Of a stretch of DNA of 64,000 nt, positions 1-64,000 are shown piece by piece. The notes beneath the pieces are model-generated. The model worked only from the letters and a program-made list of their open reading frames with translations. It was not told where the DNA came from and did not search any database. Position 1 is the stretch's first letter. Each line of letters begins with the position of its first letter. This stretch comes from Roseiflexus sp. RS-1. Its GTDB lineage: Bacteria; Chloroflexota; Chloroflexia; Chloroflexales; Roseiflexaceae. The stretch covers positions 1,550,001 through 1,614,000 of the forward strand of contig NC_009523.1 of the NCBI RefSeq assembly GCF_000016665.1. Direction: 5' to 3'. The translations under genes were made by a program, and so were the position numbers.

Positions 1-31
1 TGCTCTCTAATCCTGCTGGCGGGAGATGATC

Positions 32-649
32 ATGAAGTTGCGCGGTCCACGAGTGCTCATTCGTCCGTGGGAGAGTCATGATGATGATGTGGCGGATACC
101 TGGCCGCCCTACAATGATCCCTTCGATCCCTTGTGGAACCTGCCGCGTCCGTCGTCGTTCGGCGGCAGTGTATGGCATACATTTCTCGAAAATGGCGCCC
201 GACGCCAGAGTTGGGCGGTCGAGGATGCGGGTGGCGCTCTGATCGGGCGCATCTCGCTCCGCGAAATCGACCGGCAACGCAGGCAGGCGCGGCTCGGCGT
301 GACGTTTGCCGCACCGTATGTTGGCCGTGGCCTGGGCACGGAAGCGCTCACATTGTTTCTCGACTACTACTTCGGTGCGCTCGACTATCGCCTGCTGGTG
401 CTTGACGTCGCCGCACCGAACGTCCGTGCAGTGCGCTGCTATACCCGCCTCGGCTTTCGGTATGTCGAAAGCGACTGGCGCAACGTGGGCGTTCTCTTTG
501 ATCGACGAGTGCTCGATCAGCCGATGTATGCGCCGCTGCGTCGCCATTTCCGCGACGACATGCGCGGTCTGAAGGTCGAGTTCTTCGAAATGCGCCTCTG
601 TCGCGAGGAGTGGATCCAGCGTCGCGCACCGGTCGGGCTGCAGGGGTGA
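32..649 (+). CDS. GNAT-family N-acetyltransferase
   Basis: Predicted acetyl-CoA-dependent N-acetyltransferase of 205 residues; the substrate is unknown. The acetyl-CoA binding motif A is visible in the middle of the protein (LGVTFAAPYVGRGLGTEA, with the R-G-x-G pyrophosphate loop). It is followed by the N-x-R-A-x-x-x-Y-x-x-x-G-F signature of motif B (NVRAVRCYTRLGFR). ATG 32 is preferred over ATG 26 because the GGGAG at 21-25 touches ATG 26 but lies six bases before ATG 32. The long C-terminal tail after motif B is unlike minimal RimI/RimJ proteins. The gene stands alone. The fold assignment is firm; the reaction is not. Confidence 0.85.
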   Translation: MKLRGPRVLIRPWESHDDDVADTWPPYNDPFDPLWNLPRPSSFGGSVWHTFLENGARRQSWAVEDAGGALIGRISLREIDRQRRQARLGVTFAAPYVGRGLGTEALTLFLDYYFGALDYRLLVLDVAAPNVRAVRCYTRLGFRYVESDWRNVGVLFDRRVLDQPMYAPLRRHFRDDMRGLKVEFFEMRLCREEWIQRRAPVGLQG

Positions 650-747
650 TAGGCAAATAGGACTATCAGGTCTCTTCAACAGGCGCGGTTTTTTCATTAT
701 CATACATTTGTATGGGCGCAATCAACGTGTCTTGACAGGCGGTTTTC

Positions 748-1305
748 ATGTCACTCATCGCAGGCAACCTTGGAGTCGTTCAGCGGACGCTCGATGCGTG
801 TCACCTGGCATGGGCTGTGTGCGCCGGCGCAGCAGCGCATCTCTACGGCAACCGACGCCCGATTCAGGATATCGATATTCTCATCGAGCCAGGGAAGTTG
901 TCCGAGGTGGTTCGATTGCTGGATCGGCAGCAGAAAGTCGTGCAGTTCGACGGTCAACGCATCCTCTGGCGCGGCATCAAGATTTTCGATGATCTGACCA
1001 TCCGACGCGGGCGAGATGTCTATCCGTTTGTGCTCGATGCCGATATGCGCAGTCGGGTGCGGCGCCTGCCGTTGCTCGGCTCGCTGGTGCCGGTCCTGTC
1101 ACCGGAGGATGTCCTGGTGCACAAAGCGTTGCTGGCGCGCGGTCCGGAGGAGGGGAAGCACGATATTGCCGATGCGACTGCTATTGCACGCCGTCAGATG
1201 CTCGATCTGGACTATATCCAGCGGCGGCTGGCGCTCATGCGGGTCAACGGCGCAGCAACGAACATGCTGGCGCGGGTAGGCGTCAATTTGAGCACTGGCG
1301 GGTAA
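748..1305 (+). CDS. Nucleotidyltransferase-fold protein (MNT/AbiEii-like)
   Basis: A 185-residue cytoplasmic protein with a nucleotidyltransferase-like core near residues 27-50: a G-A-A-A-x-x-x-Y-G-x-R pattern followed by D-I-D-I-L-I, matching the G-x-x-A-x-x-x-x-G-x-R-x-T-x-D-I-D core of MNT-like and antitoxin-type nucleotidyltransferases. A later SPEDVLVHKALLARG segment resembles the conserved P-x-D-L-x-x-x-K region of this superfamily. No HEPN or toxin partner is adjacent, so a toxin-antitoxin role is not supported here. Start ATG 748 has a modest GGCGG-containing ribosome site. Function unknown beyond fold. Confidence 0.7.
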   Translation: MSLIAGNLGVVQRTLDACHLAWAVCAGAAAHLYGNRRPIQDIDILIEPGKLSEVVRLLDRQQKVVQFDGQRILWRGIKIFDDLTIRRGRDVYPFVLDADMRSRVRRLPLLGSLVPVLSPEDVLVHKALLARGPEEGKHDIADATAIARRQMLDLDYIQRRLALMRVNGAATNMLARVGVNLSTGG

Positions 1306-1380
1306 CGGTCTGGATCACGGACAGGCGGCCACATTCGGTTCCCCAGTATCAAAACCGTTGATGACTTCGCTGCAAAAACG

Positions 1381-1501
1381 CACCGCTGAGACGCCGAGCG
1401 CACAGAGAGAAAAAACGAACCACAATGGGTGCACAGCGAAGCATACATGTGCGTGACGCGATAACGGAAGCCGTCGCTGCGAACGCTGCGTCGCTGCGGT
1501 G
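1381..1501. repeat. Degenerate inverted-repeat element between convergent genes
   Basis: The intergenic stretch 1306-1586 contains a 121-bp segment starting CACCGCTGAGACGC and ending in the imperfect reverse complement (GCGTCGCTGCGGTG). The interior is rich in CACAGAG/ACCACAA-like words. It looks like a decayed short inverted-repeat element, with no coding potential and no visible target duplication. Identity as a mobile element is inference. Confidence 0.4.
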
Positions 1502-1523
1502 AAATACCCTTGATGTGATATGC

Positions 1524-1551
1524 AAAACAGGAGGGCAGGCCCTCCTGTTTT
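1524..1551 (-). terminator. Intrinsic terminator of rpoBC (possibly bidirectional)
   Basis: A perfect 12-bp stem (AAAACAGGAGGG, 4-base loop, CCCTCCTGTTTT) lies 36 bases beyond the rpoC stop. The stem itself ends in TTTT on either strand, so it could stop transcription from both directions. Confidence 0.85.
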
Positions 1552-1586
1552 CAGTCTTTTCCGCACAGTGCCGGTCAGCGATAGGA

Positions 1587-6101
<4,515 letters not shown>

Positions 6102-6143
6102 TGTTCTCTCCCAATGGCATGCGCCCGTTCAAACAACACACAT

Positions 6144-6173
6144 CCTCCCGCCGACCGACATGCCGGCGGGAGG
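6144..6173 (-). other. Intercistronic hairpin between rpoB and rpoC
   Basis: A 10-bp perfect stem (CCTCCCGCCG / CGGCGGGAGG) with a 10-base loop sits in the 85-bp rpoB-rpoC gap. It has no T-run, so it is more likely an mRNA processing or stability element than a terminator. This is inference from structure only. Confidence 0.5.
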
Positions 6174-6186
6174 GACAGAATGGCGT

Positions 6187-9876
<3,690 letters not shown>

Positions 9877-10176
9877 TGGCACCTCGCTCTTGCTTGTCAG
9901 TCGCCATAGAACTCGCTGGTGCGTTCGGGTCAGACTCCTGACACAGAACGGACCCGACGCTCTCGCGTTCACTGGCGTCTGATTGCCGGATACTGGGTTC
10001 TTTGACCGTAGAAAACCGAAAACACAAACACACACTCACGGCGTTGTCTCCCTTCAATGGCAGAGACCGTGGGTTGTGTTCGTGCGTCTGATGGGTCTAT
10101 CTGGAGATGCGTTTGAATAACGCATTGAATGCCGGTGAGTTCCTCCTTCGTCCGCTCCGGCGTTTGCAAATTGCGA
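9877..10176 (-). promoter_or_regulatory. rpoB: Long untranslated leader of rpoBC
   Basis: About 300 bases separate the predicted transcription start (near 10176) from the rpoB ATG. No second gene or obvious intrinsic terminator is visible in it. It may hold a regulatory structure; the length is inferred from promoter position. Confidence 0.5.
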
Positions 10177-10182
10177 AGTACA

Positions 10183-10211
10183 ATGATACCACGTCGGCGG
10201 GGCGGCGTCAA
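10183..10211 (-). promoter_or_regulatory. rpoB: Sigma-70 type promoter of rpoBC
   Basis: On the minus strand TTGACG (10211-10206) and TATCAT (10188-10183) are separated by exactly 17 bases. This is a near-consensus housekeeping promoter reading toward rpoB. Confidence 0.75.
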
Positions 10212-10340
10212 GGCTTTCGCGGACTGTTTTTTACATTATGGTGTAGCGGGGGCGTTCCTCCAGAGGCTTTCCGGGCGTGTTGAGCCATCGCAGACCGCAC
10301 TCCGCGCCGCACTGCAATAAAATGCAATCGCCCCGGCGCG

Positions 10341-10349
10341 TGGTATAAT
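10341..10349 (+). promoter_or_regulatory. Extended -10 promoter for the large glycosyltransferase gene
   Basis: TGGTATAAT is a consensus -10 with the TGn extension. No good -35 is visible 17 bases upstream. It is the only promoter-like site before the gene starting near 10412. The 10212-10340 stretch shows no gene. Confidence 0.55.
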
Positions 10350-10411
10350 CAGGCTCCTGATGCACACATAACGGACAATACAGACGACTGTCTCGTCTGG
10401 TTATCCTGTGT

Positions 10412-13400
10412 ATGTGCAGAGAATACGCTGCGCGTCAACGCCAGATGCTATGCACGGTCTTCCCGTGTACGTGCGGAGAATACCCAACATCGATAGCAGC
10501 CGGTTCTCAGTTCTCAGTTCTTGGTTCTCAGTTCCTGGTGACAACTATCGCTCCCGCTACCCTGACACTCATCATTCTGGCGCTCATACTCACCGGCGCG
10601 TTGATCGCGCGCGCGTTGCCGGTTGCCTGGCGTAGCAGCGATCCGATCGAACGCTGGTTCGAATATGCCCTGATCGGCGCGCTGCTAAACGGATGGCTGG
10701 CATTCACCCTGGCGCAGATTGGCATCTTCTCTGCGCCGCTGCATGGCGCTGTGGTTGCCGTTCTGTGCATCATCGCCGCACTGATCCGCCGCGCATCCGG
10801 CAGTCAACCCGCCACGCCCGATGTTCAACCTTCAGCACCTGGCGTTCCACCTGCCGCGCCCGACGTTCCACCTTCAACGTTCAACGTTCCACCTGCCACG
10901 CCCGACGGTCCACCTTCAACGTTCAACGTTCCACCCGCCACGCCCGACGTTCCACCCGCCACGCCCGACGTTCCACCTGCCACGCCCGACGTTCCACCCG
11001 CCACGCCCGACGTTCCACCTTCCACGTTCAACGTTCCACCTTCAACGTCCGACGTTCCACCCGCCACGCCCGACGTGCCACCTTCAACCTTCAACCTTCA
11101 ACCTTCAACCTTCAACCTCCCACGCCCAACCTTCAACCTTCAACGCCCAACCTTCAACCTTCTCCTCTCCGCCATCCTGCTGCTCTTCGTCTTCCTCGTC
11201 ACTCCTCCGTTCGAGACGATCATCGGTGTGCGTGATGCGGGCGTCTATGCGAATGCAGGGTTCATCATGGTACGCACCGGTTCACTGACCTTTACCGATC
11301 CGCTGGTGGCGCAGATCGCCGCCGATCAACAATCTCCCGATCCATCGCTCGCCGATGCCGCCCGTCAGGCGGAAACCAACGTTCTCGGCGTGCAGAATGC
11401 GCAGCGCTTCATTGCCACCCGCCTGCGCGCCGCAGGGTTTTTTATCGATCAGGGCGACCTTGCACGCGGGCGTGTCGTCCCGCAAGGATTGCACCTCTTC
11501 TCCGCCTGGATTGGATTGCTCGCCGCGTTCTTCGGGATGCACGGCGGATTGCTGGCGCCAGCGGTTACCGGTCTACTGGGGGTCTGGAGCGTCGCTTTGC
11601 TCGGTCGGCGCATCGCCGGTCCGTGGGTCGGACTGCTGGCGGCGCTCTTCCTTGCGCTTAGTGCCGTTCAGGTCTGGTTCAGTCGCTATTCCACCGCCGA
11701 AACAACAGCGCAGTTCCTCATCTTTGCTGGACTCTACGCCTTCGCTAGAGCCTTCGGATCTTCGACGTTCAACGTTCAACGTTCCACACCCAACCTTCAA
11801 CCTTCAACCCTCAACGTTGAACGTTCAACGCCCAACGTTCCACTTTCCGCGTCCAACGTTCAACGTTCAACCTTCAACGTTCAACCTTCAACGTTCAACG
11901 TTCAACCTTCAACCTTCAACGTTCCACCTTCCACCAACGTTCAACCTTCAACGTTCAACGTTCCACCTTCCACCAACGTTCAACCTTCAACGTTCAACCT
12001 TCAACCTTCAACCTTCAACCTTCAACCTTCAACCTTCCACGCCCTGCTCGCCGGGCTGGCATTCGGACAACTCGCCCTGACGCGCATCGAGTTCTTCCTG
12101 GTCACAGGACCGCTGGCGCTCTACCTGATCTTCATCTGGCTTGCGCGCCGCTGGACGCTGCCGCACACTGCGCTGCTGGCGGGCGCCGGGGTGATGCTGC
12201 TCCACGCCGGATTGCAGATCGTGTTCCTGGCGCGCGCCTATTTCTTCGATACGCTCTTCGCCCGTCTGCAAGATTTTGCGCTCACCGCAGCCCTGGCGTT
12301 GCCGTTTCTCACCCCCACGTTGCGCCAGGTCTATCTGCTGCGCCCCTGCTCGCGCCTGACGATGCAACCATGCCCGCCGATCGCCGGGATGCCGCCGACC
12401 GCCGATGCACCGCTCAACTGGGCGCGTATCGGCACCGAACTTTTCGTCGTCATCCTGATCATCATCGCCTTGATCGTGGTGCGTCGCCTGAGTCTGGTCG
12501 CCCACTTCGTATCGCTGCTTGCGCGTCTGAGCCATCCGCTGCGCCTGATCGCTGCGGTTGTCGTCATTGTGCTGGGAGGGTATACGTACCTTATCCGCCC
12601 GCAGATCCTGTCGCCTGCGACCATCGCCGCGCTGCCCGCCTGCCTGACGCCGGCGCAACTGACCAGCCCACAGGGCGCGTGTCTGACCCTCCAGGGGTAT
12701 GTCGGGGCGCCGATTGCCACTCCCGCGTATGTCGATCCGCTCGCCGGATGGATCGATCATCTCATCGGTATGGCGCGCGGTCGTTCCAACCCGCCGCGCG
12801 AAGCCTGCATTGCGCTGCGCCGCGAGACGCTGCCGCCATCCGCCGATGGGCGCACCATGCCGGAAGTCCTTCGAGACGGTCTGATCCGCGAGGCGGACGT
12901 TGCGCCGGAGATCCTCGCCGATCTGCGCGCCTGCGACCGCTATGTGCTGCGTGACCTGTTCGGCGTGGCGCAGGCGAACCTGGTGCGCCTGGGATGGTAC
13001 CTGTCGCCGCTGGGGATTGCACTCGCGCTTGCCGGTCTGGCGCTGATGGTCTACCGCATCAACGCGACCTCCTGGCTGTTCCTGGTTATTGCCGCCGTTG
13101 CATCGGTGGTCTTCCTGCGGCTGACCTACGGCGCCAGCGATCAGCACTATATCTACATCATGCGACGCTACGTGCCGCACGTCTATCCGGCGTTCGCCAT
13201 CGGCATCGCTTACGCCATCGCGCATCTGACGCTCGATCTGCGATTGTTCGCCGATATGCTGCGATCCATCGCACGAAAGGCGCATCGCAACGCCTCAACA
13301 GGACTGCAACGTCCAACAACGTTCAACGTTCAAGGTTCAATAGCGTTCAACGTTCAAGGTTCAATGTTCAGGGTTCCACCTTCAACCCCCAACCTTCAAC

Positions 13401-14593
13401 CTTCAACCTTCAACCCCCAACCTTCAACCCCCAACCTTCAACCTTCAACCCCAAACCTTCAACCCCCAACCTTCAACCTTCGCGTTCTCCTCACCCTCGC
13501 CCTTGTCCTGTTCCTGGTCGTCACCGGCAGACCGATCTACCGTCACACCGAATATGCCGGAGCGATCACCCAGATCGGCGCAATGGCAGCCCAACTCGAT
13601 CCGGGCGCGATTGTGCTCATGCGCGGCGGCGCTCCATCGTATGCACAGGCGCGTGACATTCCCGATCTGCTGGCAACACCGCTCACCTTCGGGTTTGGTG
13701 TTGACGCATTCGCGCTGAAGAGTCGCGATCCCGGACGGTATGCACCGCAACTGGCGCGCTACATCCGTCGCTGGCACGATCAGGGGCGCCCGGTGTACCT
13801 GGCGGTCAGCGCCAGCGGTGCGCTGACCCTCCCCGGATGGCGTCTTGAACCGGTCGGGCGATTCCTCCTCGACCTGCCGGAATATGAACAACCGACCGAT
13901 CACAAACCTTCCGCCGTGCAGCGGTTTACCCTCGATTTTGCGCTCTATCGCCTGACACCCGGCGCCGCAGGAGAAACGCCGCCGGTCATTCTGCCCGACG
14001 ACTACGCCTACCAGGTGCGCGGGGTCTACCGTGCGGAGCGCATCAACGACCGCCTGATCGCCTGGACCGACGGCGACGCACTCTTCCGCCTGCCGGCGCC
14101 GAAGGATGAGCCACTGAGCATTTCAGTGACGCTGGCATCCGGCGCGCGCCCGACGGCGTTGACCGGCGAGACCTGCCTGGCGCTCGCTGCTGAACCCGGC
14201 TTCTCCGTCGAAGAGGCAGAACAGGCAGTATTCACCACACCGGTATGCGTTACCCCCGGCACCGAACCAACCACCGTCACGCTGGCGATTGATCCTCGCC
14301 AGATGCCCTCCTCACCAACCGGGCATCTCCTCCTGCGCGTGCGCAGCCCTGCCTTCATACCCGCCCGCGACGATCCCGCCGGCCACGATCCGCGCCGCCT
14401 GGGAGTGCAGATTGTGGGGTTAGGGGTTCGTCGGGCGGCGCCCCCAACGCAGGCAGAGACCGTTCCGCCACCGACGCGCCAGCGTAGCACGCCGTCGTAT
14501 GGTCAAGACCTCAAGGGTCGGGGACGCCCTTCATCCCTGCTCACAGACGACGTTCAACCCTCGGTTCGCTTGTTTTCATGCAAGGCTCCCTGA
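10412..14593 (+). CDS. Very large polytopic membrane protein, GT-C type glycosyltransferase-like
   Basis: A 1393-residue multi-spanning membrane protein. The first membrane helix is at about residues 47-70. Hydrophobic segments alternate with loops, and a soluble C-terminal domain follows about residue 1040. The early region with VGVRDAGVYANAG, then a helix-rich block with WFSRYSTAETTAQF, resembles PMT/ArnT-like GT-C enzymes that move sugars from lipid carriers; this is a fold-level inference. Three loops (about residues 131-249, 450-543 and 965-1022) are low-complexity PSTFNVQ/PATPDVP repeats encoded by 7-bp arrays. The start is uncertain: ATG 10412, or GTG 10538 immediately before the first helix. 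It may glycosylate surface proteins of the Tad genes downstream. Confidence 0.65.
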   Translation: MCREYAARQRQMLCTVFPCTCGEYPTSIAAGSQFSVLGSQFLVTTIAPATLTLIILALILTGALIARALPVAWRSSDPIERWFEYALIGALLNGWLAFTLAQIGIFSAPLHGAVVAVLCIIAALIRRASGSQPATPDVQPSAPGVPPAAPDVPPSTFNVPPATPDGPPSTFNVPPATPDVPPATPDVPPATPDVPPATPDVPPSTFNVPPSTSDVPPATPDVPPSTFNLQPSTFNLPRPTFNLQRPTFNLLLSAILLLFVFLVTPPFETIIGVRDAGVYANAGFIMVRTGSLTFTDPLVAQIAADQQSPDPSLADAARQAETNVLGVQNAQRFIATRLRAAGFFIDQGDLARGRVVPQGLHLFSAWIGLLAAFFGMHGGLLAPAVTGLLGVWSVALLGRRIAGPWVGLLAALFLALSAVQVWFSRYSTAETTAQFLIFAGLYAFARAFGSSTFNVQRSTPNLQPSTLNVERSTPNVPLSASNVQRSTFNVQPSTFNVQPSTFNVPPSTNVQPSTFNVPPSTNVQPSTFNLQPSTFNLQPSTFHALLAGLAFGQLALTRIEFFLVTGPLALYLIFIWLARRWTLPHTALLAGAGVMLLHAGLQIVFLARAYFFDTLFARLQDFALTAALALPFLTPTLRQVYLLRPCSRLTMQPCPPIAGMPPTADAPLNWARIGTELFVVILIIIALIVVRRLSLVAHFVSLLARLSHPLRLIAAVVVIVLGGYTYLIRPQILSPATIAALPACLTPAQLTSPQGACLTLQGYVGAPIATPAYVDPLAGWIDHLIGMARGRSNPPREACIALRRETLPPSADGRTMPEVLRDGLIREADVAPEILADLRACDRYVLRDLFGVAQANLVRLGWYLSPLGIALALAGLALMVYRINATSWLFLVIAAVASVVFLRLTYGASDQHYIYIMRRYVPHVYPAFAIGIAYAIAHLTLDLRLFADMLRSIARKAHRNASTGLQRPTTFNVQGSIAFNVQGSMFRVPPSTPNLQPSTFNPQPSTPNLQPSTPNLQPPTFNLRVLLTLALVLFLVVTGRPIYRHTEYAGAITQIGAMAAQLDPGAIVLMRGGAPSYAQARDIPDLLATPLTFGFGVDAFALKSRDPGRYAPQLARYIRRWHDQGRPVYLAVSASGALTLPGWRLEPVGRFLLDLPEYEQPTDHKPSAVQRFTLDFALYRLTPGAAGETPPVILPDDYAYQVRGVYRAERINDRLIAWTDGDALFRLPAPKDEPLSISVTLASGARPTALTGETCLALAAEPGFSVEEAEQAVFTTPVCVTPGTEPTTVTLAIDPRQMPSSPTGHLLLRVRSPAFIPARDDPAGHDPRRLGVQIVGLGVRRAAPPTQAETVPPPTRQRSTPSYGQDLKGRGRPSSLLTDDVQPSVRLFSCKAP
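10503..10537 (+). repeat. Five-unit heptanucleotide array (GTTCTCA type)
   Basis: Five in-phase 7-bp units, GTTCTCA, GTTCTCA, GTTCTTG, GTTCTCA, GTTCCTG. They end directly at an in-frame GTG (10538). This is a different word from the TTCAAC arrays downstream but has the same period. Confidence 0.8.
10802..11158 (+). repeat. In-frame heptanucleotide array A (51 units)
   Basis: 357 bp that divide exactly into 51 seven-base units such as GTTCAAC, CTTCAAC, GTTCCAC, CTGCCAC and GCCCGAC, all in one register. They encode seven-residue repeats (PSTFNVP, PATPDVP) inside the large membrane protein. Confidence 0.9.
11760..12040 (+). repeat. In-frame heptanucleotide array B
   Basis: 281 bp comprising 39 heptamers, mainly GTTCAAC and CTTCAAC, plus two CAAC tetramers that look like heptamers lacking three bases. 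The reading frame through the glycosyltransferase-like gene is preserved. Confidence 0.9.
13304..13477 (+). repeat. In-frame heptanucleotide array C
   Basis: 174 bp made of 24 heptamers (CTTCAAC, GTTCAAC, GTTCAAG, CCCCAAC variants) interrupted by two trinucleotides (AAC, AGC), so the host gene stays in frame. Confidence 0.85.
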
Positions 14594-14689
14594 TGCCATA
14601 AAACGGGGGCGTTCTCGCAGCCAGGTCGTTATTTGTCAAGTCGCAGATCGCATCAGGAAGCCATCCGTCAAAAAATGATCGAACGGTGA

Positions 14690-14836
14690 GTTCAACGTTC
14701 AACCTTCAACGTTCAACCTTCAACGTTCAACCTTCAACGTTCAACCTTCAACCTTCAACCTTCAACGTTCAACGTTCAACCTTCAACCTTCAACGTTCAA
14801 CGTTCAACCTTCAACCTTCAACGTTCAACGTTCAAC
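14690..14836 (+). repeat. Intergenic heptanucleotide array D (21 perfect units)
   Basis: 147 bp of uninterrupted GTTCAAC or CTTCAAC units, 21 in all, varying only at the first base (G or C). Degenerate units continue to about 14890. The preceding 14594-14689 shows no feature. The whole array lies between the glycosyltransferase-like gene and the tadE promoter. Confidence 0.95.
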
Positions 14837-14951
14837 AGGTAACCTTCAACCTTCAACCTTACAACCTTCAACCTTCAACGGTTAACGTGCCACCCCCTCG
14901 CCTCTTGTCATCAAACCGTAATCTTCGATCCGTCTCAGGACTAACGGACTA

Positions 14952-14980
14952 TTGAGCGAGCGCAACCGCCTCTCTATAAT
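14952..14980 (+). promoter_or_regulatory. Promoter of the tadE-like operon
   Basis: TTGAGC (14952-14957), 17-base spacer, TATAAT (14975-14980). Transcription would start near 14987, about 28 bases before the ATG chosen for the first TadE-like gene. That argues against earlier in-frame starts. Confidence 0.7.
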
Positions 14981-15014
14981 GCCAGTAGAGGATGGAGACC
15001 AGAAGGGACAGAGC

Positions 15015-15542
15015 ATGCCCAGGCGATCAACAGGTCAATCGCTGGTTGAGATGGCGCTGATCGCACCGATCCTGTTCGCGCTTCTGTTTGCGATCGTCGA
15101 TCTCGGTTACTACATCTGGGGATATTCGACCCTGTTCAGCGCGGCGCGCGCGGGCGCCGAGGCGGCGTCGCAACTGCCGCCCTACCAGTCGCGGCTGGCG
15201 TTGCGCGCTCAGGGTGATCCGCGCTGGCTCGACGACCCGTGCGTGAATCGCATTCTGGAAGTCACCAACGACTCGACCGGCTTTTTCCCGGTCGATGTCA
15301 ATCAGGTAACGATCCTGTACCCGAACAGCGCCGATCCCAACCCGCGACGATTGGGAGGCGTGATCGAGGTGCAGATCGACTACGTCATCGAGCCGCTCAC
15401 GCCGCTCGTCAGTTTCATCAACACCATGTTGGGCGACAACGGTACGATGCGCATTAAGGTGACGGCGCAGCGAACGATCGAAAGTCTGGGGAACAATCCG
15501 AACTTTGCAAACGGCATCGCCTGCACGGAACCGACGCCGTAG
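15015..15542 (+). CDS. TadE-like minor pseudopilin
   Basis: A 175-residue membrane-anchored protein with the TadE signature at the N terminus ([18 protein letters not shown]) followed by one transmembrane helix and an extracytoplasmic domain. In Tad/Flp systems TadE and TadF proteins are minor pseudopilins processed by the TadV peptidase. ATG 15015 was chosen because the promoter lies at 14952-14980 and GAAGGGA precedes it; earlier in-frame ATGs fall at or before the promoter. A second TadE-like gene follows after 23 bases. The family is clear; its exact role in this organism is inferred. Confidence 0.85.
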
Positions 15543-15565
15543 CAACCGGCGAGGGAGACACGATT

Positions 15566-17302
15566 ATGGCACGACGATTTCAATCAGGACAGGCGCTCGT
15601 CGAGTTTGTTATCGCCTCGACGCTTATCCTGCTGCTGCTGGCGGCTGCGGTCGATATCGGGCTGCTGTTCTTCAACATGCAGGGGTTGACCACCGCTGCG
15701 CAGGAAGGCGCCACGTATGGCAGTCGTTATGTGATCGTCCGATCGGATGGCGCGGTCGATCTCGATTACGACATGATCCGCACACGCGTGCGCCAGGAAG
15801 CAGGAACGACCGGCGGCATCAACTTCGTCAATATGTACGATCTTAACAGTGATGCCATTCCCGACGCCGCCGACACCAACGGCGACGGCGTGCTCGACCA
15901 GTTCCAGTACTTCCTCGACCAGAACGGCGACGGGCGCGCAATCGGCGATCCGGTGACCGGGCTGATCCCCGCAGGAACCGAACCGTCCGGCTACGTCCGG
16001 TTGATCGATCACTACATCCTGGTGCAAGCGATCGAGGATGTCTTCCCGTTCAACGGCAATCCGCTGGGACCGGAGGACGCCGACGGCAATCGCGCCAACG
16101 ACCTGGCGCCCGACGTGGATACAACGCCCTGCGCCAACCTGGCGGATCCGAACCGGCAGTGCTATGTCTTCGTCATTGTGAAATCCGACTACAATACCGT
16201 GTTTGGCTTCACGCCCGCCTTTGGCGATAAGGTGCCGCTCAGTTCGCGCTTTGTCATGCCGCTGCGCGCCGGTTTTGTCTCGCCGGGCGCGCCGACCAAT
16301 CCGCCGGTGGTGCAAACCAATACGCCAACACCCACGCCGACGAATACGCCGACGCCAACCGCAACCAACACGCCAACGCGCACACCGACGAATACGGCAT
16401 CGCCGACAACGACGAATACGCCGACCAATACGCGCACGCCAACCAATACGCCAACGCGCACCAATACGCCGACACGCACCAATACGCCAACACCGAGTAA
16501 TACGCCGACGCGCACTCCCACATTCACGCCGACCGCCACGCCATGCGCTGGCGGCACAGGCAACGGTCTGCGTGGCGACTACTTCATCTACACGCCGGGC
16601 AGCAGTGTGGGAACGACGAACTTCTTCCCCGGCGCACCGGTGGCGAGCCGCACCGAAAATATCAACATGGCGCAGAACAATAACTCGCCCATTACTGGCG
16701 TAGGAAATAATTACTTCTCCGTGCGCTGGACGGGTCAGGTTGAGCCGCTGTTCAGCGGGGAGTATACCTTCTTCGCCGATACTGATGATGGTGTGCGCGT
16801 GTGGGTCAACGGCGTCCAGATCATCAATGACTGGCGCACCAAGTCTGGTGAAGCGAATGGCAGGATCACCCTGACCGCCTGCCAGCGGGTCAGCATTACG
16901 GTTGAGTACTTCGAGTGGACCGGCAACCAGCGCGCGATCCTCAGCTGGTCGCATGCGAACCAGCCGAAGCAGGTCATTCCGGTTGCGCGGCTCTACTCCA
17001 GCGGCGCGCCGCCGGCAACGGCGACCCGTACGCTGACGCCGTCGCGCACGCCGACGTTCACGCCGAGCAACACGCCAAGGCCGACCAACACGCCGACGCC
17101 GAGCAACACGCCGAGGCCGACCAACACGCCGACGCGCACCAATACGCCGACCAATACGCCACCGGCGACCAATACGCCGACGCGCACGCCAACGTTCACG
17201 CCGACGCGCACGCCGACGTTCACACCGTCGCTGACGCCGTCGAACACGCCGACGCGCACGCCAACGTTCACGCCGACGCGCACGCCGGACACCGGTACGT
17301 AA
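15566..17302 (+). CDS. TadE-like protein fused to a PA14 domain with Thr/Pro linkers
   Basis: A 578-residue surface protein. The N-terminal TadE-type segment ([18 protein letters not shown]) gives a single anchor. Asp-rich calcium-loop-like sequences ([20 protein letters not shown]) lie at about 90-130. A Thr/Pro/Asn linker (about 248-330) leads to a PA14 domain at about 331-482 (LRGDYF start, then [20 protein letters not shown]). A second Thr/Pro tail runs to the end. PA14 is a beta-barrel often found in glycan-binding adhesins and glycosidases. A GAGGGAGA site precedes ATG 15566. The fusion suggests a pseudopilin tip adhesin; this is inference. The Thr/Pro stretches are potential O-glycosylation sites. 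Confidence 0.85.
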
Positions 17303-17309
17303 GCATCCC

Positions 17310-17343
17310 GCGCCTGGCGGAGCGCCACAACTCCGCCAGGCGC
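17310..17343 (+). terminator. Strong hairpin after the PA14 gene
   Basis: A 13-bp perfect stem (GCGCCTGGCGGAG / CTCCGCCAGGCGC) with an 8-base loop sits just after the stop codon. No T-run follows, so it may be a weak terminator or an mRNA 3' protection hairpin that lets the next gene be expressed at a lower level. Confidence 0.55.
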
Positions 17344-17443
17344 ACAAACCGATACCAACCGCGCGCCTGACCAATGGCGCCGCACGCACGATGGTCGTTT
17401 CGATGATCGGTACAACACAAACAGGAACAAAGAGGTGGCGGTT

Positions 17444-19918
17444 ATGAAACAACGTTTTTATCACAAGACAGAAGGGCAGAATGTGGTCCTGATCGCCGGC
17501 ATTCTGGCGCTGCTGATCGGCATGGCTGCTCTGGCTGTCGATCTCGGCGTAACCTACGCCGAGCAGCGGAACATCGTGCGCGGCACCAACGCGGCGTCGC
17601 TGGCCGGCATGAACCGCCTGATCAGCGGCGGTCGCGATACCGATGTCGCCCGCGCGATCTACGAATCGTTGCGATCGAACGGCATTCCGGTCACGCCTCC
17701 TGGCGAGGCGCCGCAACCGGGGGATCGCTCATTCGAGGCGATCTACCTGGGAAGTGATGGTGCGCCGATCCCCGGCGCATGCAGTCGCGTCGGTGCGTGC
17801 GGTTCGCAGCGACCCGAGGGTGTAAAGTACATCCAGATTCGTCTCGATGGCGAGGTGGAGACCTACTTTGCGCGCCTCTTCGGTCAGAGCCAGTTGCCCG
17901 TCGGTGCTACCGCTTATGCCAGTGTCGGCGCGTGCGCAACCGGGTACTACCCGTTCGGCGTGCGCTCGACGGTCGGCGGGCAGCCTGTGTTCGATGAGTA
18001 TGGGTTCGTCAACTACGATGGCTTCTATGAAGACGAAACCTATGCGCAGCTGCGCTACCAGCGTCTCTATCTGCGTGACGGAAATAACCCGAATGGCGGC
18101 TTCAGCCTGCTGCGCTGGCGCAACAACACTCCTGCCGGCAATGCGGGCGCGCTGGCAGAGATGTTGACCGGCGACGGCACCTACAGCCAGGGGTATGCCG
18201 AAGCGCCCTGGCCCGAAATCATCCAGGGCAGTGATGGTCCGACCCGCCCCGACTCCTATCCGTTTGAACCGAATGCGATCAACGCTGGCGATTGGGTGTA
18301 TGGGAATGTGTTCAGCGGCAATCCCTTCAACCAACAGGTGCTCAATCAACTTGACACGTTGAAGCGCAACCGCACTCTGATGACCCTGCCGATGTATCGC
18401 TTCGACAACGGCAATCTTACCAATCCCGCATACTACATCGAGCGCTTCGGCGCATTCCTGCTGGTCAACTACGGCGTGGATAACGACGGGCGAGCGCCCG
18501 ATGGCCCCTGGATGGAACTGGCATACGTCCGCGAGGGCGGGCAGTGCGCCAACCTGGTGACCGGCGCGCCTCCGACGAACAACTTTACCGTCGGCGGGAG
18601 CGTGACGTATCTTCCGCGCTATCGGACCTATCCCGACCTGAATCGACCAGTGCAGTTCCTGCTCATCCTCGACGTTTCCGGTTCGATGTCCTGGACGTTC
18701 GATGGGCGCGGCGTTCAGAATGGACAGGTTGTGACCTGCACCAATCCAACCCAGGGGTGTGTGTCGATTGAAACTGCCTGGCCCAACGTGCAGGAACGCC
18801 GGATCTATACTGCGAAACAGGTGCTGCGCAGGTTTGTCCAGCAGATCGATCAGGATCGGCGAAGCGGCCTCCGACCGCACGATACCGTCCGGATGGTGAC
18901 GTTTACCGGACGTTTGGGGAACTATGTTAACAATGAAGGCAGGGTTGGCGACAATAATCGCGCGCTGAACGATCTGACCGATGTGCTGCCAGCCGGTTGG
19001 ACGAATGATCGGGCAACGCTTGAAGCAGCGATCAATGAAGCTGGCATGGTGGACGGTGATCCATACATGACGGCAGGTGCGACGCCAAGCGCCGTCGCGT
19101 TCGCCCGCGCCAGCCAGGTGTTCGCCGCAGCGCCCGAACGCGCTCCCAACGGGATGAAGTATCGCCGCGTGGTTATCTTCGTGACCGATGGTGTGGCAAA
19201 CGTGCTACGCAACGGGATGCAAAACAACTACGGGCCGGGATGCGAATTGGGCGCTGAGAACGTCGGTTGCCAGATGGGTGATCCGCTGCCGGATGGCAGC
19301 CTGCGACCGCTCAACGCGATGGTGGCGGAAGCGCAGGCGCTCAAAGAGGCGTACATCCGCCCCAGCGACGGTTCGGTGTATGTGGTTGCGCTCAGCCCCA
19401 CCTTTGAAACCACCGGTCTGAACCTGGTCGCCAGCCAGCCCGACTATGTCAAGCGCGCCGACATGCCGGATCAGTTGCAGCAGATCTTCGACGATATCCA
19501 GGTCTCGGCGATCCAGGGCGATTGTACGCCGGCTCAGGGCGAAGAGCGCGACTCGATGGCGCCATCCGAGGTGCCAACCGACCTGCGACCTGAACTGACG
19601 GATCGTATCGTCGGCAAGGTAACGCTCACCGACGCCAACAACAATACGCGCGAAGCCTGGATCACCGCCGATCCGATCACGCGCAAACTGTCGTATGCGC
19701 TCACGAATGTGCCGCCGGGTCAGTACACGCTGCGCGCCTGGCTCGGCTATCGCGCGCCGCAGGACAATATCTCGCGCGATAAGTACGAACTGATCGTGCG
19801 TGGTCCGAGCACCAGCGCCGAAATACCGGTGACGGTCAGCGCCGGACGCAGTCTTGGCGGTGTGATCGGCGTGCCCCTCAAACTCGATCTGAATGATAAC
19901 GTCTGCCCGACACCATAA
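17444..19918 (+). CDS. TadG-like protein with von Willebrand factor A domain
   Basis: An 824-residue membrane-anchored protein. The N terminus ([23 protein letters not shown]) is the TadG/TadE-like anchor found in Tad loci. A VWA domain begins near residue 402, with the metal-binding MIDAS motif D-V-S-G-S-M, and extends to about 690. A beta-rich C-terminal domain follows. VWA domains bind proteins or matrix through a coordinated metal, so an adhesive or assembly role on the outer face is likely. ATG 17444 has AGAGGTGG seven bases upstream; GTG 17435 is possible but overlaps that site. It is the third gene of the TadE group. Confidence 0.85.
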
Positions 19919-19929
19919 CCGGCGCCGAA

Positions 19930-19957
19930 CCCGACAGGCGGCTTACCGCCTGTCGGG
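19930..19957 (+). terminator. Hairpin terminator after the VWA gene
   Basis: A perfect 12-bp stem (CCCGACAGGCGG / CCGCCTGTCGGG) with a CTTA loop lies 12 bases after the stop. No T-run follows, but its position suggests it ends the TadE-group transcript. Confidence 0.7.
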
Positions 19958-19990
19958 TGGCTCTCAGCCTCACGGACTGTGTCAGCCTGT

Positions 19991-20106
19991 ATGGAGATTG
20001 AGAATTTATTCCGCTATACTGCGCTAGCCGTGGGGCTGAAGCCCTCGGCTAGCCAGGGCGAAGCCCGCCTGCGCGGGCTATGGCGGATTATTTACTCAAA
20101 GACCAT
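19991..20106 (+). mobile_element. 116-bp palindromic element, copy 1
   Basis: The element begins ATGGAGATTGAG and ends CTCAAAGACCAT, so its ends are imperfect inverted repeats of about 24 bp. The interior has nested hairpins (CTAGCCG...CGGCTAG, GCCCGC...GCGGGC). The flanks form a perfect 8-bp inverted repeat (GTCAGCCT before, AGGCTGAC after). Without the element these would make a hairpin with a GTTG loop, cut exactly in the middle. A copy of about 90% identity in the opposite orientation lies at 24475-24590. It is noncoding; a MITE-like nature is inferred. Confidence 0.75.
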
Positions 20107-20283
20107 TGAGGCTGACCGTTTGATTGTGCCTGCGATGATCTCCACTGCCTGTCGGCGCGTCTCTGCTGGCGCGTAACTTTTTTTCCACCAGGCTCTCAAG
20201 GAGGGGAGAACAGTTCAAGATAACTGACTACATCGCCATAAACCTACCCATGCCACTGACAAGGAGACGAAAGGGAAGCTCCG

Positions 20284-21045
20284 ATGCAGAGAGCACATTG
20301 GTATGCCGCCATCAATGTAGAAATCGAACCACCAGAGCACAAGCATCCGCGAGAGTCAGTTGGGATAGACGTTGGCATCAAAACGTTAGCTGTTCTCTCA
20401 GATGGCGTACAGTATGAAAACCAAGTACTGCTACGCTCAAGACTGAGAAAACTAAAGCGTTTGAACCGCGAATTATCCCGCCGACAAGAGGGAAGCGGTC
20501 GCTGGAACCGCACCAGGAAGAAGCTGGTGAAGCTCCACCGCCGAATAGCGAACAAGCGATTGGATTACACGCACAAGATGACAACCAGGATTGCGCGCAC
20601 ATACCGCATTATCGGCGTGGAAGATTTGAATGTCCCCGGAATGCTGCGTAACCGGCGCCTGGCTCTGTCAATCGCTGATGCCAGGTTTGGTGAGACTCAA
20701 CGACAGTTACGCTACAAGTCTGAGTGGTACGGCGGCATATTGGTAGAGGTTGACCGTTTCTTCCCCTCTAGTCGGCTATGCCCAATGTGCGGAGGAATCA
20801 AATCGGATCTGACGTTGCGTGACCGAATGTTTATTTGTGCGTGTGGATATACTGCTGATAGGGATGTGAATGCTGCTCAGAATATTGAGCGGGAAGCATT
20901 ACGTTTGATGAACAGAGGCCGGAGTGGGTTCACGGACTCTCTAAACGGACGTGGACAGGATATAAGACCTCTTGAGGCAATCCCGGATGAAGCGTCAAAA
21001 TGGCCGAAGAAAGGCGGCCTTCCAGACCTGCTGTGGTTTAGGTAG
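20284..21045 (+). pseudogene. tnpB: TnpB (IS200/IS605-type RuvC nuclease), N-terminally truncated
   Basis: A 253-residue remnant of a TnpB RNA-guided nuclease; full-length family members are about 370-420 residues. The RuvC aspartate (GIDVGIKTLAV), the glutamate (GVEDLNVPGM), the zinc finger (CPMCG...CACG) and the final aspartate (DRDVNAAQNI) all remain. The N-terminal guide-recognition part is absent: an in-frame stop at 20257 lies just upstream, and no TnpB-like sequence was found in other frames from 20165. No TnpA is adjacent. The remnant lies between the VWA gene and a Kelch-like gene. Confidence 0.8.
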
Positions 21046-21070
21046 GTTTGGTAAACCAGGTATATGCATC

Positions 21071-23659
21071 ATGACTCGAATGACACGCATGCCAGCCACG
21101 GTGCGCGCGCTGACACTCGTCGTCGCGCTGCTGACCGTTCTTGCGATCCTTCCACCCGCACCGGTCGCCGCCAGCGTGATCAAGGTTGTTGCCCTGGATG
21201 ATACTCAGCCGGAGTTCGGCGCCGGTTCACGCACCCTGACCGCAGTTATTCCAACGACGCTGAGCAATGATCCGATATCCGGGCAGGTGACCGAACCGTA
21301 TGCCGGCGCCAAACCCGGCGATCAGGGTGGGCTTGCCATGGCTGCCATTCGCGCACTGCGCTGGGGCGCCATCCCGGATAGCCCGCTCCCCGCAGCCCGC
21401 ACCGAAATCGGCGCAGCGGTCATCGGGAACACGATCTGGGTGGTCGGCGGTTCTTCAGGTGGCACGGTGCCGACCTATCACGACACGGTCTATCGCGGCA
21501 CGGTCAATACGAATTACGGACAGCCCGGCGCCGGAGTCATCAGCTGGACGACTTCCATATCATTGCCATCCGTCAGCCACGCAGATACATCGCCGTTCAA
21601 CAATAATCCGCTTGCGCCGCGAACCAACGCGGCGGTCGCCGCGCTGCGCACCGGCGGTAACGCGGGGTATCTCTACGTGATCGGCGGCGCTGTCGCCCCT
21701 GGGTCTACATTCTCGAGCAATTCGGTGATCGTCGGTGATGTCGATGCGAACGGGAACCTGACCTGGCGTACCTCGCCGACGTACAAACTTCCGCCAGGCG
21801 TCGGGCTGGAAGGCGCGCGCGCTTTTGTACATACAACCGCCGCCGGCAAGACATTCCTGTACGTCGTCGGCGGGCGAAACGATCCGCCCGGTGCGCCTCC
21901 GCCAACCCTTTCCAATCGCGTCTACTACGCCGAGATCAACCCGTCGAACGGTAATCTTAACCTCGGCGGCGACAACCGCACCTGGCAGTTTGTGACGATG
22001 CCGTCGAGCGTATGGAACACCGCCGTGACCGTCGGGCGCTATACCAGTGCAGACGGAACGTTGACGCAGGATCTGTTCTTCATCTACGGCGGTGGAACCA
22101 ACGCCGGTATCGAAAATATGGATACCGGCACCGTCTGGAAAGGGGTTATCAACCCGACCACCGGCGCGATCACCTGGGAGGATAGCACCACCGGCGGGAA
22201 TGCCGTTATTCCCGGCAATCGTAACAGTCACGGCGCCGTCGAGTTTAACGGCGCAATCTACCTGATCGGCGGACGCAGCGGCGGCACGATCAATCGCAAT
22301 GGCTATGCCTCCTATGTCGATCCGGCCAACCTGCGCATCTTCAAAGATGGAGCGCTCAACTTCTATCAGGACGACTTCGGCGCGCTGCCTTTTGCAGCAA
22401 ATCCTGGACGGCGCAATGCGGGTGTGGTGCTGGTGCCGACCAGCAACCCGAACTATGCGTTCGCCTACCTGATCGGCGGCACCGATGGAACCGCGCCGTC
22501 CAGTCAGGTCTTCCGCGCGACGATCGGACCCAACCTCGACGACCAGACCTTCTATCCGCCGACCGGCTACTACTACTCGAAGCCCTTCTCGATGCTCGAC
22601 CTGATCAACGAGCAGCAGGCCACCGTGCGTAAAATGACCTGGCTGACGAATATCGATCCGGCGAATGGCGGTGATATCGAAGTCGAGTACCGCGTCTACT
22701 CCCCATCGAGCGGCAACTGTGCCGACACAGAAGGTGGATGGACGCAGGCGCGTGATCCGGATGCCGGTGGAACGCGCTTCTCGAAGTTCAACCCGAGTGG
22801 CGCGGCGTATGCCATCAATGCCCAGGAGTATAGCGAGAGTCAGTTGCTCCCGCCGGGCAACTGCTTCCAGTACCGCCTCACCTTCCGCCGCGGCTCTGTC
22901 CAGAATGCCTCGCCGGTGCTGCTACGCCTGGGTATGGAAGTGATCGTTCCGGGCAACCCCGATCTGAACTGGCCCGTCAATGCCGTCACCACCACCCAGA
23001 ACGCCAATGGCACCACCAGAGGCGTCGAGGTGCGCCTGCGCAACCAGAACCTGACCGACAGCGGACCGACGCAACCGGCGAATGTGTGCCATGCATCGCA
23101 ACCGGGGTGCAATCCGGAGGGTACATTCTTCGTTGATGTGTTCATCTTCCCGCCGGGTGTAACGCCGATCTCGCCAACGCTACCGCTGTTCGCTCCTGGA
23201 GGCGATAGCCTGAGCAACCCGGCGCTTGCGCCATACCACCGCGCCTGTCTGCAAATCCCGAAATGGGTGATGCAGAAGGATACCACGTTCCTGATTGCGG
23301 AAACCTTCCGCTGGAGCGACATCAAAACGGTTGGCATCGATGGATGCGTCTCGGCTGCAACCAACGCCAGCAATGGAACCGGTAAAATCCTGCGCGACTT
23401 CCTTGATCAAGGCAGCGGAACCTACAAGGTCATTCTGGTTGCCGACACTCACACCGACCTGAAAGGATTGGTGTACGAGTCCGATGTGCCAAGCGGCGAC
23501 CATGTGGCGGAACGGAACAATGTCAGCGCCATCTTCGACGTCGTGTTTGTGGCGGGAGGTGCGCCGCCGCCGCCTGATAGCGGTCCTCAACCGCCGCCGG
23601 ATAACCCGCCGCCTGATAATGGCATCAGGCGCGTCTTCCTGCCGCTGGTGACTCGTTGA
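21071..23659 (+). CDS. Secreted Kelch-like beta-propeller protein
   Basis: An 862-residue exported protein. MTRMTRMPATVRALTLVVA begins a classical signal peptide with likely cleavage after PVAAS. Repeats of about 60-90 residues with YVIGG, YVVGG, YGGG or YLIGG strands, each preceded by R-x-x-A/G, mark a galactose-oxidase/Kelch-type propeller at about residues 60-500. The rest is beta-rich, perhaps CARDB-like. A PPP-D-G linker leads to the C terminus RRVFLPLVTR. ATG 21071 is chosen over the longer open frame because the signal peptide starts there. The TGA stop lies inside the first unit of a heptamer array. It may be a surface component of the Tad region; the ligand is unknown. Confidence 0.75.
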   Translation: MTRMTRMPATVRALTLVVALLTVLAILPPAPVAASVIKVVALDDTQPEFGAGSRTLTAVIPTTLSNDPISGQVTEPYAGAKPGDQGGLAMAAIRALRWGAIPDSPLPAARTEIGAAVIGNTIWVVGGSSGGTVPTYHDTVYRGTVNTNYGQPGAGVISWTTSISLPSVSHADTSPFNNNPLAPRTNAAVAALRTGGNAGYLYVIGGAVAPGSTFSSNSVIVGDVDANGNLTWRTSPTYKLPPGVGLEGARAFVHTTAAGKTFLYVVGGRNDPPGAPPPTLSNRVYYAEINPSNGNLNLGGDNRTWQFVTMPSSVWNTAVTVGRYTSADGTLTQDLFFIYGGGTNAGIENMDTGTVWKGVINPTTGAITWEDSTTGGNAVIPGNRNSHGAVEFNGAIYLIGGRSGGTINRNGYASYVDPANLRIFKDGALNFYQDDFGALPFAANPGRRNAGVVLVPTSNPNYAFAYLIGGTDGTAPSSQVFRATIGPNLDDQTFYPPTGYYYSKPFSMLDLINEQQATVRKMTWLTNIDPANGGDIEVEYRVYSPSSGNCADTEGGWTQARDPDAGGTRFSKFNPSGAAYAINAQEYSESQLLPPGNCFQYRLTFRRGSVQNASPVLLRLGMEVIVPGNPDLNWPVNAVTTTQNANGTTRGVEVRLRNQNLTDSGPTQPANVCHASQPGCNPEGTFFVDVFIFPPGVTPISPTLPLFAPGGDSLSNPALAPYHRACLQIPKWVMQKDTTFLIAETFRWSDIKTVGIDGCVSAATNASNGTGKILRDFLDQGSGTYKVILVADTHTDLKGLVYESDVPSGDHVAERNNVSAIFDVVFVAGGAPPPPDSGPQPPPDNPPPDNGIRRVFLPLVTR

Positions 23660-23781
23660 GCGTTGAAGGTTGCGCGTTGAAGGTTGCACGTTGAAGGTTG
23701 CACGTTGAAGGTTGAAGGTTGAAGGTTGCACGTTGAAGGTTGCACGTTGAAGGTTGGCGCGTTGAAGGTTCAACGTTGAAC
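23655..23781 (-). repeat. Heptanucleotide array E (reverse orientation)
   Basis: Eighteen units read on the plus strand as GTTGAAG, GTTGCAC and similar, in register except for one 8-base unit at 23753-23760. It starts with GTTGAGC, whose TGA is the stop codon of the Kelch-like gene. It abuts the 163-bp repeat four bases later. Confidence 0.9.
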
Positions 23782-23785
23782 TTTC

Positions 23786-23948
23786 GTAACTACTCAGGCT
23801 GCCTGGCGTTCAGCGATTGAAATCGCCTCTGGAAGGCTTTTCGCCGGGCGTCCACCTGCGTGGACGCTGCCACGGCGACCGCCCAGGCGGTCGCCCGGCG
23901 CGAAGCGTCCTCTCAGGCGCGGTTTCAACCGTACGCCTGAGCAGTTAC
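23786..23948. repeat. 163-bp multi-hairpin repeat, copy 1
   Basis: The ends GTAACTACTCAGG and CCTGAGCAGTTAC are 13-bp inverted repeats with one mismatch. Inside are successive hairpins: CGATT/AATCG, GCGTCCAC/GTGGACGC, GGCGACCGCC/GGCGGTCGCC and TCAGGCG/CGCCTGA. There is no coding capacity. A second complete copy starts at 24032. Confidence 0.8.
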
Positions 23949-24031
23949 CAACATTTCAACGTTCAACGTTCCAACCTTCAACGTTCCCACGTTCAACGCT
24001 CCCACGTTCCCACGTTCAACGCTCAACGTTC
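23949..24031 (+). repeat. Mixed 7/8-bp repeat spacer between repeat copies 1 and 2
   Basis: TTCAAC-type units (GTTCAAC, GTTCCAAC, CTTCAAC, GTTCCCAC, GCTCCCAC) of seven or eight bases fill the interval between two multi-hairpin repeats. Confidence 0.75.
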
Positions 24032-24193
24032 GTAACTACTCAGCCGCCTGGCGTTCAGCGATTGAAATCGCCTCTGGAAGGCTTTTCGCCGGGCGTCCAC
24101 CTGCGTGGACGCTGCCACGGCGACCGCCCAGGCGGTCGCCCGGCGCGAAGCGTCCGCTCAGGCGCGGTTTCAACCGCACGCCTGAGCAGTTAC
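24032..24193. repeat. 163-bp multi-hairpin repeat, copy 2
   Basis: Almost identical to copy 1, one base shorter, with the same terminal inverted repeats and internal hairpins. The hairpin TCAGGCGCGGTTT / CAACCG...CGCCTGA is uninterrupted, so it shows the empty target of the 116-bp element found in the composite copy downstream. Confidence 0.8.
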
Positions 24194-24253
24194 GAACATT
24201 TCAACGTTCAACGTTCCAACCTTCAACGTTCCCACGTTCAACGCTCAACGTTC
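24194..24253 (+). repeat. Heptamer spacer between repeat copies 2 and 3
   Basis: Degenerate TTCAAC-type units (GTTCAAC, GTTCCAAC, CTTCAAC, GTTCCCAC, GCTCAAC), equivalent to the spacer after copy 1 but shorter. Confidence 0.7.
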
Positions 24254-24613
24254 GTAACTACTCAGGCCGCCTGGCGTTCAGCGATTGAAATCGCCTCTGG
24301 AAGGCTTTTCGCCGGGCGTCCACCTGCGTGGACGCTGCCACGGTGATCGCCCTGGCGTTCAGCGATTGAAATCGCCTCTGGAAGGCTTTTCGCCGGGCGT
24401 CCACCTGCGTGGACGCTGCCACGGCGACCGCCCAGGTGGTCGCCCGGCGCGAAGCGTCCGCTCAGGCGCGGTTTATGGTCTTTGAATAAATAATCCGGTA
24501 TAGCCCGCGCAGGCGGGCTTTGCCCTGGTTAGCCGAGGGCTTCAGCCCCACGGCTAGCGCGGTAGAGCGGATTTAATTTTCAATCTCCATCAACCGCACG
24601 CCTGAGCAGTTAC
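24254..24613. repeat. Composite multi-hairpin repeat, copies 3 and 4, interrupted
   Basis: Copy 3 keeps the left end (GTAACTACTCAGG) but stops after CGGTGATCGC near 24350. There it joins the CCTGGCGTTCAGCG of copy 4, which lacks its own left end. Copy 4 is split by the 116-bp element (24475-24590) and finishes with CCTGAGCAGTTAC. The junction looks like recombination between tandem copies. A few TTCAAC units follow to about 24642. Confidence 0.8.
24475..24590 (-). mobile_element. 116-bp palindromic element, copy 2
   Basis: The reverse-oriented partner of the 19991-20106 element, the same length and about 90% identical. It is inserted between CGCGGTTT and CAACCGC of a multi-hairpin repeat. 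Comparison with the intact copies at 23786 and 24032 shows no lost or duplicated base, and the insertion point is the loop of the CGGTT/AACCG hairpin. Confidence 0.8.
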
Positions 24614-24698
24614 GAACCTTCAACCTTCAACGTGCAACGTTTCTTCCACCTGTCAAGTCATTGATGCCCTGCGATACTAATCAGGGCTTGATCTCGTG

Positions 24699-24707
24699 TG
24701 CTATAAT
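24699..24707 (+). promoter_or_regulatory. Extended -10 promoter of the cpaB operon
   Basis: TGCTATAAT, a consensus -10 with the TGn extension and no clear -35, lies 54 bases before the CpaB start codon. Confidence 0.55.
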
Positions 24708-24760
24708 GGCTTACAAGTGATTATCGTCGCATCTTCTTGCTGAAAGAAAGGCACGCCCCC

Positions 24761-25777
24761 ATGAGGCGAGGAGGTCTTCTGCTGTTGCTCGGAGTGATTA
24801 TTGCCGCAGCCGCAGCGCTTCTCTTCTTTTTCTTCTTCCAAACCCCGCCGACGCCTGTGCCGGAGGCGCTTCCGCAAGAACCAACACCTGTGCCACTGCG
24901 TAAAGTGGTCGCCGCGCGAGTTGACATTCCGGCCAATACTGTCCTGACCGACACCGAGACCTTTCTGACCCTGCGCGATATTCCAGAACCGGAGTACAAC
25001 GCCGCGCCCGACCAGTATTTCACCAGCGTGAATGAACTGACCACAAAAGTGACATTGCGCGCGCTCAACGCGACCGAAATTATCCGCGCGCGCGATCTCA
25101 CCGAAGCCGGTCTGTCGTTCCAGGTGCCGTTGCCCGACTCGCCCGACACCCCGCGTGACAAGGTATTTCCGCTCGAAGTCGGCAATCTGACCGGCGTCGC
25201 CGATCAGATCCGCCCCGGCGACGCAGTCGACCTGGTGATGACCTATGAAATTCGTCGCCTGATCATCCGACCGTCGCTGACGCTGGACCCGGAAACCGGG
25301 CAGCTGGTGGTCACGCCGCTCGAAGAAACGCTGGTTGATCGGGTGACGAAAACCATGGTGCAGAATGTTCGGGTGTTGCGCGTTTTGAAACCGGCTATCC
25401 CCCAGGAAGCCGGCACACCGACGCCCGCAGGTCAGCAGGGAACGGCGCCGCCACCACCGCCCTCAAGCACCCAGACTCCCGATACCTTCGTGCCCGGCGC
25501 GCAATGGATCCTGCTGCTGGCGATGACCGACCAGGAAGCCGAGATCGTCAAGTTCACCCTCGATCAGCAAGATCCGAAGCCGCAGATCACACTGGTGCTG
25601 CGCGGGCGCGACGACAGCGCCATCGAGGATACAACTGGCATCACACTGCGCCTGTTGACCAGCCGCTATGGGTTGCCGTTGCCCGAACCGTTGCAACCGC
25701 TGGCAATTGCGCCCGAAGAAATCACGCCGGGACCGGCGCGTCCAACGCCGACGCCGCTTCCGGTTCCATTTCCATGA
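24761..25777 (+). CDS. cpaB: Flp pilus assembly protein CpaB/RcpC
   Basis: A 338-residue single-pass protein. A membrane helix at about residues 4-25 is followed by a Pro-rich stretch, then a SAF domain (AARVDIPANTVLTDTE) at about 48-115 and the RcpC-type region (GNLTGVADQIRPGDAVDLV). CpaB/RcpC proteins in diderms work with the secretin. Here no secretin is present in the window, so it may instead bind the wall or stabilise the pilus. ATG 24761 follows GAAAGG. It starts the run cpaB-tadZ-cpaF-tadB-tadC, all on the plus strand. Confidence 0.85.
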   Translation: MRRGGLLLLLGVIIAAAAALLFFFFFQTPPTPVPEALPQEPTPVPLRKVVAARVDIPANTVLTDTETFLTLRDIPEPEYNAAPDQYFTSVNELTTKVTLRALNATEIIRARDLTEAGLSFQVPLPDSPDTPRDKVFPLEVGNLTGVADQIRPGDAVDLVMTYEIRRLIIRPSLTLDPETGQLVVTPLEETLVDRVTKTMVQNVRVLRVLKPAIPQEAGTPTPAGQQGTAPPPPPSSTQTPDTFVPGAQWILLLAMTDQEAEIVKFTLDQQDPKPQITLVLRGRDDSAIEDTTGITLRLLTSRYGLPLPEPLQPLAIAPEEITPGPARPTPTPLPVPFP

Positions 25778-25781
25778 TCGA

Positions 25782-25810
25782 CTGCAACATCAGACACAAC
25801 GCGGTATAAT
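25782..25810 (+). promoter_or_regulatory. Possible promoter before the tadZ-like gene
   Basis: TATAAT at 25805-25810 with a weak CTGCAA 17 bases upstream. It lies in the 133-bp gap after cpaB, so the later Tad genes may have separate expression. Confidence 0.45.
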
Positions 25811-25910
25811 ACTCGCAACAGGCGCGTCAGTACAGGCGCGCCCGAACCGATGCGCAAAATGATGCAACGCCCGGTAAGCGACCGGCAGCGCCCACGATTG
25901 AGAGGATGCT

Positions 25911-27203
25911 ATGGCAGGAGGATCGCGAACACCCGAAGCCGCAGGCCCGGCGAAGATCCGGGTGATGATCGTCGATGATATTGCCGAAACGCGCGACAAT
26001 CTCGAAAAACTCCTCTTCTTCGAAAAAGATATCGAAGTCGTTGCAAAAGCGACCACCGGGCGCGAGGCGCTTGCGCTCGCCAAACAGCACCGTCCCGACG
26101 TGGTGTTGATGGATATCAACATGCCGGACATGGACGGTATCGCTGCCACCGAGGCGCTGCTGAGTCAGGTGCCCGAGGCGCAGGTGATCATGATGAGCGT
26201 GCAGGGTGAGCAGGATTACCTGCGCCGTGCGATGCTCGCCGGAGCACGTGAGTTCTTGCCCAAACCGATCGGCGCGGAAGAACTCTACAGCGCGATTCGC
26301 CATGTCTATCGCCTGGCGACCACACAGCGGCGTTATGTAACGACACCGCCGCAGGGTCCCGGCGGCAGCGGCGACGATCAGGGCGCGCAGGGACAGATCA
26401 TCGCCGTTTTCAGTCCAAAAGGCGGAACGGGAACGTCGTCGATTGCGTGCAACCTGGCGGTCGCCATGCGCCTGTTGACCGGCAAGAAAGTGGCGCTCGT
26501 CGATGGCAACCTGACATTCGGCGATGTCGGGGTGATTATGAACCTGGTGTCGTCCAAAACTATCGCCGATCTGGTCAACCGTATCAGCGAACTCGACCGT
26601 GACCTGTTGAATGACGTCATGGCAACTCACGCAACACAGGTCAAGGTGCTGCTGGCGCCGCCAAACCCGCAAACCGGCGAACTTGTCACCTCTGATCACC
26701 TGCGGACGATCCTGGAGACGATGAAGAAAGAGTTTGAGTATGTGATCGTCGATACCCAGGCATCGTTTCAGGATCGCGCGCTGGCAGCGCTTGATCTGGC
26801 CGACCGGATCGTTGCGCTGATGACGCTTGAACTTCCGTGCATCAAGAATATCAAACTGTTCCTCGAAGTGGCCGAGTTGCTGGAGTATCCGAAGGAAAAA
26901 ACGGTTCTTGTACTCAACAAGGCCGATAATCGCCTGGGGATGCGCGTTGAGAACGTGGAAGCGAACATTCAGCATAAAGTGGCGCTCCAGATCGCCAACG
27001 CGGGTCACGAGATGACGCTGGCGGTCAACCAGGGAGTGCCGCTGGTGATCGCCAAACGTGACCTTCCGACGTCGAAAGATATTTACGCCCTGGCGAAACT
27101 CCTGAGCAGCGGTCTGGCGGCAAAAACTGCCGACGCTGCAAAGAAGACGGAGAAAGCGCCGGAGAAAACCGGCCTGTTCGGCAAATTGATGGCGCGGCGA
27201 TAA
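25911..27203 (+). CDS. TadZ/CpaE-like ParA ATPase with N-terminal receiver domain
   Basis: A 430-residue cytoplasmic protein. The CheY-like receiver (about 15-135) keeps the acidic pair (VDD), the phosphoacceptor D68 (LMDINMPDMDG) and K118 (FLPKPIG). A MinD/ParA-type ATPase follows, with the deviant Walker A FSPKGGTGTSS near 166. TadZ/CpaE localise Tad machines to the pole; many have a degenerate receiver, but this one looks phosphorylatable. AGAGGATG precedes ATG 25911. The C-terminal tail is Lys/Ala-rich. It sits between cpaB and cpaF. Regulation by an unlinked kinase is inference. Confidence 0.9.
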   Translation: MAGGSRTPEAAGPAKIRVMIVDDIAETRDNLEKLLFFEKDIEVVAKATTGREALALAKQHRPDVVLMDINMPDMDGIAATEALLSQVPEAQVIMMSVQGEQDYLRRAMLAGAREFLPKPIGAEELYSAIRHVYRLATTQRRYVTTPPQGPGGSGDDQGAQGQIIAVFSPKGGTGTSSIACNLAVAMRLLTGKKVALVDGNLTFGDVGVIMNLVSSKTIADLVNRISELDRDLLNDVMATHATQVKVLLAPPNPQTGELVTSDHLRTILETMKKEFEYVIVDTQASFQDRALAALDLADRIVALMTLELPCIKNIKLFLEVAELLEYPKEKTVLVLNKADNRLGMRVENVEANIQHKVALQIANAGHEMTLAVNQGVPLVIAKRDLPTSKDIYALAKLLSSGLAAKTADAAKKTEKAPEKTGLFGKLMARR

Positions 27204-27229
27204 CCGTCGCCTGTTGAGGGAGCATACGT

Positions 27230-28621
27230 ATGTCACTCTTGAAACGAATCGGCGCAACTTCCGGTGCGACCGGGCAATTGCCTGGCACACCCGCCACCCC
27301 GGCTGCGCCAGCGCGCCTTGGAACACCACCGGCTCAACGCCGTGAAGAGGATAACAGCGTTATCGAACTGCGACAGCGCGTTCAGCAACGCCTGATCAAT
27401 GAGCTCGATCCCAAACTCGACCTCTCCAATGTCGCCAGAGTGCGACAGCAGGTTGAGGAGATTTTCAATACTATCCTCGACAGCGAAAATATCGTGTTGT
27501 CGCGCTCGGAACGCGCCCGCCTGTTTGAATCGATTGCCGCCGACATTCTGGGCTTCGGTCCGCTCCAGGAGTTGCTCAACGACCCGGAGATCTCCGAGAT
27601 CATGGTGAACGGACCAAAAAAGGTCTATGTGGAAAAGCGCGGTAAGATTCAATTGACCGACGTCACCTTCGTCGATGAACAACACGTGCTGCGGGTGATC
27701 GACCGTATCGTCGCGCCGCTTGGACGCCGTATCGATGAGTCATCGCCGATGGTCGATGCGCGCCTCCCCGACGGCAGCCGCGTCAACGCAGTCATTCGAC
27801 CAATCGCCCTCTGTGGACCGACGATCAGCATCCGTAAGTTCCGCAAGGAAGGCATCACGATCGACGACCTGATCCGCTTCGGATCGCTCACCAGCGAGAT
27901 GGCGGAGTTCCTCTCCGCCTGCGTGCGCGCATCGCTCAACATCGTCGTCTCCGGCGGCACCGGCTCCGGTAAAACGACCATGCTCAATGTGCTCTCGTCG
28001 TTCATCCCCGACGATGAGCGCATTATTACCGTCGAAAATGCGGCAGAATTGCAACTGCGCCAGGAGCACGTGGTGCCGCTCGAGTCGCGTCCGCCGAACG
28101 TTGAAGGCAAAGGCGAGATCAGTATTCGCGACCTGGTGATCAATACCCTGCGTATGCGACCGGAGCGGATCGTGGTCGGCGAGTGCCGCGGCGGTGAGGC
28201 GCTGGAGATGCTTCAGGCGATGAATACCGGTCACGATGGCTCGATGACGACGCTGCACGCTAACTCGCCACGTGACGCCATTGCGCGTATCGAAACGATG
28301 TGCTTGATGGCCGGAATGGACCTGCCGGTGCGCGCCATCCGTGAGCAGATTGCTTCGGCAGTCAACCTGATCGTGCAACTGGCGCGCCTGAAAGACGGGT
28401 CGCGCAAGGTTATCTACATCACCGAAGTGCAGGGCATGGAGGGTGATGTCGTCGTGCTTTCGGATATTTTCGTCTTTGAGCAGCAGGGGCTTGATGAACG
28501 CGGCAAGATTATCGGTCAGTTGAAGCCAACCGGCATCAGACCACGGTTTATTGACCGTTTCGAGGAGCGCAACATTTATCTGCCGCCGAATATCTTCGGC
28601 TATGGCAGCTCTTTCATCTGA
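27230..28621 (+). CDS. cpaF: CpaF/TadA secretion ATPase
   Basis: A 463-residue hexameric traffic ATPase that powers pilus assembly at the inner face of the membrane. The N-terminal domain includes LGFGPLQELLNDPEISEIMVNG, typical of CpaF. Walker A GGTGSGKTT is near residues 242-250. The Asp and His boxes and the Walker B region (RMRPERIVVGECRGGEALEMLQ) follow, then HDGSMTTLHANSPRDA. ATG 27230 follows a GAGGGAG site, 26 bases after the tadZ-like gene. Of the Tad genes in this window this assignment is the most secure. Confidence 0.95.
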   Translation: MSLLKRIGATSGATGQLPGTPATPAAPARLGTPPAQRREEDNSVIELRQRVQQRLINELDPKLDLSNVARVRQQVEEIFNTILDSENIVLSRSERARLFESIAADILGFGPLQELLNDPEISEIMVNGPKKVYVEKRGKIQLTDVTFVDEQHVLRVIDRIVAPLGRRIDESSPMVDARLPDGSRVNAVIRPIALCGPTISIRKFRKEGITIDDLIRFGSLTSEMAEFLSACVRASLNIVVSGGTGSGKTTMLNVLSSFIPDDERIITVENAAELQLRQEHVVPLESRPPNVEGKGEISIRDLVINTLRMRPERIVVGECRGGEALEMLQAMNTGHDGSMTTLHANSPRDAIARIETMCLMAGMDLPVRAIREQIASAVNLIVQLARLKDGSRKVIYITEVQGMEGDVVVLSDIFVFEQQGLDERGKIIGQLKPTGIRPRFIDRFEERNIYLPPNIFGYGSSFI

Positions 28622-28681
28622 CGTTGCGCCCTTGCAATGCCCTGTCGCACGACGGGCGCATTGCCCCGAAAGGACCTCCGT

Positions 28682-29665
28682 ATGCCGATTGTCGCAGATC
28701 CGACACAACTGATTGCACCGGTCGGGATCTTCCTGGCGATCCTGGCGGTGTTTGCGTTCCTGGCGAGCCGGAGCGCGAGCAATCCCAGTTATGAAGAGCG
28801 CCTGACCCAGTTCGCCGGTCGGCGCGCCGATCAGCAACAGCGCACCGCAAAAGAGCAACTGCGCGAAATCGATAAGGTCGTAGCGCGCGGCAAGCGCGGC
28901 AGCGAGACGGCGCGCAATCTGGCGCGCGCCGACTTGAAACTGACGGTGACCGAGTTCTACATGATCAAACTCCTCGCCGCTGGCGTCGGCGCGGTGGTTG
29001 GCGCGTTCATCGGGCGCGCCAGTTGGGAAGCTCAGTTGCTGTCCGGGATTGTCGGTTTCGCACTCTTCTCGTTCCTCCCCGATCTGTATGTGGGGTATGC
29101 TGCAAAACAGCGCGTGACCAAATTCAATGCTCAACTCGGCGATACGATCAATATGCTGGCGAACTCGCTGCGTTCGGGGTACAGCCTGCTGCAATCGATG
29201 GAACTGGTCAGTCGTGAGGCACCCGAACCAACTGCGTCCGAGTACCGGCGCGTGGTGCAGGAGGTCGGTCTGGGGTTGCGCACCGAAGATGCGCTCGACA
29301 ATCTGCTCAAGCGTGTGCCGTCGGAAGACCTCGACCTGCTGATTACCGCAGTCAAAATTCAGATGGAATCAGGCGGCAATCTGGCGCAGATACTCGATAC
29401 TATCGGTCATACGATTCGTGAACGCATCCGTATCAAGGGCGAGATCGCGGTGCTGACCGCGCAGGGGCGGATTTCCGCTTATGTGATTACGGGCCTGCCG
29501 ATCGGTCTGGCAATTTTTATCACGGTGATCAACCCGAACTATATGGCGCCGATGTTTTCGTTCGGTATGCCGCCGGAGCACTGGTGCTGTCTGCCGGTTG
29601 CTGGCATTGTGATGATTGTGATCGGTTTTTTTGCGATTATGAAGATTGTGGATATCGAGGTGTAG
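28682..29665 (+). CDS. tadB: TadB-like inner-membrane platform protein
   Basis: A 327-residue type II secretion F-domain protein. A short N-terminal helix, then paired helices around residues 100-140 and two C-terminal helices flank the T2SSF cytoplasmic core (NMLANSLRSGYSLLQSMELVSREAPEP, ESGGNLAQILDTI). TadB and TadC form the membrane platform turned by CpaF. ATG 28682 is chosen because AAAGGACC precedes it; the frame is open further up but lacks a ribosome site. TadC follows after 13 bases. Confidence 0.9.
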   Translation: MPIVADPTQLIAPVGIFLAILAVFAFLASRSASNPSYEERLTQFAGRRADQQQRTAKEQLREIDKVVARGKRGSETARNLARADLKLTVTEFYMIKLLAAGVGAVVGAFIGRASWEAQLLSGIVGFALFSFLPDLYVGYAAKQRVTKFNAQLGDTINMLANSLRSGYSLLQSMELVSREAPEPTASEYRRVVQEVGLGLRTEDALDNLLKRVPSEDLDLLITAVKIQMESGGNLAQILDTIGHTIRERIRIKGEIAVLTAQGRISAYVITGLPIGLAIFITVINPNYMAPMFSFGMPPEHWCCLPVAGIVMIVIGFFAIMKIVDIEV

Positions 29666-29678
29666 GAAGGGGGCGCGT

Positions 29679-30614
29679 ATGGCTGGCATGCTGCCGATGA
29701 TCGGATTCGGGGTGCTGATGCTGCTTGGCGTTGGGCTGATTATGATCGGCATGCGGCGCTCCTCGCAGCCCGATATGATCAGCGACCGACTCAGTCAGTT
29801 TACCGAGCGCACGATGACGCTCGAAGAAATGGAACTGCAACAACCGTTTAGTCAGCGTGTGCTCGTGCCGCTCACCAAGAGCATCCTGGCAAAACTCGGT
29901 CAGTATGGTCCGAAACAGAGCGCCGAGCGCCTGCGGATCAGTCTGGCGCAGGCAGGTAATCCGGGGAACCTGACCCCGATGCAGTTTAGCGGCATTCGCC
30001 TGGCGCTGGCGGTTGTGCTGTTTATCGTTGTCGGTGCAGTGACGTTCTTGCAGGGCATGGACGTCGCACAGGCGATGATGTATACCGCCATCGGCGCAGG
30101 AATGGGATACCTGTTGCCGGGCATCTGGCTCGGACAGCAGATCAAGAAGCGCAAGAAGGCGATTGTCAAGGCGCTGCCCGACGCACTCGATCTGTTGTGC
30201 ATCTGTGTCGAAGCCGGGTTGTCGTTCGACCAGGCAATGCAGCGCCTGACCGAAAAGTGGGACGATCCGCTTTCGAAGGAGTTCAAGCGCGTGCTCAGCG
30301 ATACGCGGCTTGGTCGTCCCCGCCGTGATGCGATGAAGGATATGATCGACCGCTGTGGCGTCGATGATGTGCAGACGTTCATCGGCGCCGTGATCCAGGC
30401 GGAACAACTTGGCGTGTCGATCGGGCGTATTCTGCGCATTCAGTCGGATCAGATGCGCATCCGCCGCCGCCAGCGCGCCGAAGAGGAGGCGCATAAGGCG
30501 CCGATCAAAATGCTCTTCCCCATGGTGTTCCTGATCTTCCCGGCATTGTTCATCGTCATCCTCGGTCCGGCAGTCCCGCGGATTATGAAGTCGCTCGGCG
30601 GGCTGGGGGGATAG
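29679..30614 (+). CDS. tadC: TadC-like inner-membrane platform protein
   Basis: A 311-residue T2SSF-family protein with an N-terminal helix, two central helices (about 105-155) and C-terminal helices. Its cytoplasmic core carries CVEAGLSFDQAMQRL and the E-Q-L-G-V-S-I-G-R-I-L-R signature typical of TadC. ATG 29679 follows GGAAGGGGG. It is the last recognised Tad gene; a prepilin peptidase (TadV/CpaA) and a short Flp pilin were not found in this window. Confidence 0.9.
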   Translation: MAGMLPMIGFGVLMLLGVGLIMIGMRRSSQPDMISDRLSQFTERTMTLEEMELQQPFSQRVLVPLTKSILAKLGQYGPKQSAERLRISLAQAGNPGNLTPMQFSGIRLALAVVLFIVVGAVTFLQGMDVAQAMMYTAIGAGMGYLLPGIWLGQQIKKRKKAIVKALPDALDLLCICVEAGLSFDQAMQRLTEKWDDPLSKEFKRVLSDTRLGRPRRDAMKDMIDRCGVDDVQTFIGAVIQAEQLGVSIGRILRIQSDQMRIRRRQRAEEEAHKAPIKMLFPMVFLIFPALFIVILGPAVPRIMKSLGGLGG

Positions 30615-30635
30615 ACGCCACATCAACTCCACCGT

Positions 30636-31007
30636 ATGTCGTATACCGTCATCGAAAATCTTACCCGTGGCACTGTGATTGCAGACCGCGCCGAAGTGGC
30701 GCGGTCTTTGCTGGCACGCGGGCGCGGCTTGATGGGGCGCCCGGATCTTCCTGCCGGGTATGGCCTGATCCTGGTGCCTGAATCGAGCATCCACATGTTC
30801 TTTATGCGTATTCCGATTGATGTTCTCTTCGTTGATCGCCAGCACCGGGTGATCGGTATGCGCGAGGCGTTGCCGCCATGGCATCCGTTCGCCGGAGTTG
30901 CGCCCTGGCGCGGGTATTACGTGGTTGAACTACCCGTCGGCGCAATTCGCTCCAGTCGCACCGGAGTGGGCGATCAACTGCGGGTGACGCCAGACCTCGA
31001 TCAGTGA
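30636..31007 (+). CDS. DUF192 family protein
   Basis: A 123-residue protein of the DUF192 family. Diagnostic features are R-G-L-M-G-R near the start, then SSIHMFFMRIPIDVLFVD and the closing VVELPVG. Members are often exported or membrane-anchored in other bacteria; no signal peptide is visible here. Function is unknown. It begins 21 bases after tadC. Its TGA overlaps the ATG of the next gene by one base, so it is probably cotranscribed with both. Confidence 0.85.
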   Translation: MSYTVIENLTRGTVIADRAEVARSLLARGRGLMGRPDLPAGYGLILVPESSIHMFFMRIPIDVLFVDRQHRVIGMREALPPWHPFAGVAPWRGYYVVELPVGAIRSSRTGVGDQLRVTPDLDQ

Positions 31008-32998
31008 TGCGAACAAGCGCAATGTCGCCGGTTGTGCGTGACTCCCGCCTGATCGCCGCTGCACTGTTCGTCGGGATGCTCTTCCTCTATCTGCCGACGT
31101 TGACCCGGGTGCATACGTTCGATGCACTTTCGTATGTGACGAGTGTCGAGCGCAAGCCATGGACTGAGTTGTTCCATCCGCACCACCTGGCGTATGGTCC
31201 GCTCGGCGCGCTGGCGCTGGCGCTCGGTCGTGCGCTGGGGTACGATGGCGGCGCAGCGCTGCCCATGCAACTGGTGAATGCCATCGCTGGCGCGCTCGGT
31301 GTGGCGCTCTTCTATGTCACGGCCCGCGCAGCAACCGGTCGCACTGATGCGGCGTTGCCAGTTGCGCTCCTGCTGGGCGGTTCGTATGCCTTCTGGTACT
31401 ATGCCGTCGAAATCGAGGTGTACACCGTTGCAACATTGTTCCTGATCATATGCCTGGCGTTGATCATCCAACCACGCCCCTGGCATGCCCGGCGATGCCT
31501 GGCGCTGGGGGTGGCGCAGGGCGGCGCGGTGCTGTTCCATCAGACGAATGTCCTGTTCTGTGTGCCGGTTGCGGTCATCGCACTGGCAGACCTGCGCGCG
31601 ACGAAGGATGTGCGCGCTTTCACCGGTCGCTGGGCTGCGTATGCCATCGCACTGGCACTGGTAACGGTGCTGCCCTACCTGTATGTCATGCTGATCGTCA
31701 GTAACTTCCGCACGATCGACGCCATGCTGGCATGGTTGACGGAATATGCGCGCACAGGATGGTGGGGCGGACCACTCACAACCAACACGGTCGTCAGTCT
31801 CGGCACAGGACTGAGCGATACGCTGGCGCAACCGGGCGGCGGATGGTTCTACCTGGCGCTTGGTGTGGCAGCAGCGTGGGCTGGCGGGCAGCGCGTCCGT
31901 CAGGGAATATCATCGGCGGAGCAACCGGGAATGCCAGCGCCTTCGCTGCCGTGGGCGGCGCTGGTCGTCTGGCTGGCGACGTATGGCGCATTTTTTGCAT
32001 GGTGGGAGCCGGACAATATCGAGTTCTGGATTGCCAGTCTGCCGCCAGCATGTCTGATCTTCGCGCGGGCGCTGGCGCAGGCGCGTCGCTGGAGCATGCC
32101 GATCTGGGCGTCGCTGACGATTGTCGGGGTCATCGTGTGGGTCAACTACGGTTCAATCGCGCAACGCGGCAACCCGACGACCGATCTGCAACGGTTGATC
32201 GCACGTGAACTGGCAGCGCACAGCACCCCCGCCGATCTGCTGATCGTTCCTGATGGATTACAGGAACTCTACCTGCCGCACTACGAACAGCGCGAAAACT
32301 TTGTCTCCCTCAACCAGGCGCTGTTCGACAGTGCAGGATCGTGGGAAGCCGCCTGTAGCATCCTGCGAAACCGGATCGCAACCACACAACGCGCTGGCGC
32401 CGCAATCATCATCGCCGATGAAGCGCTCCATCCGCCCCAACGGGTGCTGGAGCGTCACCGCATCACGCAACGCCAGGTGGAAGACTGTTTTGCCCCGTAT
32501 CGCACAACCCTGTTCAACCTCGATTTCGCCGCTCCCATTCCGACCTACTGGCGTTTGCCGACCGCCACCGAACTGGCGCTGACGACGGGATGGACGTTCG
32601 AGCGTGATACGATGGGATGGCAGGCATTCAATGCGCCCGATGAGTCGGTTGATCGTGGATGGAACATCACACCGGGCATCGATCCGGCGCTGCTGAGTCC
32701 GCTTTTGCATCTTGATGCCCGCCAGGTCGTCGCTATCGAAATTCGCATGGCGAACGGCACGCGCAACCGTGATGCGCAACTCTTCTATGCTGGCGTTGAT
32801 GGCGCGATGAGCGAAGAACGGTCGGTACGCTGGGAACTGAACGCCACAGGCGACGCAACGACCTACACCATCGATCTGCGTGCTGCGCCGGGATGGGACG
32901 GCATCATCACGCGCCTGCGGATCGATCCGGTTGGAGTTGGCGACGGCGGCAACATACGCATCGAATGGGTGCGCCTGCGCCTGACGACCGACAGGTAA
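31007..32998 (+). CDS. GT-C type membrane protein, DUF2723-like
   Basis: A 663-residue polytopic membrane protein with about ten predicted helices in the first 420 residues and a soluble beta-rich C terminus. The N-terminal loop (RVHTFDALSYV, then HPHHLAYGPLG), the helix with NAIAGALGVALFYV and the FWYYAVEIEVYTVATLF segment match the layout of DUF2723 protein glycosyltransferases (D-x-G/A-E/L, HPPGYPL, W-x-x-A-V-x-x-E-V-Y). It probably transfers sugar from a lipid carrier; acceptors are unknown, but the Thr/Pro-rich pseudopilins nearby are candidates. The start overlaps the upstream stop (TGATG). Confidence 0.7.
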   Translation: MRTSAMSPVVRDSRLIAAALFVGMLFLYLPTLTRVHTFDALSYVTSVERKPWTELFHPHHLAYGPLGALALALGRALGYDGGAALPMQLVNAIAGALGVALFYVTARAATGRTDAALPVALLLGGSYAFWYYAVEIEVYTVATLFLIICLALIIQPRPWHARRCLALGVAQGGAVLFHQTNVLFCVPVAVIALADLRATKDVRAFTGRWAAYAIALALVTVLPYLYVMLIVSNFRTIDAMLAWLTEYARTGWWGGPLTTNTVVSLGTGLSDTLAQPGGGWFYLALGVAAAWAGGQRVRQGISSAEQPGMPAPSLPWAALVVWLATYGAFFAWWEPDNIEFWIASLPPACLIFARALAQARRWSMPIWASLTIVGVIVWVNYGSIAQRGNPTTDLQRLIARELAAHSTPADLLIVPDGLQELYLPHYEQRENFVSLNQALFDSAGSWEAACSILRNRIATTQRAGAAIIIADEALHPPQRVLERHRITQRQVEDCFAPYRTTLFNLDFAAPIPTYWRLPTATELALTTGWTFERDTMGWQAFNAPDESVDRGWNITPGIDPALLSPLLHLDARQVVAIEIRMANGTRNRDAQLFYAGVDGAMSEERSVRWELNATGDATTYTIDLRAAPGWDGIITRLRIDPVGVGDGGNIRIEWVRLRLTTDR

Positions 32999-33007
32999 CG
33001 CGCAGGA

Positions 33008-33295
33008 TCAACGGGCACGTCGGGTGCGCCAGACGATCAATGCAATCAGCGCCGCAATGATGGGCAATCCGGCGAGCCAGTATGGCAGGAGCGGCGCCGC
33101 GCCGCCAGGCATCACGCCGCGCCTTCCCCCCCACGGAGTGACGGTCGGCAGTGGCGTGGGGGTGACTTCCTGCGCCAGGACGCTGCCAGACGCCATTGAC
33201 CAGATCAGCGCCATCAGCAGGAAGGCAACAATTGGCAGCAGCGCCAGTATCACACGGGTGGATGGAGAGCGGTTCATCATGGTCTCAAGCCTCAT
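33008..33295 (-). CDS. Small membrane protein coupled to pbp2
   Basis: A 95-residue protein with an N-terminal signal-like helix (about 14-38), a short Thr/Pro segment (TPTPLPTVTP), and a C-terminal helix (about 72-90) ending RTRRAR. This is the architecture of a cell-surface peptide anchored at its C terminus, but no sortase motif is visible. Its ATG overlaps the pbp2 stop codon (ATGA), implying translational coupling at the end of the mre operon. No family is recognised. A start at 33277 is also possible. Confidence 0.6.
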   Translation of the reverse strand: MRLETMMNRSPSTRVILALLPIVAFLLMALIWSMASGSVLAQEVTPTPLPTVTPWGGRRGVMPGGAAPLLPYWLAGLPIIAALIALIVWRTRRAR

Positions 33296-35958
33296 CGCCG
33301 CTGACCGACCGGCTGCGGATTCGCGGCAGGTTCAGGGGACGAAGGAGTGAAGCGCGGCGGCAGCGGTGGCATGCCCTGCTGACATCCACGCGGCAGCGGA
33401 TCGGGTGGTGTGACGCCAAAATACGCCTGCATGATCTGCGTTACCGCTGGCACGGCAATCGTTGCCGAACCATCATTCATATCGCCAGCGCCCTCGACCA
33501 GCACCAGCACCTCGATCTCCGGATCCTCGTAAGGCGCAAAACCGACGAACCAGGCGTGGCTCTGGCGCACTTCCCGTGTTCCTCTGCCATCGGGAGCGGG
33601 AATGGTGATCAGCGGACCGAACTCAGCGGTGCCGGTTTTTCCGGCAATGCTCAACCCGGAGCACTGATCGCGCGCCGCGATGCTTGAACCTTCGGTAACC
33701 GACAACCGCATCCCCTCACGAACGACCTGGAGATGCCTGGGATCAACGGGAATGCGGCGGATCAGTTCAGGTTGAATGTCGCGCACAACATTCCCATTCG
33801 CATCGGTTATTGCACGAACGATCTGCGGGCGGTAGAGAAACCCGCCATTGGCAATCGCAGCCGACGCCATCACCAGTTGGAGCGGGGTCACTTCCAGGTT
33901 CCCCTGACCGATTGCAGCATTATAGGTATCACCGGTTGTCCATGCCGAACGAAGCACCCGCTGCTTCCAGGCGGGCGTCGGCACCCGCCCGGCTTCTTCC
34001 CCGCGCAGATGCACGCCGGTCGGTTCACCAAAGCCAAACCATCCAAGCCCTTCTGCCAGAGCAGTGATACCCAACCCTTTGTCGATGATCTGCTCTTCTG
34101 GTTTGAGATTAATCACATTTTCCCGGTTGCCGCCCGCCACCGACATAAAGAAGATATTCGACGAAACCTTCAGCGCCTGGCGCACATCGATCATTCCGTT
34201 ATCGCGTGATGAAGCGTTGACATACTGATACACCACGCCGGGTACATACTGATCCTCAACCAGCAATTTACCAGGATCACGAATTCTGGTGTTCTCTGTA
34301 ATGATACCCTTCTGGAGTGCAATGGCTGCATCGAACTGCTTGAGCGTCGAACCGGGCGGGTACTGACCGCTGATCGCGCGATTGACCTGCAGCGAGAGAC
34401 GCGCCAGCTCTTTCTGCTTCTCCGGATCGCGGGGGAAGAAGAGTTCCTGCAACTCCGCCGCGCGCGTCGGGTCCCAGATATTGTTGTCATAGGCGGGCCA
34501 GTTAACCATCGCCAGAATCCGACCGGTCTTCACTTCAACGACGATTGCCACGCCGCTACGGATCGGGTCGTAGTTGCGCTTGTAGGCGAAACGATCCGGC
34601 ATCGTCTGACGGCGGCGTTCGCTCTCTTCGATCCAGTTGCGCAGAATCTGTTCCGTCTGACGCTGCAACTGTGCATCGATGGTCAACACCAGGTTATACC
34701 CATCGCGCGGCGCTTTGATCGTCTGCGGCGGACGCACCGGACGACCGAGCGCATCAACGAGCACCTCCTGCATGCCGAGTTGCCCGCGCAACTCCTCTTC
34801 GTAACTGGCTTCGACGCCGAACTTGCCGATCCGATCATCCGGCAGATAGCGGGGCAACCCCAATTCGTAGGGGTTGATCTGTTTCTGAATGATGCCACAC
34901 TCGATCGAACTGCCGATCGACTCGAGCAACCCGCTCATCCATGAGCGCGCCGGATTCTGACGCACAAGTTCGCACTGGTTTACTCGACCGATGTACCCCA
35001 GGATGTATGACAGTGACGGCGTTTCGGTACTCAACGGATACCGTCGGCGATAATCCTGTTCGATGACAACCCCCCGCAGCGTGGCAGCGTTTTCGATCAA
35101 TGCCAGCGCGATGGAATGTGGAATATCTTCGCGAATGGTCACGGTCTGGTAGCCGGGAATGTTCGCCCGTTCGACCATGCTGGCAATCGGGTTTTCCAGT
35201 GTTGCCACGTCACTGTACGCTGTCGATAAGCGCAGCGCATTGAGCATCACAGAAGGCGGCACATCGATGCGCAGCCACACAGGAGGCACTTCCAGCGGTT
35301 CGATTGCGCGGTCACCCAGCACGCGCACGAGATCTTCGCGCAGCGCCAGGTTGTACTGCAACGCTGATGCCGGTGAGATCGTGAGCGTCACCGAGATCGG
35401 CGGGGAAGGCGCCAGCGCTGGCGCTGCGTCGATATCCAGCGTTTGGGGCGCAAACTGCACCACCTGATGATAGCGCGCCGTCAGTGCGTCCAGCGCAGGA
35501 CGTTGATCAGGCGCCACCGCGAGCAATGCAGTGAACGGCGGCTCGATGCGTTGCGCGCGTGCGACAGCTTCAGCGCCAAGACCCTGAACCAGATCACTGC
35601 GCAGAACCGGGTCGCGTTCAAGGGCAGCGGCTGGAGAAATGATCAGGGTGCTGGTTATCCCAATCGTCTGACTGAGATGCGCAAACACCTGCGCACGAGA
35701 CGCGGGATCGGCAGGGAGATCGGCGGGGCGGATAGCAAGCGTGTAGATCGGAACCGTCTGCGCGAGCAGGGTACGCCCATCGCTGGCAAATATTTCGCCG
35801 CGCATCGGGCGCATCGGCAGGTAACGCATGACGCGCACTGCCGTTGAGTAACGGTACTGATCCGCCTGGGCATCGACCAGTTGTAACTGATATAACCGTC
35901 CAATCAGGATGGCAAATATGAGAAGAACGGTTATTTGCAGACCACGGATACGCTTCAT
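33292..35958 (-). CDS. mrdA: Penicillin-binding protein 2, transpeptidase of the elongasome
   Basis: An 888-residue class B PBP that crosslinks peptidoglycan. A membrane anchor at about residues 6-25 is followed by MRGEIFASDGRTLLAQ (pedestal domain) and, after an unusually long N-terminal module, by a transpeptidase domain. The SxxK motif is PPGSTLKQF, and the KTGT motif is in SIAGKTGTAEFG. Typical length is 600-700 residues, so about 200 extra residues lie in the N-terminal half, including beta-rich PISVTLTISPA repeats. ATG 35958 is preferred; the upstream sequence is a heptamer array without a clear ribosome site. It follows mreD. Confidence 0.92.
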   Translation of the reverse strand: MKRIRGLQITVLLIFAILIGRLYQLQLVDAQADQYRYSTAVRVMRYLPMRPMRGEIFASDGRTLLAQTVPIYTLAIRPADLPADPASRAQVFAHLSQTIGITSTLIISPAAALERDPVLRSDLVQGLGAEAVARAQRIEPPFTALLAVAPDQRPALDALTARYHQVVQFAPQTLDIDAAPALAPSPPISVTLTISPASALQYNLALREDLVRVLGDRAIEPLEVPPVWLRIDVPPSVMLNALRLSTAYSDVATLENPIASMVERANIPGYQTVTIREDIPHSIALALIENAATLRGVVIEQDYRRRYPLSTETPSLSYILGYIGRVNQCELVRQNPARSWMSGLLESIGSSIECGIIQKQINPYELGLPRYLPDDRIGKFGVEASYEEELRGQLGMQEVLVDALGRPVRPPQTIKAPRDGYNLVLTIDAQLQRQTEQILRNWIEESERRRQTMPDRFAYKRNYDPIRSGVAIVVEVKTGRILAMVNWPAYDNNIWDPTRAAELQELFFPRDPEKQKELARLSLQVNRAISGQYPPGSTLKQFDAAIALQKGIITENTRIRDPGKLLVEDQYVPGVVYQYVNASSRDNGMIDVRQALKVSSNIFFMSVAGGNRENVINLKPEEQIIDKGLGITALAEGLGWFGFGEPTGVHLRGEEAGRVPTPAWKQRVLRSAWTTGDTYNAAIGQGNLEVTPLQLVMASAAIANGGFLYRPQIVRAITDANGNVVRDIQPELIRRIPVDPRHLQVVREGMRLSVTEGSSIAARDQCSGLSIAGKTGTAEFGPLITIPAPDGRGTREVRQSHAWFVGFAPYEDPEIEVLVLVEGAGDMNDGSATIAVPAVTQIMQAYFGVTPPDPLPRGCQQGMPPLPPRFTPSSPEPAANPQPVGQRR

Positions 35959-35964
35959 CTGTAT

Positions 35965-36137
35965 GTTCAACGCTCCCACGTTCAACGTTCAAGTTCAACG
36001 CTCCCACGTTCCCACGCTCCCACGTTCAACGTTCAACGTTCAACCTTCAACCTTCAACGTTCAACGTTCAACCTTCAACCTTACAACCTTCAACGACCAA
36101 CGCTCCCACGTTCAACCTTCAACCTTCAACCTTCAAC
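35965..36137 (+). repeat. Heptanucleotide array G between mreD and pbp2
   Basis: About 170 bp of GTTCAAC/CTTCAAC units mixed with 8-base GCTCCCAC/GTTCCCAC units, filling the whole mreD-pbp2 gap. It ends seven bases from the pbp2 start codon, so the pbp2 translation initiation region is made of repeat sequence. Confidence 0.85.
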
Positions 36138-36147
36138 GACCACCCCC

Positions 36148-36687
36148 TCAATACACATCCACCGGCACACGTCGGCGCACCCGATCCTCATTCCAGCGAA
36201 ACACAAGATAGAGCGGCAGCGCCGGGATCAGGGCGATCAGGGTATCGGGCACAAGCGCAGCAAGGGCGTACCCCTCGAAGTCAACCGATGCAACCAGCAG
36301 GGTGAGGAGCAACGCGTACACGACATGATACAGGAAGGCGCCGATTGCAACCCCCAGAATGGGCACGAGCCAGTTCTCGCGGCTCAGACGGGAGACCAGC
36401 ACTGTTGATACAATCACGCCGGTCAGCAGCGCCAGCGCGTGCATGCCGGCGAACGTCATCGCGCACAGGTCAAGCGCCAATCCGCCATAGAATGCCCAGC
36501 GCGCTGCGGATGTCGTTCCGGCGATCAGACCATGACAGACTGCAAGCAGCAGCATCAGGTTGATCGGCACATCAAATGGGCGCGGCAGCAACGCCGTTTG
36601 CACCAGCGCTCCAACAAACAGTGCAGCGAACAGCGCCGCTTCATGCACGATTATTTCTTCGATTCGTCGCTGGCGAGAATGACCCAT
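36148..36687 (-). CDS. mreD: Rod shape-determining protein MreD
   Basis: A 179-residue protein with about five or six hydrophobic helices, no large soluble domain and the typical C-terminal PDTLIALIPALPLYLVFRW. It links MreC to the elongasome in the membrane. As drawn, the start lies 37 bases inside the end of mreC. GTG 36648, three bases after the mreC stop, would give 166 residues and avoid the overlap; neither start has a strong ribosome site. It follows mreB and mreC in the usual order. Confidence 0.8.
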   Translation of the reverse strand: MGHSRQRRIEEIIVHEAALFAALFVGALVQTALLPRPFDVPINLMLLLAVCHGLIAGTTSAARWAFYGGLALDLCAMTFAGMHALALLTGVIVSTVLVSRLSRENWLVPILGVAIGAFLYHVVYALLLTLLVASVDFEGYALAALVPDTLIALIPALPLYLVFRWNEDRVRRRVPVDVY

Positions 36688-37541
36688 GCGTAACGTACCC
36701 GATCAGGATCAACAAATGGACGCACCCCGGCAATGCGATCACGCCCGGTATCCTGGACCATCTCGATCACGCCAATCGGCACATTTGGCGGAACTGCCGC
36801 GCGAGGCACACTGAGCGCCAGTTCCGCCGACAGACCGGCGGTCAGCACCGTGTTGCCAGCCGCCAGCGGCGCTTCACGCGCAACCGAGTGCAAGAGCAGG
36901 CGCGATCCGCGCTGCCACTGCCCCTGGATCACACCGCGAACAACATCGGTTTCCTGGTACACCTGTGCGCTGATCGCACTGCTATAGTCGGTGATCAAGA
37001 GCACCGAGGCGGTGCGCGGACCCGCCTCCTCAACGATACCGATCAGAGCGGGAGGATTGCTCCCCTCACGCGCAATGACCGCCATTCCCGGACGCACCCC
37101 CTGATCCGTGCCAGCAGCAAACAACACCAGGCGACGACCGGTGTCGGGAGTACGTGCAATCACATCTGCGCCCAGCAACTGCCAGGGATACGCCTGCTCG
37201 ATACGCACCTGTTCACGCAGGCGCGCATTTTCGAACTCCAGCGCCTCCGCCTGGATCAACCGCGCCTTCAAATCGGCGTTCTCCGCACGCAGCGCCTCGA
37301 GTTCCGCCAGAAGCGCCTGATCATCACTCGCCTGCCCGACGAGCGACTCGATCCAGGCGCCCATCTGCTGCATTCTGACCAGCACCGGGCTGATGATCGC
37401 CTGGGCATGGAGACGCAACGGACCGAGCAACCCGGCCTGATCGGCAGCCAGCAACGCCGCTGCGATCAGCACCAGCAGGATTATCAGCAATGGCGAACGT
37501 CGCGCCGGTTGTGACAGTCGGTATGGGCGATCGCGCAGCAT
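36651..37541 (-). CDS. mreC: Rod shape-determining protein MreC
   Basis: A 296-residue bitopic protein. A membrane helix at about 18-37 leads to a coiled coil (ALLAELEALRAENADLKARL, about 76-110) and the beta-barrel domain (VIARTPDTGRRLVLFAAGTDQGV, GIVEEAGPRTASVLLITD). It scaffolds PBP2 and MreD outside the membrane. ATG 37541 lies 11 bases after the mreB stop. The open frame continues upstream into mreB, but that extension is not MreC-like. Confidence 0.92.
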   Translation of the reverse strand: MLRDRPYRLSQPARRSPLLIILLVLIAAALLAADQAGLLGPLRLHAQAIISPVLVRMQQMGAWIESLVGQASDDQALLAELEALRAENADLKARLIQAEALEFENARLREQVRIEQAYPWQLLGADVIARTPDTGRRLVLFAAGTDQGVRPGMAVIAREGSNPPALIGIVEEAGPRTASVLLITDYSSAISAQVYQETDVVRGVIQGQWQRGSRLLLHSVAREAPLAAGNTVLTAGLSAELALSVPRAAVPPNVPIGVIEMVQDTGRDRIAGVRPFVDPDRVRYAWVILASDESKK

Positions 37542-37552
37542 CGTTCGGATTC

Positions 37553-38629
37553 TCAGTAACGAACGCGACGGGTGCGTTGCGTACTGGTCAGAATATCGCG
37601 GTACACCGGATTGTCGAACTCCTCGACCATTTTGCCAGCGCCGCGCGCCACGCACGAGAGCGGATCTTCCGCAATATGCACCGGCATCTTCGTTTCTGCG
37701 GCGATCCGGCGGTCAAGCCCGTGCAGGAGCGCGCCGCCACCGGCAAGCACAATGCCGTGCTCCATAATATCCGCCACCAGTTCGGGCGGTGTTTCTTCGA
37801 GCGCAGCGCGTACCTCAGCAACGATTGCATTGACCGGACCGGCAATGCCTTCGCGCAGTTCGACACTGGAAATCTCGACCGCTTTTGGCAGACCGGTCAG
37901 CAGATCACGCCCGCGCAAAATGACGCGGATCTCTTCGTCCAGCGGGTATGCGCTGCCGGCGGCAATCTTGACCTTTTCCGCCATGCGCTCGCCGATCAAC
38001 AGGTTGTATTCACGCCGGGCGAACTGAATGATCGCCTCATCAATTTCATCGCCCGCCGTGCGGATCGAGTGATTGATCACGATCCCGCCGAGCGAAATCA
38101 CCGCGACCTCGGTCGTGCCGCCGCCAATATCGACGATCATCGAACCAACCGGTTCATCGACCGGCAAACCGGCGCCAATCGCCGCCGCCATCGGCTCTTC
38201 GACCACATACGCCTCGCGCGCGTTGGCATTCAGCGCCGCATCGCGCGCCGCACGCATCTCCACCTGCGTCACGCCCGACGGCACCCCGACCACCACACGC
38301 GGACGGGGGGATACGATGCCGAGCGAGCGGTCGTGCGCCTTGCCGATGAAATACTTCAGCATCTTTTCGACAACGTCGAAATCGGCAATCACCCCATCCT
38401 TCAGCGGACGTACCGCGATGATATTTGCCGGCGTCTTGCCAACCATCGCCTTGGCTTCCGCGCCAACCGCCTTGACTTCCTTGGTTTTTCTATCGATTGC
38501 AACGACCGATGGCTCACTGATGACAATACCCTTGCCACGCACGTGGACTAGCGTGTTGGCAGTGCCAAGATCGATGCCGAGATCACGACTGAGCGCGCCG
38601 AACAGTGAATTGAGCGGGTTGATCCCCAC
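37553..38629 (-). CDS. mreB: Rod shape-determining actin homologue MreB
   Basis: A 358-residue bacterial actin that organises lateral wall synthesis. The phosphate-1 motif (GIDLGTANTLVHVRGKG), the phosphate-2 motif (IVDIGGGTTEVAVISLGG), the adenosine motif (GIVLAGGGALLHGLD) and the VGVPSGVTQVE segment are all present. It is the first gene of mreB-mreC-mreD-pbp2, which fits a rod-shaped or filamentous cell. It diverges from the ABC transporter genes upstream. Confidence 0.97.
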   Translation of the reverse strand: MGINPLNSLFGALSRDLGIDLGTANTLVHVRGKGIVISEPSVVAIDRKTKEVKAVGAEAKAMVGKTPANIIAVRPLKDGVIADFDVVEKMLKYFIGKAHDRSLGIVSPRPRVVVGVPSGVTQVEMRAARDAALNANAREAYVVEEPMAAAIGAGLPVDEPVGSMIVDIGGGTTEVAVISLGGIVINHSIRTAGDEIDEAIIQFARREYNLLIGERMAEKVKIAAGSAYPLDEEIRVILRGRDLLTGLPKAVEISSVELREGIAGPVNAIVAEVRAALEETPPELVADIMEHGIVLAGGGALLHGLDRRIAAETKMPVHIAEDPLSCVARGAGKMVEEFDNPVYRDILTSTQRTRRVRY

Positions 38630-38704
38630 GCGACCCTCTCATCTGTCTCTACCGGCAGGAAAGCCGGAACAGCCATTTTATGTTTATCATGTTCGCTGGC
38701 GCGC

Positions 38705-38713
38705 ATTATACCA
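38705..38713 (-). promoter_or_regulatory. mreB: Extended -10 promoter of the mre operon
   Basis: On the minus strand TGGTATAAT is a consensus extended -10. It lies 76 bases before the mreB ATG; the -35 region is not recognisable. Confidence 0.5.
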
Positions 38714-38792
38714 TACCATCCACATACCACATCCTGTTACAAGGTTGCACCCGTATTGCAATAATCGGCGTCTGTCACATCAACGTTCAGGC

Positions 38793-38801
38793 TGGTATAC
38801 T
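38793..38801 (+). promoter_or_regulatory. Extended -10 promoter of the ABC transporter genes
   Basis: TGGTATACT lies about 80 bases before the ATP-binding gene, with TGTCAC 17 bases upstream as a weak -35. It is divergent from the mre promoter. Confidence 0.45.
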
Positions 38802-38881
38802 TTATGTATGAGCCGCATTCGTTGCGGGTTCGTTCATCATCCCAAGAACGAAATCGTTTCCACCAGCATCCATACGAAACT

Positions 38882-39886
38882 ATGATCGAAGCGCACAATC
38901 TCCACAAAATCTTTGGCGCATTTCATGCTGTTCGCGGTGTGACGCTCAACGTCGATCCCGGTGAAGTGGTTGCGCTGCTCGGACCGAATGGCGCCGGCAA
39001 AACGACAACGGTGCGTATGCTGGGCGCCATTCTTCGCCCTTCCAGCGGATATGCCCGGGTCGCAGGGTACGATGTCGTCGAACAGGCGCGCGAGGTGCGC
39101 CGCGTGGTCGGGTTGCTTACCGAATTCCCCGGTCTCTATCTGCGTATGCGCCCGCAGGACTATCTCTGCTTCTTTGGCGCATTGCAGGGGATGTCAGCTG
39201 TTGACAGCGCCCGTCGCGCTGAGCAGTTGCTCCGTCAGTTCGGCTTGTGGGATGCGCGCGAGAAACGGCTGGACAGTTTCTCCAAAGGCATGAAGCAGAA
39301 GATCGCGCTGATCCGGGCGCTCATTCACAATCCGCCGGTGCTGTATCTGGACGAACCAACGACAGCAATGGACCCGCACAGCGCCCGTCAGGTGCGCGAC
39401 GCTATGCTGGAATTGCGCGCTGCACGGCGTACCATCCTGCTCACCACCCATAACCTGACTGAGGCGGAAGAACTTGCCGATCGCATTGTCATCATCCGTA
39501 ACGGCATGATCGTTGCCGAGGGCACATTTGCTCAATTGACCCGTCAGTTTTTGGGTGCGCCGCGCTGGGAACTCCGGCTGGCGATCTCAGCCGCGGCTGC
39601 GGTTAGAGTTCTCGATGGTCTGGTGCATATTGATCGGATCGACGGCGAATGCGTCTACTATCACACCGACGATGCGCACCACGCGAACCCGCAACTCGTT
39701 GCGCGTCTCACTGCTGCTGGCATTCCGATCGTTGCGCTCAACGAACTGCCGCGCCGTCTGGAGGACGTGTACCTGGAAATCGTCGCAGGCAACGACCGGA
39801 TGACCGCCAGATCAGGAACGGCGCACCAATCCGCCAACACGTTGCCCGTTGATCAACCGACGCCGGAAATGGCTGAGAGCCGGTAG
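38882..39886 (+). CDS. ABC transporter ATP-binding protein
   Basis: A 334-residue nucleotide-binding subunit. Walker A is GPNGAGKTT. The signature is FSKGMKQK rather than LSGGQ, which is common in ABC-2 type exporters. Walker B is VLYLDEPT and the switch histidine is in TTHN. A C-terminal extension of about 100 residues follows the core. The start MIEAHNL at 38882 fits the beginning of the domain; the frame is open upstream but lacks family sequence. The permease gene follows after 41 bases. The substrate is unknown; the partner suggests an exporter. Confidence 0.9.
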   Translation: MIEAHNLHKIFGAFHAVRGVTLNVDPGEVVALLGPNGAGKTTTVRMLGAILRPSSGYARVAGYDVVEQAREVRRVVGLLTEFPGLYLRMRPQDYLCFFGALQGMSAVDSARRAEQLLRQFGLWDAREKRLDSFSKGMKQKIALIRALIHNPPVLYLDEPTTAMDPHSARQVRDAMLELRAARRTILLTTHNLTEAEELADRIVIIRNGMIVAEGTFAQLTRQFLGAPRWELRLAISAAAAVRVLDGLVHIDRIDGECVYYHTDDAHHANPQLVARLTAAGIPIVALNELPRRLEDVYLEIVAGNDRMTARSGTAHQSANTLPVDQPTPEMAESR

Positions 39887-39927
39887 TCGGAACGGCAGAT
39901 GCCAGAAACTGTGTCAGGAGTCACCTA

Positions 39928-41376
39928 ATGAGCGCAGGCGCTGTTCGCACGATTGTTCGCCGTGAGGTCAATGACACGCTGACCGACTGGCGGATTCTTG
40001 TGCCGATCTTCATCCTTACCTTCGTGCTGCCGCAACTCTTGATCGCCGCGTCGAGCGTCGCCATCGACTTCGTGGGGGATCGCGGATCGGTTGTTCGCCT
40101 CATCCCATTCGCCATGCTGCTCGTCGGGTTCATTCCGGCATCGTTTTCGCTGATCACTGCACTGGAGTCGTTCGTTGGCGAGCGTGAACGCAACAGTCTC
40201 GAAGCGCTGCTGTCGATGCCGCTCTCCGACAATGCGCTCTATCTGGGAAAACTGATCTCTTCGCTCATTCCGCCGTTGATGTCGTCGCTCCTGGCGATGG
40301 CGATCTTCGGCATTTCGCTCCGCATCCGTGAACCTGATCTGTTCTTTGATGGACTCAACTTCGAGTATCTGGTCGTGGTGCTGCTCCTCATTCTGGCAAA
40401 ATCGGTGGTCATGGTCGCTGGCGCAGTGATCATCTCCAGTCACACCACCAGCATTCGCGCTGCCAACCTGCTTGCCAGTTTCGTGCTGCTGCCAACAGCG
40501 GCGATCATCCAACTCGAGGCGCTCCTGATCATTGCGCGGCGCTGGGATGTGCTCTGGCTGGCGGTTGTCCTTCTGCTCGTGGTTGCTGCAGCGCTGACGC
40601 GCACCGGCATGGGAACATTCAACCGCGAAGAGATTCTGTCGCGCGAGCACGAACAGTTGAACCTGCGCCACATCGCCAGCACATTCCTGACGTTCCTGCG
40701 CGAGTATCGACCGGCAGGCACGCCGCCGGAAGCATACGTCGAACGCTCGTTTTCACTGCGCCGGTTCTACCTGCACGAATTGCCAGCCCTGCTGCGCGAT
40801 TACCGCCTGCCAATCCTGGTCGCCCTCGTTGCGGCAATCGCCGGTGCACTGTGCGGACCGCTCCTCGGCGGCTTCTTCGACCGGATCGGTCAGTCACCGG
40901 GGCGCGTCGGCGTCACGCCGGAACCAAACCTGGCGCTTGGCATCTTTACCGGCATCGCCAACAGTGCGCGCCTGCTGATCACTGCGCTGCTGGCAACCTT
41001 TACCTTCGGCATCTTTTCGCTGATGGTGCCCTTCTTTGCGTTCGGCGGAATCGGCTATATCGCTGGTGCGCTTGCGGCAACTGGCGGCGACTGGATGACG
41101 CTCGGTTCGCACAGCCCGCTTCAGTTCGTGATTGGCTACGTCCTCCCCCACGGCGTCATTGAACTGCCTGCGGCGATTCTGGGCGCCGCTCTGGGCATCC
41201 GTATCGGCGCCGCCGTAATGGCGCCCCCTAAAGGATTCACCGTCGGGCAGAACATCCTGTGGTCGCTGGCGCAGTTCGCCAAAGTATGGCTGTTCGTCCT
41301 GCTGCCGATGTTCCTGCTGGCAGGGATTGTGCAGCAACAGATCACCGCACGCGTGCTGGCGGCGCTCTACGGATAA
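39928..41376 (+). CDS. ABC-2 type permease fused to a SpoIIM-like domain
   Basis: A 482-residue polytopic protein in two parts. Residues about 1-230 form an ABC-2 permease half with ALESFVGERERNSLEALLSMPLSD, typical of NatB/YhaP-like exporters. Residues about 285-480 resemble the SpoIIM (DUF95) family: N-S-A-R, GIFSLMVPFFAFGG, then the diagnostic PHGVIELPAAILGAALG. SpoIIM-like proteins are found outside sporulators, often with ABC exporters. ATG 39928 has CAGGAG upstream. The fusion suggests both modules work in one export complex. Confidence 0.8.
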   Translation: MSAGAVRTIVRREVNDTLTDWRILVPIFILTFVLPQLLIAASSVAIDFVGDRGSVVRLIPFAMLLVGFIPASFSLITALESFVGERERNSLEALLSMPLSDNALYLGKLISSLIPPLMSSLLAMAIFGISLRIREPDLFFDGLNFEYLVVVLLLILAKSVVMVAGAVIISSHTTSIRAANLLASFVLLPTAAIIQLEALLIIARRWDVLWLAVVLLLVVAAALTRTGMGTFNREEILSREHEQLNLRHIASTFLTFLREYRPAGTPPEAYVERSFSLRRFYLHELPALLRDYRLPILVALVAAIAGALCGPLLGGFFDRIGQSPGRVGVTPEPNLALGIFTGIANSARLLITALLATFTFGIFSLMVPFFAFGGIGYIAGALAATGGDWMTLGSHSPLQFVIGYVLPHGVIELPAAILGAALGIRIGAAVMAPPKGFTVGQNILWSLAQFAKVWLFVLLPMFLLAGIVQQQITARVLAALYG

Positions 41377-41377
41377 T

Positions 41378-41406
41378 TTGACGCAGCGGCGGATTCTGAC
41401 TACAAT
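41378..41406 (+). promoter_or_regulatory. ffh: Sigma-70 type promoter of ffh
   Basis: TTGACG (41378-41383), 17-base spacer, TACAAT (41401-41406). It starts one base after the permease stop codon, giving a leader of about 48 bases for ffh. Confidence 0.7.
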
Positions 41407-41460
41407 GTGATGGTTAGAGCGGTAGATCGCCGCTTTTTTGTGTGAAGTGCGGGTCGCGCC

Positions 41461-42795
41461 ATGTTTGAAAGTCTCTCCGACCGATTGCAGGCGGTCTTTC
41501 AAAAACTCGGCGGGAAAGGCAAACTGACCGAGGACGACGTGCGCGAGGCGATGAAACAGGTGCGCATCGCGCTGCTCGAGGCGGATGTCAACCTCAAAGT
41601 GGTGCGCGATTTCGTCGCGCGCGTCACCGAAAAAGCGATCGGCGAAGAGGTTGCGAAAAGCCTGACGCCAGTCCAGCAGGTGATTAAGATCGTTCACCAG
41701 GAACTGATCGACCTGCTTGGACAGGCGAATGTGCCGCTCGCTGAAGCGCGTCCGGGTCCGACGGTCATCATGCTGATCGGTTTGCAGGGTTCCGGTAAGA
41801 CGACCACCGCCGCCAAACTGGCGCTCTGGCTGCGCAAGAAAGGCAAACGACCGCTCCTGGTCGCCGCCGACATCTATCGCCCGGCAGCCATCACGCAACT
41901 CGAATCGCTGGGGCGTCAGCTGGGCATCCCGGTGCATGCGGAAGGCACACAGGTCAGCCCGCCGGAGATCGCGCGCCACGCGCTGCGCCGCGCCCGCGAC
42001 GAAAACCTGACCCACGTTATCATCGATACCGCCGGTCGGCTTCAGATTGATGAGCCGCTCATGGCGGAACTGGAACAGATCAACGCCGCCGTCGACCCGG
42101 TCGAGCGGTTGCTGGTCGTCGATGCAATGATCGGTCAGGAGGCAGTGCGCGTTGCTGAGGAGTTCAACCGGCGCGTGGGACTGACCGGCGTCATCTTCAC
42201 CAAGGTCGATGGCGATGCACGCGGCGGCGCCGCCCTGTCGGTGCGCGCCGTCACCGGCGTGCCGATCAAGTTCCTCGGTTCGGGCGAAAAGGTTGAAGCC
42301 AGCACGATCGAGCCGTTCCACCCGGACCGACTGGCGTCGCGCATTCTGGGCATGGGGGATGTGCTGTCGCTGATCGAGCGCGCCGAAGCGATCTACGACG
42401 AAGAGCAGGCGCGCAAAATGCAGAAGAAACTGGTCAAGGGGTCGTTCGACTTCGAGGACTTCCTGGTTTCGATGCAGCAGATGCGCAAACTCGGTCCGCT
42501 TCAGCAGATCCTGGGCATGATTCCGGGGCTGGACAAACTGGCGCGCGAGGAGATCATCACCGAAAAGGACTTGAAAAAGATCGAAGCGATCATCTTTTCG
42601 ATGACGAAGGAAGAACGCCGCAACCCCGACCTGATCAAGGGTCGGCGCAAAGAGCGCATTGCGCGCGGTAGTGGCACACAGGTTCAGGAAGTGACGCAAC
42701 TGGTCAATCAGTTCCGCCAGATGCAGCGGATGATGAAACGAATGGGCGGCAAAGGCGGTATCGATCCGCGCGAGTTGATGCGTCGGATGCGTTAG
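41461..42795 (+). CDS. ffh: Signal recognition particle protein Ffh
   Basis: A 444-residue GTPase that binds 4.5S RNA and signal sequences and delivers ribosomes to FtsY. The N domain (about 1-90) is followed by the G domain with [15 protein letters not shown] (about 107-121), DTAGRLQ and [11 protein letters not shown] Met-rich M domain (about 300-444) ends in [13 protein letters not shown]. The ribosome site before ATG 41461 is weak. The next genes are rpsP, khpA and rimM. Confidence 0.97.
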
Positions 42796-42824
42796 TCAAC
42801 AGCAGTGGAGGAATAGTCAGCGCA

Positions 42825-43112
42825 ATGGTTACAATTCGTCTCCGTCGGATGGGCAAAACCAAGCAACCAAGCTATCGCCTGGTCGTTGCCGATTCGCGCG
42901 CACCGCGCGATGGCAAGTTTATCGAGATCGTCGGGCATTACAATCCGGTGCGTCAGCCGAAAGAATTGCATGTGAAGGCTGATCGCGTGCGTTACTGGCT
43001 GAGCGTCGGCGCGCAGCCCTCAGAAACGGTCGTGCGCCTGCTGAAACAGGTCGGCGTGCTCGACGCCGACGGCAAACCAACGCCAACTGCAACGACACCG
43101 GTTGAAGGGTGA
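42825..43112 (+). CDS. rpsP: 30S ribosomal protein S16
   Basis: A 95-residue ribosomal protein. [25 protein letters not shown] and the [10 protein letters not shown] block are the S16 signatures. A strong GGAGGAA site lies before ATG 42825. It is 29 bases after ffh, and the KH-domain gene starts five bases after its stop, as is common in many bacteria. Confidence 0.97.
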
Positions 43113-43116
43113 ATCT

Positions 43117-43344
43117 ATGAAAGCGTTGCTGGAATATCTGGCGACCAATCTGGTCGATCACCCCGAAGCAGTAACGATTAAGGAACGGACCGGACGCCAT
43201 ACGGTGACGTATCAGTTGACGGTTGCACCTGATGAGACGGGCAAAGTCATCGGGCGCAGCGGGCGGGTCGCCAAAGCTATCCGTGACCTGATGAGCGTGG
43301 CAGCGGCGCGGCGCCATAAGCGTGTTCACGTCGATATTGAATAG
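43117..43344 (+). CDS. khpA: KH-domain RNA-binding protein KhpA
   Basis: A 75-residue single KH domain with the RNA-binding GRSG loop in GKVIGRSGRVAKAIRDLM. KhpA-type proteins regulate cell elongation and division through RNA binding in Gram-positives. ATG 43117 with GAAGGGTGA upstream is preferred to the more upstream in-frame ATG, which lies within rpsP. It is followed by rimM after one base. Confidence 0.9.
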   Translation: MKALLEYLATNLVDHPEAVTIKERTGRHTVTYQLTVAPDETGKVIGRSGRVAKAIRDLMSVAAARRHKRVHVDIE

Positions 43345-43345
43345 G

Positions 43346-43894
43346 ATGATGGAAGAGCGACCTTCCGCTGATGAAGTGCTGTTAATCGGCAAGGTGATCG
43401 ACGCATTTGGTCTGCGCGGCGAGATCAAAATTCGCGCGATAACCGATCAGGTCGATCACCTCCGCCGTCACGTGCGGACGGTCTTTCTGGGAGAAGAGCG
43501 TCGTCCGTTCACGTTGCAACGCGTTCACGAACCAAAGGCGGGGATCCTTATTCTTTCGTTGGGCGGCGTGACCGACCGGACGACCGCTGAAGCCCTGCGT
43601 GGCGCAGAAGTGACGATCCGTGAGTGCGACGCCGCGCCGCTCGACCAGGATGAGTATTTTATTCATCAACTGTACGGTCTGCGGGTGATTGAGAGCGGCG
43701 GCGGCGAAATTGGCGTCGTGCGCGAGGTGGTGCAGACCGGCGCGAATGATGTGATCGTTGTGGAACGCCAGGGGCGTTCCGATACGTTGCTGCCGATGAT
43801 CCACGATGTGGTCGAGCGTCTCGATGTTGCAGCCGGGCAGATCGTGGTGCGTCTGCTGCCTGGCTTGATCGATGATGATAATCAGGAGGGTTGA
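43346..43894 (+). CDS. rimM: 16S rRNA processing protein RimM
   Basis: A 182-residue ribosome maturation factor that binds S19 in assembling 30S particles. The N-terminal barrel has LIGKVIDAFGLRGEIKI. The PRC-type C-terminal half has DEYFIHQLYGLRV and GANDVIVV, ending in LLPMIHDVVERLDV. It starts one base after khpA (ATG 43346, or the next codon 43349). It is the last gene of the ffh-rpsP-khpA-rimM set; trmD does not follow, which is unusual for this cluster. Confidence 0.95.
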   Translation: MMEERPSADEVLLIGKVIDAFGLRGEIKIRAITDQVDHLRRHVRTVFLGEERRPFTLQRVHEPKAGILILSLGGVTDRTTAEALRGAEVTIRECDAAPLDQDEYFIHQLYGLRVIESGGGEIGVVREVVQTGANDVIVVERQGRSDTLLPMIHDVVERLDVAAGQIVVRLLPGLIDDDNQEG

Positions 43895-43937
43895 TCCCCT
43901 TAAACGTTGTCTCGAAGACCCGAAGGGTCTATCCGCC

Positions 43938-44612
43938 ATGCTCGATAACCGCCTTGCACCTGACTCGTTACCGCGCATCCCCGGACTTGAACCGGTTGCC
44001 ACGCCAATTGTGGGGTTGGGCGTCGGTCTGACAGGTATTCTGCTGCGTGTTCGTCCGCGCCTCGCGCCACTGCCGCTGGCGTTGACGGCGCTGACCGCGC
44101 TCGTCTGCCGCGACCCGGAACGCACAACACCCGATGACGCCGATGCGCTCTTCGCGCCAGCCGATGGCGTGGCGCTTGGCACAACCGAAGTCTACGAGCA
44201 TCGCTTCCTGCATACCGATGCGATTCAGTTGACGATCGACGTCTCCCCTATCGATGTTGCAGTGCAAAGGAGTCCGGCTTCCGGCAGCATCGATTACCTC
44301 GAACATCAGGATGCCGATCCGTTGCTGTTCCGCGAACCGCGCGAAACGTACCGCCCTGAGCGGCTCTTTATCGGCATCTCGACAGGGTGGGGACCGCTGT
44401 TGCTCAGTGTGACGACACGCTTTCGCGGGCAGCGCGTGACGCCGCTGGTGCGATTGGGCGACCGGGTGCGCGCCGGTCAACGGTTGAGCCGTGTGCGCTT
44501 CGGCAGTCGGGTCGATCTGCTGGCGCCGCGTGACCTGATCGAGTGGCTTCCCGCTCCCGGCGCCCATCTACGCGCCGGGGTGTCGCTGATCGGACAGGTG
44601 GTGCTGCTGTAG
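43938..44612 (+). CDS. Phosphatidylserine decarboxylase-like proenzyme
   Basis: A 224-residue protein of the short (archaeal-type) phosphatidylserine decarboxylase family, which makes phosphatidylethanolamine. CRDPERTTPDDADALFAPAD is the family block. DVSPIDVAVQRSPASGSIDY is the V-H-x-x-R-x-P-x-x-G region with the usual His replaced. RFGSRVDLL contains the Gly-Ser autocleavage site that forms the pyruvoyl group. N-terminal helices precede it. ATG 43938 follows GAAGGG; the frame is open into rimM. The three-prime end overlaps the convergent GT2 gene by 45 bases. Confidence 0.8.
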   Translation: MLDNRLAPDSLPRIPGLEPVATPIVGLGVGLTGILLRVRPRLAPLPLALTALTALVCRDPERTTPDDADALFAPADGVALGTTEVYEHRFLHTDAIQLTIDVSPIDVAVQRSPASGSIDYLEHQDADPLLFREPRETYRPERLFIGISTGWGPLLLSVTTRFRGQRVTPLVRLGDRVRAGQRLSRVRFGSRVDLLAPRDLIEWLPAPGAHLRAGVSLIGQVVLL

Positions 44613-45602
44613 CCCTTCTTTTCCATAACCGGCGACTGCGGCGCGCAACGATGCCGAGCGGAACCGCTGGATCACGCCAGCCGGATAGCCGACCATCTTG
44701 GCGCCATCCCCAACCAGACGGATGATCGGTATCAGGATCACGGCGCGGATCAGATCAGCGCCGCTCAGTGCCGGCGCGCGGCGATGGAGACGCCACAACG
44801 GCTTATGCACATACGCAGCGCCTCCCGCCGCGATGAGTGCCAGCATCCAGGGATGCCGCCAGCTTGCCAGCGCCAGGATCGTTGCCGCAGTGTAGGTTGT
44901 ATAGCGAATGAGGTGGCGCCCGGTCCAGAGACCGGCAACTCCATCGCCGCGCGCATAGAAATAGTACTGCCGCGCAAATGCAGCGAGAGACGAGCGAGGA
45001 CGGAAGAAGACAAGCGCATCGGGAGCGAACGCAAAGCGAAAACCGTGACGTCTGAGCGCCAGCGCGAACACCACATCTTCACAGTGATTCGCCCATTCAG
45101 GATACCCGCCGACCCGTTCCCACGCCTCGCGCCGGAAGGCGCACGACTTGCCGAACGGCAAAAAGCGCGCCGGATCGATCTCTTCAACGTCACGGTAGTT
45201 GGTGGCGCCAAGCGCAAGTTCGAACAGGCTGCGGGGTGCGGGACGAAAAAAACCGCCAACGACATCGGCGTCGCCGCTGCGAATCGGCGCAGTGATCCGT
45301 TCCAGCCAGTGCCGATCAAGCCGCAATCCGGCATCGGTGCACGCGATGATTGCGCCGCGTGCGTGGCGGATGGCGTTGTTGCGCCCTGAAGGAATATTGT
45401 CGCCGCCCCGTACCAGACGGATCGGCGCACCGGCTGCGATGTACCCGGCAACAATCTGCGGCGTCGCATCGCGGCTCTGACAGTCGTTGACAACGATCTC
45501 GTCCGGCGGCAACGACTGCGCCAGCATCGAGTCGATCAGGTCGGCAATATTGTCAGCCTCGTCGCGGACGGTGCACACCAGCGAAATACGAGGAGCATCC
45601 AT
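44568..45602 (-). CDS. Family 2 glycosyltransferase
   Basis: A 344-residue inverting GT-A enzyme. It starts RISLVCTVRDEADNIADLID and has the nucleotide-binding and DxD-like region (ACTDAGLRLD). The acceptor region has FGKSCAFRREAWERVGGYPE followed by HCEDVVFALALRRHG. Two C-terminal membrane helices lie at about 245-285. ATG 45602 (MDAPRIS) is chosen because GGAG lies upstream; a longer frame to 45656 has no ribosome site. The product is probably a cell-surface glycan or glycolipid. Confidence 0.88.
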   Translation of the reverse strand: MDAPRISLVCTVRDEADNIADLIDSMLAQSLPPDEIVVNDCQSRDATPQIVAGYIAAGAPIRLVRGGDNIPSGRNNAIRHARGAIIACTDAGLRLDRHWLERITAPIRSGDADVVGGFFRPAPRSLFELALGATNYRDVEEIDPARFLPFGKSCAFRREAWERVGGYPEWANHCEDVVFALALRRHGFRFAFAPDALVFFRPRSSLAAFARQYYFYARGDGVAGLWTGRHLIRYTTYTAATILALASWRHPWMLALIAAGGAAYVHKPLWRLHRRAPALSGADLIRAVILIPIIRLVGDGAKMVGYPAGVIQRFRSASLRAAVAGYGKEGLQQHHLSDQRHPGA

Positions 45603-45651
45603 GCCCGTCGGAACTCCGTTCATACACAGAGAGGAAACATTACGCACGTCC

Positions 45652-45660
45652 ATCATACCA
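45652..45660 (-). promoter_or_regulatory. Possible extended -10 promoter of the GT2 gene
   Basis: TGGTATGAT on the minus strand, about 50 bases before the chosen start, supports the shorter reading frame. Confidence 0.35.
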
Positions 45661-45754
45661 GATTGCGCCTGATGCGCCGATGGAGCGCTTTGAGCATCGT
45701 TCGCCGTGCGCGAGGGTGGCGCACGATGCGAAAGAACTAGCAGAAGGAACTGCC

Positions 45755-46519
45755 ATGATCAGAACATACACGCTTCTCTTCCTGGCGGCGTCGCTCCTGA
45801 TCGCAGCTTGCGGCAGCACAGCATCCGCCCCGCCGAATCCCGGAGCGCCGACGAGCGCCCCCGCTGCAGCGACTGCCCTGCCGAATCCCGGAGCGCCGAC
45901 GAGCGCCCCCGCCGCAGCGACCGCCGCGCCATCGCTGGCTGCAACCGACGCCCCTGTGCCAGCGTCATCGGGTGAACTGGCATCATTGGAACGCGGACGT
46001 ACACCGGAAGGATACCACTATCTGGGGAATCCCGACGCTCCGGTTACCATCCTGGAATTTTCGGATTTTCTCTGCACGGCATGCGCCTTCCACGTCGAAG
46101 AGACCGAACCGAAGATCATCGAGACATATGTGGCATCGGGGAAGGCGCGGATCGTGTATCGGCATCTCCTGCAACTGGGGGAAGAGTCGCTGCGCGCCGC
46201 AGAAGCGGCGGAGTGCGCCGGCGATCAGGGCAAATTCTGGGAGATGCGCGACGCCATCTACCGCAATCAGGTGGCACTCTACACAACTGGCGATTTCGAC
46301 GCAGCACTGGCATACCTGGCGCAAACCGTCGATCTTGACTCGAACGAGTACAGTGTATGTATGCAATCACGCACGCATCGCGCCCGCATCGAAGCGGATT
46401 TTCGCGCAGCGCAGGATGCAGGCATACGCTCGCGTCCTGTCTTCGACATCAACGGACAACGCCTGGTTGGCGCGCGACCGTTCGAGGATTTTCAGGGGAT
46501 CATCGATGCGTCGCAATAG
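45755..46519 (+). CDS. DsbA-like thioredoxin-fold lipoprotein
   Basis: A 254-residue exported protein. The signal with lipobox LIAAC places Cys19 as the lipidated residue. An Ala/Pro linker contains a perfect 16-residue duplication (48-bp tandem repeat at 45832-45927). A thioredoxin-fold domain starts near 90, with active site C107-T-A-C110 (FLCTACAFH) and the cis-Pro region (IRSRPVFDINGQ). It resembles BdbD/DsbA oxidoreductases that form disulfides outside the membrane. GAAGGAA precedes ATG 45755. A reductase role is not excluded. Confidence 0.85.
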   Translation: MIRTYTLLFLAASLLIAACGSTASAPPNPGAPTSAPAAATALPNPGAPTSAPAAATAAPSLAATDAPVPASSGELASLERGRTPEGYHYLGNPDAPVTILEFSDFLCTACAFHVEETEPKIIETYVASGKARIVYRHLLQLGEESLRAAEAAECAGDQGKFWEMRDAIYRNQVALYTTGDFDAALAYLAQTVDLDSNEYSVCMQSRTHRARIEADFRAAQDAGIRSRPVFDINGQRLVGARPFEDFQGIIDASQ

Positions 46520-46559
46520 TGAACAGACGTGAGCGGTACGCAGAAAGCAGGCGGTCATT

Positions 46560-46638
46560 CATTTCGGCGGGCGCCTGGCGTGATGCGCGAAGAGGGGCGA
46601 CCGAAAGATAGTTCAGTCAACAATCGCCCGCCGAAATG
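46560..46638. repeat. Perfect 14-bp inverted repeat between dsbA-like gene and fur
   Basis: CATTTCGGCGGGCG (46560-46573) and CGCCCGCCGAAATG (46625-46638) are exact inverted repeats 51 bases apart, lying between two convergent genes. It could be a large-loop terminator serving both, or a tiny inverted-repeat element. Confidence 0.6.
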
Positions 46639-46694
46639 TGTTCCATCGACATTGTTCGCAACCGGGGTGCATGCTCGACCAGCCTGATCCTGCC

Positions 46695-47144
46695 TTATTC
46701 GGATCGCTGGCACACCTGGCACAAACCATAGACCTCAAGCCAGTGACCTTCGACCTTGAAGTTCAACCGACGCGCCAGCCCACCCAGAAGCGTCTCAATA
46801 TCACATCCTTCAAAGGCGATAACCGTCCCGCATTTGCGACAAATCATGTGATGCTGATGACCCTGTTCTACCGGAACATAGGCATGCTCATTTGCCACAT
46901 GTGTCTCTTTCGAAGCGCTCCAGTGGACGCGCGAAAGCCATCCATCCTCAACCAGCAGATCGACCGTGCGGTAAATGGTCGCGCGCCCGATCGGACCAGA
47001 CTCGCCGCCAAGATCGCGGAACAACTGCTCGGCGCTGAACGGTTGATTGTACTGCATGATCCGTTCCAGGATGGCACGACGTGGGGCGGTCACTCGATGT
47101 CCGTGTGCGCTCAGGTCTTTGAGCACATCTTCAGCCCACGACAT
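46695..47144 (-). CDS. Fur-family metal-responsive repressor
   Basis: A 149-residue DNA-binding protein of the Fur/Zur/PerR family. The winged helix includes VTAPRRAILERI and GRATIYRTVDLLVEDG. The metal-binding region has HAYVPVEQGHQHHMICRKCG and the closing pair CQVC, giving the structural zinc site. An AGGAGG ribosome site stands before ATG 47144. Whether iron, zinc or peroxide is sensed cannot be told from the sequence. Confidence 0.9.
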   Translation of the reverse strand: MSWAEDVLKDLSAHGHRVTAPRRAILERIMQYNQPFSAEQLFRDLGGESGPIGRATIYRTVDLLVEDGWLSRVHWSASKETHVANEHAYVPVEQGHQHHMICRKCGTVIAFEGCDIETLLGGLARRLNFKVEGHWLEVYGLCQVCQRSE

Positions 47145-47251
47145 AGCCGTATCCTCCTGTTCGTCAAACCAATTTCCGCGAGAACACCGGACGCAGTGCC
47201 TCTGCCCGGCACTCAGAACGGAAATGGTGTAAGATATATCCTTGATGTTCC

Positions 47252-47260
47252 ATTATATCA
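47252..47260 (-). promoter_or_regulatory. Extended -10 promoter of the fur-like gene
   Basis: TGATATAAT on the minus strand, about 110 bases before the repressor start. AT-rich sequence around it may also hold a promoter for the plus-strand gene at 47282. Confidence 0.4.
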
Positions 47261-47281
47261 CTATTTAAACTGAGTGATCGT

Positions 47282-47950
47282 ATGAACAATCCACCCCAAC
47301 ACCCATCGCTGCTGATCCCGCTGGTTATCATATGTCTCGGCATTAGCATAGCGTTGTTCGTCATTGGTGGGAACACACAAGTGACAGCACAACAGGGATA
47401 CCCGGCGCCAGGCGCAACCGCGTCGCCGCCATCAGCATCGCCGCCATCAGCCTACCCGCCGCCAGCATCGCCGACTGCCGGACGCTCACCCATTGCCACC
47501 ACCGCAGCGCCCCCAACGGTTCCTCCGGCGCCTGCCACAACAACCCCGACGATGCCGACAACCCCGACAGCGCCACCCACGATACGTCCAACGCTGACCA
47601 TCGCGCCGCCGCCAACCCGCGCACCAACCATTGCGCCACAGTTCGCGCAGGTTGCCGAAGCGACGCCGACCGTGCCGGGCGCCCTGGAATGCGCCCCCGG
47701 TCGATTGATCACCATCAGCGGCGTTGCGCCGCCGCACGCGCCGCTGCTGATCTACTTCGGAAGTCGGATCGTCGGCGGCGGCAGCGCCCGTGCATCCGGC
47801 GACTTTGCGCTGCCATTGATCCCCGGCATGGAGCGGGCTGGAACGTATGAGGTAACGGTACGAATACGCGGCACAGGGCAGATCGTTCGCTCGGTGACGT
47901 GCACCGTCCCACCAACGACGCCGACGCCTGTGCTGCGTCGGTTACGATAA
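47282..47950 (+). CDS. Membrane-anchored Pro/Thr-rich protein with C-terminal beta domain
   Basis: A 222-residue protein with one N-terminal membrane helix (about 9-30). A long Pro/Ala/Thr/Ser linker (about 40-125) follows, then a compact domain starting CAPGRLITISGVAPPHAPLLIYF that looks like an Ig-like or bacterial sandwich fold. Two cysteines (one at each end of the domain) could form a disulfide. Function unknown; it belongs to the same surface style as the Thr/Pro-linked proteins of the Tad region. Confidence 0.7.
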   Translation: MNNPPQHPSLLIPLVIICLGISIALFVIGGNTQVTAQQGYPAPGATASPPSASPPSAYPPPASPTAGRSPIATTAAPPTVPPAPATTTPTMPTTPTAPPTIRPTLTIAPPPTRAPTIAPQFAQVAEATPTVPGALECAPGRLITISGVAPPHAPLLIYFGSRIVGGGSARASGDFALPLIPGMERAGTYEVTVRIRGTGQIVRSVTCTVPPTTPTPVLRRLR

Positions 47951-48015
47951 CGAGGTACGATAACAAAGACGTTCATCACAAACGTCCGTACTTGCGTCTT
48001 GACAGGGTTCATGCT

Positions 48016-48741
48016 ATGTTCTATCGTACAGCAGACGTGGAAGGAGCGGTACAGGCGGTGGATATCGCATACAATAATGAGCCCTGGGCGGGTTGGATCT
48101 ATCTTGTCCGTCAGGCGCTCAACACCACCGTCTCCCTGCCAGACGATCAGTTGCTGCTGGTGCGCGATCTTGCCGGGCGCTCATTCCGCCCACGTGAGCC
48201 AGCGCCGGGCGTCATTCCACGGATTGGCGCCGTATTGATCGCCCTCTACCCCGATGGCGCCGATCTGCGTCTGTTGTTGACCGTGCGGAGCAACCATGTC
48301 GCCAGCCACCGGGGTGAAGTGTCTCTGCCGGGAGGCGCCACTGACCCGGACGATGCTGGACCGGTTACGACAGCATTGCGCGAATGCGCAGAAGAACTTG
48401 GCATCGCGCCTGATACGGTGACAGTGCTTGGAACCCTGACGCCAGTCTACATTCCGCCGAGCAATTTTCGTATTACACCGGTCGTGGGGGTGCTCAATGC
48501 ACCGCCACGCCTGACGATCAACCACGATGAAGTCGAGCGGGTCATCACCGTTACCCTGCGCGAACTCCTCGACCCGGCGACAGTTATGGTGGAACACTGG
48601 AAGTTGCACGGTCACGATGTGCTCGTGCCATTTTTTGCCATCGCCGGTTACAAAGTATGGGGCGCAACCGCGCTCATTCTCAGCGAACTTGTAGCCCGGA
48701 TGCGACACGCCAGAATCGCGTATAATGCAGAAGCATCCTGA
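48016..48741 (+). CDS. Nudix hydrolase, NudL/CoA diphosphatase-like
   Basis: A 241-residue hydrolase. The Nudix box is intact (G-G-A-T-D-P-D-D-A, then TALRECAEELGI). The preceding LLLTVRSNHVASHRGEVSLPGG matches the UPF0035 motif of coenzyme A pyrophosphatases (R-S-x-x-L-x-x-H-x-G-E-V-S-F-P-G-G). The start is uncertain: ATG 48016 with AGGG upstream, or GTG 48058, which would be favoured if the TTGACA/TATCGT pair at 47999-48027 is the promoter. Confidence 0.85.
   Translation: MFYRTADVEGAVQAVDIAYNNEPWAGWIYLVRQALNTTVSLPDDQLLLVRDLAGRSFRPREPAPGVIPRIGAVLIALYPDGADLRLLLTVRSNHVASHRGEVSLPGGATDPDDAGPVTTALRECAEELGIAPDTVTVLGTLTPVYIPPSNFRITPVVGVLNAPPRLTINHDEVERVITVTLRELLDPATVMVEHWKLHGHDVLVPFFAIAGYKVWGATALILSELVARMRHARIAYNAEAS
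48721..48726 (+). promoter_or_regulatory. Possible -10 element before the 81-residue protein
   Basis: A TATAAT lies inside the end of the Nudix gene, 33 bases before the next ATG. No convincing -35 is visible. Confidence 0.35.
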
Positions 48742-48758
48742 GACAGAAGGAGCACACC

Positions 48759-49004
48759 ATGACGCTTGATGAAGCCATTGCTGATCTGTCGCAGCGGATC
48801 AAGAACGTCAGTCCCGATGCCGTTCTCAAAGTGCAACGTCGTTCTGCTGAGGAAGCGGCGATACGCGCGTATGCGCCAGCCGACCACGAGGAAGCGATCC
48901 GATCGGCGACCCAGGAGATAACGCTGAAATTGCTCACCGAGGAAGGTCTCGACGTACAGGTGTTGGTCTACGACATTGCGACATCGTTGCCAAAGGAACA
49001 GTAG
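48759..49004 (+). CDS. Small conserved-looking hypothetical protein
   Basis: An 81-residue soluble, probably mixed alpha/beta protein with many Glu, Ala and Arg residues. No family or motif is recognised. An AAGGAG site seven bases before ATG 48759 supports translation. It is followed by a 14-codon frame and the penicillin acylase gene, so all three may be cotranscribed. Confidence 0.6.
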   Translation: MTLDEAIADLSQRIKNVSPDAVLKVQRRSAEEAAIRAYAPADHEEAIRSATQEITLKLLTEEGLDVQVLVYDIATSLPKEQ

Positions 49005-49008
49005 CGGG

Positions 49009-49053
49009 ATGATTGAGTTGTTTGAGCAGTATGAGAAACAGGTGCTGGCATGA
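49009..49053 (+). CDS. 14-residue coupling ORF before the acylase gene
   Basis: ATG 49009 to TGA 49051-49053 encodes MIELFEQYEKQVLA. Its stop overlaps the acylase start (ATGA). AAGGAACAG precedes it, whereas the acylase itself has no good ribosome site. A role in translational coupling is inferred. Confidence 0.45.
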   Translation: MIELFEQYEKQVLA

Positions 49054-51533
49054 TTTCACTTGGTCAGTTGGGGAAAGCTGCAGGTATCGTCATCGGTACA
49101 GCAGCGGGACTTGCTGGCGTCGGCGCGATTGCAGCGCTGCGCCGCCCGCTGCCGCGTACATCCGGCACGCTGCCGCTGCCGGGGTTAAAAGCCCCGGTCA
49201 AGGTGATTCGCGATCGCTGGGGTGTTCCGCATATCTACGCCGCCAATAGTGAAGACCTCTTCATGGCGCAGGGATATGTCCACGCGCAGGATCGTCTGTG
49301 GCAGATGGAGTTTCAGCGGCGTGCCGCGTCAGGTCAACTGGCGGAATTGTTTGGCACGGTGGCGCTCGACTCTGACCGGTTCATTCGGGTGTTGGGGTTT
49401 AGCCGGGTGGCGCAACGCGAAGCCGAGACGCTGGACGATGAGACACGCCGGTTGGTTGAGGCGTATGTCCGGGGAGTCAATGCGTTCATTGACCAGCACG
49501 TTGGCAATCTGCCGATTGAGTTTACGATTCTGCGGTTGCGCCCTCGTCCCTGGACGGTAGCGGATGTGATTGTGTGGGGCAAAATGATGGCGCTGCAACT
49601 CGCGCACAACTGGCGCGAGGAACTGGTGCGCGCGCGCCTGATTGCGACCGTTGGCGCGGAACGCGCCGCAGCGCTCGAACCACGCTACCCGGACGACCAT
49701 CCGATCATCGTGCCGCCTGGAGTTCAGTACACGCGCACCATGGGGCAATCCGCCATTGATCGGGCGGATGCGGTTGCCCGCTTTTTCCCCGACGGCGCCG
49801 GGCAGGGGAGCAATTCGTGGGCTGTGGCGCCGCAGCGCGCCGCCGGTGGCGGAGCAATGCTCGCCAACGATCCCCACCTGGCGATCACCATGCCCTCGCT
49901 CTGGTACGAAAACCATTTGAGCGGCGGTGATTTCCACGTTACTGGCGCCAGCATTCCCGGCACACCCGGCGTGGTCATCGGGCATAATGAGCATATTGCC
50001 TGGGGCGTGACCAATACGCGCAACGATGTCCAGGACCTCTATCTGGAAAAATTCGATCCGACCGATCCGACCGGGTTGCGGTATGAGTATCAGGGGCAGT
50101 GGGAAACCGCCGAACTGGTGCGTGAGGAGATCGTCGTCCGCGGGCAGCGCGAGGTGGTAATCGAAGAGGTGCGCATCACACGTCACGGTCCGATTATCAA
50201 CGCTCTGCTTCCCGATCAGAAACAGAGCGTATCGAACGGGCAGACGACGCACGCCGATCAACCGCTGGCGCTGCGCTGGACGGCGCTGACGCCGGGGCGC
50301 CTGCTGCGCGCTGTGTTTCGATTGAACCGCGCCCACGATTGGGACAGTTTTCGCGCGGCGCTGGTCGACTGGACCGTACCGCCGCAGAACTTCACCTATG
50401 CCGATGTGGAAGGGAATATTGGTTATGCCCTCGGCGGCGATATTCCGCTGCGTGCAAAAGGCGACGGTCGCCTGCCGGTTCCCGGATGGACGGGTGAGTA
50501 CGAATGGGTCGGCGTTATCCCGCACGCCGAATTGCCCCACGTTCTGAACCCGCCGGAAGGATTTGTCGTCACCGCCAACAACCGCATTATCAGCGACTCG
50601 TATCCGCATCCATTTCCAGCAGAATGGATGAATGGCTACCGTGCCGCGCGCATTCGTCAGTTGATCGAACAGACACCCCGTCACGACGCAGAGTCGTTTG
50701 CACGCATTCACGCTGATGTGCGCAGCCTGCCTGGATTGGAACTGGCGTCGCTCGCCGGTCGTCTGCCTGCCGATGACCCGGTGGCGCAGCAGGCGCGTGA
50801 TGCGCTTGCGACCTGGAATGGCGAATTGAGCGCCGATAGTGTCGGAGGCACGATCTATGCCCGGTTGCGCGAACGCCTGTTGACCACTGCCTGCGCTGAT
50901 GCCGTCGATATGCTCAATCTGGTCGTCGGGTTGGGGGCGTTCGCATCGCTGCCGGGGCGTGATTTCGCTCATCGGATGTTCCCCGATCTCCTGCGCCGTC
51001 TGAGTGAACGTGATGATCGCTTCTTTGGCGAGCGCACGGCAGATGAAATTCTGGCTGCCGCCTGGAATGCGACCATCGCTGAACTGCGCGCCGAACTCGG
51101 CGACGATGTCAGCACCTGGCGGTATGGGCGCATCCATTCGCTGACGATTCGCCATCCGCTCGGTTCGTTGCCAGCGCTGGCGACGATCTTCAACCGCGGA
51201 CCATTCCCGACCGGCGGCGATCTCGATACGGTCAATATGGGATTCCTGCCGCGCGAGTTCGCCGGTCCGCCTTTCTATGTCGCACCATCGTACCGCCAGA
51301 TCTGCGACACTGCCGACTGGGATCGCAGTCAGAGCATTCAGCCAACCGGTCAGTCAGGGCATCCCGGCAGCCGTCACTACAGTGATTTTATCCAGCCATG
51401 GCTTAACGTGCAGTACCATCCGATGCCCTGGAGCCGCTCACGGGTCGAAGAGGTCGCTGCGTCACGAATGACCCTGCAACCAGCAGAGGAGCAGGAAGTC
51501 AGCGTCGGCGTTCAGGCAAGGAGTGCGCCATGA
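49050..51533 (+). CDS. Penicillin acylase family N-terminal nucleophile hydrolase
   Basis: An 827-residue proenzyme. A hydrophobic N-terminal helix serves as anchor or signal. The A-chain region has VIRDRWGVPHIYAANSEDLFMAQGY. The autocatalytic cleavage site is Gly253-Ser254 (GQGSNSW), Ser254 becoming the N-terminal nucleophile. The family's Asn/Arg region (GVTNTRNDVQDLY, HGPII) follows. Relatives hydrolyse penicillins, acyl-homoserine lactones or peptides; substrate unknown. The start overlaps a 14-codon frame (ATGA) and its end overlaps the DUF427 gene. Confidence 0.9.
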   Translation: MISLGQLGKAAGIVIGTAAGLAGVGAIAALRRPLPRTSGTLPLPGLKAPVKVIRDRWGVPHIYAANSEDLFMAQGYVHAQDRLWQMEFQRRAASGQLAELFGTVALDSDRFIRVLGFSRVAQREAETLDDETRRLVEAYVRGVNAFIDQHVGNLPIEFTILRLRPRPWTVADVIVWGKMMALQLAHNWREELVRARLIATVGAERAAALEPRYPDDHPIIVPPGVQYTRTMGQSAIDRADAVARFFPDGAGQGSNSWAVAPQRAAGGGAMLANDPHLAITMPSLWYENHLSGGDFHVTGASIPGTPGVVIGHNEHIAWGVTNTRNDVQDLYLEKFDPTDPTGLRYEYQGQWETAELVREEIVVRGQREVVIEEVRITRHGPIINALLPDQKQSVSNGQTTHADQPLALRWTALTPGRLLRAVFRLNRAHDWDSFRAALVDWTVPPQNFTYADVEGNIGYALGGDIPLRAKGDGRLPVPGWTGEYEWVGVIPHAELPHVLNPPEGFVVTANNRIISDSYPHPFPAEWMNGYRAARIRQLIEQTPRHDAESFARIHADVRSLPGLELASLAGRLPADDPVAQQARDALATWNGELSADSVGGTIYARLRERLLTTACADAVDMLNLVVGLGAFASLPGRDFAHRMFPDLLRRLSERDDRFFGERTADEILAAAWNATIAELRAELGDDVSTWRYGRIHSLTIRHPLGSLPALATIFNRGPFPTGGDLDTVNMGFLPREFAGPPFYVAPSYRQICDTADWDRSQSIQPTGQSGHPGSRHYSDFIQPWLNVQYHPMPWSRSRVEEVAASRMTLQPAEEQEVSVGVQARSAP

Positions 51534-52027
51534 AACCGGTGCGTCGCATCCCGCCCGGTCCAGGGCAGGAGTCGGTCTGGGATTATCCGCGCCCGCCACG
51601 GGTCGAACCGACATCACGCCGCGTGCGGGTGGTGTTCGGCGGGGTGACTATCGCCGATACGCGCCGTGCGCTGCGCGTTCTGGAGACGAGTCATCCGCCG
51701 ACATACTATATTCCGCCCGACGATATTCGAATGGAGTATCTGACGCCGACCGGCAAACGGTCATTCTGCGAATTCAAGGGATCAGCCGGATACTATACCG
51801 TTCAGGTCGGCGAGAAACGCGCCGACCACGCAGCATGGTCCTACGCTCGCCCATCACCCGGATACGAGGCAATTGCCGGATACGTGGCGTTCTATCCGAG
51901 CCGGATGGATGCCTGTTATGTCGATGATGAACAGGTCGTCGCGCAAGAGGGCGATTTCTACGGCGGCTGGATCACGTCGGATATTGTCGGACCGTTCAAA
52001 GGGGGACCGGGGACGTGGGGATGGTAG
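51530..52027 (+). CDS. DUF427 family protein
   Basis: A 165-residue protein of the DUF427 family. Markers are V-x-x-G-G-V-x-I-A-D-T near residue 40, P-P-x-Y-Y-I-P-P-D-D, and A-W-S-Y plus GYVAFYP. No catalytic role is established for the family. ATGA overlaps the acylase gene upstream, implying an operon. The end overlaps the convergent phosphorylase gene by 32 bases. Confidence 0.85.
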   Translation: MKPVRRIPPGPGQESVWDYPRPPRVEPTSRRVRVVFGGVTIADTRRALRVLETSHPPTYYIPPDDIRMEYLTPTGKRSFCEFKGSAGYYTVQVGEKRADHAAWSYARPSPGYEAIAGYVAFYPSRMDACYVDDEQVVAQEGDFYGGWITSDIVGPFKGGPGTWGW

Positions 52028-52862
52028 CAGCGCTGTCCATCCGTGCCAGGATGCCGCAGATCAGCGCGGTGAATGCCGGTCGCGCCGCATCACCGGCATC
52101 CAGCACTTCCTGATGACTGGCAGGCGGTCCGTCCGGCAACGCGAGGTTGGTAATCAACGACAGTCCCAGGCAGCGCATCCCCATATGCCGCGCCACAACG
52201 ACTTCCGGCGCGGTAGACATTCCGACCGCGTCGGCGCCGAGTGCACGGCACATGCGTAACTCGGCGCTACTCTCGAATGCAGGACCGGAGAGCATCATGT
52301 AGACGCCTTCACGCAGCGCTATGCCCAATTCGGCTGCTACTGCGCGCGCCACTGCCTGTAACGTCGGGTCATATGCACCCACCATGGGCGGAAACCGCGG
52401 TCCCAGCCGATCATCGTTTGGTCCGCGCAGCGGGTGATGCCCGGCCAGCCCTGGCAGAAAAATATGATCGGTGATCAGCATCAGATCGCCCACACGCCAA
52501 TCGGCGTGCAACCCGCCGGCTGCATTGGTTGCCAGTAGCGCGGTACACCCGAGGGCGTGCAACACGCGCACTGGAAATGTCACCTGTTGCATCGAGTGCC
52601 CCTCGTAAAAGTGGAAACGTCCGCGCATCACAGCAACTGGCTGCCCTGCCAGCAGACCGATCACCAACTCGCCGCGATGACCGACGACTGCGGGCTGCAC
52701 AAAGCCGGGTATCTCCGTATAGGGTATGGTGACAGATTCGGTAACCGCATCTGCCAGGTCACCCAGCCCTGATCCGAGGATAAGCGCAATGCGCGGTTCG
52801 ATAGGACTACGGGCGGCAATAATCGAACGCGCCTGTTCGATCCAGGCAAGAAGGTCGTTCAC
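51996..52862 (-). CDS. Purine nucleoside phosphorylase
   Basis: A 288-residue trimeric (PNP-I) phosphorylase that releases purine base and ribose-1-phosphate. ILGSGLGDLAD at the start binds phosphate. MRGRFHFYEGHSMQQVTFPVRV and TNAAGGLHADWRVGDLMLITDH are diagnostic. The MSGPAFESSAELRMCRALGADAVGMSTAPEV block contains the purine-binding Glu and Met. GTG 52862 is preferred (AAAGGA seven bases upstream) over ATG 52892. It is the last gene in a minus-strand run with the PH-SHOCT protein and recO. Confidence 0.93.
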   Translation of the reverse strand: MNDLLAWIEQARSIIAARSPIEPRIALILGSGLGDLADAVTESVTIPYTEIPGFVQPAVVGHRGELVIGLLAGQPVAVMRGRFHFYEGHSMQQVTFPVRVLHALGCTALLATNAAGGLHADWRVGDLMLITDHIFLPGLAGHHPLRGPNDDRLGPRFPPMVGAYDPTLQAVARAVAAELGIALREGVYMMLSGPAFESSAELRMCRALGADAVGMSTAPEVVVARHMGMRCLGLSLITNLALPDGPPASHQEVLDAGDAARPAFTALICGILARMDSAATIPTSPVPL

Positions 52863-52902
52863 AATGCGTCCTTTATAATGTCCCGACATCACGAAAGCGA
52901 TG

Positions 52903-53601
52903 TCATATTCGACTCAACAGTTCGCGTTTTTTCTCTTCGAACTCGTCCCGCGAAATCAAGCCGCGGTCGCGCATATCTGCCAGGCGCTGCAATGCATGTG
53001 AGATACGTTCAACGTTCGGGTCGCCAGCAAGGGCATCTTCCAGTTCAAGGTAGGCATCGATATCGTGCTGGTCGAGATAGGCATAACCGCGTTGCAGGTC
53101 GTGCTGCGCGTCACTCAGCGCGCGCTTGAGTCCATCAGGATTGGCAAGATGACGACACTGACAGATGCCGGACTCCGAAGCGGTGGTCATCTCAACATCG
53201 CCAAAGCCAAAGAGACGCCCCAACCAGCTCTGGCGGAACTCAACCTCGTTTATTTTCTCAATCGGCACATCGACCACTTCGATGTTGAAGATGCCCCGCA
53301 GCACAAGCACACGCCGATCGGTAACGACGTAGTGCGCATTCGACCAGCGCAGATAATCGAGCACAGCGCTGCCAAGAATAAGCAGGCTAATGATAACGCA
53401 CACTATCAGCACCAGCACGCCCACTTCCATCCCGGCAAGGACTTTATCGGGAAAGGCAATCTGTGAGACGACGCCAGCCGCGATCAACACGCCAATCAGC
53501 GTGAGTTCGGTCACGATATTGCTGATCAAAACGAACACATGCTGCCGACCGATATAACGCACTCGTTCACCGCGCCCCAGGAGGGTCTCTATCGTTTTCA
53601 T
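52903..53601 (-). CDS. PH-like domain protein with SHOCT tail
   Basis: A 232-residue membrane protein. Two helices (about 24-45 and 52-80) are followed by a bacterial PH domain (YVVTDRRVLVLRGIFNIEVVDVPIEKINEV). The C terminus (ISHALQRLADMRDRGLISRDEFEEKKRELL) is a SHOCT motif, often found at the ends of oligomeric proteins. ATG 53601 with AGGGAGA upstream is chosen; it overlaps the end of recO by 35 bases. No specific function can be assigned. Confidence 0.85.
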   Translation of the reverse strand: MKTIETLLGRGERVRYIGRQHVFVLISNIVTELTLIGVLIAAGVVSQIAFPDKVLAGMEVGVLVLIVCVIISLLILGSAVLDYLRWSNAHYVVTDRRVLVLRGIFNIEVVDVPIEKINEVEFRQSWLGRLFGFGDVEMTTASESGICQCRHLANPDGLKRALSDAQHDLQRGYAYLDQHDIDAYLELEDALAGDPNVERISHALQRLADMRDRGLISRDEFEEKKRELLSRI

Positions 53602-54418
53602 CGGTATCTCCCTGAGCGAAATAGCGCGTTGCGGATGAGCCGACAGATGCCGGACTGGAGGTGCGCAACATCTGTCGAACATCATCGAGAAACGCCAGCG
53701 AACGCGGATCGCGTTCCAGGATATGGCGCAGGTAAGCGCGCAACAACGATTCGGTTTCCGCGCGTGTAGCAGGTGATATGCGGAGTTCTCCGGAGATCTC
53801 CAGCGGTTGAGATTGAAGGTAGCGCAGCAGTTTGAATGCCGCCAGACTCATCGGCAATGCCAGGCGATCCACCCCGGCGCAATCGGGGCAGAGCGCCCCA
53901 CCTGTTACCGGACTGAAACGATTGGTTGCTTCGGTCAGCACCGCACCGCACGCAGCGCATTCGTACAATTGCGGACGGTATCCAAGGGCATCAAGCAGAT
54001 GCAGTTCATACGCGCGCAGCGTCAGATCGATTGCAGCGCCAGCATTGAGGGCGCGCAATGTGCCCAGCAAAATCGAAAAGGCACGTTTATTTTCGGCTTC
54101 TTCCTCGACCAGGCGATCAACGAGTTCAGCAGCATAGTACGCTGCGCCGATGCGTTCCAGATCGGTGCGCAGTCGCTCGAAGCGATCCAGCGGACTGCTC
54201 TGCGTCACAATGTGCAGATTACGCCCAATTGCCAGCATGAGCATTGTATGGGTGAACAGTTCGATATGCCCGGCCAGGCGACTATGTAGTTTGCGCGCAC
54301 CTCTGGCGACAACGCGCTGTCTGCCCAGCGGCGTCAGTATCGTTACCAGACGATCCGCCTCACCTGCATCGGATCGCCGGATGATGATCGCTTCGGTACG
54401 GTAGACACGATCACGCAA
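53567..54418 (-). CDS. recO: DNA repair protein RecO
   Basis: A 283-residue recombination mediator that loads RecA with RecR and RecF. The OB-fold N terminus (RTEAIIIRRSDAGEADRLVTILT) and a C-terminal domain with a zinc site (CAACG...CPDC) match RecO. The start is TTG 54418: an AGGAGGGTGAG site lies upstream, and the nearest ATG/GTG codons are out of frame. The end overlaps the PH-SHOCT gene. Confidence 0.9.
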   Translation of the reverse strand: MRDRVYRTEAIIIRRSDAGEADRLVTILTPLGRQRVVARGARKLHSRLAGHIELFTHTMLMLAIGRNLHIVTQSSPLDRFERLRTDLERIGAAYYAAELVDRLVEEEAENKRAFSILLGTLRALNAGAAIDLTLRAYELHLLDALGYRPQLYECAACGAVLTEATNRFSPVTGGALCPDCAGVDRLALPMSLAAFKLLRYLQSQPLEISGELRISPATRAETESLLRAYLRHILERDPRSLAFLDDVRQMLRTSSPASVGSSATRYFAQGDTDENDRDPPGAR

Positions 54419-54476
54419 TGTCGTGACTCACCCTCCTAAACAACGGCGCAACGGTTATCGGCAGCGCCGGCAGATT

Positions 54477-54506
54477 ATTATAGACCTTGCGCCGGGCGCC
54501 GGTCAA
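54477..54506 (-). promoter_or_regulatory. recO: Promoter of recO
   Basis: On the minus strand TTGACC (54506-54501), 18-base spacer, TATAAT (54482-54477). It reads toward the TTG start of recO from just after the tgt stop codon. Confidence 0.65.
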
Positions 54507-54514
54507 TCATAACG

Positions 54515-55732
<1,218 letters not shown>

Positions 55733-55750
55733 TCAGCCAAAAGACGCTCC

Positions 55751-55759
55751 ATTATACCA
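55751..55759 (-). promoter_or_regulatory. tgt: Extended -10 promoter of tgt
   Basis: TGGTATAAT on the minus strand, about 35 bases before the tgt start codon. Confidence 0.5.
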
Positions 55760-55835
55760 GTTCTGATCGTAAACAGGGAGCCTTCAACCACAAAGCGCAT
55801 AGTACGAGGATGCAGCGCCCGTTCGACGAGCGTGC

Positions 55836-57515
55836 TTACAGATTGGCGCCATGTGCGCCTGCGTCATCTGGCGTTAGGGTCGGCATACCTGACGGCTCTG
55901 AACCCGCTGGTGTTGGCGTTAGAGTCGGCATACCTGACGGCTCTGAACCCGCTGGCGTCACCGTTGGTTGTCCCGCCTCATCAGTTGGTGTGATCGACGG
56001 GGTGGGTGGCAGCGTCTCAGTCGGCGTTGCGGTCGGCGCCGGGGGATCAGTCGGTGTTGCGGTCGGCGCTGGCGTCGGCGTTGCGGTCGGCGCTGGCGTC
56101 GGCGTTGCGGTCGGCGCTGGCGTCGGCGTTGCGGTCGGCGCTGGCGTCGGCGTTGCGGTCGGCGCCGGGGGATCAGTCGGTGTTGCAGTCGGCGCCGGGG
56201 GATCAGTCGGTGTTGCGGTCGGCGCCGACGTCGGGGTTATCGTTGGGCGTGGTGTCGCCGTTGGACGCGGCGGACGCGCTGTTGGCGGCGGTTGTGGCGT
56301 CGAACTGGCTGACGGCGGTTCGGTCGGTGGAACACGAGTCGCCGTCGGCGGTGGCGTTGCCGTTGGTGATGGCGTGTTGGTTGGCAGCGGCGTATTTGTC
56401 GGCGACGCCTCAGTTGGCGGCGCCGTCGGCGTCATTGTTGGTGGCGGGGGCGGCGTCGCCGTTGGTGATCGGGGCGCAGGCGTTGCAGTCGGCGCCGGGG
56501 CGTTGCTTGCGGTTGGCTCAATCTGACCGGGCGTCGGCGACGGGCGAGGCGGGCGACTGGTCGGCGGCGGTGTTGCGATAGGGGTGGCGGCATCGACCCG
56601 TTCAGGCTCGCGCCCGGTCTGAGGTGCAGCTTCCGGAGCCGTGATTTCCACAGTTGTCGGCGCTTCGACCGGCGTTGTCGGCGGCAATGAGGGTGCTGGC
56701 GACGCGGTCGCAATCGGAACCGGCGACGCTGTCGGTTCAATCACCGAGTCGATCTGCTCCTGGACGTTTTCGAGCAGCGGAGAGGCATCTGGAACTTTCG
56801 ACGCAAGCCGCGACAGAGCAGTCCTCACCTCACCGAGGAGTGCAGTGATATCGACCGACACATCGACAACATCCATGTCGCGGCTTTCGATGACAGCGCC
56901 GCGGATGTGACTGCTGAGAAGGGCAAGCGGCTCCCTGAGCGCCTGTGGATCGATTGCCGCATCACTGGCGAGCATCTCATTAATTTCCAGAAGGCGGCGG
57001 CGGGCATAGGTGACGTGCAGTTTACTCCGCTGGACTGGATCGGACGTCATCGAAAGCGTCAGATCTTCCCGTGCCACTTTCCAGACATAGAGCGGGTCGC
57101 CCGGCAGACTTTGCGCCGACGCCGTGTCAACCGATGCAAGCAGAACCGTCACTGCCAGGGCGCCGACCAGGACACGTTGAACGGCAGCCTTGCGCAGCGG
57201 TTTGAGCAGATTGCGCCGGGCATGCCGACGCGCAAGCATCTGATCGGCAATTGCGGCAAACTCCTGCGCCCCGGTCGCCAGCCAGCGTTCCATTTCAGGC
57301 GGCAGCGGTTGCGTCACCTCTGCGCGTACCATCCCCGCAACACGCAACAGCGGTTCGAGCTCAACCGCCAGATGCGGGTACAGACTCAGGCACTCATCGA
57401 TGTCGGCGCCGCGCAACAGGCGATCAAGAACGACATCGAGCGCCTCCATAAGCCCTATCTGCTGTTGGCTATGACGGATCATTGCTTTCCACACCGGGCG
57501 ACCATCAGGCAACAT
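55836..57515 (-). CDS. Membrane partner of the ECF sigma factor (DUF5667-like), Pro/Thr-rich tail
   Basis: A 559-residue single-pass protein. A cytoplasmic N-terminal part (about 1-105) could bind a sigma factor. A helix at about 111-131 is followed by SAQSLPGDPLYVWKVAREDLTLSMT and YARRRLLEI, which match the DUF5667 domain often encoded next to ECF sigma genes. From about residue 265 the protein is almost entirely Pro, Thr, Ala and Ser, with an eight-residue APTATPTP repeat. The last part contains PAGSEPSGMPTLTP twice. Its start overlaps the sigma stop by 11 bases. An anti-sigma role is inferred. Confidence 0.75.
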   Translation of the reverse strand: MLPDGRPVWKAMIRHSQQQIGLMEALDVVLDRLLRGADIDECLSLYPHLAVELEPLLRVAGMVRAEVTQPLPPEMERWLATGAQEFAAIADQMLARRHARRNLLKPLRKAAVQRVLVGALAVTVLLASVDTASAQSLPGDPLYVWKVAREDLTLSMTSDPVQRSKLHVTYARRRLLEINEMLASDAAIDPQALREPLALLSSHIRGAVIESRDMDVVDVSVDITALLGEVRTALSRLASKVPDASPLLENVQEQIDSVIEPTASPVPIATASPAPSLPPTTPVEAPTTVEITAPEAAPQTGREPERVDAATPIATPPPTSRPPRPSPTPGQIEPTASNAPAPTATPAPRSPTATPPPPPTMTPTAPPTEASPTNTPLPTNTPSPTATPPPTATRVPPTEPPSASSTPQPPPTARPPRPTATPRPTITPTSAPTATPTDPPAPTATPTDPPAPTATPTPAPTATPTPAPTATPTPAPTATPTPAPTATPTDPPAPTATPTETLPPTPSITPTDEAGQPTVTPAGSEPSGMPTLTPTPAGSEPSGMPTLTPDDAGAHGANL

Positions 57516-58101
57516 CGGCGCTGCCCAGCGCCCTGGACATCAGTTGTTCGCCCGGTTCCTGTTCAAGTATGTGCTGAAGCGCCTGAATTGCGCGATGTTG
57601 GAGCGCCTTGACGGCGCCCTCGGTCTTCCCAATCGTCGCTGCGATTTCCTGGTTCGTCATATCGCCAAAGAACTTCATCATCAGCACGTGTTGCTGTTCG
57701 ACCGTCAACTGAGCAATCGCATGCTGTAACGACAGACGCTCAAACAGTGATGCCACTGCGTCCTGCCCACGTGGATCGGTCACCTCGGTCGTATCGTCGA
57801 GTGATGATGCTGCAATCTGCCGCCGCCGCGCCTGACCGACCAGCACATTCCCGGCTATCGTATACAACCACCCCAAAAACAGTTTTTCTCCGCGATACTG
57901 CAACCCGCCAATCCCTTTGATGACGCGAATAAACACTTCCTGGGTCAGATCCTGCGCCAGTTCCGGCTCGCGTGTGCGCACATACATGTAGCGCAGGATA
58001 CATTTCGCATACCGTGTATACAACTCACCGAACGCTGCTGCATCGCCCGCCTGAGCGCGGGCAATGAGGGCTGGCAGTTCAGCGTTTGTATCAGCAACCA
58101 T
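57505..58101 (-). CDS. ECF-type RNA polymerase sigma factor
   Basis: A 198-residue sigma-70 family regulator. Region 2 has FGELYTRYAKCILRYMYV and ELAQDLTQEVFIRVIKG, followed by GEKLFLGWLYTIAGNVLV. Region 4 has LTVEQQHVLMMKFFGDMTNQEIAATIGKTEGAVKALQHRAI. It would direct polymerase to its own regulon; its target promoters cannot be told. The membrane protein after it overlaps by 11 bases, a common sigma and anti-sigma arrangement. Confidence 0.92.
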   Translation of the reverse strand: MVADTNAELPALIARAQAGDAAAFGELYTRYAKCILRYMYVRTREPELAQDLTQEVFIRVIKGIGGLQYRGEKLFLGWLYTIAGNVLVGQARRRQIAASSLDDTTEVTDPRGQDAVASLFERLSLQHAIAQLTVEQQHVLMMKFFGDMTNQEIAATIGKTEGAVKALQHRAIQALQHILEQEPGEQLMSRALGSADVA

Positions 58102-58243
58102 ATTCCTGGATCACACGGTAGTTCTCGCCGGTGGTAAGAACAGGTTGCCTATTCAATACCAACGCGACGAAGCGGCTGGAAGTTACGCGCATACGTCCGG
58201 TGCAATAACGAAAATTTCATCTTTGTAGTAATGCGCACTTCCT

Positions 58244-58249
58244 ATTATA
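58244..58249 (-). promoter_or_regulatory. Possible -10 of the ECF sigma gene
   Basis: TATAAT on the minus strand, about 140 bases before the sigma start. Apart from this and the ychF promoter, the 400-bp gap 58102-58501 shows no gene. Confidence 0.35.
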
Positions 58250-58419
58250 GTCGAACCGCAGGCGGGAAGAAAGGCATCAGTTCGTAAAGGTTTGGTCAAA
58301 GTCCTGCTCAGATAGAAGCGTTCTCTACTACCATGTGTCACATTGATCCTGCTAAGAGCACGAGAACGATGTCCTGACGCAGACGTAAACTGCTCCGAGC
58401 ATCGGGGCGTCGCTCCTGC

Positions 58420-58449
58420 TTGCCGCGACGGGGCAGGTATACTATACTG
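58420..58449 (+). promoter_or_regulatory. Promoter of ychF
   Basis: TTGCCG (58420-58425), 18-base spacer and TATACT (58444-58449), with a second overlapping TATACT at 58438. Confidence 0.45.
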
Positions 58450-58501
58450 ATGCGGGGAAAAGACACAACGCGCGGCAGCAGTCGCGCAGGCGGCGCTATC
58501 C

Positions 58502-59584
58502 ATGAAAATTGCGATTATCGGTCTTGCCAACAGCGGTAAAACGACGGTTTTCAACGCGCTGACCGGCGGCACAGCAGAAACGACAGTCTATAGTTCCGGT
58601 CAGTTGACTCCGAACCTGGCGACGGTGAAGGTTCCCGACTCGCGCCTGGAGGTTCTGGCGCGCATGTTCAATCCGAAGAAAGTAACCTATGCCGATGTGC
58701 AGTACATCGACATTGGCGGGTTGAGCAGCGGCGCACGGGAAAGTGGCGGATTGCCTCCGGTAGTGCTCAATTACATCAGCGGCGCCGATGCGCTGCTCCA
58801 CGTCGTGCGTGCGTTTCAGGACGAACGGGTGCCGCATCCGGATGGCAGCGTTGATGTGCAACGCGACATCGAAGCGGTCGATCTGGAACTCGCGTTTTCC
58901 GATCTGGCGATTATCGAGCGCCGCCTGGCGCGTTTGAATGCCGAGATTGGCAAGATGTCGGCAAAAGAGCGCGAGAATCGTCTGATCGAACGCGATGCGC
59001 TGGTGCGCATTCAGTCTGCGCTGGAGAGCGGCACACCTATCCGCGACATCGATCTGAGCAGTGAGGAAGAGCGTCTGCTGCGCGGGTATCAGTTTCTCAC
59101 CGCCAAGCCGTTGCTCCTTGCAATCAATATCGGCGAAGATCAACTGACGAATCCGCCGACGATCCGCTACGATCATCGCCGTAGCGGGGTAGCAACGCTC
59201 TGCGGTAAAATCGAGGCTGAACTTGCCCAACTCGATGACGACGAAGCCCGCGCGTTTATGGACGATCTTGGCATCACCGAACCAGCGCGCAACCGGGTGA
59301 TCGAACTCTCCTACGAACTGCTTGGTCTCATCAGTTTCCTCACCGCCGGTCCTGATGAGGTGCGCGCCTGGACGATCCGCCGCGGGACACCAGCAGTCGA
59401 AGCCGCTGGCGTCATTCATTCCGATATTCAGCGCGGCTTCATCCGCGCCGAAGTCGTCGCTTACGATGATCTGGTGCGCGCTGGCAGCATGGCAGAAGCC
59501 CGAAAGCACGGTCATGTGCGTATGGAGGGGAAGCAGTACCTCGTGCAGGACGGCGATGTGTGCCATTTTCTGTTCAACATCTGA
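58502..59584 (+). CDS. ychF: YchF/OLA1-type ATPase
   Basis: A 360-residue TRAFAC-class ribosome-associated NTPase that in E. coli prefers ATP. The P-loop is GLANSGKTT, whereas GLPNVGKST is usual. YIDIGGLSSGA covers the G3 region. A coiled-coil insertion (about 135-165) precedes a C-terminal TGS domain (RAWTIRRGTPAVEAAGVIHSDIQRGFIRAEV). The end matches the family. ATG 58502 has a weak ribosome site. The SEDS gene begins four bases after its stop. Confidence 0.9.
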   Translation: MKIAIIGLANSGKTTVFNALTGGTAETTVYSSGQLTPNLATVKVPDSRLEVLARMFNPKKVTYADVQYIDIGGLSSGARESGGLPPVVLNYISGADALLHVVRAFQDERVPHPDGSVDVQRDIEAVDLELAFSDLAIIERRLARLNAEIGKMSAKERENRLIERDALVRIQSALESGTPIRDIDLSSEEERLLRGYQFLTAKPLLLAINIGEDQLTNPPTIRYDHRRSGVATLCGKIEAELAQLDDDEARAFMDDLGITEPARNRVIELSYELLGLISFLTAGPDEVRAWTIRRGTPAVEAAGVIHSDIQRGFIRAEVVAYDDLVRAGSMAEARKHGHVRMEGKQYLVQDGDVCHFLFNI

Positions 59585-59587
59585 CGT

Positions 59588-61006
59588 ATGTTCCGACGAC
59601 CGTGGCGCCTGCGCAGCGCTGAACTGCGCCTCTTACTGATCGCACTGATCTTCTTTGCCACCGGCTACACTCTGGTCGTCCTGGCAGTGGATACGACTGA
59701 TCCAACTGCGACGATTTCTTTGCCCCGCGTCGCCGATATTCTCTGGCCCTCGGTGCTGCCCTTCCTGCTCTTTCTGGTGATGTCGCTCGGTTTGAGCTGG
59801 CGGTTGCCCAATGCCGATCAGATGGTGCTCCCGCTGGTGGCGTTGCTCACCGGTTTGGGGTTGATGCTCATTGCACGCCTTGAACCCGATCTGCTCTCGA
59901 TCATGTGTCGGCAGCGCGATGGAACGCTCACTCCGTGCTTTGCCGGCATTGATGACCGCCAGGCGCTGTGGGTTCTGCTGGGCATCGCCGTCTGCTCGAC
60001 GATCCTGTTCGTCCCGTGGGACGATCTCCTCCGACGGTATCAGCGCACGTCGTTGATCGACTGGCTCGACCACTACCGGTATGCCTGGTTGACGATCGGT
60101 GTGGCGCTCATTCTGGCGACGTTTCTCTTCGGCGTCGATCCCAACAACAGCGGCGTGCGCGCCTGGTTCAACTTCGGCTTCTTCCTGTTCCAGCCGTCCG
60201 AACTTCTGAAGATCATCCTGGTCATTTTTCTGGCATCGTACCTGAATGAGCGCCGTGAAGTCGTTGCTGCCGGATACCGCATGGGTCCGCTGCCGTTGCC
60301 GCCCCTCCCGTATCTTGCGCCGCTGATCGCCATGTGGGGACTGGCGATGGGACTGATCATCGCCCAACGCGATCTTGGGGCGGCGTTGCTGTTGTTCAGC
60401 GTATTCCTGGCGATGCTGTATGTCGCAACGGGGCGCGGATGGTATGTGATTGCCGGGTTGTGCGCTTTCGGCGCCGGTTCGTATGTGCTGTACAACATTG
60501 TGGCAGTGGTAAGAACCAGAGTGTCGATCTGGCTCGACCCGTGGTCAACCGCCCAGGGGAGCGGGTATCAGATCGTCCAGGCGATCTATGCGCTGGCGTC
60601 CGGCGGCGTTTTTGGCACGGGGATCGGTCAGGGGCTGCCGACCGTGATTCCGGCGGTGCATACCGATTTTATTTTTACGGCGCTGAGTGAAGAAATGGGA
60701 CTCGCCGGCAGCCTGGGGGTGCTGATCGCCTACCTGCTCCTCATCTTTCGCGGCTACCAGATTGCAGCGCGCATTCCTGGTCGTTTCCGCGGCTTTGAAC
60801 AACTCCTCGCCGTTGGATTGACGACCATTATTGCGATGCAGACCTTCATCATCATTGGCGGCAATCTGCGGGCAATTCCGCTCACCGGTATTACGCTGCC
60901 GTTCATCTCGTATGGCGGTTCATCGGTAGTTATAAACTTCCTGATCGTCGGATTGCTGCTGCGCATCTCTGCCAATGCTCCTACCCTCGCGGCAGAACAA
61001 CGGTGA
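59588..61006 (+). CDS. SEDS family cell-wall polymerase (FtsW/RodA/SpoVE)
   Basis: A 472-residue polytopic glycosyltransferase that polymerises lipid II with a class B PBP. About ten helices are visible. Conserved SEDS segments include NNSGVRAWFNFGFFLFQPSELLK, AQRDLGAALLLFSVFLAML, the HTDFIFTALSEEMGLAGSLGVL region with the catalytic Asp, and PLTGITLPFISYGGSS. It may act as RodA with the MreBCD-PBP2 set or as FtsW; the sequence does not decide. The end overlaps the convergent histidine kinase by 26 bases. Confidence 0.9.
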   Translation: MFRRPWRLRSAELRLLLIALIFFATGYTLVVLAVDTTDPTATISLPRVADILWPSVLPFLLFLVMSLGLSWRLPNADQMVLPLVALLTGLGLMLIARLEPDLLSIMCRQRDGTLTPCFAGIDDRQALWVLLGIAVCSTILFVPWDDLLRRYQRTSLIDWLDHYRYAWLTIGVALILATFLFGVDPNNSGVRAWFNFGFFLFQPSELLKIILVIFLASYLNERREVVAAGYRMGPLPLPPLPYLAPLIAMWGLAMGLIIAQRDLGAALLLFSVFLAMLYVATGRGWYVIAGLCAFGAGSYVLYNIVAVVRTRVSIWLDPWSTAQGSGYQIVQAIYALASGGVFGTGIGQGLPTVIPAVHTDFIFTALSEEMGLAGSLGVLIAYLLLIFRGYQIAARIPGRFRGFEQLLAVGLTTIIAMQTFIIIGGNLRAIPLTGITLPFISYGGSSVVINFLIVGLLLRISANAPTLAAEQR

Positions 61007-62156
61007 AGGCGCTTCCGGCATTGACGGCGCTGCGCACACTTATCTGACCGCCGTGCGCCTCGATGACGTGCCTGGCGATGGCCAGTCCCAATCCGACGCC
61101 AGCGTATGGACGCGCCAGCGTATCGTCGATCTGATAAAACGGCAAGAAAATCTTTTCGTGCGCTTCCGCCGGGATGCCGATCCCGGTATCCTCTACTCGC
61201 ACCAGCACCCGCGATGGTTCATCAATCACTGTGACGGAGATGCGCCCCGGCGCAGGAGTAAACTTCACAGCATTGTCGATCAGAGCGCGCAATGCCTGCC
61301 CGATGCCGATCGGGTCACCCATATATACAGCGGTTGGCTGAATCGAGGATGTCAGTTCGAGGTGCGCGGCGTGCGCCAGCGGCTGCATCTCGGCAATAAT
61401 TTCACGCACCACGTCATGGATCACCACCGGCACACGGCGAATCTCATTTGAACGCACCTCTTGCAGGTAGAGTAGATTGTTCAGGATGCGCGAGAGAATA
61501 CGCGCATTGCGCGCGATAACCCCAATCGCCTGACCCTGCACGTCGGTGAGTAGTCCAAACGCGCGTCGCTCGAACAGTTCCAGGTAGCCCAGAATCGCTG
61601 TGAGCGGTGTGCGCAACTCGTGGGAAAGAGTGGCAAGAAAGGTGCTCTTCAGACGGTCGAGTTCCTGAAGTTCCGCGTTGCGCGCGCTCAACTCACGCAC
61701 CTGCTGCTCGAGTCGTTCGACCAGGCGGGCGTTGTACTCGCGTAGCATGGTCATCTCCATGCCTTTGGGAAGCAGTTCGCGTTTCCCGCCGAGAAATTCG
61801 GCAATCTGATCGGGCAGCATGCGCGGATCGATTGGCTTGAGAATGAACCCGTCACATCCGGCGGTCAGTGCGCGTTCGCGGGTTCCAGGACGGGCATCGG
61901 CAGTGATGGCAATGATCGGCGTCGTGCGCAGGTGCGGCAGGCTGCGCAGGCGAGTCGTCGTTTCATACCCGTCCATTCCCGCAATATTGATGTCGATCAG
62001 GATGAGCGCCGGTTGACTCTCGCGCGCCAATGCAATGCCTGCCGGTCCATCTTCGCATATCCGCAGCGCATATCCGCGCGCTTCCAGAATGCGGCGCACC
62101 AGCAACTGATTATCGTGGTTGTCTTCGATGTACAGAATGGTCGTTGGATCGCTCAT
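60981..62156 (-). CDS. Receiver-histidine kinase hybrid (REC-HisKA-HATPase)
   Basis: A 391-residue soluble signalling protein. The N-terminal receiver (about 5-122) has IEDN, phosphoacceptor D55 (LIDINIAGMDG) and K107 (LKPID). A coiled coil leads to HisKA with H179 (FLATLSHELRTPLTAILGY), then HATPase_c with NAVKFT, DTGIGIP and GVGLGLAIA. It starts at ATG 62156, overlapping the upstream kinase stop (ATGA), so both are likely co-expressed and may exchange phosphate. Confidence 0.93.
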   Translation of the reverse strand: MSDPTTILYIEDNHDNQLLVRRILEARGYALRICEDGPAGIALARESQPALILIDINIAGMDGYETTTRLRSLPHLRTTPIIAITADARPGTRERALTAGCDGFILKPIDPRMLPDQIAEFLGGKRELLPKGMEMTMLREYNARLVERLEQQVRELSARNAELQELDRLKSTFLATLSHELRTPLTAILGYLELFERRAFGLLTDVQGQAIGVIARNARILSRILNNLLYLQEVRSNEIRRVPVVIHDVVREIIAEMQPLAHAAHLELTSSIQPTAVYMGDPIGIGQALRALIDNAVKFTPAPGRISVTVIDEPSRVLVRVEDTGIGIPAEAHEKIFLPFYQIDDTLARPYAGVGLGLAIARHVIEAHGGQISVRSAVNAGSAFTVVLPRG

Positions 62157-64000
62157 TGGTCGATGAGTGACGTTTGCACTTCAACATGCCTGACGCCTGA
62201 CGCATCCGCAGGTTCCTCGTTGCCTTCCAGTCGGCCATTGCGCTTCACAAACGTGCATGGAAGAATGAACGTGAAGACACTCCCCTTGCCTGGTTCGCTC
62301 TCTGCCCAGATACGTCCGCCGTGCGCTTCGATCAGACGTCGGCTGATCGCCAGACCCAACCCGCTGCCGTGCTGTCGGTCGCCGGCACGCACCTGATGGA
62401 ACGCCTCGAAGATGCGTGTGAGATCTTCCGGCGCAATACCAACGCCGGTATCGCGAACACTGACGGCGATGTAGGGATGCAGGCGCTGCCCGTTGCGCAC
62501 AATCACCGCACCTGCGCTTTTCGTGCCAGGCTGTGTGTCGGGCGCCGCCACACACCGTGCGCTGATGTCGATACTTCCCCGCTTCGTAAACTTGACCGCG
62601 TTGGACAACAGGTTCAGCAACACCTGACGAATTCTGGCGGCGTCGGCATACGCATACGGCAGGCGTTCAGGCAACGCCAGGTTGAGCGTAATCGGGCGGT
62701 TGTGCAGCAACCCCTGCACCGTTTCGGTCACCTCAACAATCAGGGCGCGCACGTCAACCGGCGCCAGTTCCAGTTCGATCTTGCCCGCCTCGATACGCGC
62801 CAGATCGAGGAGATCGTCGATCAGGTGCAGCAGGAAGCGACCATTCCGGTTGATGATCTTCAAATCCTCGCGTTGCAGCGGTGTGACAGGACCATCGATC
62901 TCATCGAGCATGACGGTTGAAAACCCGATGATGGCATTGAGCGGCGTGCGCAGTTCGTGTGAAACTGCCGCCAGGAACTGCCCTTTCAGCCGATCCGCCT
63001 CCTGGGCGCGCGCCAGGGCGGTGCGCAACTCGGCGGTACGCTGCGCGACCTGGCGCTCGAGATCGGCGTAGAGCATCGTATTCTCAAGCGCCAGACCGGA
63101 CATACCGGCATAGGTCATCAACTGTGCCGCGTCACGCGCCGTCGGCGTGCGTCCTGGTTCGTCGAAGGCGGCTGCCAGCAGCCCGATCACGCGCTTCTCG
63201 TGACCAAACAGCGGCGCCTGCACCGATGCGCCCCATAGCGCCTGATCGGACGGTTCGCCGATGATCACCGCCTGCCCGCTGCGGACCACATCCGCCGCCA
63301 TGGAGTCGCTATCGAGCGAGATTGGCGCCGCATCCGCCAGAAGCCGGGCAACCTGATCGGCGTCACCCTCGCCGACCCATGCGCTCACCGGGCGCAGCGT
63401 GCGCTGTTCGATCAGGTACAGGACAGCGCGATCGAAATCCAGACATTCGCACACCCCGCGCGGAATAGCGTCGAGTTGATCTCGCACCGATGCAATCGTG
63501 CGGAAGCGGTTGGACATATCGTTCAGCGCCGCCAGTTGACGCAGGTTCAGCTCCAGTTCACCGATCTTCTCGCGCAAGGCGTCGGTCATGGTGTTGAATG
63601 AACGACCGACATTGGCAATTTCTGGAGCGCCCTCTTCCGGTACGCGATAGGTCAGATCACCGGCGGCGACCCGCTGCGCCGCCGCCTGCAACTCACGCAA
63701 CGGGCGCGTCAGGATCAGCGCCGCTGGCATGCTGAGCACCGCCACCACAACAACGCTCAGCACAATCACTGCGACGATCTGACCGCTCAGCGTCTCCTGC
63801 CGCCTGGTGATCGCTTCACTGACCTGCTGAACGAACCCGGTGACTTCGGCAACCGGGATGACGATCCCGACACTCCAGCCTGCACTGGCAATCGGCGCGA
63901 ATGCCAGATATACTTCTTCATCCTGCAACATCATGCGCACGACGCCCTGATCCGCGCGCGTCATGCGCGCAGCAGCGTCGCGCAACTGCGGATTGGGATC
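62153..64000 (-). CDS. Membrane sensor histidine kinase (HAMP-GAF-HisKA-HATPase), 5' incomplete
   Basis: The reading frame runs off the window at 64000, so the true start is outside. Visible from the edge: the end of an extracellular sensor domain (SAGWSVGIVIPVAEV), a membrane helix, HAMP (LTRPLRELQAAAQRVAAGDLTYRV), a GAF domain, HisKA with FLAAVSHELRTPLNAII, and HATPase_c with NAVKFTKRG, DTGVGIAPEDL and GSGLGLAIS. It would sense an external signal and feed the hybrid protein encoded next. Confidence 0.92.
   Translation of the reverse strand, partial: DPNPQLRDAAARMTRADQGVVRMMLQDEEVYLAFAPIASAGWSVGIVIPVAEVTGFVQQVSEAITRRQETLSGQIVAVIVLSVVVVAVLSMPAALILTRPLRELQAAAQRVAAGDLTYRVPEEGAPEIANVGRSFNTMTDALREKIGELELNLRQLAALNDMSNRFRTIASVRDQLDAIPRGVCECLDFDRAVLYLIEQRTLRPVSAWVGEGDADQVARLLADAAPISLDSDSMAADVVRSGQAVIIGEPSDQALWGASVQAPLFGHEKRVIGLLAAAFDEPGRTPTARDAAQLMTYAGMSGLALENTMLYADLERQVAQRTAELRTALARAQEADRLKGQFLAAVSHELRTPLNAIIGFSTVMLDEIDGPVTPLQREDLKIINRNGRFLLHLIDDLLDLARIEAGKIELELAPVDVRALIVEVTETVQGLLHNRPITLNLALPERLPYAYADAARIRQVLLNLLSNAVKFTKRGSIDISARCVAAPDTQPGTKSAGAVIVRNGQRLHPYIAVSVRDTGVGIAPEDLTRIFEAFHQVRAGDRQHGSGLGLAISRRLIEAHGGRIWAESEPGKGSVFTFILPCTFVKRNGRLEGNEEPADASGVRHVEVQTSLIDQ

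Follow-up and report, generated by a model that had tools for sequence, protein, structure and literature searches.

The stretch of DNA analysed here, which we call the window, comprises 64,000 nucleotides (1,550,001-1,614,000) of the genome of the hot-spring bacterium Roseiflexus sp. RS-1, a single contig of 5,801,598 bp; coordinates below refer to the window unless the genome is named. On its plus strand, a 1393-aa ORF (10412-14593) encodes a multi-spanning, glycosyltransferase-like membrane protein with three translated heptamer arrays and an extended C-terminus; its match to Pfam PMT_2 is weak and lies below the cut-off (E 0.0066). The end of this ORF runs into a 128-bp dispersed element resembling a MITE (14560-14692), which holds the gene's present stop codon. 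On the same strand follow a perfect 21-unit array of (G/C)TTCAAC (14690-14836), a decayed tail (14837-14879) with four more exact units and indels, which is the portion common to the nearest congener, and a gene for a TadE-like protein (PF07811; 14952-15542). A lone GTTCAAC unit (14552-14558, plus strand) lies on the far side of the element from the array. Another gene, for a TadE/PA14-domain protein (15566-17302), carries long Thr-Pro-Asn repeats with periods of 12-48 bp (16315-17287) that vary among congeners.

The array measures 147 bp, that is, exactly 21 heptamers in a single register, 11 of them GTTCAAC and 10 CTTCAAC. An earlier reading made from the sequence alone (the sequence-only reading) had described 21 heptamers differing only at the first base and lying between genes, and was exact on both counts. 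The first bases follow the order GGCGCGCGCCCGGCCGGCCGG, in which 2-unit and then 4-unit higher-order blocks can be recognised, and Tandem Repeats Finder (14691-14880) reports a period of 28 besides 7; block structure and period together are the mark of array growth by block duplication. A CRISPR array can be ruled out, since the units are contiguous and without unique spacers. The core had also been called quasi-palindromic, which is true of GTTCAAC (it differs from GTTGAAC only at the centre) and not of the asymmetric CTTCAAC. The strong folding z-scores of the array should be given no weight, as they are expected for any self-similar repeat set against dinucleotide shuffles.

Within the window, (G/C)TTCAAC has 141 matches on both strands against about 11 in base-shuffled copies. 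These cluster at 10.82-11.16, 11.77-12.03, 13.32-13.48, 14.69-14.88, 23.66-23.78 (mostly minus), 23.96-24.02, 24.21-24.24, 24.62 and 35.97-36.14 kb, and every further site listed by the sequence-only reading holds the word on one strand or the other. Directly after the 3' end of an ORF at 20972-23659, GTTGAAG alternates with GTTGCAC on the plus strand (23662-23781; array on the minus strand). Short mixed arrays of STTCAAC and GTTCCAAC (23949-24253, plus) border a 245-bp tandem duplication, two CTTCAAC units occupy 24618-24631 (plus), and an interrupted, intergenic array of 16 STTCAAC units (35965-36138, plus) is antisense to its flanking genes. The wider segment at 23768-24433 combines the 245-bp duplication with an 81-bp duplication of a GC-rich palindromic segment, with heptamers at the edges of the copies, and looks like the product of recombination at heptamers.

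Nor is the word confined to the window. The genome holds 325 exact trimers, 215 on the plus strand and 110 on the minus strand, against none for the word read backwards. This imbalance is what one might expect of a chromosome-scale polar motif, a signal for replication, segregation or recombination; an assembly artefact is a further idea. We hold both to be very improbable: dnaA lies at 838 and plus and minus arrays are interspersed over 0-2.8 Mb of one replichore, so there is no replichore rule and an orientation linked to replichores was rejected; the genome is a single contig, and related arrays stand at orthologous sites in congeners.

In 1.264 Mb not selected for arrays (evenly spaced genome regions plus the window), period 7 accounts for 63 of the 131 tandem arrays with at least three copies. 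Periods 6, 8 and 9 account for three, one and one, and periods 14, 21 and 28 together add 17. Other heptamer words of RS-1 include TTCAACC/TTCAACG, the group GTTCTCG/GTTCCTG/GTTCTTG/GTTCTCA, TGCAACC and ATAGCCG. With period 7 so dominant and so many words in use, (G/C)TTCAAC is therefore one word of a larger heptamer system, and the suggested parallel with the cyanobacterial STRRs, as a genome-wide heptamer family, is supported. Other organisms carry the word too. Among the matches listed, runs of at least five units occur in Verrucomicrobiota, Bacteroidota, Cyanobacteria, Planctomycetota, Proteobacteria and other groups, and the word was found in 11 of 301 Chloroflexota genomes (backwards control, one of 301). 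Strict mixing of G and C first bases is not universal and was rejected as such: outside Roseiflexus and some Prevotella, nearly all arrays are pure C or pure G. A literature search returned no paper naming heptameric repeats with Roseiflexus, nor (G/C)TTCAAC as a bacterial repeat.

Because seven is a multiple of three plus one, each strand of an array reads alike in all three frames. As can be read off the sequence, (S)TTCAAC is open in every frame and encodes P/R-S-T-F-N-L/V-Q, and the opposite strand, GTTGAA(S), has TGA in every frame. Genes of RS-1 were called with a home-made hexamer-based caller trained on this genome, with which starts are uncertain. Among arrays of at least three units between co-directional genes, GTTGAAS runs with the genes in 25 and against them in four; in eight further arrays the stop codon of the upstream gene falls inside the array, and all six arrays wholly within ORFs lie in the open, stop-free sense. 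A prediction set beforehand for 40 new, unselected 20-kb regions gave GTTGAAS with the genes at 4:0 plus one stop-in-array case. The combined orientation is 29:4, excluding the nine stop-in-array cases (two-sided sign test, about 1e-5).

Intergenic GTTGAA(G/C)-sense arrays in RS-1 sit close to stop codons. As supporting evidence only, the same proximity appears in various phyla among the matches listed, where GTTGAAS-sense arrays lie nearer to a stop than to a start (medians 39 vs 143 bp, n=27, p=0.012) at loci drawn with an exact five-unit pattern, several of them from the same genome in some cases, and with genes called as longest ORFs. STTCAAC-sense arrays among these listed matches show no preference for stop or start (n=15).

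The array in the window is one of the four exceptions, its open strand running with the genes. By the frame rule the upstream gene should then run on, and it does so. We compared the locus in five congeners (G301-G305), with one genome per species, most of them fragmented drafts that may mis-assemble arrays. The RS-1 and G301 proteins possess 41-46 extra C-terminal amino acids, reading through heptamers, and those of three other congeners stop earlier. In G301 the extension ends directly after the heptamers; in RS-1 it crosses one heptamer and ends inside the 128-bp element.

The same gene also carries arrays in its interior. The sequence-only reading had listed the arrays at 10.8, 11.8 and 13.3 kb and overlooked that one large ORF contains all three. 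These are array 1 (10807-11162), a PPATPDV/PSTFNV loop with a 21- and 42-bp higher-order repeat, array 2 (11760-12041), a PSTFNV/L-Q loop, and array 3 (13317-13481), all on the plus strand; heptamers of another kind, GTTC(C/T)(C/T)(A/G), lie just 5' of the likely true start of the gene (10503-10539, plus). The repeats of loop 1 drifted to PPATPDV and were then re-amplified as units of 21 and 42 bp. In five species the three loops stay in frame, spanning 0-96, 0-82 and 9-132 aa, within a conserved core that is 77-92% identical between species. The inserts measure 96 aa in RS-1 against 17-39 aa in congeners for loop 1, 82 against 0-60 aa for loop 2, and 70 against 9-132 aa for loop 3, and the RS-1 loops are largely derived from heptamers. 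In G302 and G303 the same loops carry a GGCGGTGCAATGCAACGCCTC-type repeat, in frame, in place of the heptamers.

At the array site itself, G301, whose downstream gene is 97% identical, is the nearest congener, and the positions equivalent to 14562 and 14854 abut there, with about three units between them. G302 has GAGAACC-type and GGGTTAG-type heptamers with a few STTCAAC units at this site, and other repeats occupy it in G303, G304 and G305, so that the array in its 21-unit form is specific to RS-1. Six further array sites (A-F) also differ in length and units across the congeners compared, and at site A the heptamers are absent altogether in G301. Unit number at the orthologous sites compared differs between species, as seen in one genome each, mostly drafts. 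The sequence-only reading had held that identical arrays in all relatives would argue against an active repeat family; array length and presence proved variable among them. Elsewhere in the window, the segment 19990-21058, with an ORF resembling TnpB/IS605-OrfB (20284-21045), is missing in G301, where its flanks lie about 100 bp apart; it is a recent insertion.

The 128-bp element has imperfect terminal inverted repeats of 10-13 bp (CTCGGTTCGCT / AGCGAACGGT), multiple copies and no coding capacity, as a MITE should; any target site duplication would be hidden by its repetitive flanks. RS-1 has nine copies of it, G301 has eight, and G304 has a single diverged one. Sixteen of these 18 are flanked on both sides, within 60 bp, by (G/C)TTCAAC or GTTGAA(G/C) units; of random positions, 5.4% have any such unit within this distance. 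Either the element prefers heptamer arrays for insertion, or the arrays copy it among themselves. One might go further and suppose that the element, or a relative, carries or seeds the arrays by leaving heptamers at its ends, since these contain GTTCG, which resembles the heptamer, and since units adjoin so many copies. We think this quite improbable, because RS-1 has 325 trimers but only nine copies, the element is missing from most arrays, a copy in RS-1 (L311) lies in heptamer-free DNA, relatives bear arrays at sites A-F where the element never sat, and the word also occurs in phyla outside those searched for the element.

Arrays of this word in RS-1 are also joined to a second heptamer family, GTTC(C/T)(C/T)(A/G) (GTTCYYR), which has no stop on either strand. 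In all 12 intergenic regions of RS-1 where both families occur, GTTGAAS precedes GTTCYYR and shares its strand; by neighbourhood this same-strand order is found in 14 of 15, the exception being the in-ORF arrays of the window. The junction GTTGAAC-CCG-GTTC (GTTGAACCCGGTTC) has eight exact occurrences in RS-1 and two in G301, each of them marking the GTTGAAS/GTTCYYR boundary, and the match in a third species falls in coding DNA. A 50-bp spacer common to the composite arrays at 283 and 363 kb favours copying between arrays. The link to other repeats that the sequence-only reading could not place thus consists of this second family with its shared junction and of the element inserted in arrays. 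To our knowledge, no bipartite structure is known for the cyanobacterial STRRs. Across congeners, the six sites A-F, which are of this composite kind, keep the general order, purine-rich words after the stop and GTTCTCR before the start, with CCCCTAA-type words midway in several of them. A second inserted element (GAGCCTATCCGAATAACCCGGCG...), whose end sequence is repeated, lies within a GTTCYYR array at genome positions 4,352,147-4,352,540.

One should ask whether such a composite is a functional intercistronic RNA element, in which GTTGAAS stops translation in all frames, GTTCYYR serves as an unusual leader, and a translational or terminator factor is bound, as has been suggested for the TAACTGA repeats. 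Its fixed order, its single strand and the retention of its grammar at the six congener sites despite turnover speak for this, as do published parallels: TAACTGA just upstream of starts (PMC4679880) and sense-strand GGGAATC no more than 50 bp from stops (PMC4692102). In the first data set GTTCYYR was also oriented 16:2 with the genes, often 0-17 bp before a start. Neither property held up in the 40 unselected regions, where orientation was three with the genes, two against and three antisense at gene 3' ends, and where the predicted tight distances to starts failed. An oriented GTTCYYR placed tightly before starts, a prediction set beforehand, was accordingly rejected, and a phylum-wide GTTCYYR family was rejected as well (four of 301 Chloroflexota genomes); because the second family failed replication on its own, we claim the composite and propose no rule for GTTCYYR alone. 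As RNA, the bipartite arrays fold no better than shuffles do, and a hairpin across the junction was rejected on this basis. Close relatives can lack the entire array at an orthologous site, as G301 does at site A, and the flanking genes have no obvious common function. We regard the RNA element as unlikely. The more speculative idea of a general bacterial grammar, in which purine-rich, stop-bearing words follow stops and pyrimidine-rich words precede starts, fused in Roseiflexus as a copied RNA-level module (GTTGAAS)m-CCG-(GTTCYYR)n that would separate the translation of neighbours, we consider slightly less likely still.

At the other extreme lies pure neutral polymerase slippage at heptamers (the polymerase-footprint idea), with neither copying between loci nor selection on orientation. 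The dominance of period 7 and the block duplications fit, and in many bacteria no long simple sequence repeats (SSRs) are commoner than heptanucleotides (Mrazek et al. 2007, cited in PMC4679880 and PMC4692102). As a full account it appears improbable, for the 29:4 orientation, the identical junctions at eight loci and the element in the arrays at 16 of 18 copies demand more.

With somewhat better than even confidence, we therefore read the array as a species-specific heptameric SSR expansion, most likely not a dedicated regulatory site, shaped by block gain and loss, ectopic copying and a frame filter. Units would be gained and lost in blocks through slippage or unequal exchange; we infer slippage from differences between species represented mostly by draft genomes. 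Arrays, junctions and resident elements may reach other loci as copies when similar arrays recombine ectopically, so that movement by recombination, which the sequence-only reading had suggested, gains indirect support; the element copies within arrays could reflect insertion preference instead. A reading-frame filter would then decide where arrays persist. The stop-bearing strand would be favoured after ORFs since it ends the gene there, while with the open strand the gene runs on, and inside ORFs only the open strand would survive, as in-frame loops. The frame filter leaves unexplained the fixed order of the two families and their position before start codons; since it cannot account for that order, the composite may have a role in mRNA. 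We found no sign of a dedicated regulator for the heptamer arrays, and no evidence, including from bipartite-array folding, for the protein-binding array that had been suggested.

Read as an SSR expansion, the array may be compared with several kinds of known repeats. With long heptanucleotide SSRs it shares an exact 7-bp tandem unit, a mostly intergenic position, many genomic sites above chance, variability between species and a host that is a large-genome non-pathogen. It differs from them in that several words are combined in Roseiflexus, in a set order and through a common junction, and in that arrays are translated as in-frame loops. The TAACTGA repeats of marine Beggiatoaceae, Cyanobacteria and Bacteroidetes have their stop-bearing strand with the genes and their open strand in ORFs, change in 7-step indels, recur as the same word in distant phyla, overlap gene ends and adjoin start codons (PMC4679880). 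The Roseiflexus arrays resemble them in strand, in overlapping the ends of genes, in the stop-free orientation within ORFs, in 7-bp steps and in reaching distant phyla. They differ in their words (STTCAAC and GTTCYYR), in greater length and in a mixed G/C first base, and GTTGAAS hugs stop codons whereas TAACTGA hugs start codons.

In Xanthomonas, GGGAATC repeats occupy the sense strand at most 50 bp from a stop, with no replication-strand preference (PMC4692102). The purine/G-rich sense strand within about 50 bp of stops and the absence of a leading/lagging preference are common to them, to GGGGA(T/C)T of Nostoc and to the present arrays. A G-quadruplex would take at least three consecutive G per unit; the Roseiflexus arrays are not of the quadruplex-forming kind, and GTTGAAG offers at most GG across units. 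The neighbourhoods of GGGAATC and GGGGA(T/C)T are reported as more stable (PMC4692102), whereas the Roseiflexus orthologous sites compared differ between species. The cyanobacterial STRRs, as represented by the Calothrix heptamers cited in PMC4692102, are likewise dispersed tandem heptamers, with other words. These shared traits place the finding with the known heptanucleotide repeats; what is new here is the combination of words in a copied, ordered composite, the element it hosts, and the translated loops that vary between species.

Why 7-bp repeats dominate among bacterial intergenic tandem repeats, and whether they have any role, is an old question. With its many ordered arrays, its congeners at graded distances and its clear frame rule, Roseiflexus makes slippage, recombinational copying and selection on orientation separable. 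It also shows how simple repeats can become large, rapidly changing loops in a membrane protein with the frame intact. Annotators should be warned that heptamer arrays create false ORFs and gene extensions.

Two other loci deserve mention. In G304 (C76:10700-11000; L265), intergenic GGGGTTAG heptamers followed by CCCCTAAC heptamers form a long inverted repeat between two genes, which could fold as a hairpin. In RS-1, a CRISPR array with the repeat ATTTCRGCAATTTCGRCTCGTTGAAGAGYACTGAAAC lies at genome positions of about 2,320,000-2,325,000, and a composite heptamer array is located at 2,314,245-2,314,520, between a cas6-like gene and cas1 (names given from reading the translations); in RS-1, G301 and G304 alike, this array provides the upstream gene with its stop codon.

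What the first reader, a model, noticed from the sequence alone, without database searches (positions are those of the whole stretch)
19991..24590. A 116-bp palindromic element inserts at the centre of hairpins without target duplication
Two copies of identical length (19991-20106 and, inverted, 24475-24590) are about 90% alike. Copy 1 splits a perfect 8-bp inverted repeat (GTCAGCCT/AGGCTGAC) in mid-loop. Copy 2 splits the CGGTT/AACCG hairpin of a repeat whose empty version is present twice nearby, so the junction is known to the base and nothing is duplicated. Structure-directed insertion recalls single-strand transposition (Y1 type) or REP-like elements, but no matching autonomous element is visible.
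Basis: partly seen in the sequence, partly recalled or inferred. Interest (0 to 1): 0.75.

Follow-up and report, generated by a model that had tools for sequence, protein, structure and literature searches.

The report
Transposon that inserts at palindrome centres
Hundreds of copies of a tiny 116-base mobile element, and the full-length transposon that probably moves it, sit exactly on the symmetry axis of DNA palindromes (often the tip of another copy's hairpin) and leave no duplicated target, although their enzyme belongs to a family described as inserting strictly into TA with TA duplication.

Summary
The 116-bp element is a MITE with an A-type and a B-type end. Its end motif occurs 677 times in the 5.80-Mb genome (reversed-pattern control: 1). 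Insertions lie exactly on the axis of palindromes and have no target duplication. In 16 unrelated host sites, 4.9 of 8 flanking positions pair (random 2.1; maximum of 20,000 resamplings 3.3). Host arms carry almost no sequence information (0.07-0.26 bit per position) apart from a closing T..A (TN^NA). Nine orthologous sites in relatives are empty and continuous across the junction. Many copies are nested, AABB or AAABBB, in the apical loop of another copy. All 12 genomic copies sit in a MITE's apical loop. Relatives in other bacteria (39-58% identity) also insert at palindrome axes without duplication, so this is a clade trait. IS630/Tc1/mariner transposases are described as strictly TA-specific, and an ordinary IS630 here duplicates TA. 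Best reading: a new IS630 subgroup targeting folded (cruciform or hairpin) DNA. Y1/REP-type transposition is not supported. Target folding is inferred, not shown.

The parts
19991..20106 (+). MITE copy 1 (116 bp; A half 19991-20038, B half 20039-20106)
   Evidence: 100% query copy; about 42 full-length copies listed genome-wide
19991..20013 (+). A-type terminal repeat of copy 1 (ATGGAGATTGAGAATTTATTCCG)
   Evidence: pattern match, 0 mismatches
20084..20106 (-). B-type terminal repeat of copy 1 (ATGGTCTTTGAGTAAATAATCCG), the type carried on both ends of the IS630 partner
20033..20044 (.). apical hairpin of copy 1 (GGGCT g|a AGCCC, axis 20038|20039): the kind of site where other MITE copies and all 12 IS630 copies are inserted elsewhere; empty here
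19981..19988 (+). left arm of the host palindrome of copy 1 (GTCAGCCT)
20109..20116 (+). right arm of the host palindrome of copy 1 (AGGCTGAC)
   Evidence: orthologous site empty in a congener
24475..24590 (-). MITE copy 2 (116 bp, inverted)
   Evidence: 91.4% identical to copy 1
24468..24473 (+). left arm of the host palindrome of copy 2 (GCGGTT)
24592..24597 (+). right arm of the host palindrome of copy 2 (AACCGC)
23919..23931 (+). empty version of the copy 2 target (GCGGTTTCAACCG)
24164..24176 (+). second empty version of the copy 2 target (GCGGTTTCAACCG)

Best explanation
The element is a MITE mobilised in trans by a 1,256-bp IS630-family (Tc1/mariner superfamily, DDE) insertion sequence with the same terminal repeat. 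This transposase clade does not use the canonical TA target. It inserts at the exact axis of palindromes closed by T..A (TN^NA), joining both ends with zero stagger, so nothing is duplicated. Most likely the target is folded DNA, an extruded cruciform or single-strand hairpin: the two transposon 3' ends attack the two hairpin tips, which lie directly opposite each other in the linear sequence. Because the MITE is itself such a hairpin, its own tip is a preferred target, which produces the nested A(n)B(n) arrays. Shown: exact axis, no duplication, dependence on pairing rather than sequence, shared ends with the IS, 12/12 IS copies in MITE tips, and recurrence of the trait in relatives of the transposase. 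Inferred: mobilisation in trans, the folded state of the target, and the attack geometry.
For: Ends: 237 hits in a 1.6-Mb even sample against 0 in the reversed control. Axis statistics: 16 unrelated hosts, mean 4.94/8 pairs against 2.07 random; a register shift of 1-3 nt destroys it (1.4-2.2). Over 26 independent hosts, positions 3-7 carry 0.07-0.26 bit of sequence but are 58-85% paired; position 2 is mostly T..A. The GACCGAAAT(xy)ATTTCGGTC hairpin family has 20 occupied half-sites, all cut at the axis, and about 20 empty sites. Nine orthologous sites are empty and continuous across the junction; one insertion interrupts a gene whose reading frame the joined flanks restore exactly. Nested arrays. 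IS630 partner. Clade trait: L155 CCGATTG|CAATCGG, L156 CTCACGCTA|TAGCGTGAG, L161 16-bp palindrome with one mismatch, L164 GGGCCCgATt|cATtGGGCCC, L170 AGTGCGTTg|aAACGCACT. The palindrome-targeting transposases separate from ordinary IS630s with 100/100 support. Model of orf2 closest to Mos1.
Against: Three of 16 unrelated hosts show no palindrome (2 or fewer of 8 pairs), as does relative L136 (2/7). Same-orientation nesting of MITE in MITE (55:1) is not predicted: orientation in other hairpins looks random, and neither folding asymmetry nor one founder composite explains it. No transposition assay exists. Cruciform extrusion of arms as short as 5-6 bp is energetically demanding. The tree and the set of relatives are small.
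Confidence: 0.75

Rival explanations
1. The same IS630 transposase acts on ordinary linear duplex DNA and reads the palindrome through symmetric protein contacts, as proposed for IS30-like or regulator-like recognition; no cruciform is involved.
For: Position 2 has a real base preference (T..A, 0.98 bit). Target consensus sites of DDE recombinases are usually palindromic (PMC5481204).
Against: Arms in unrelated hosts share no sequence at positions 3-7 (0.07-0.26 bit) yet are 58-85% complementary. A protein reading linear duplex cannot sense self-complementarity of arbitrary sequence. The side hairpin of the MITE, with a 4-nt loop, is never used among the nested insertions examined.
Confidence: 0.15
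2. Hairpin-processing nucleases such as SbcCD cut palindromes at the tip, and excised transposon DNA is captured at the break by end joining; the transposase only excises.
For: Explains zero duplication and the exact axis without special strand transfer (inference; not tested).
Against: Junctions are exact to the base with both loop nucleotides kept and ends intact in dozens of cases; end joining is usually ragged. The trait follows the transposase clade across hosts of different phyla.
Confidence: 0.08
3. Y1 single-strand (IS200/IS605 or RAYT/REP) transposition.
For: No duplication, hairpin-rich element; two Y1 genes exist in the genome.
Against: True terminal inverted repeats, one of the type found on both ends of a DDE element; no constant tetranucleotide 5' of the insertion; 12 IS630 copies share ends and target.
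Confidence: 0.02
4. The nested arrays arise by independent tandem duplication of the A and B halves rather than by insertion.
For: Some arrays have unequal numbers of detected A and B halves; orientation is nearly always the same.
Against: Adjacent halves belong to different subfamilies, many arrays are balanced, an inverted nested copy exists (L084), and 1,256-bp IS copies occupy the identical point 12 times.
Confidence: 0.04

Closest known systems
IS630 family / Tc1-mariner superfamily (ISY100, IS630, Mos1)
   Same: DDE_3 transposase, NCBIfam IS630 model above cut-off, terminal inverted repeats, about 1.2 kb, closest solved fold Mos1
   Different: No TA target and no TA duplication; insertion on palindrome axes. 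Published members insert strictly or almost exclusively into TA and duplicate it (PMC5481204; PMC2170065). Two ORFs that need a frameshift; 63 residues between second D and E in the own-genome copies (about 34-38 in relatives L170 and L164, counted by eye)
IS630-linked bacterial MITEs (RUP of pneumococcus)
   Same: about 100-bp non-coding element, more than 100 copies, ends shared with an IS630 element
   Different: RUP inserts at TA (PMC2229807); this MITE inserts at palindrome axes without duplication and nests in itself
REP-targeting insertion sequences (IS3, IS110, IS4, IS256, IS5 families)
   Same: Insert into palindromic repeats
   Different: Reported families do not include IS630 (PMC1525189); those target particular repeat sequences, here many unrelated palindromes with TN^NA serve
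Spy transposons (eukaryotic PHIS superfamily)
   Same: DDE transposition without target duplication into a short palindrome (AAATTT)
   Different: Different superfamily, fixed sequence target (PMC4482050)
REP/RAYT and IS200/IS605
   Same: Hairpin biology, no duplication
   Different: Y1 HUH enzyme, no terminal inverted repeats; not the machinery found here

Membership tests
IS630 family | DDE transposase of the IS630/Tc1/mariner type | tested here: met
   NF033545 124.6 bits against cut-off 100; PF13358 DDE_3 1e-18; structure search top hits Mos1, Sleeping Beauty
IS630 family | Terminal inverted repeats | tested here: met
   ATGG[AT]CTTTGAA..ATCCG-type repeats at both ends of all 12 copies
IS630 family | TA target with TA duplication | tested here: not met
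   12/12 IS copies and 42 non-self MITE insertions lack it; empty sites confirm. An ordinary IS630 in the same genome does duplicate TA
MITE of this IS | Short, non-coding, ends shared with an autonomous element of the genome | tested here: met
   B end of the same type as both IS ends; the A end differs at several positions
MITE of this IS | Mobilised by that transposase | not testable with these tools
   needs an assay; shared ends and shared target support it
IS200/IS605 or REP/RAYT | Y1 transposase linked to the element | tested here: inconclusive
   only two PF01797 genes in the genome, against 12 IS630 copies with the matching ends; the ends of the Y1 loci were not compared
IS200/IS605 or REP/RAYT | No terminal inverted repeats, fixed tetranucleotide at the left flank | tested here: not met
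   inverted repeats present; flanks vary, only T at -2 preferred

The most novel reading that the evidence does not exclude
A clade of IS630/Tc1-mariner transposases recognises folded DNA (cruciform or hairpin tips) rather than sequence and joins both ends at the tips with zero stagger: structure-directed, duplication-free DDE transposition.
Probability: 0.65. Interest if true: 0.88.

Novelty: new variant of a known kind. Interest (0 to 1): 0.78.

Why it matters
Published accounts say that IS630/Tc1/mariner transposases insert with a 2-bp stagger strictly at TA. A natural clade that instead inserts at the axis of arbitrary palindromes, leaving no scar, would be a new target-selection mode for one of the best-studied DDE superfamilies. 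It would also give a readout of cruciform or hairpin extrusion in living cells, since every insertion would mark a folded palindrome. The self-targeting MITE explains large nested hairpin arrays that could be taken for CRISPR or tandem repeats.

Tried and rejected
Shuffling flanks among sites gave no contrast, because most hosts belong to a few families; replaced by random-position and register-shift controls on unrelated hosts. Strand-specific folding as the cause of same-orientation nesting: top and bottom strands fold equally well. A single founder composite: outer copies are diverse. Replication-strand bias: counts by replichore show a moderate imbalance only, not pursued. Loop dinucleotide as orientation signal: in non-self hosts the normalised loops include GA 12 and TC 10, so loop bases do not fix orientation. 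Rfam CRISPR-DR28 match rejected as CRISPR: it is the MITE side hairpin. Literature searches for palindrome-targeted IS630 elements found none, but most subscription papers and ISfinder were not searchable. PDB sequence search gave nothing useful.

Full report
CHECK OF THE OBSERVATION. Copy 1 (19991-20106) and copy 2 (24475-24590, inverted) are each 116 bp and match at 106 of 116 positions. Copy 1 lies at the exact axis of GTCAGCCTgt|tgAGGCTGAC, and copy 2 at that of GCGGTTt|cAACCGC. The copy 2 target occurs empty at 23919-23931 and 24164-24176. The window is position 1,550,001-1,614,000 of a single 5,801,598-bp contig. The size fits Roseiflexus sp. RS-1 (from memory, not tested).

CENSUS. A terminus pattern finds 677 ends in the genome, against 1 with the reversed pattern. 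I took 80 evenly spaced 20-kb stretches (1.6 Mb) as an unbiased sample. Weight matrices for the two end types (A: ATGRAGATTGA.., B: ATGGTCTTTGA..) give 237 ends, and none in reversed sequence. Parsing ends as brackets gives matched insertions and many nested arrays such as [A 48 [A 116 B] 68 B], up to three or more deep. In these, a complete element sits between the two halves of another, at the apical loop GGGCT(g|a)AGCCC. In the sample, 53 of 82 distinct insertions are in the element's own apical loop.

EXACT AXIS, NO DUPLICATION. Forty-two well-formed insertions lie outside other MITEs, in 19 host families, 16 of them seen once. In those 16, 4.94 of the 8 positions beyond the loop pair in the exact register, against 2.07 at random positions; the largest of 20,000 resampled means is 3.31, and shifting the register by 1-3 nt gives 1.4-2.2. 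Direct repeats at the junctions are 0, 1 or 2 nt long (30, 8 and 4 of 42), with no consistent duplication. The hairpin family GACCGAAAT(xy)ATTTCGGTC gives 20 occupied half-sites, every one cut between x and y, and about 20 empty copies. Joined flanks were searched in the genus. Nine sites are empty in a relative and align across the junction to within 0-2 nt, including window copy 1; three others are ambiguous. One insertion (L002) interrupts a gene near its 3' end. The joined flanks read ..EIEAELAARGYTRDELTCGAYVIVARRTT*, the same frame as the intact gene of the relative.

STRUCTURE RATHER THAN SEQUENCE. Across 26 independent hosts, including those of related transposons, positions 3-7 of the arms carry 0.07-0.26 bit of sequence information per position but are 58-85% complementary. 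Position 2 is mostly T..A (0.98 bit). The target can be written TN^NA at the centre of an arbitrary palindrome. The second hairpin of the MITE, with a 4-nt loop, was not used in the nested insertions examined.

THE AUTONOMOUS ELEMENT. Three recurrent 1,256-1,258-bp segments with B-type ends at both sides encode an IS630-family transposase in two frames that meet at TTTTTCCCCC. The genome has 12 copies, none in the window. All 12 are inserted in the apical loop of a MITE copy, at the same base, without duplication. A model of the main reading frame (mean pLDDT 74.6) is closest to Mos1, Sleeping Beauty and Metnase.

A CLADE TRAIT. Relatives were found in an Anaerolineae MAG, an unclassified bacterium and a proteobacterium and in further Chloroflexota. 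Their inserts lie at palindrome axes: CCGATTG|CAATCGG; CTCACGCTA|TAGCGTGAG; a 16-bp palindrome with one mismatch; GGGCCCgATt|cATtGGGCCC; AGTGCGTTg|aAACGCACT; and an imperfect CCGcCTg|tAGcCGG. Two (L136 and L165) are weak. A tree separates eight of these transposases from three ordinary IS630s with 100/100 support; plasmid IS630s are only about 25% identical. The own-genome enzyme has 63 residues between the second D and the E; L170 and L164, which also hit palindromes, have about 34-38 (counted from the sequences), so the extra segment is not required. MITEs in a congener and in another genus nest the same way.

CONTRAST. An ordinary IS630 in the same genome has inserted into a MITE arm at CTAG with a duplicated TA. 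Published work states that mariner/Tc1/IS630 transposases integrate with a 2-bp stagger strictly at TA (PMC5481204) and that ISY100 inserted almost exclusively at TA and duplicated it (PMC2170065). REP-targeting ISs have been reported from IS3, IS110, IS4, IS256 and IS5, not IS630 (PMC1525189). Spy is a precedent for DDE transposition without duplication in another superfamily (PMC4482050).

MECHANISM. Shown: where and how exactly the element inserts, which IS shares its ends and target, and that the trait follows the transposase clade. Inferred: the transposase moves the MITE in trans, the target is extruded or single-stranded, and the two 3' ends attack the two hairpin tips, which are opposite each other and so give zero stagger.

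OPEN POINTS. MITE-in-MITE nesting is in the same orientation in 55 of 56 cases, while orientation in the GACCGAAAT hairpin is mixed (8:6, counted by eye) and the IS in MITE is 9:3 (counted by eye). Neither folding asymmetry nor a single founder explains this. Three of 16 unrelated hosts lack a palindrome.

Noticed in passing
window 20057-20080 and 24501-24524: Rfam RF01356 (CRISPR-DR28) matches the side hairpin of both MITE copies; this is not CRISPR, and 68-bp B-half arrays elsewhere could be misread as CRISPR arrays.
   Followed up: partly
L081, L103, L018/L084 and other nested arrays: MITE-in-MITE nesting is same-orientation in 55 of 56 cases, unlike insertions in other hairpins.
   Followed up: partly
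L209 (genome 1631954-1632882): An ordinary IS630 inserted in a MITE arm at CTAG with canonical TA duplication.
   Followed up: yes
window 20284-21045: A 253-aa TnpB-like ORF begins 178 bp after copy 1 (identification by eye).
   Followed up: no
L031-L110, e.g. L084 10299-10420: A second abundant hairpin repeat, GACCGAAAT(xy)ATTTCGGTC, is the commonest non-self host; its own nature was not studied.
   Followed up: no
window 23700-24640: Clustered 14-bp direct repeats (CACGTTGAAGGTTG type) and about 204-bp repeats surround copy 2.
   Followed up: no
G001 and G009: A congener keeps many MITEs with mostly decayed transposase copies; another genus has MITEs about 84% identical but no transposase match in the search.
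   Followed up: no
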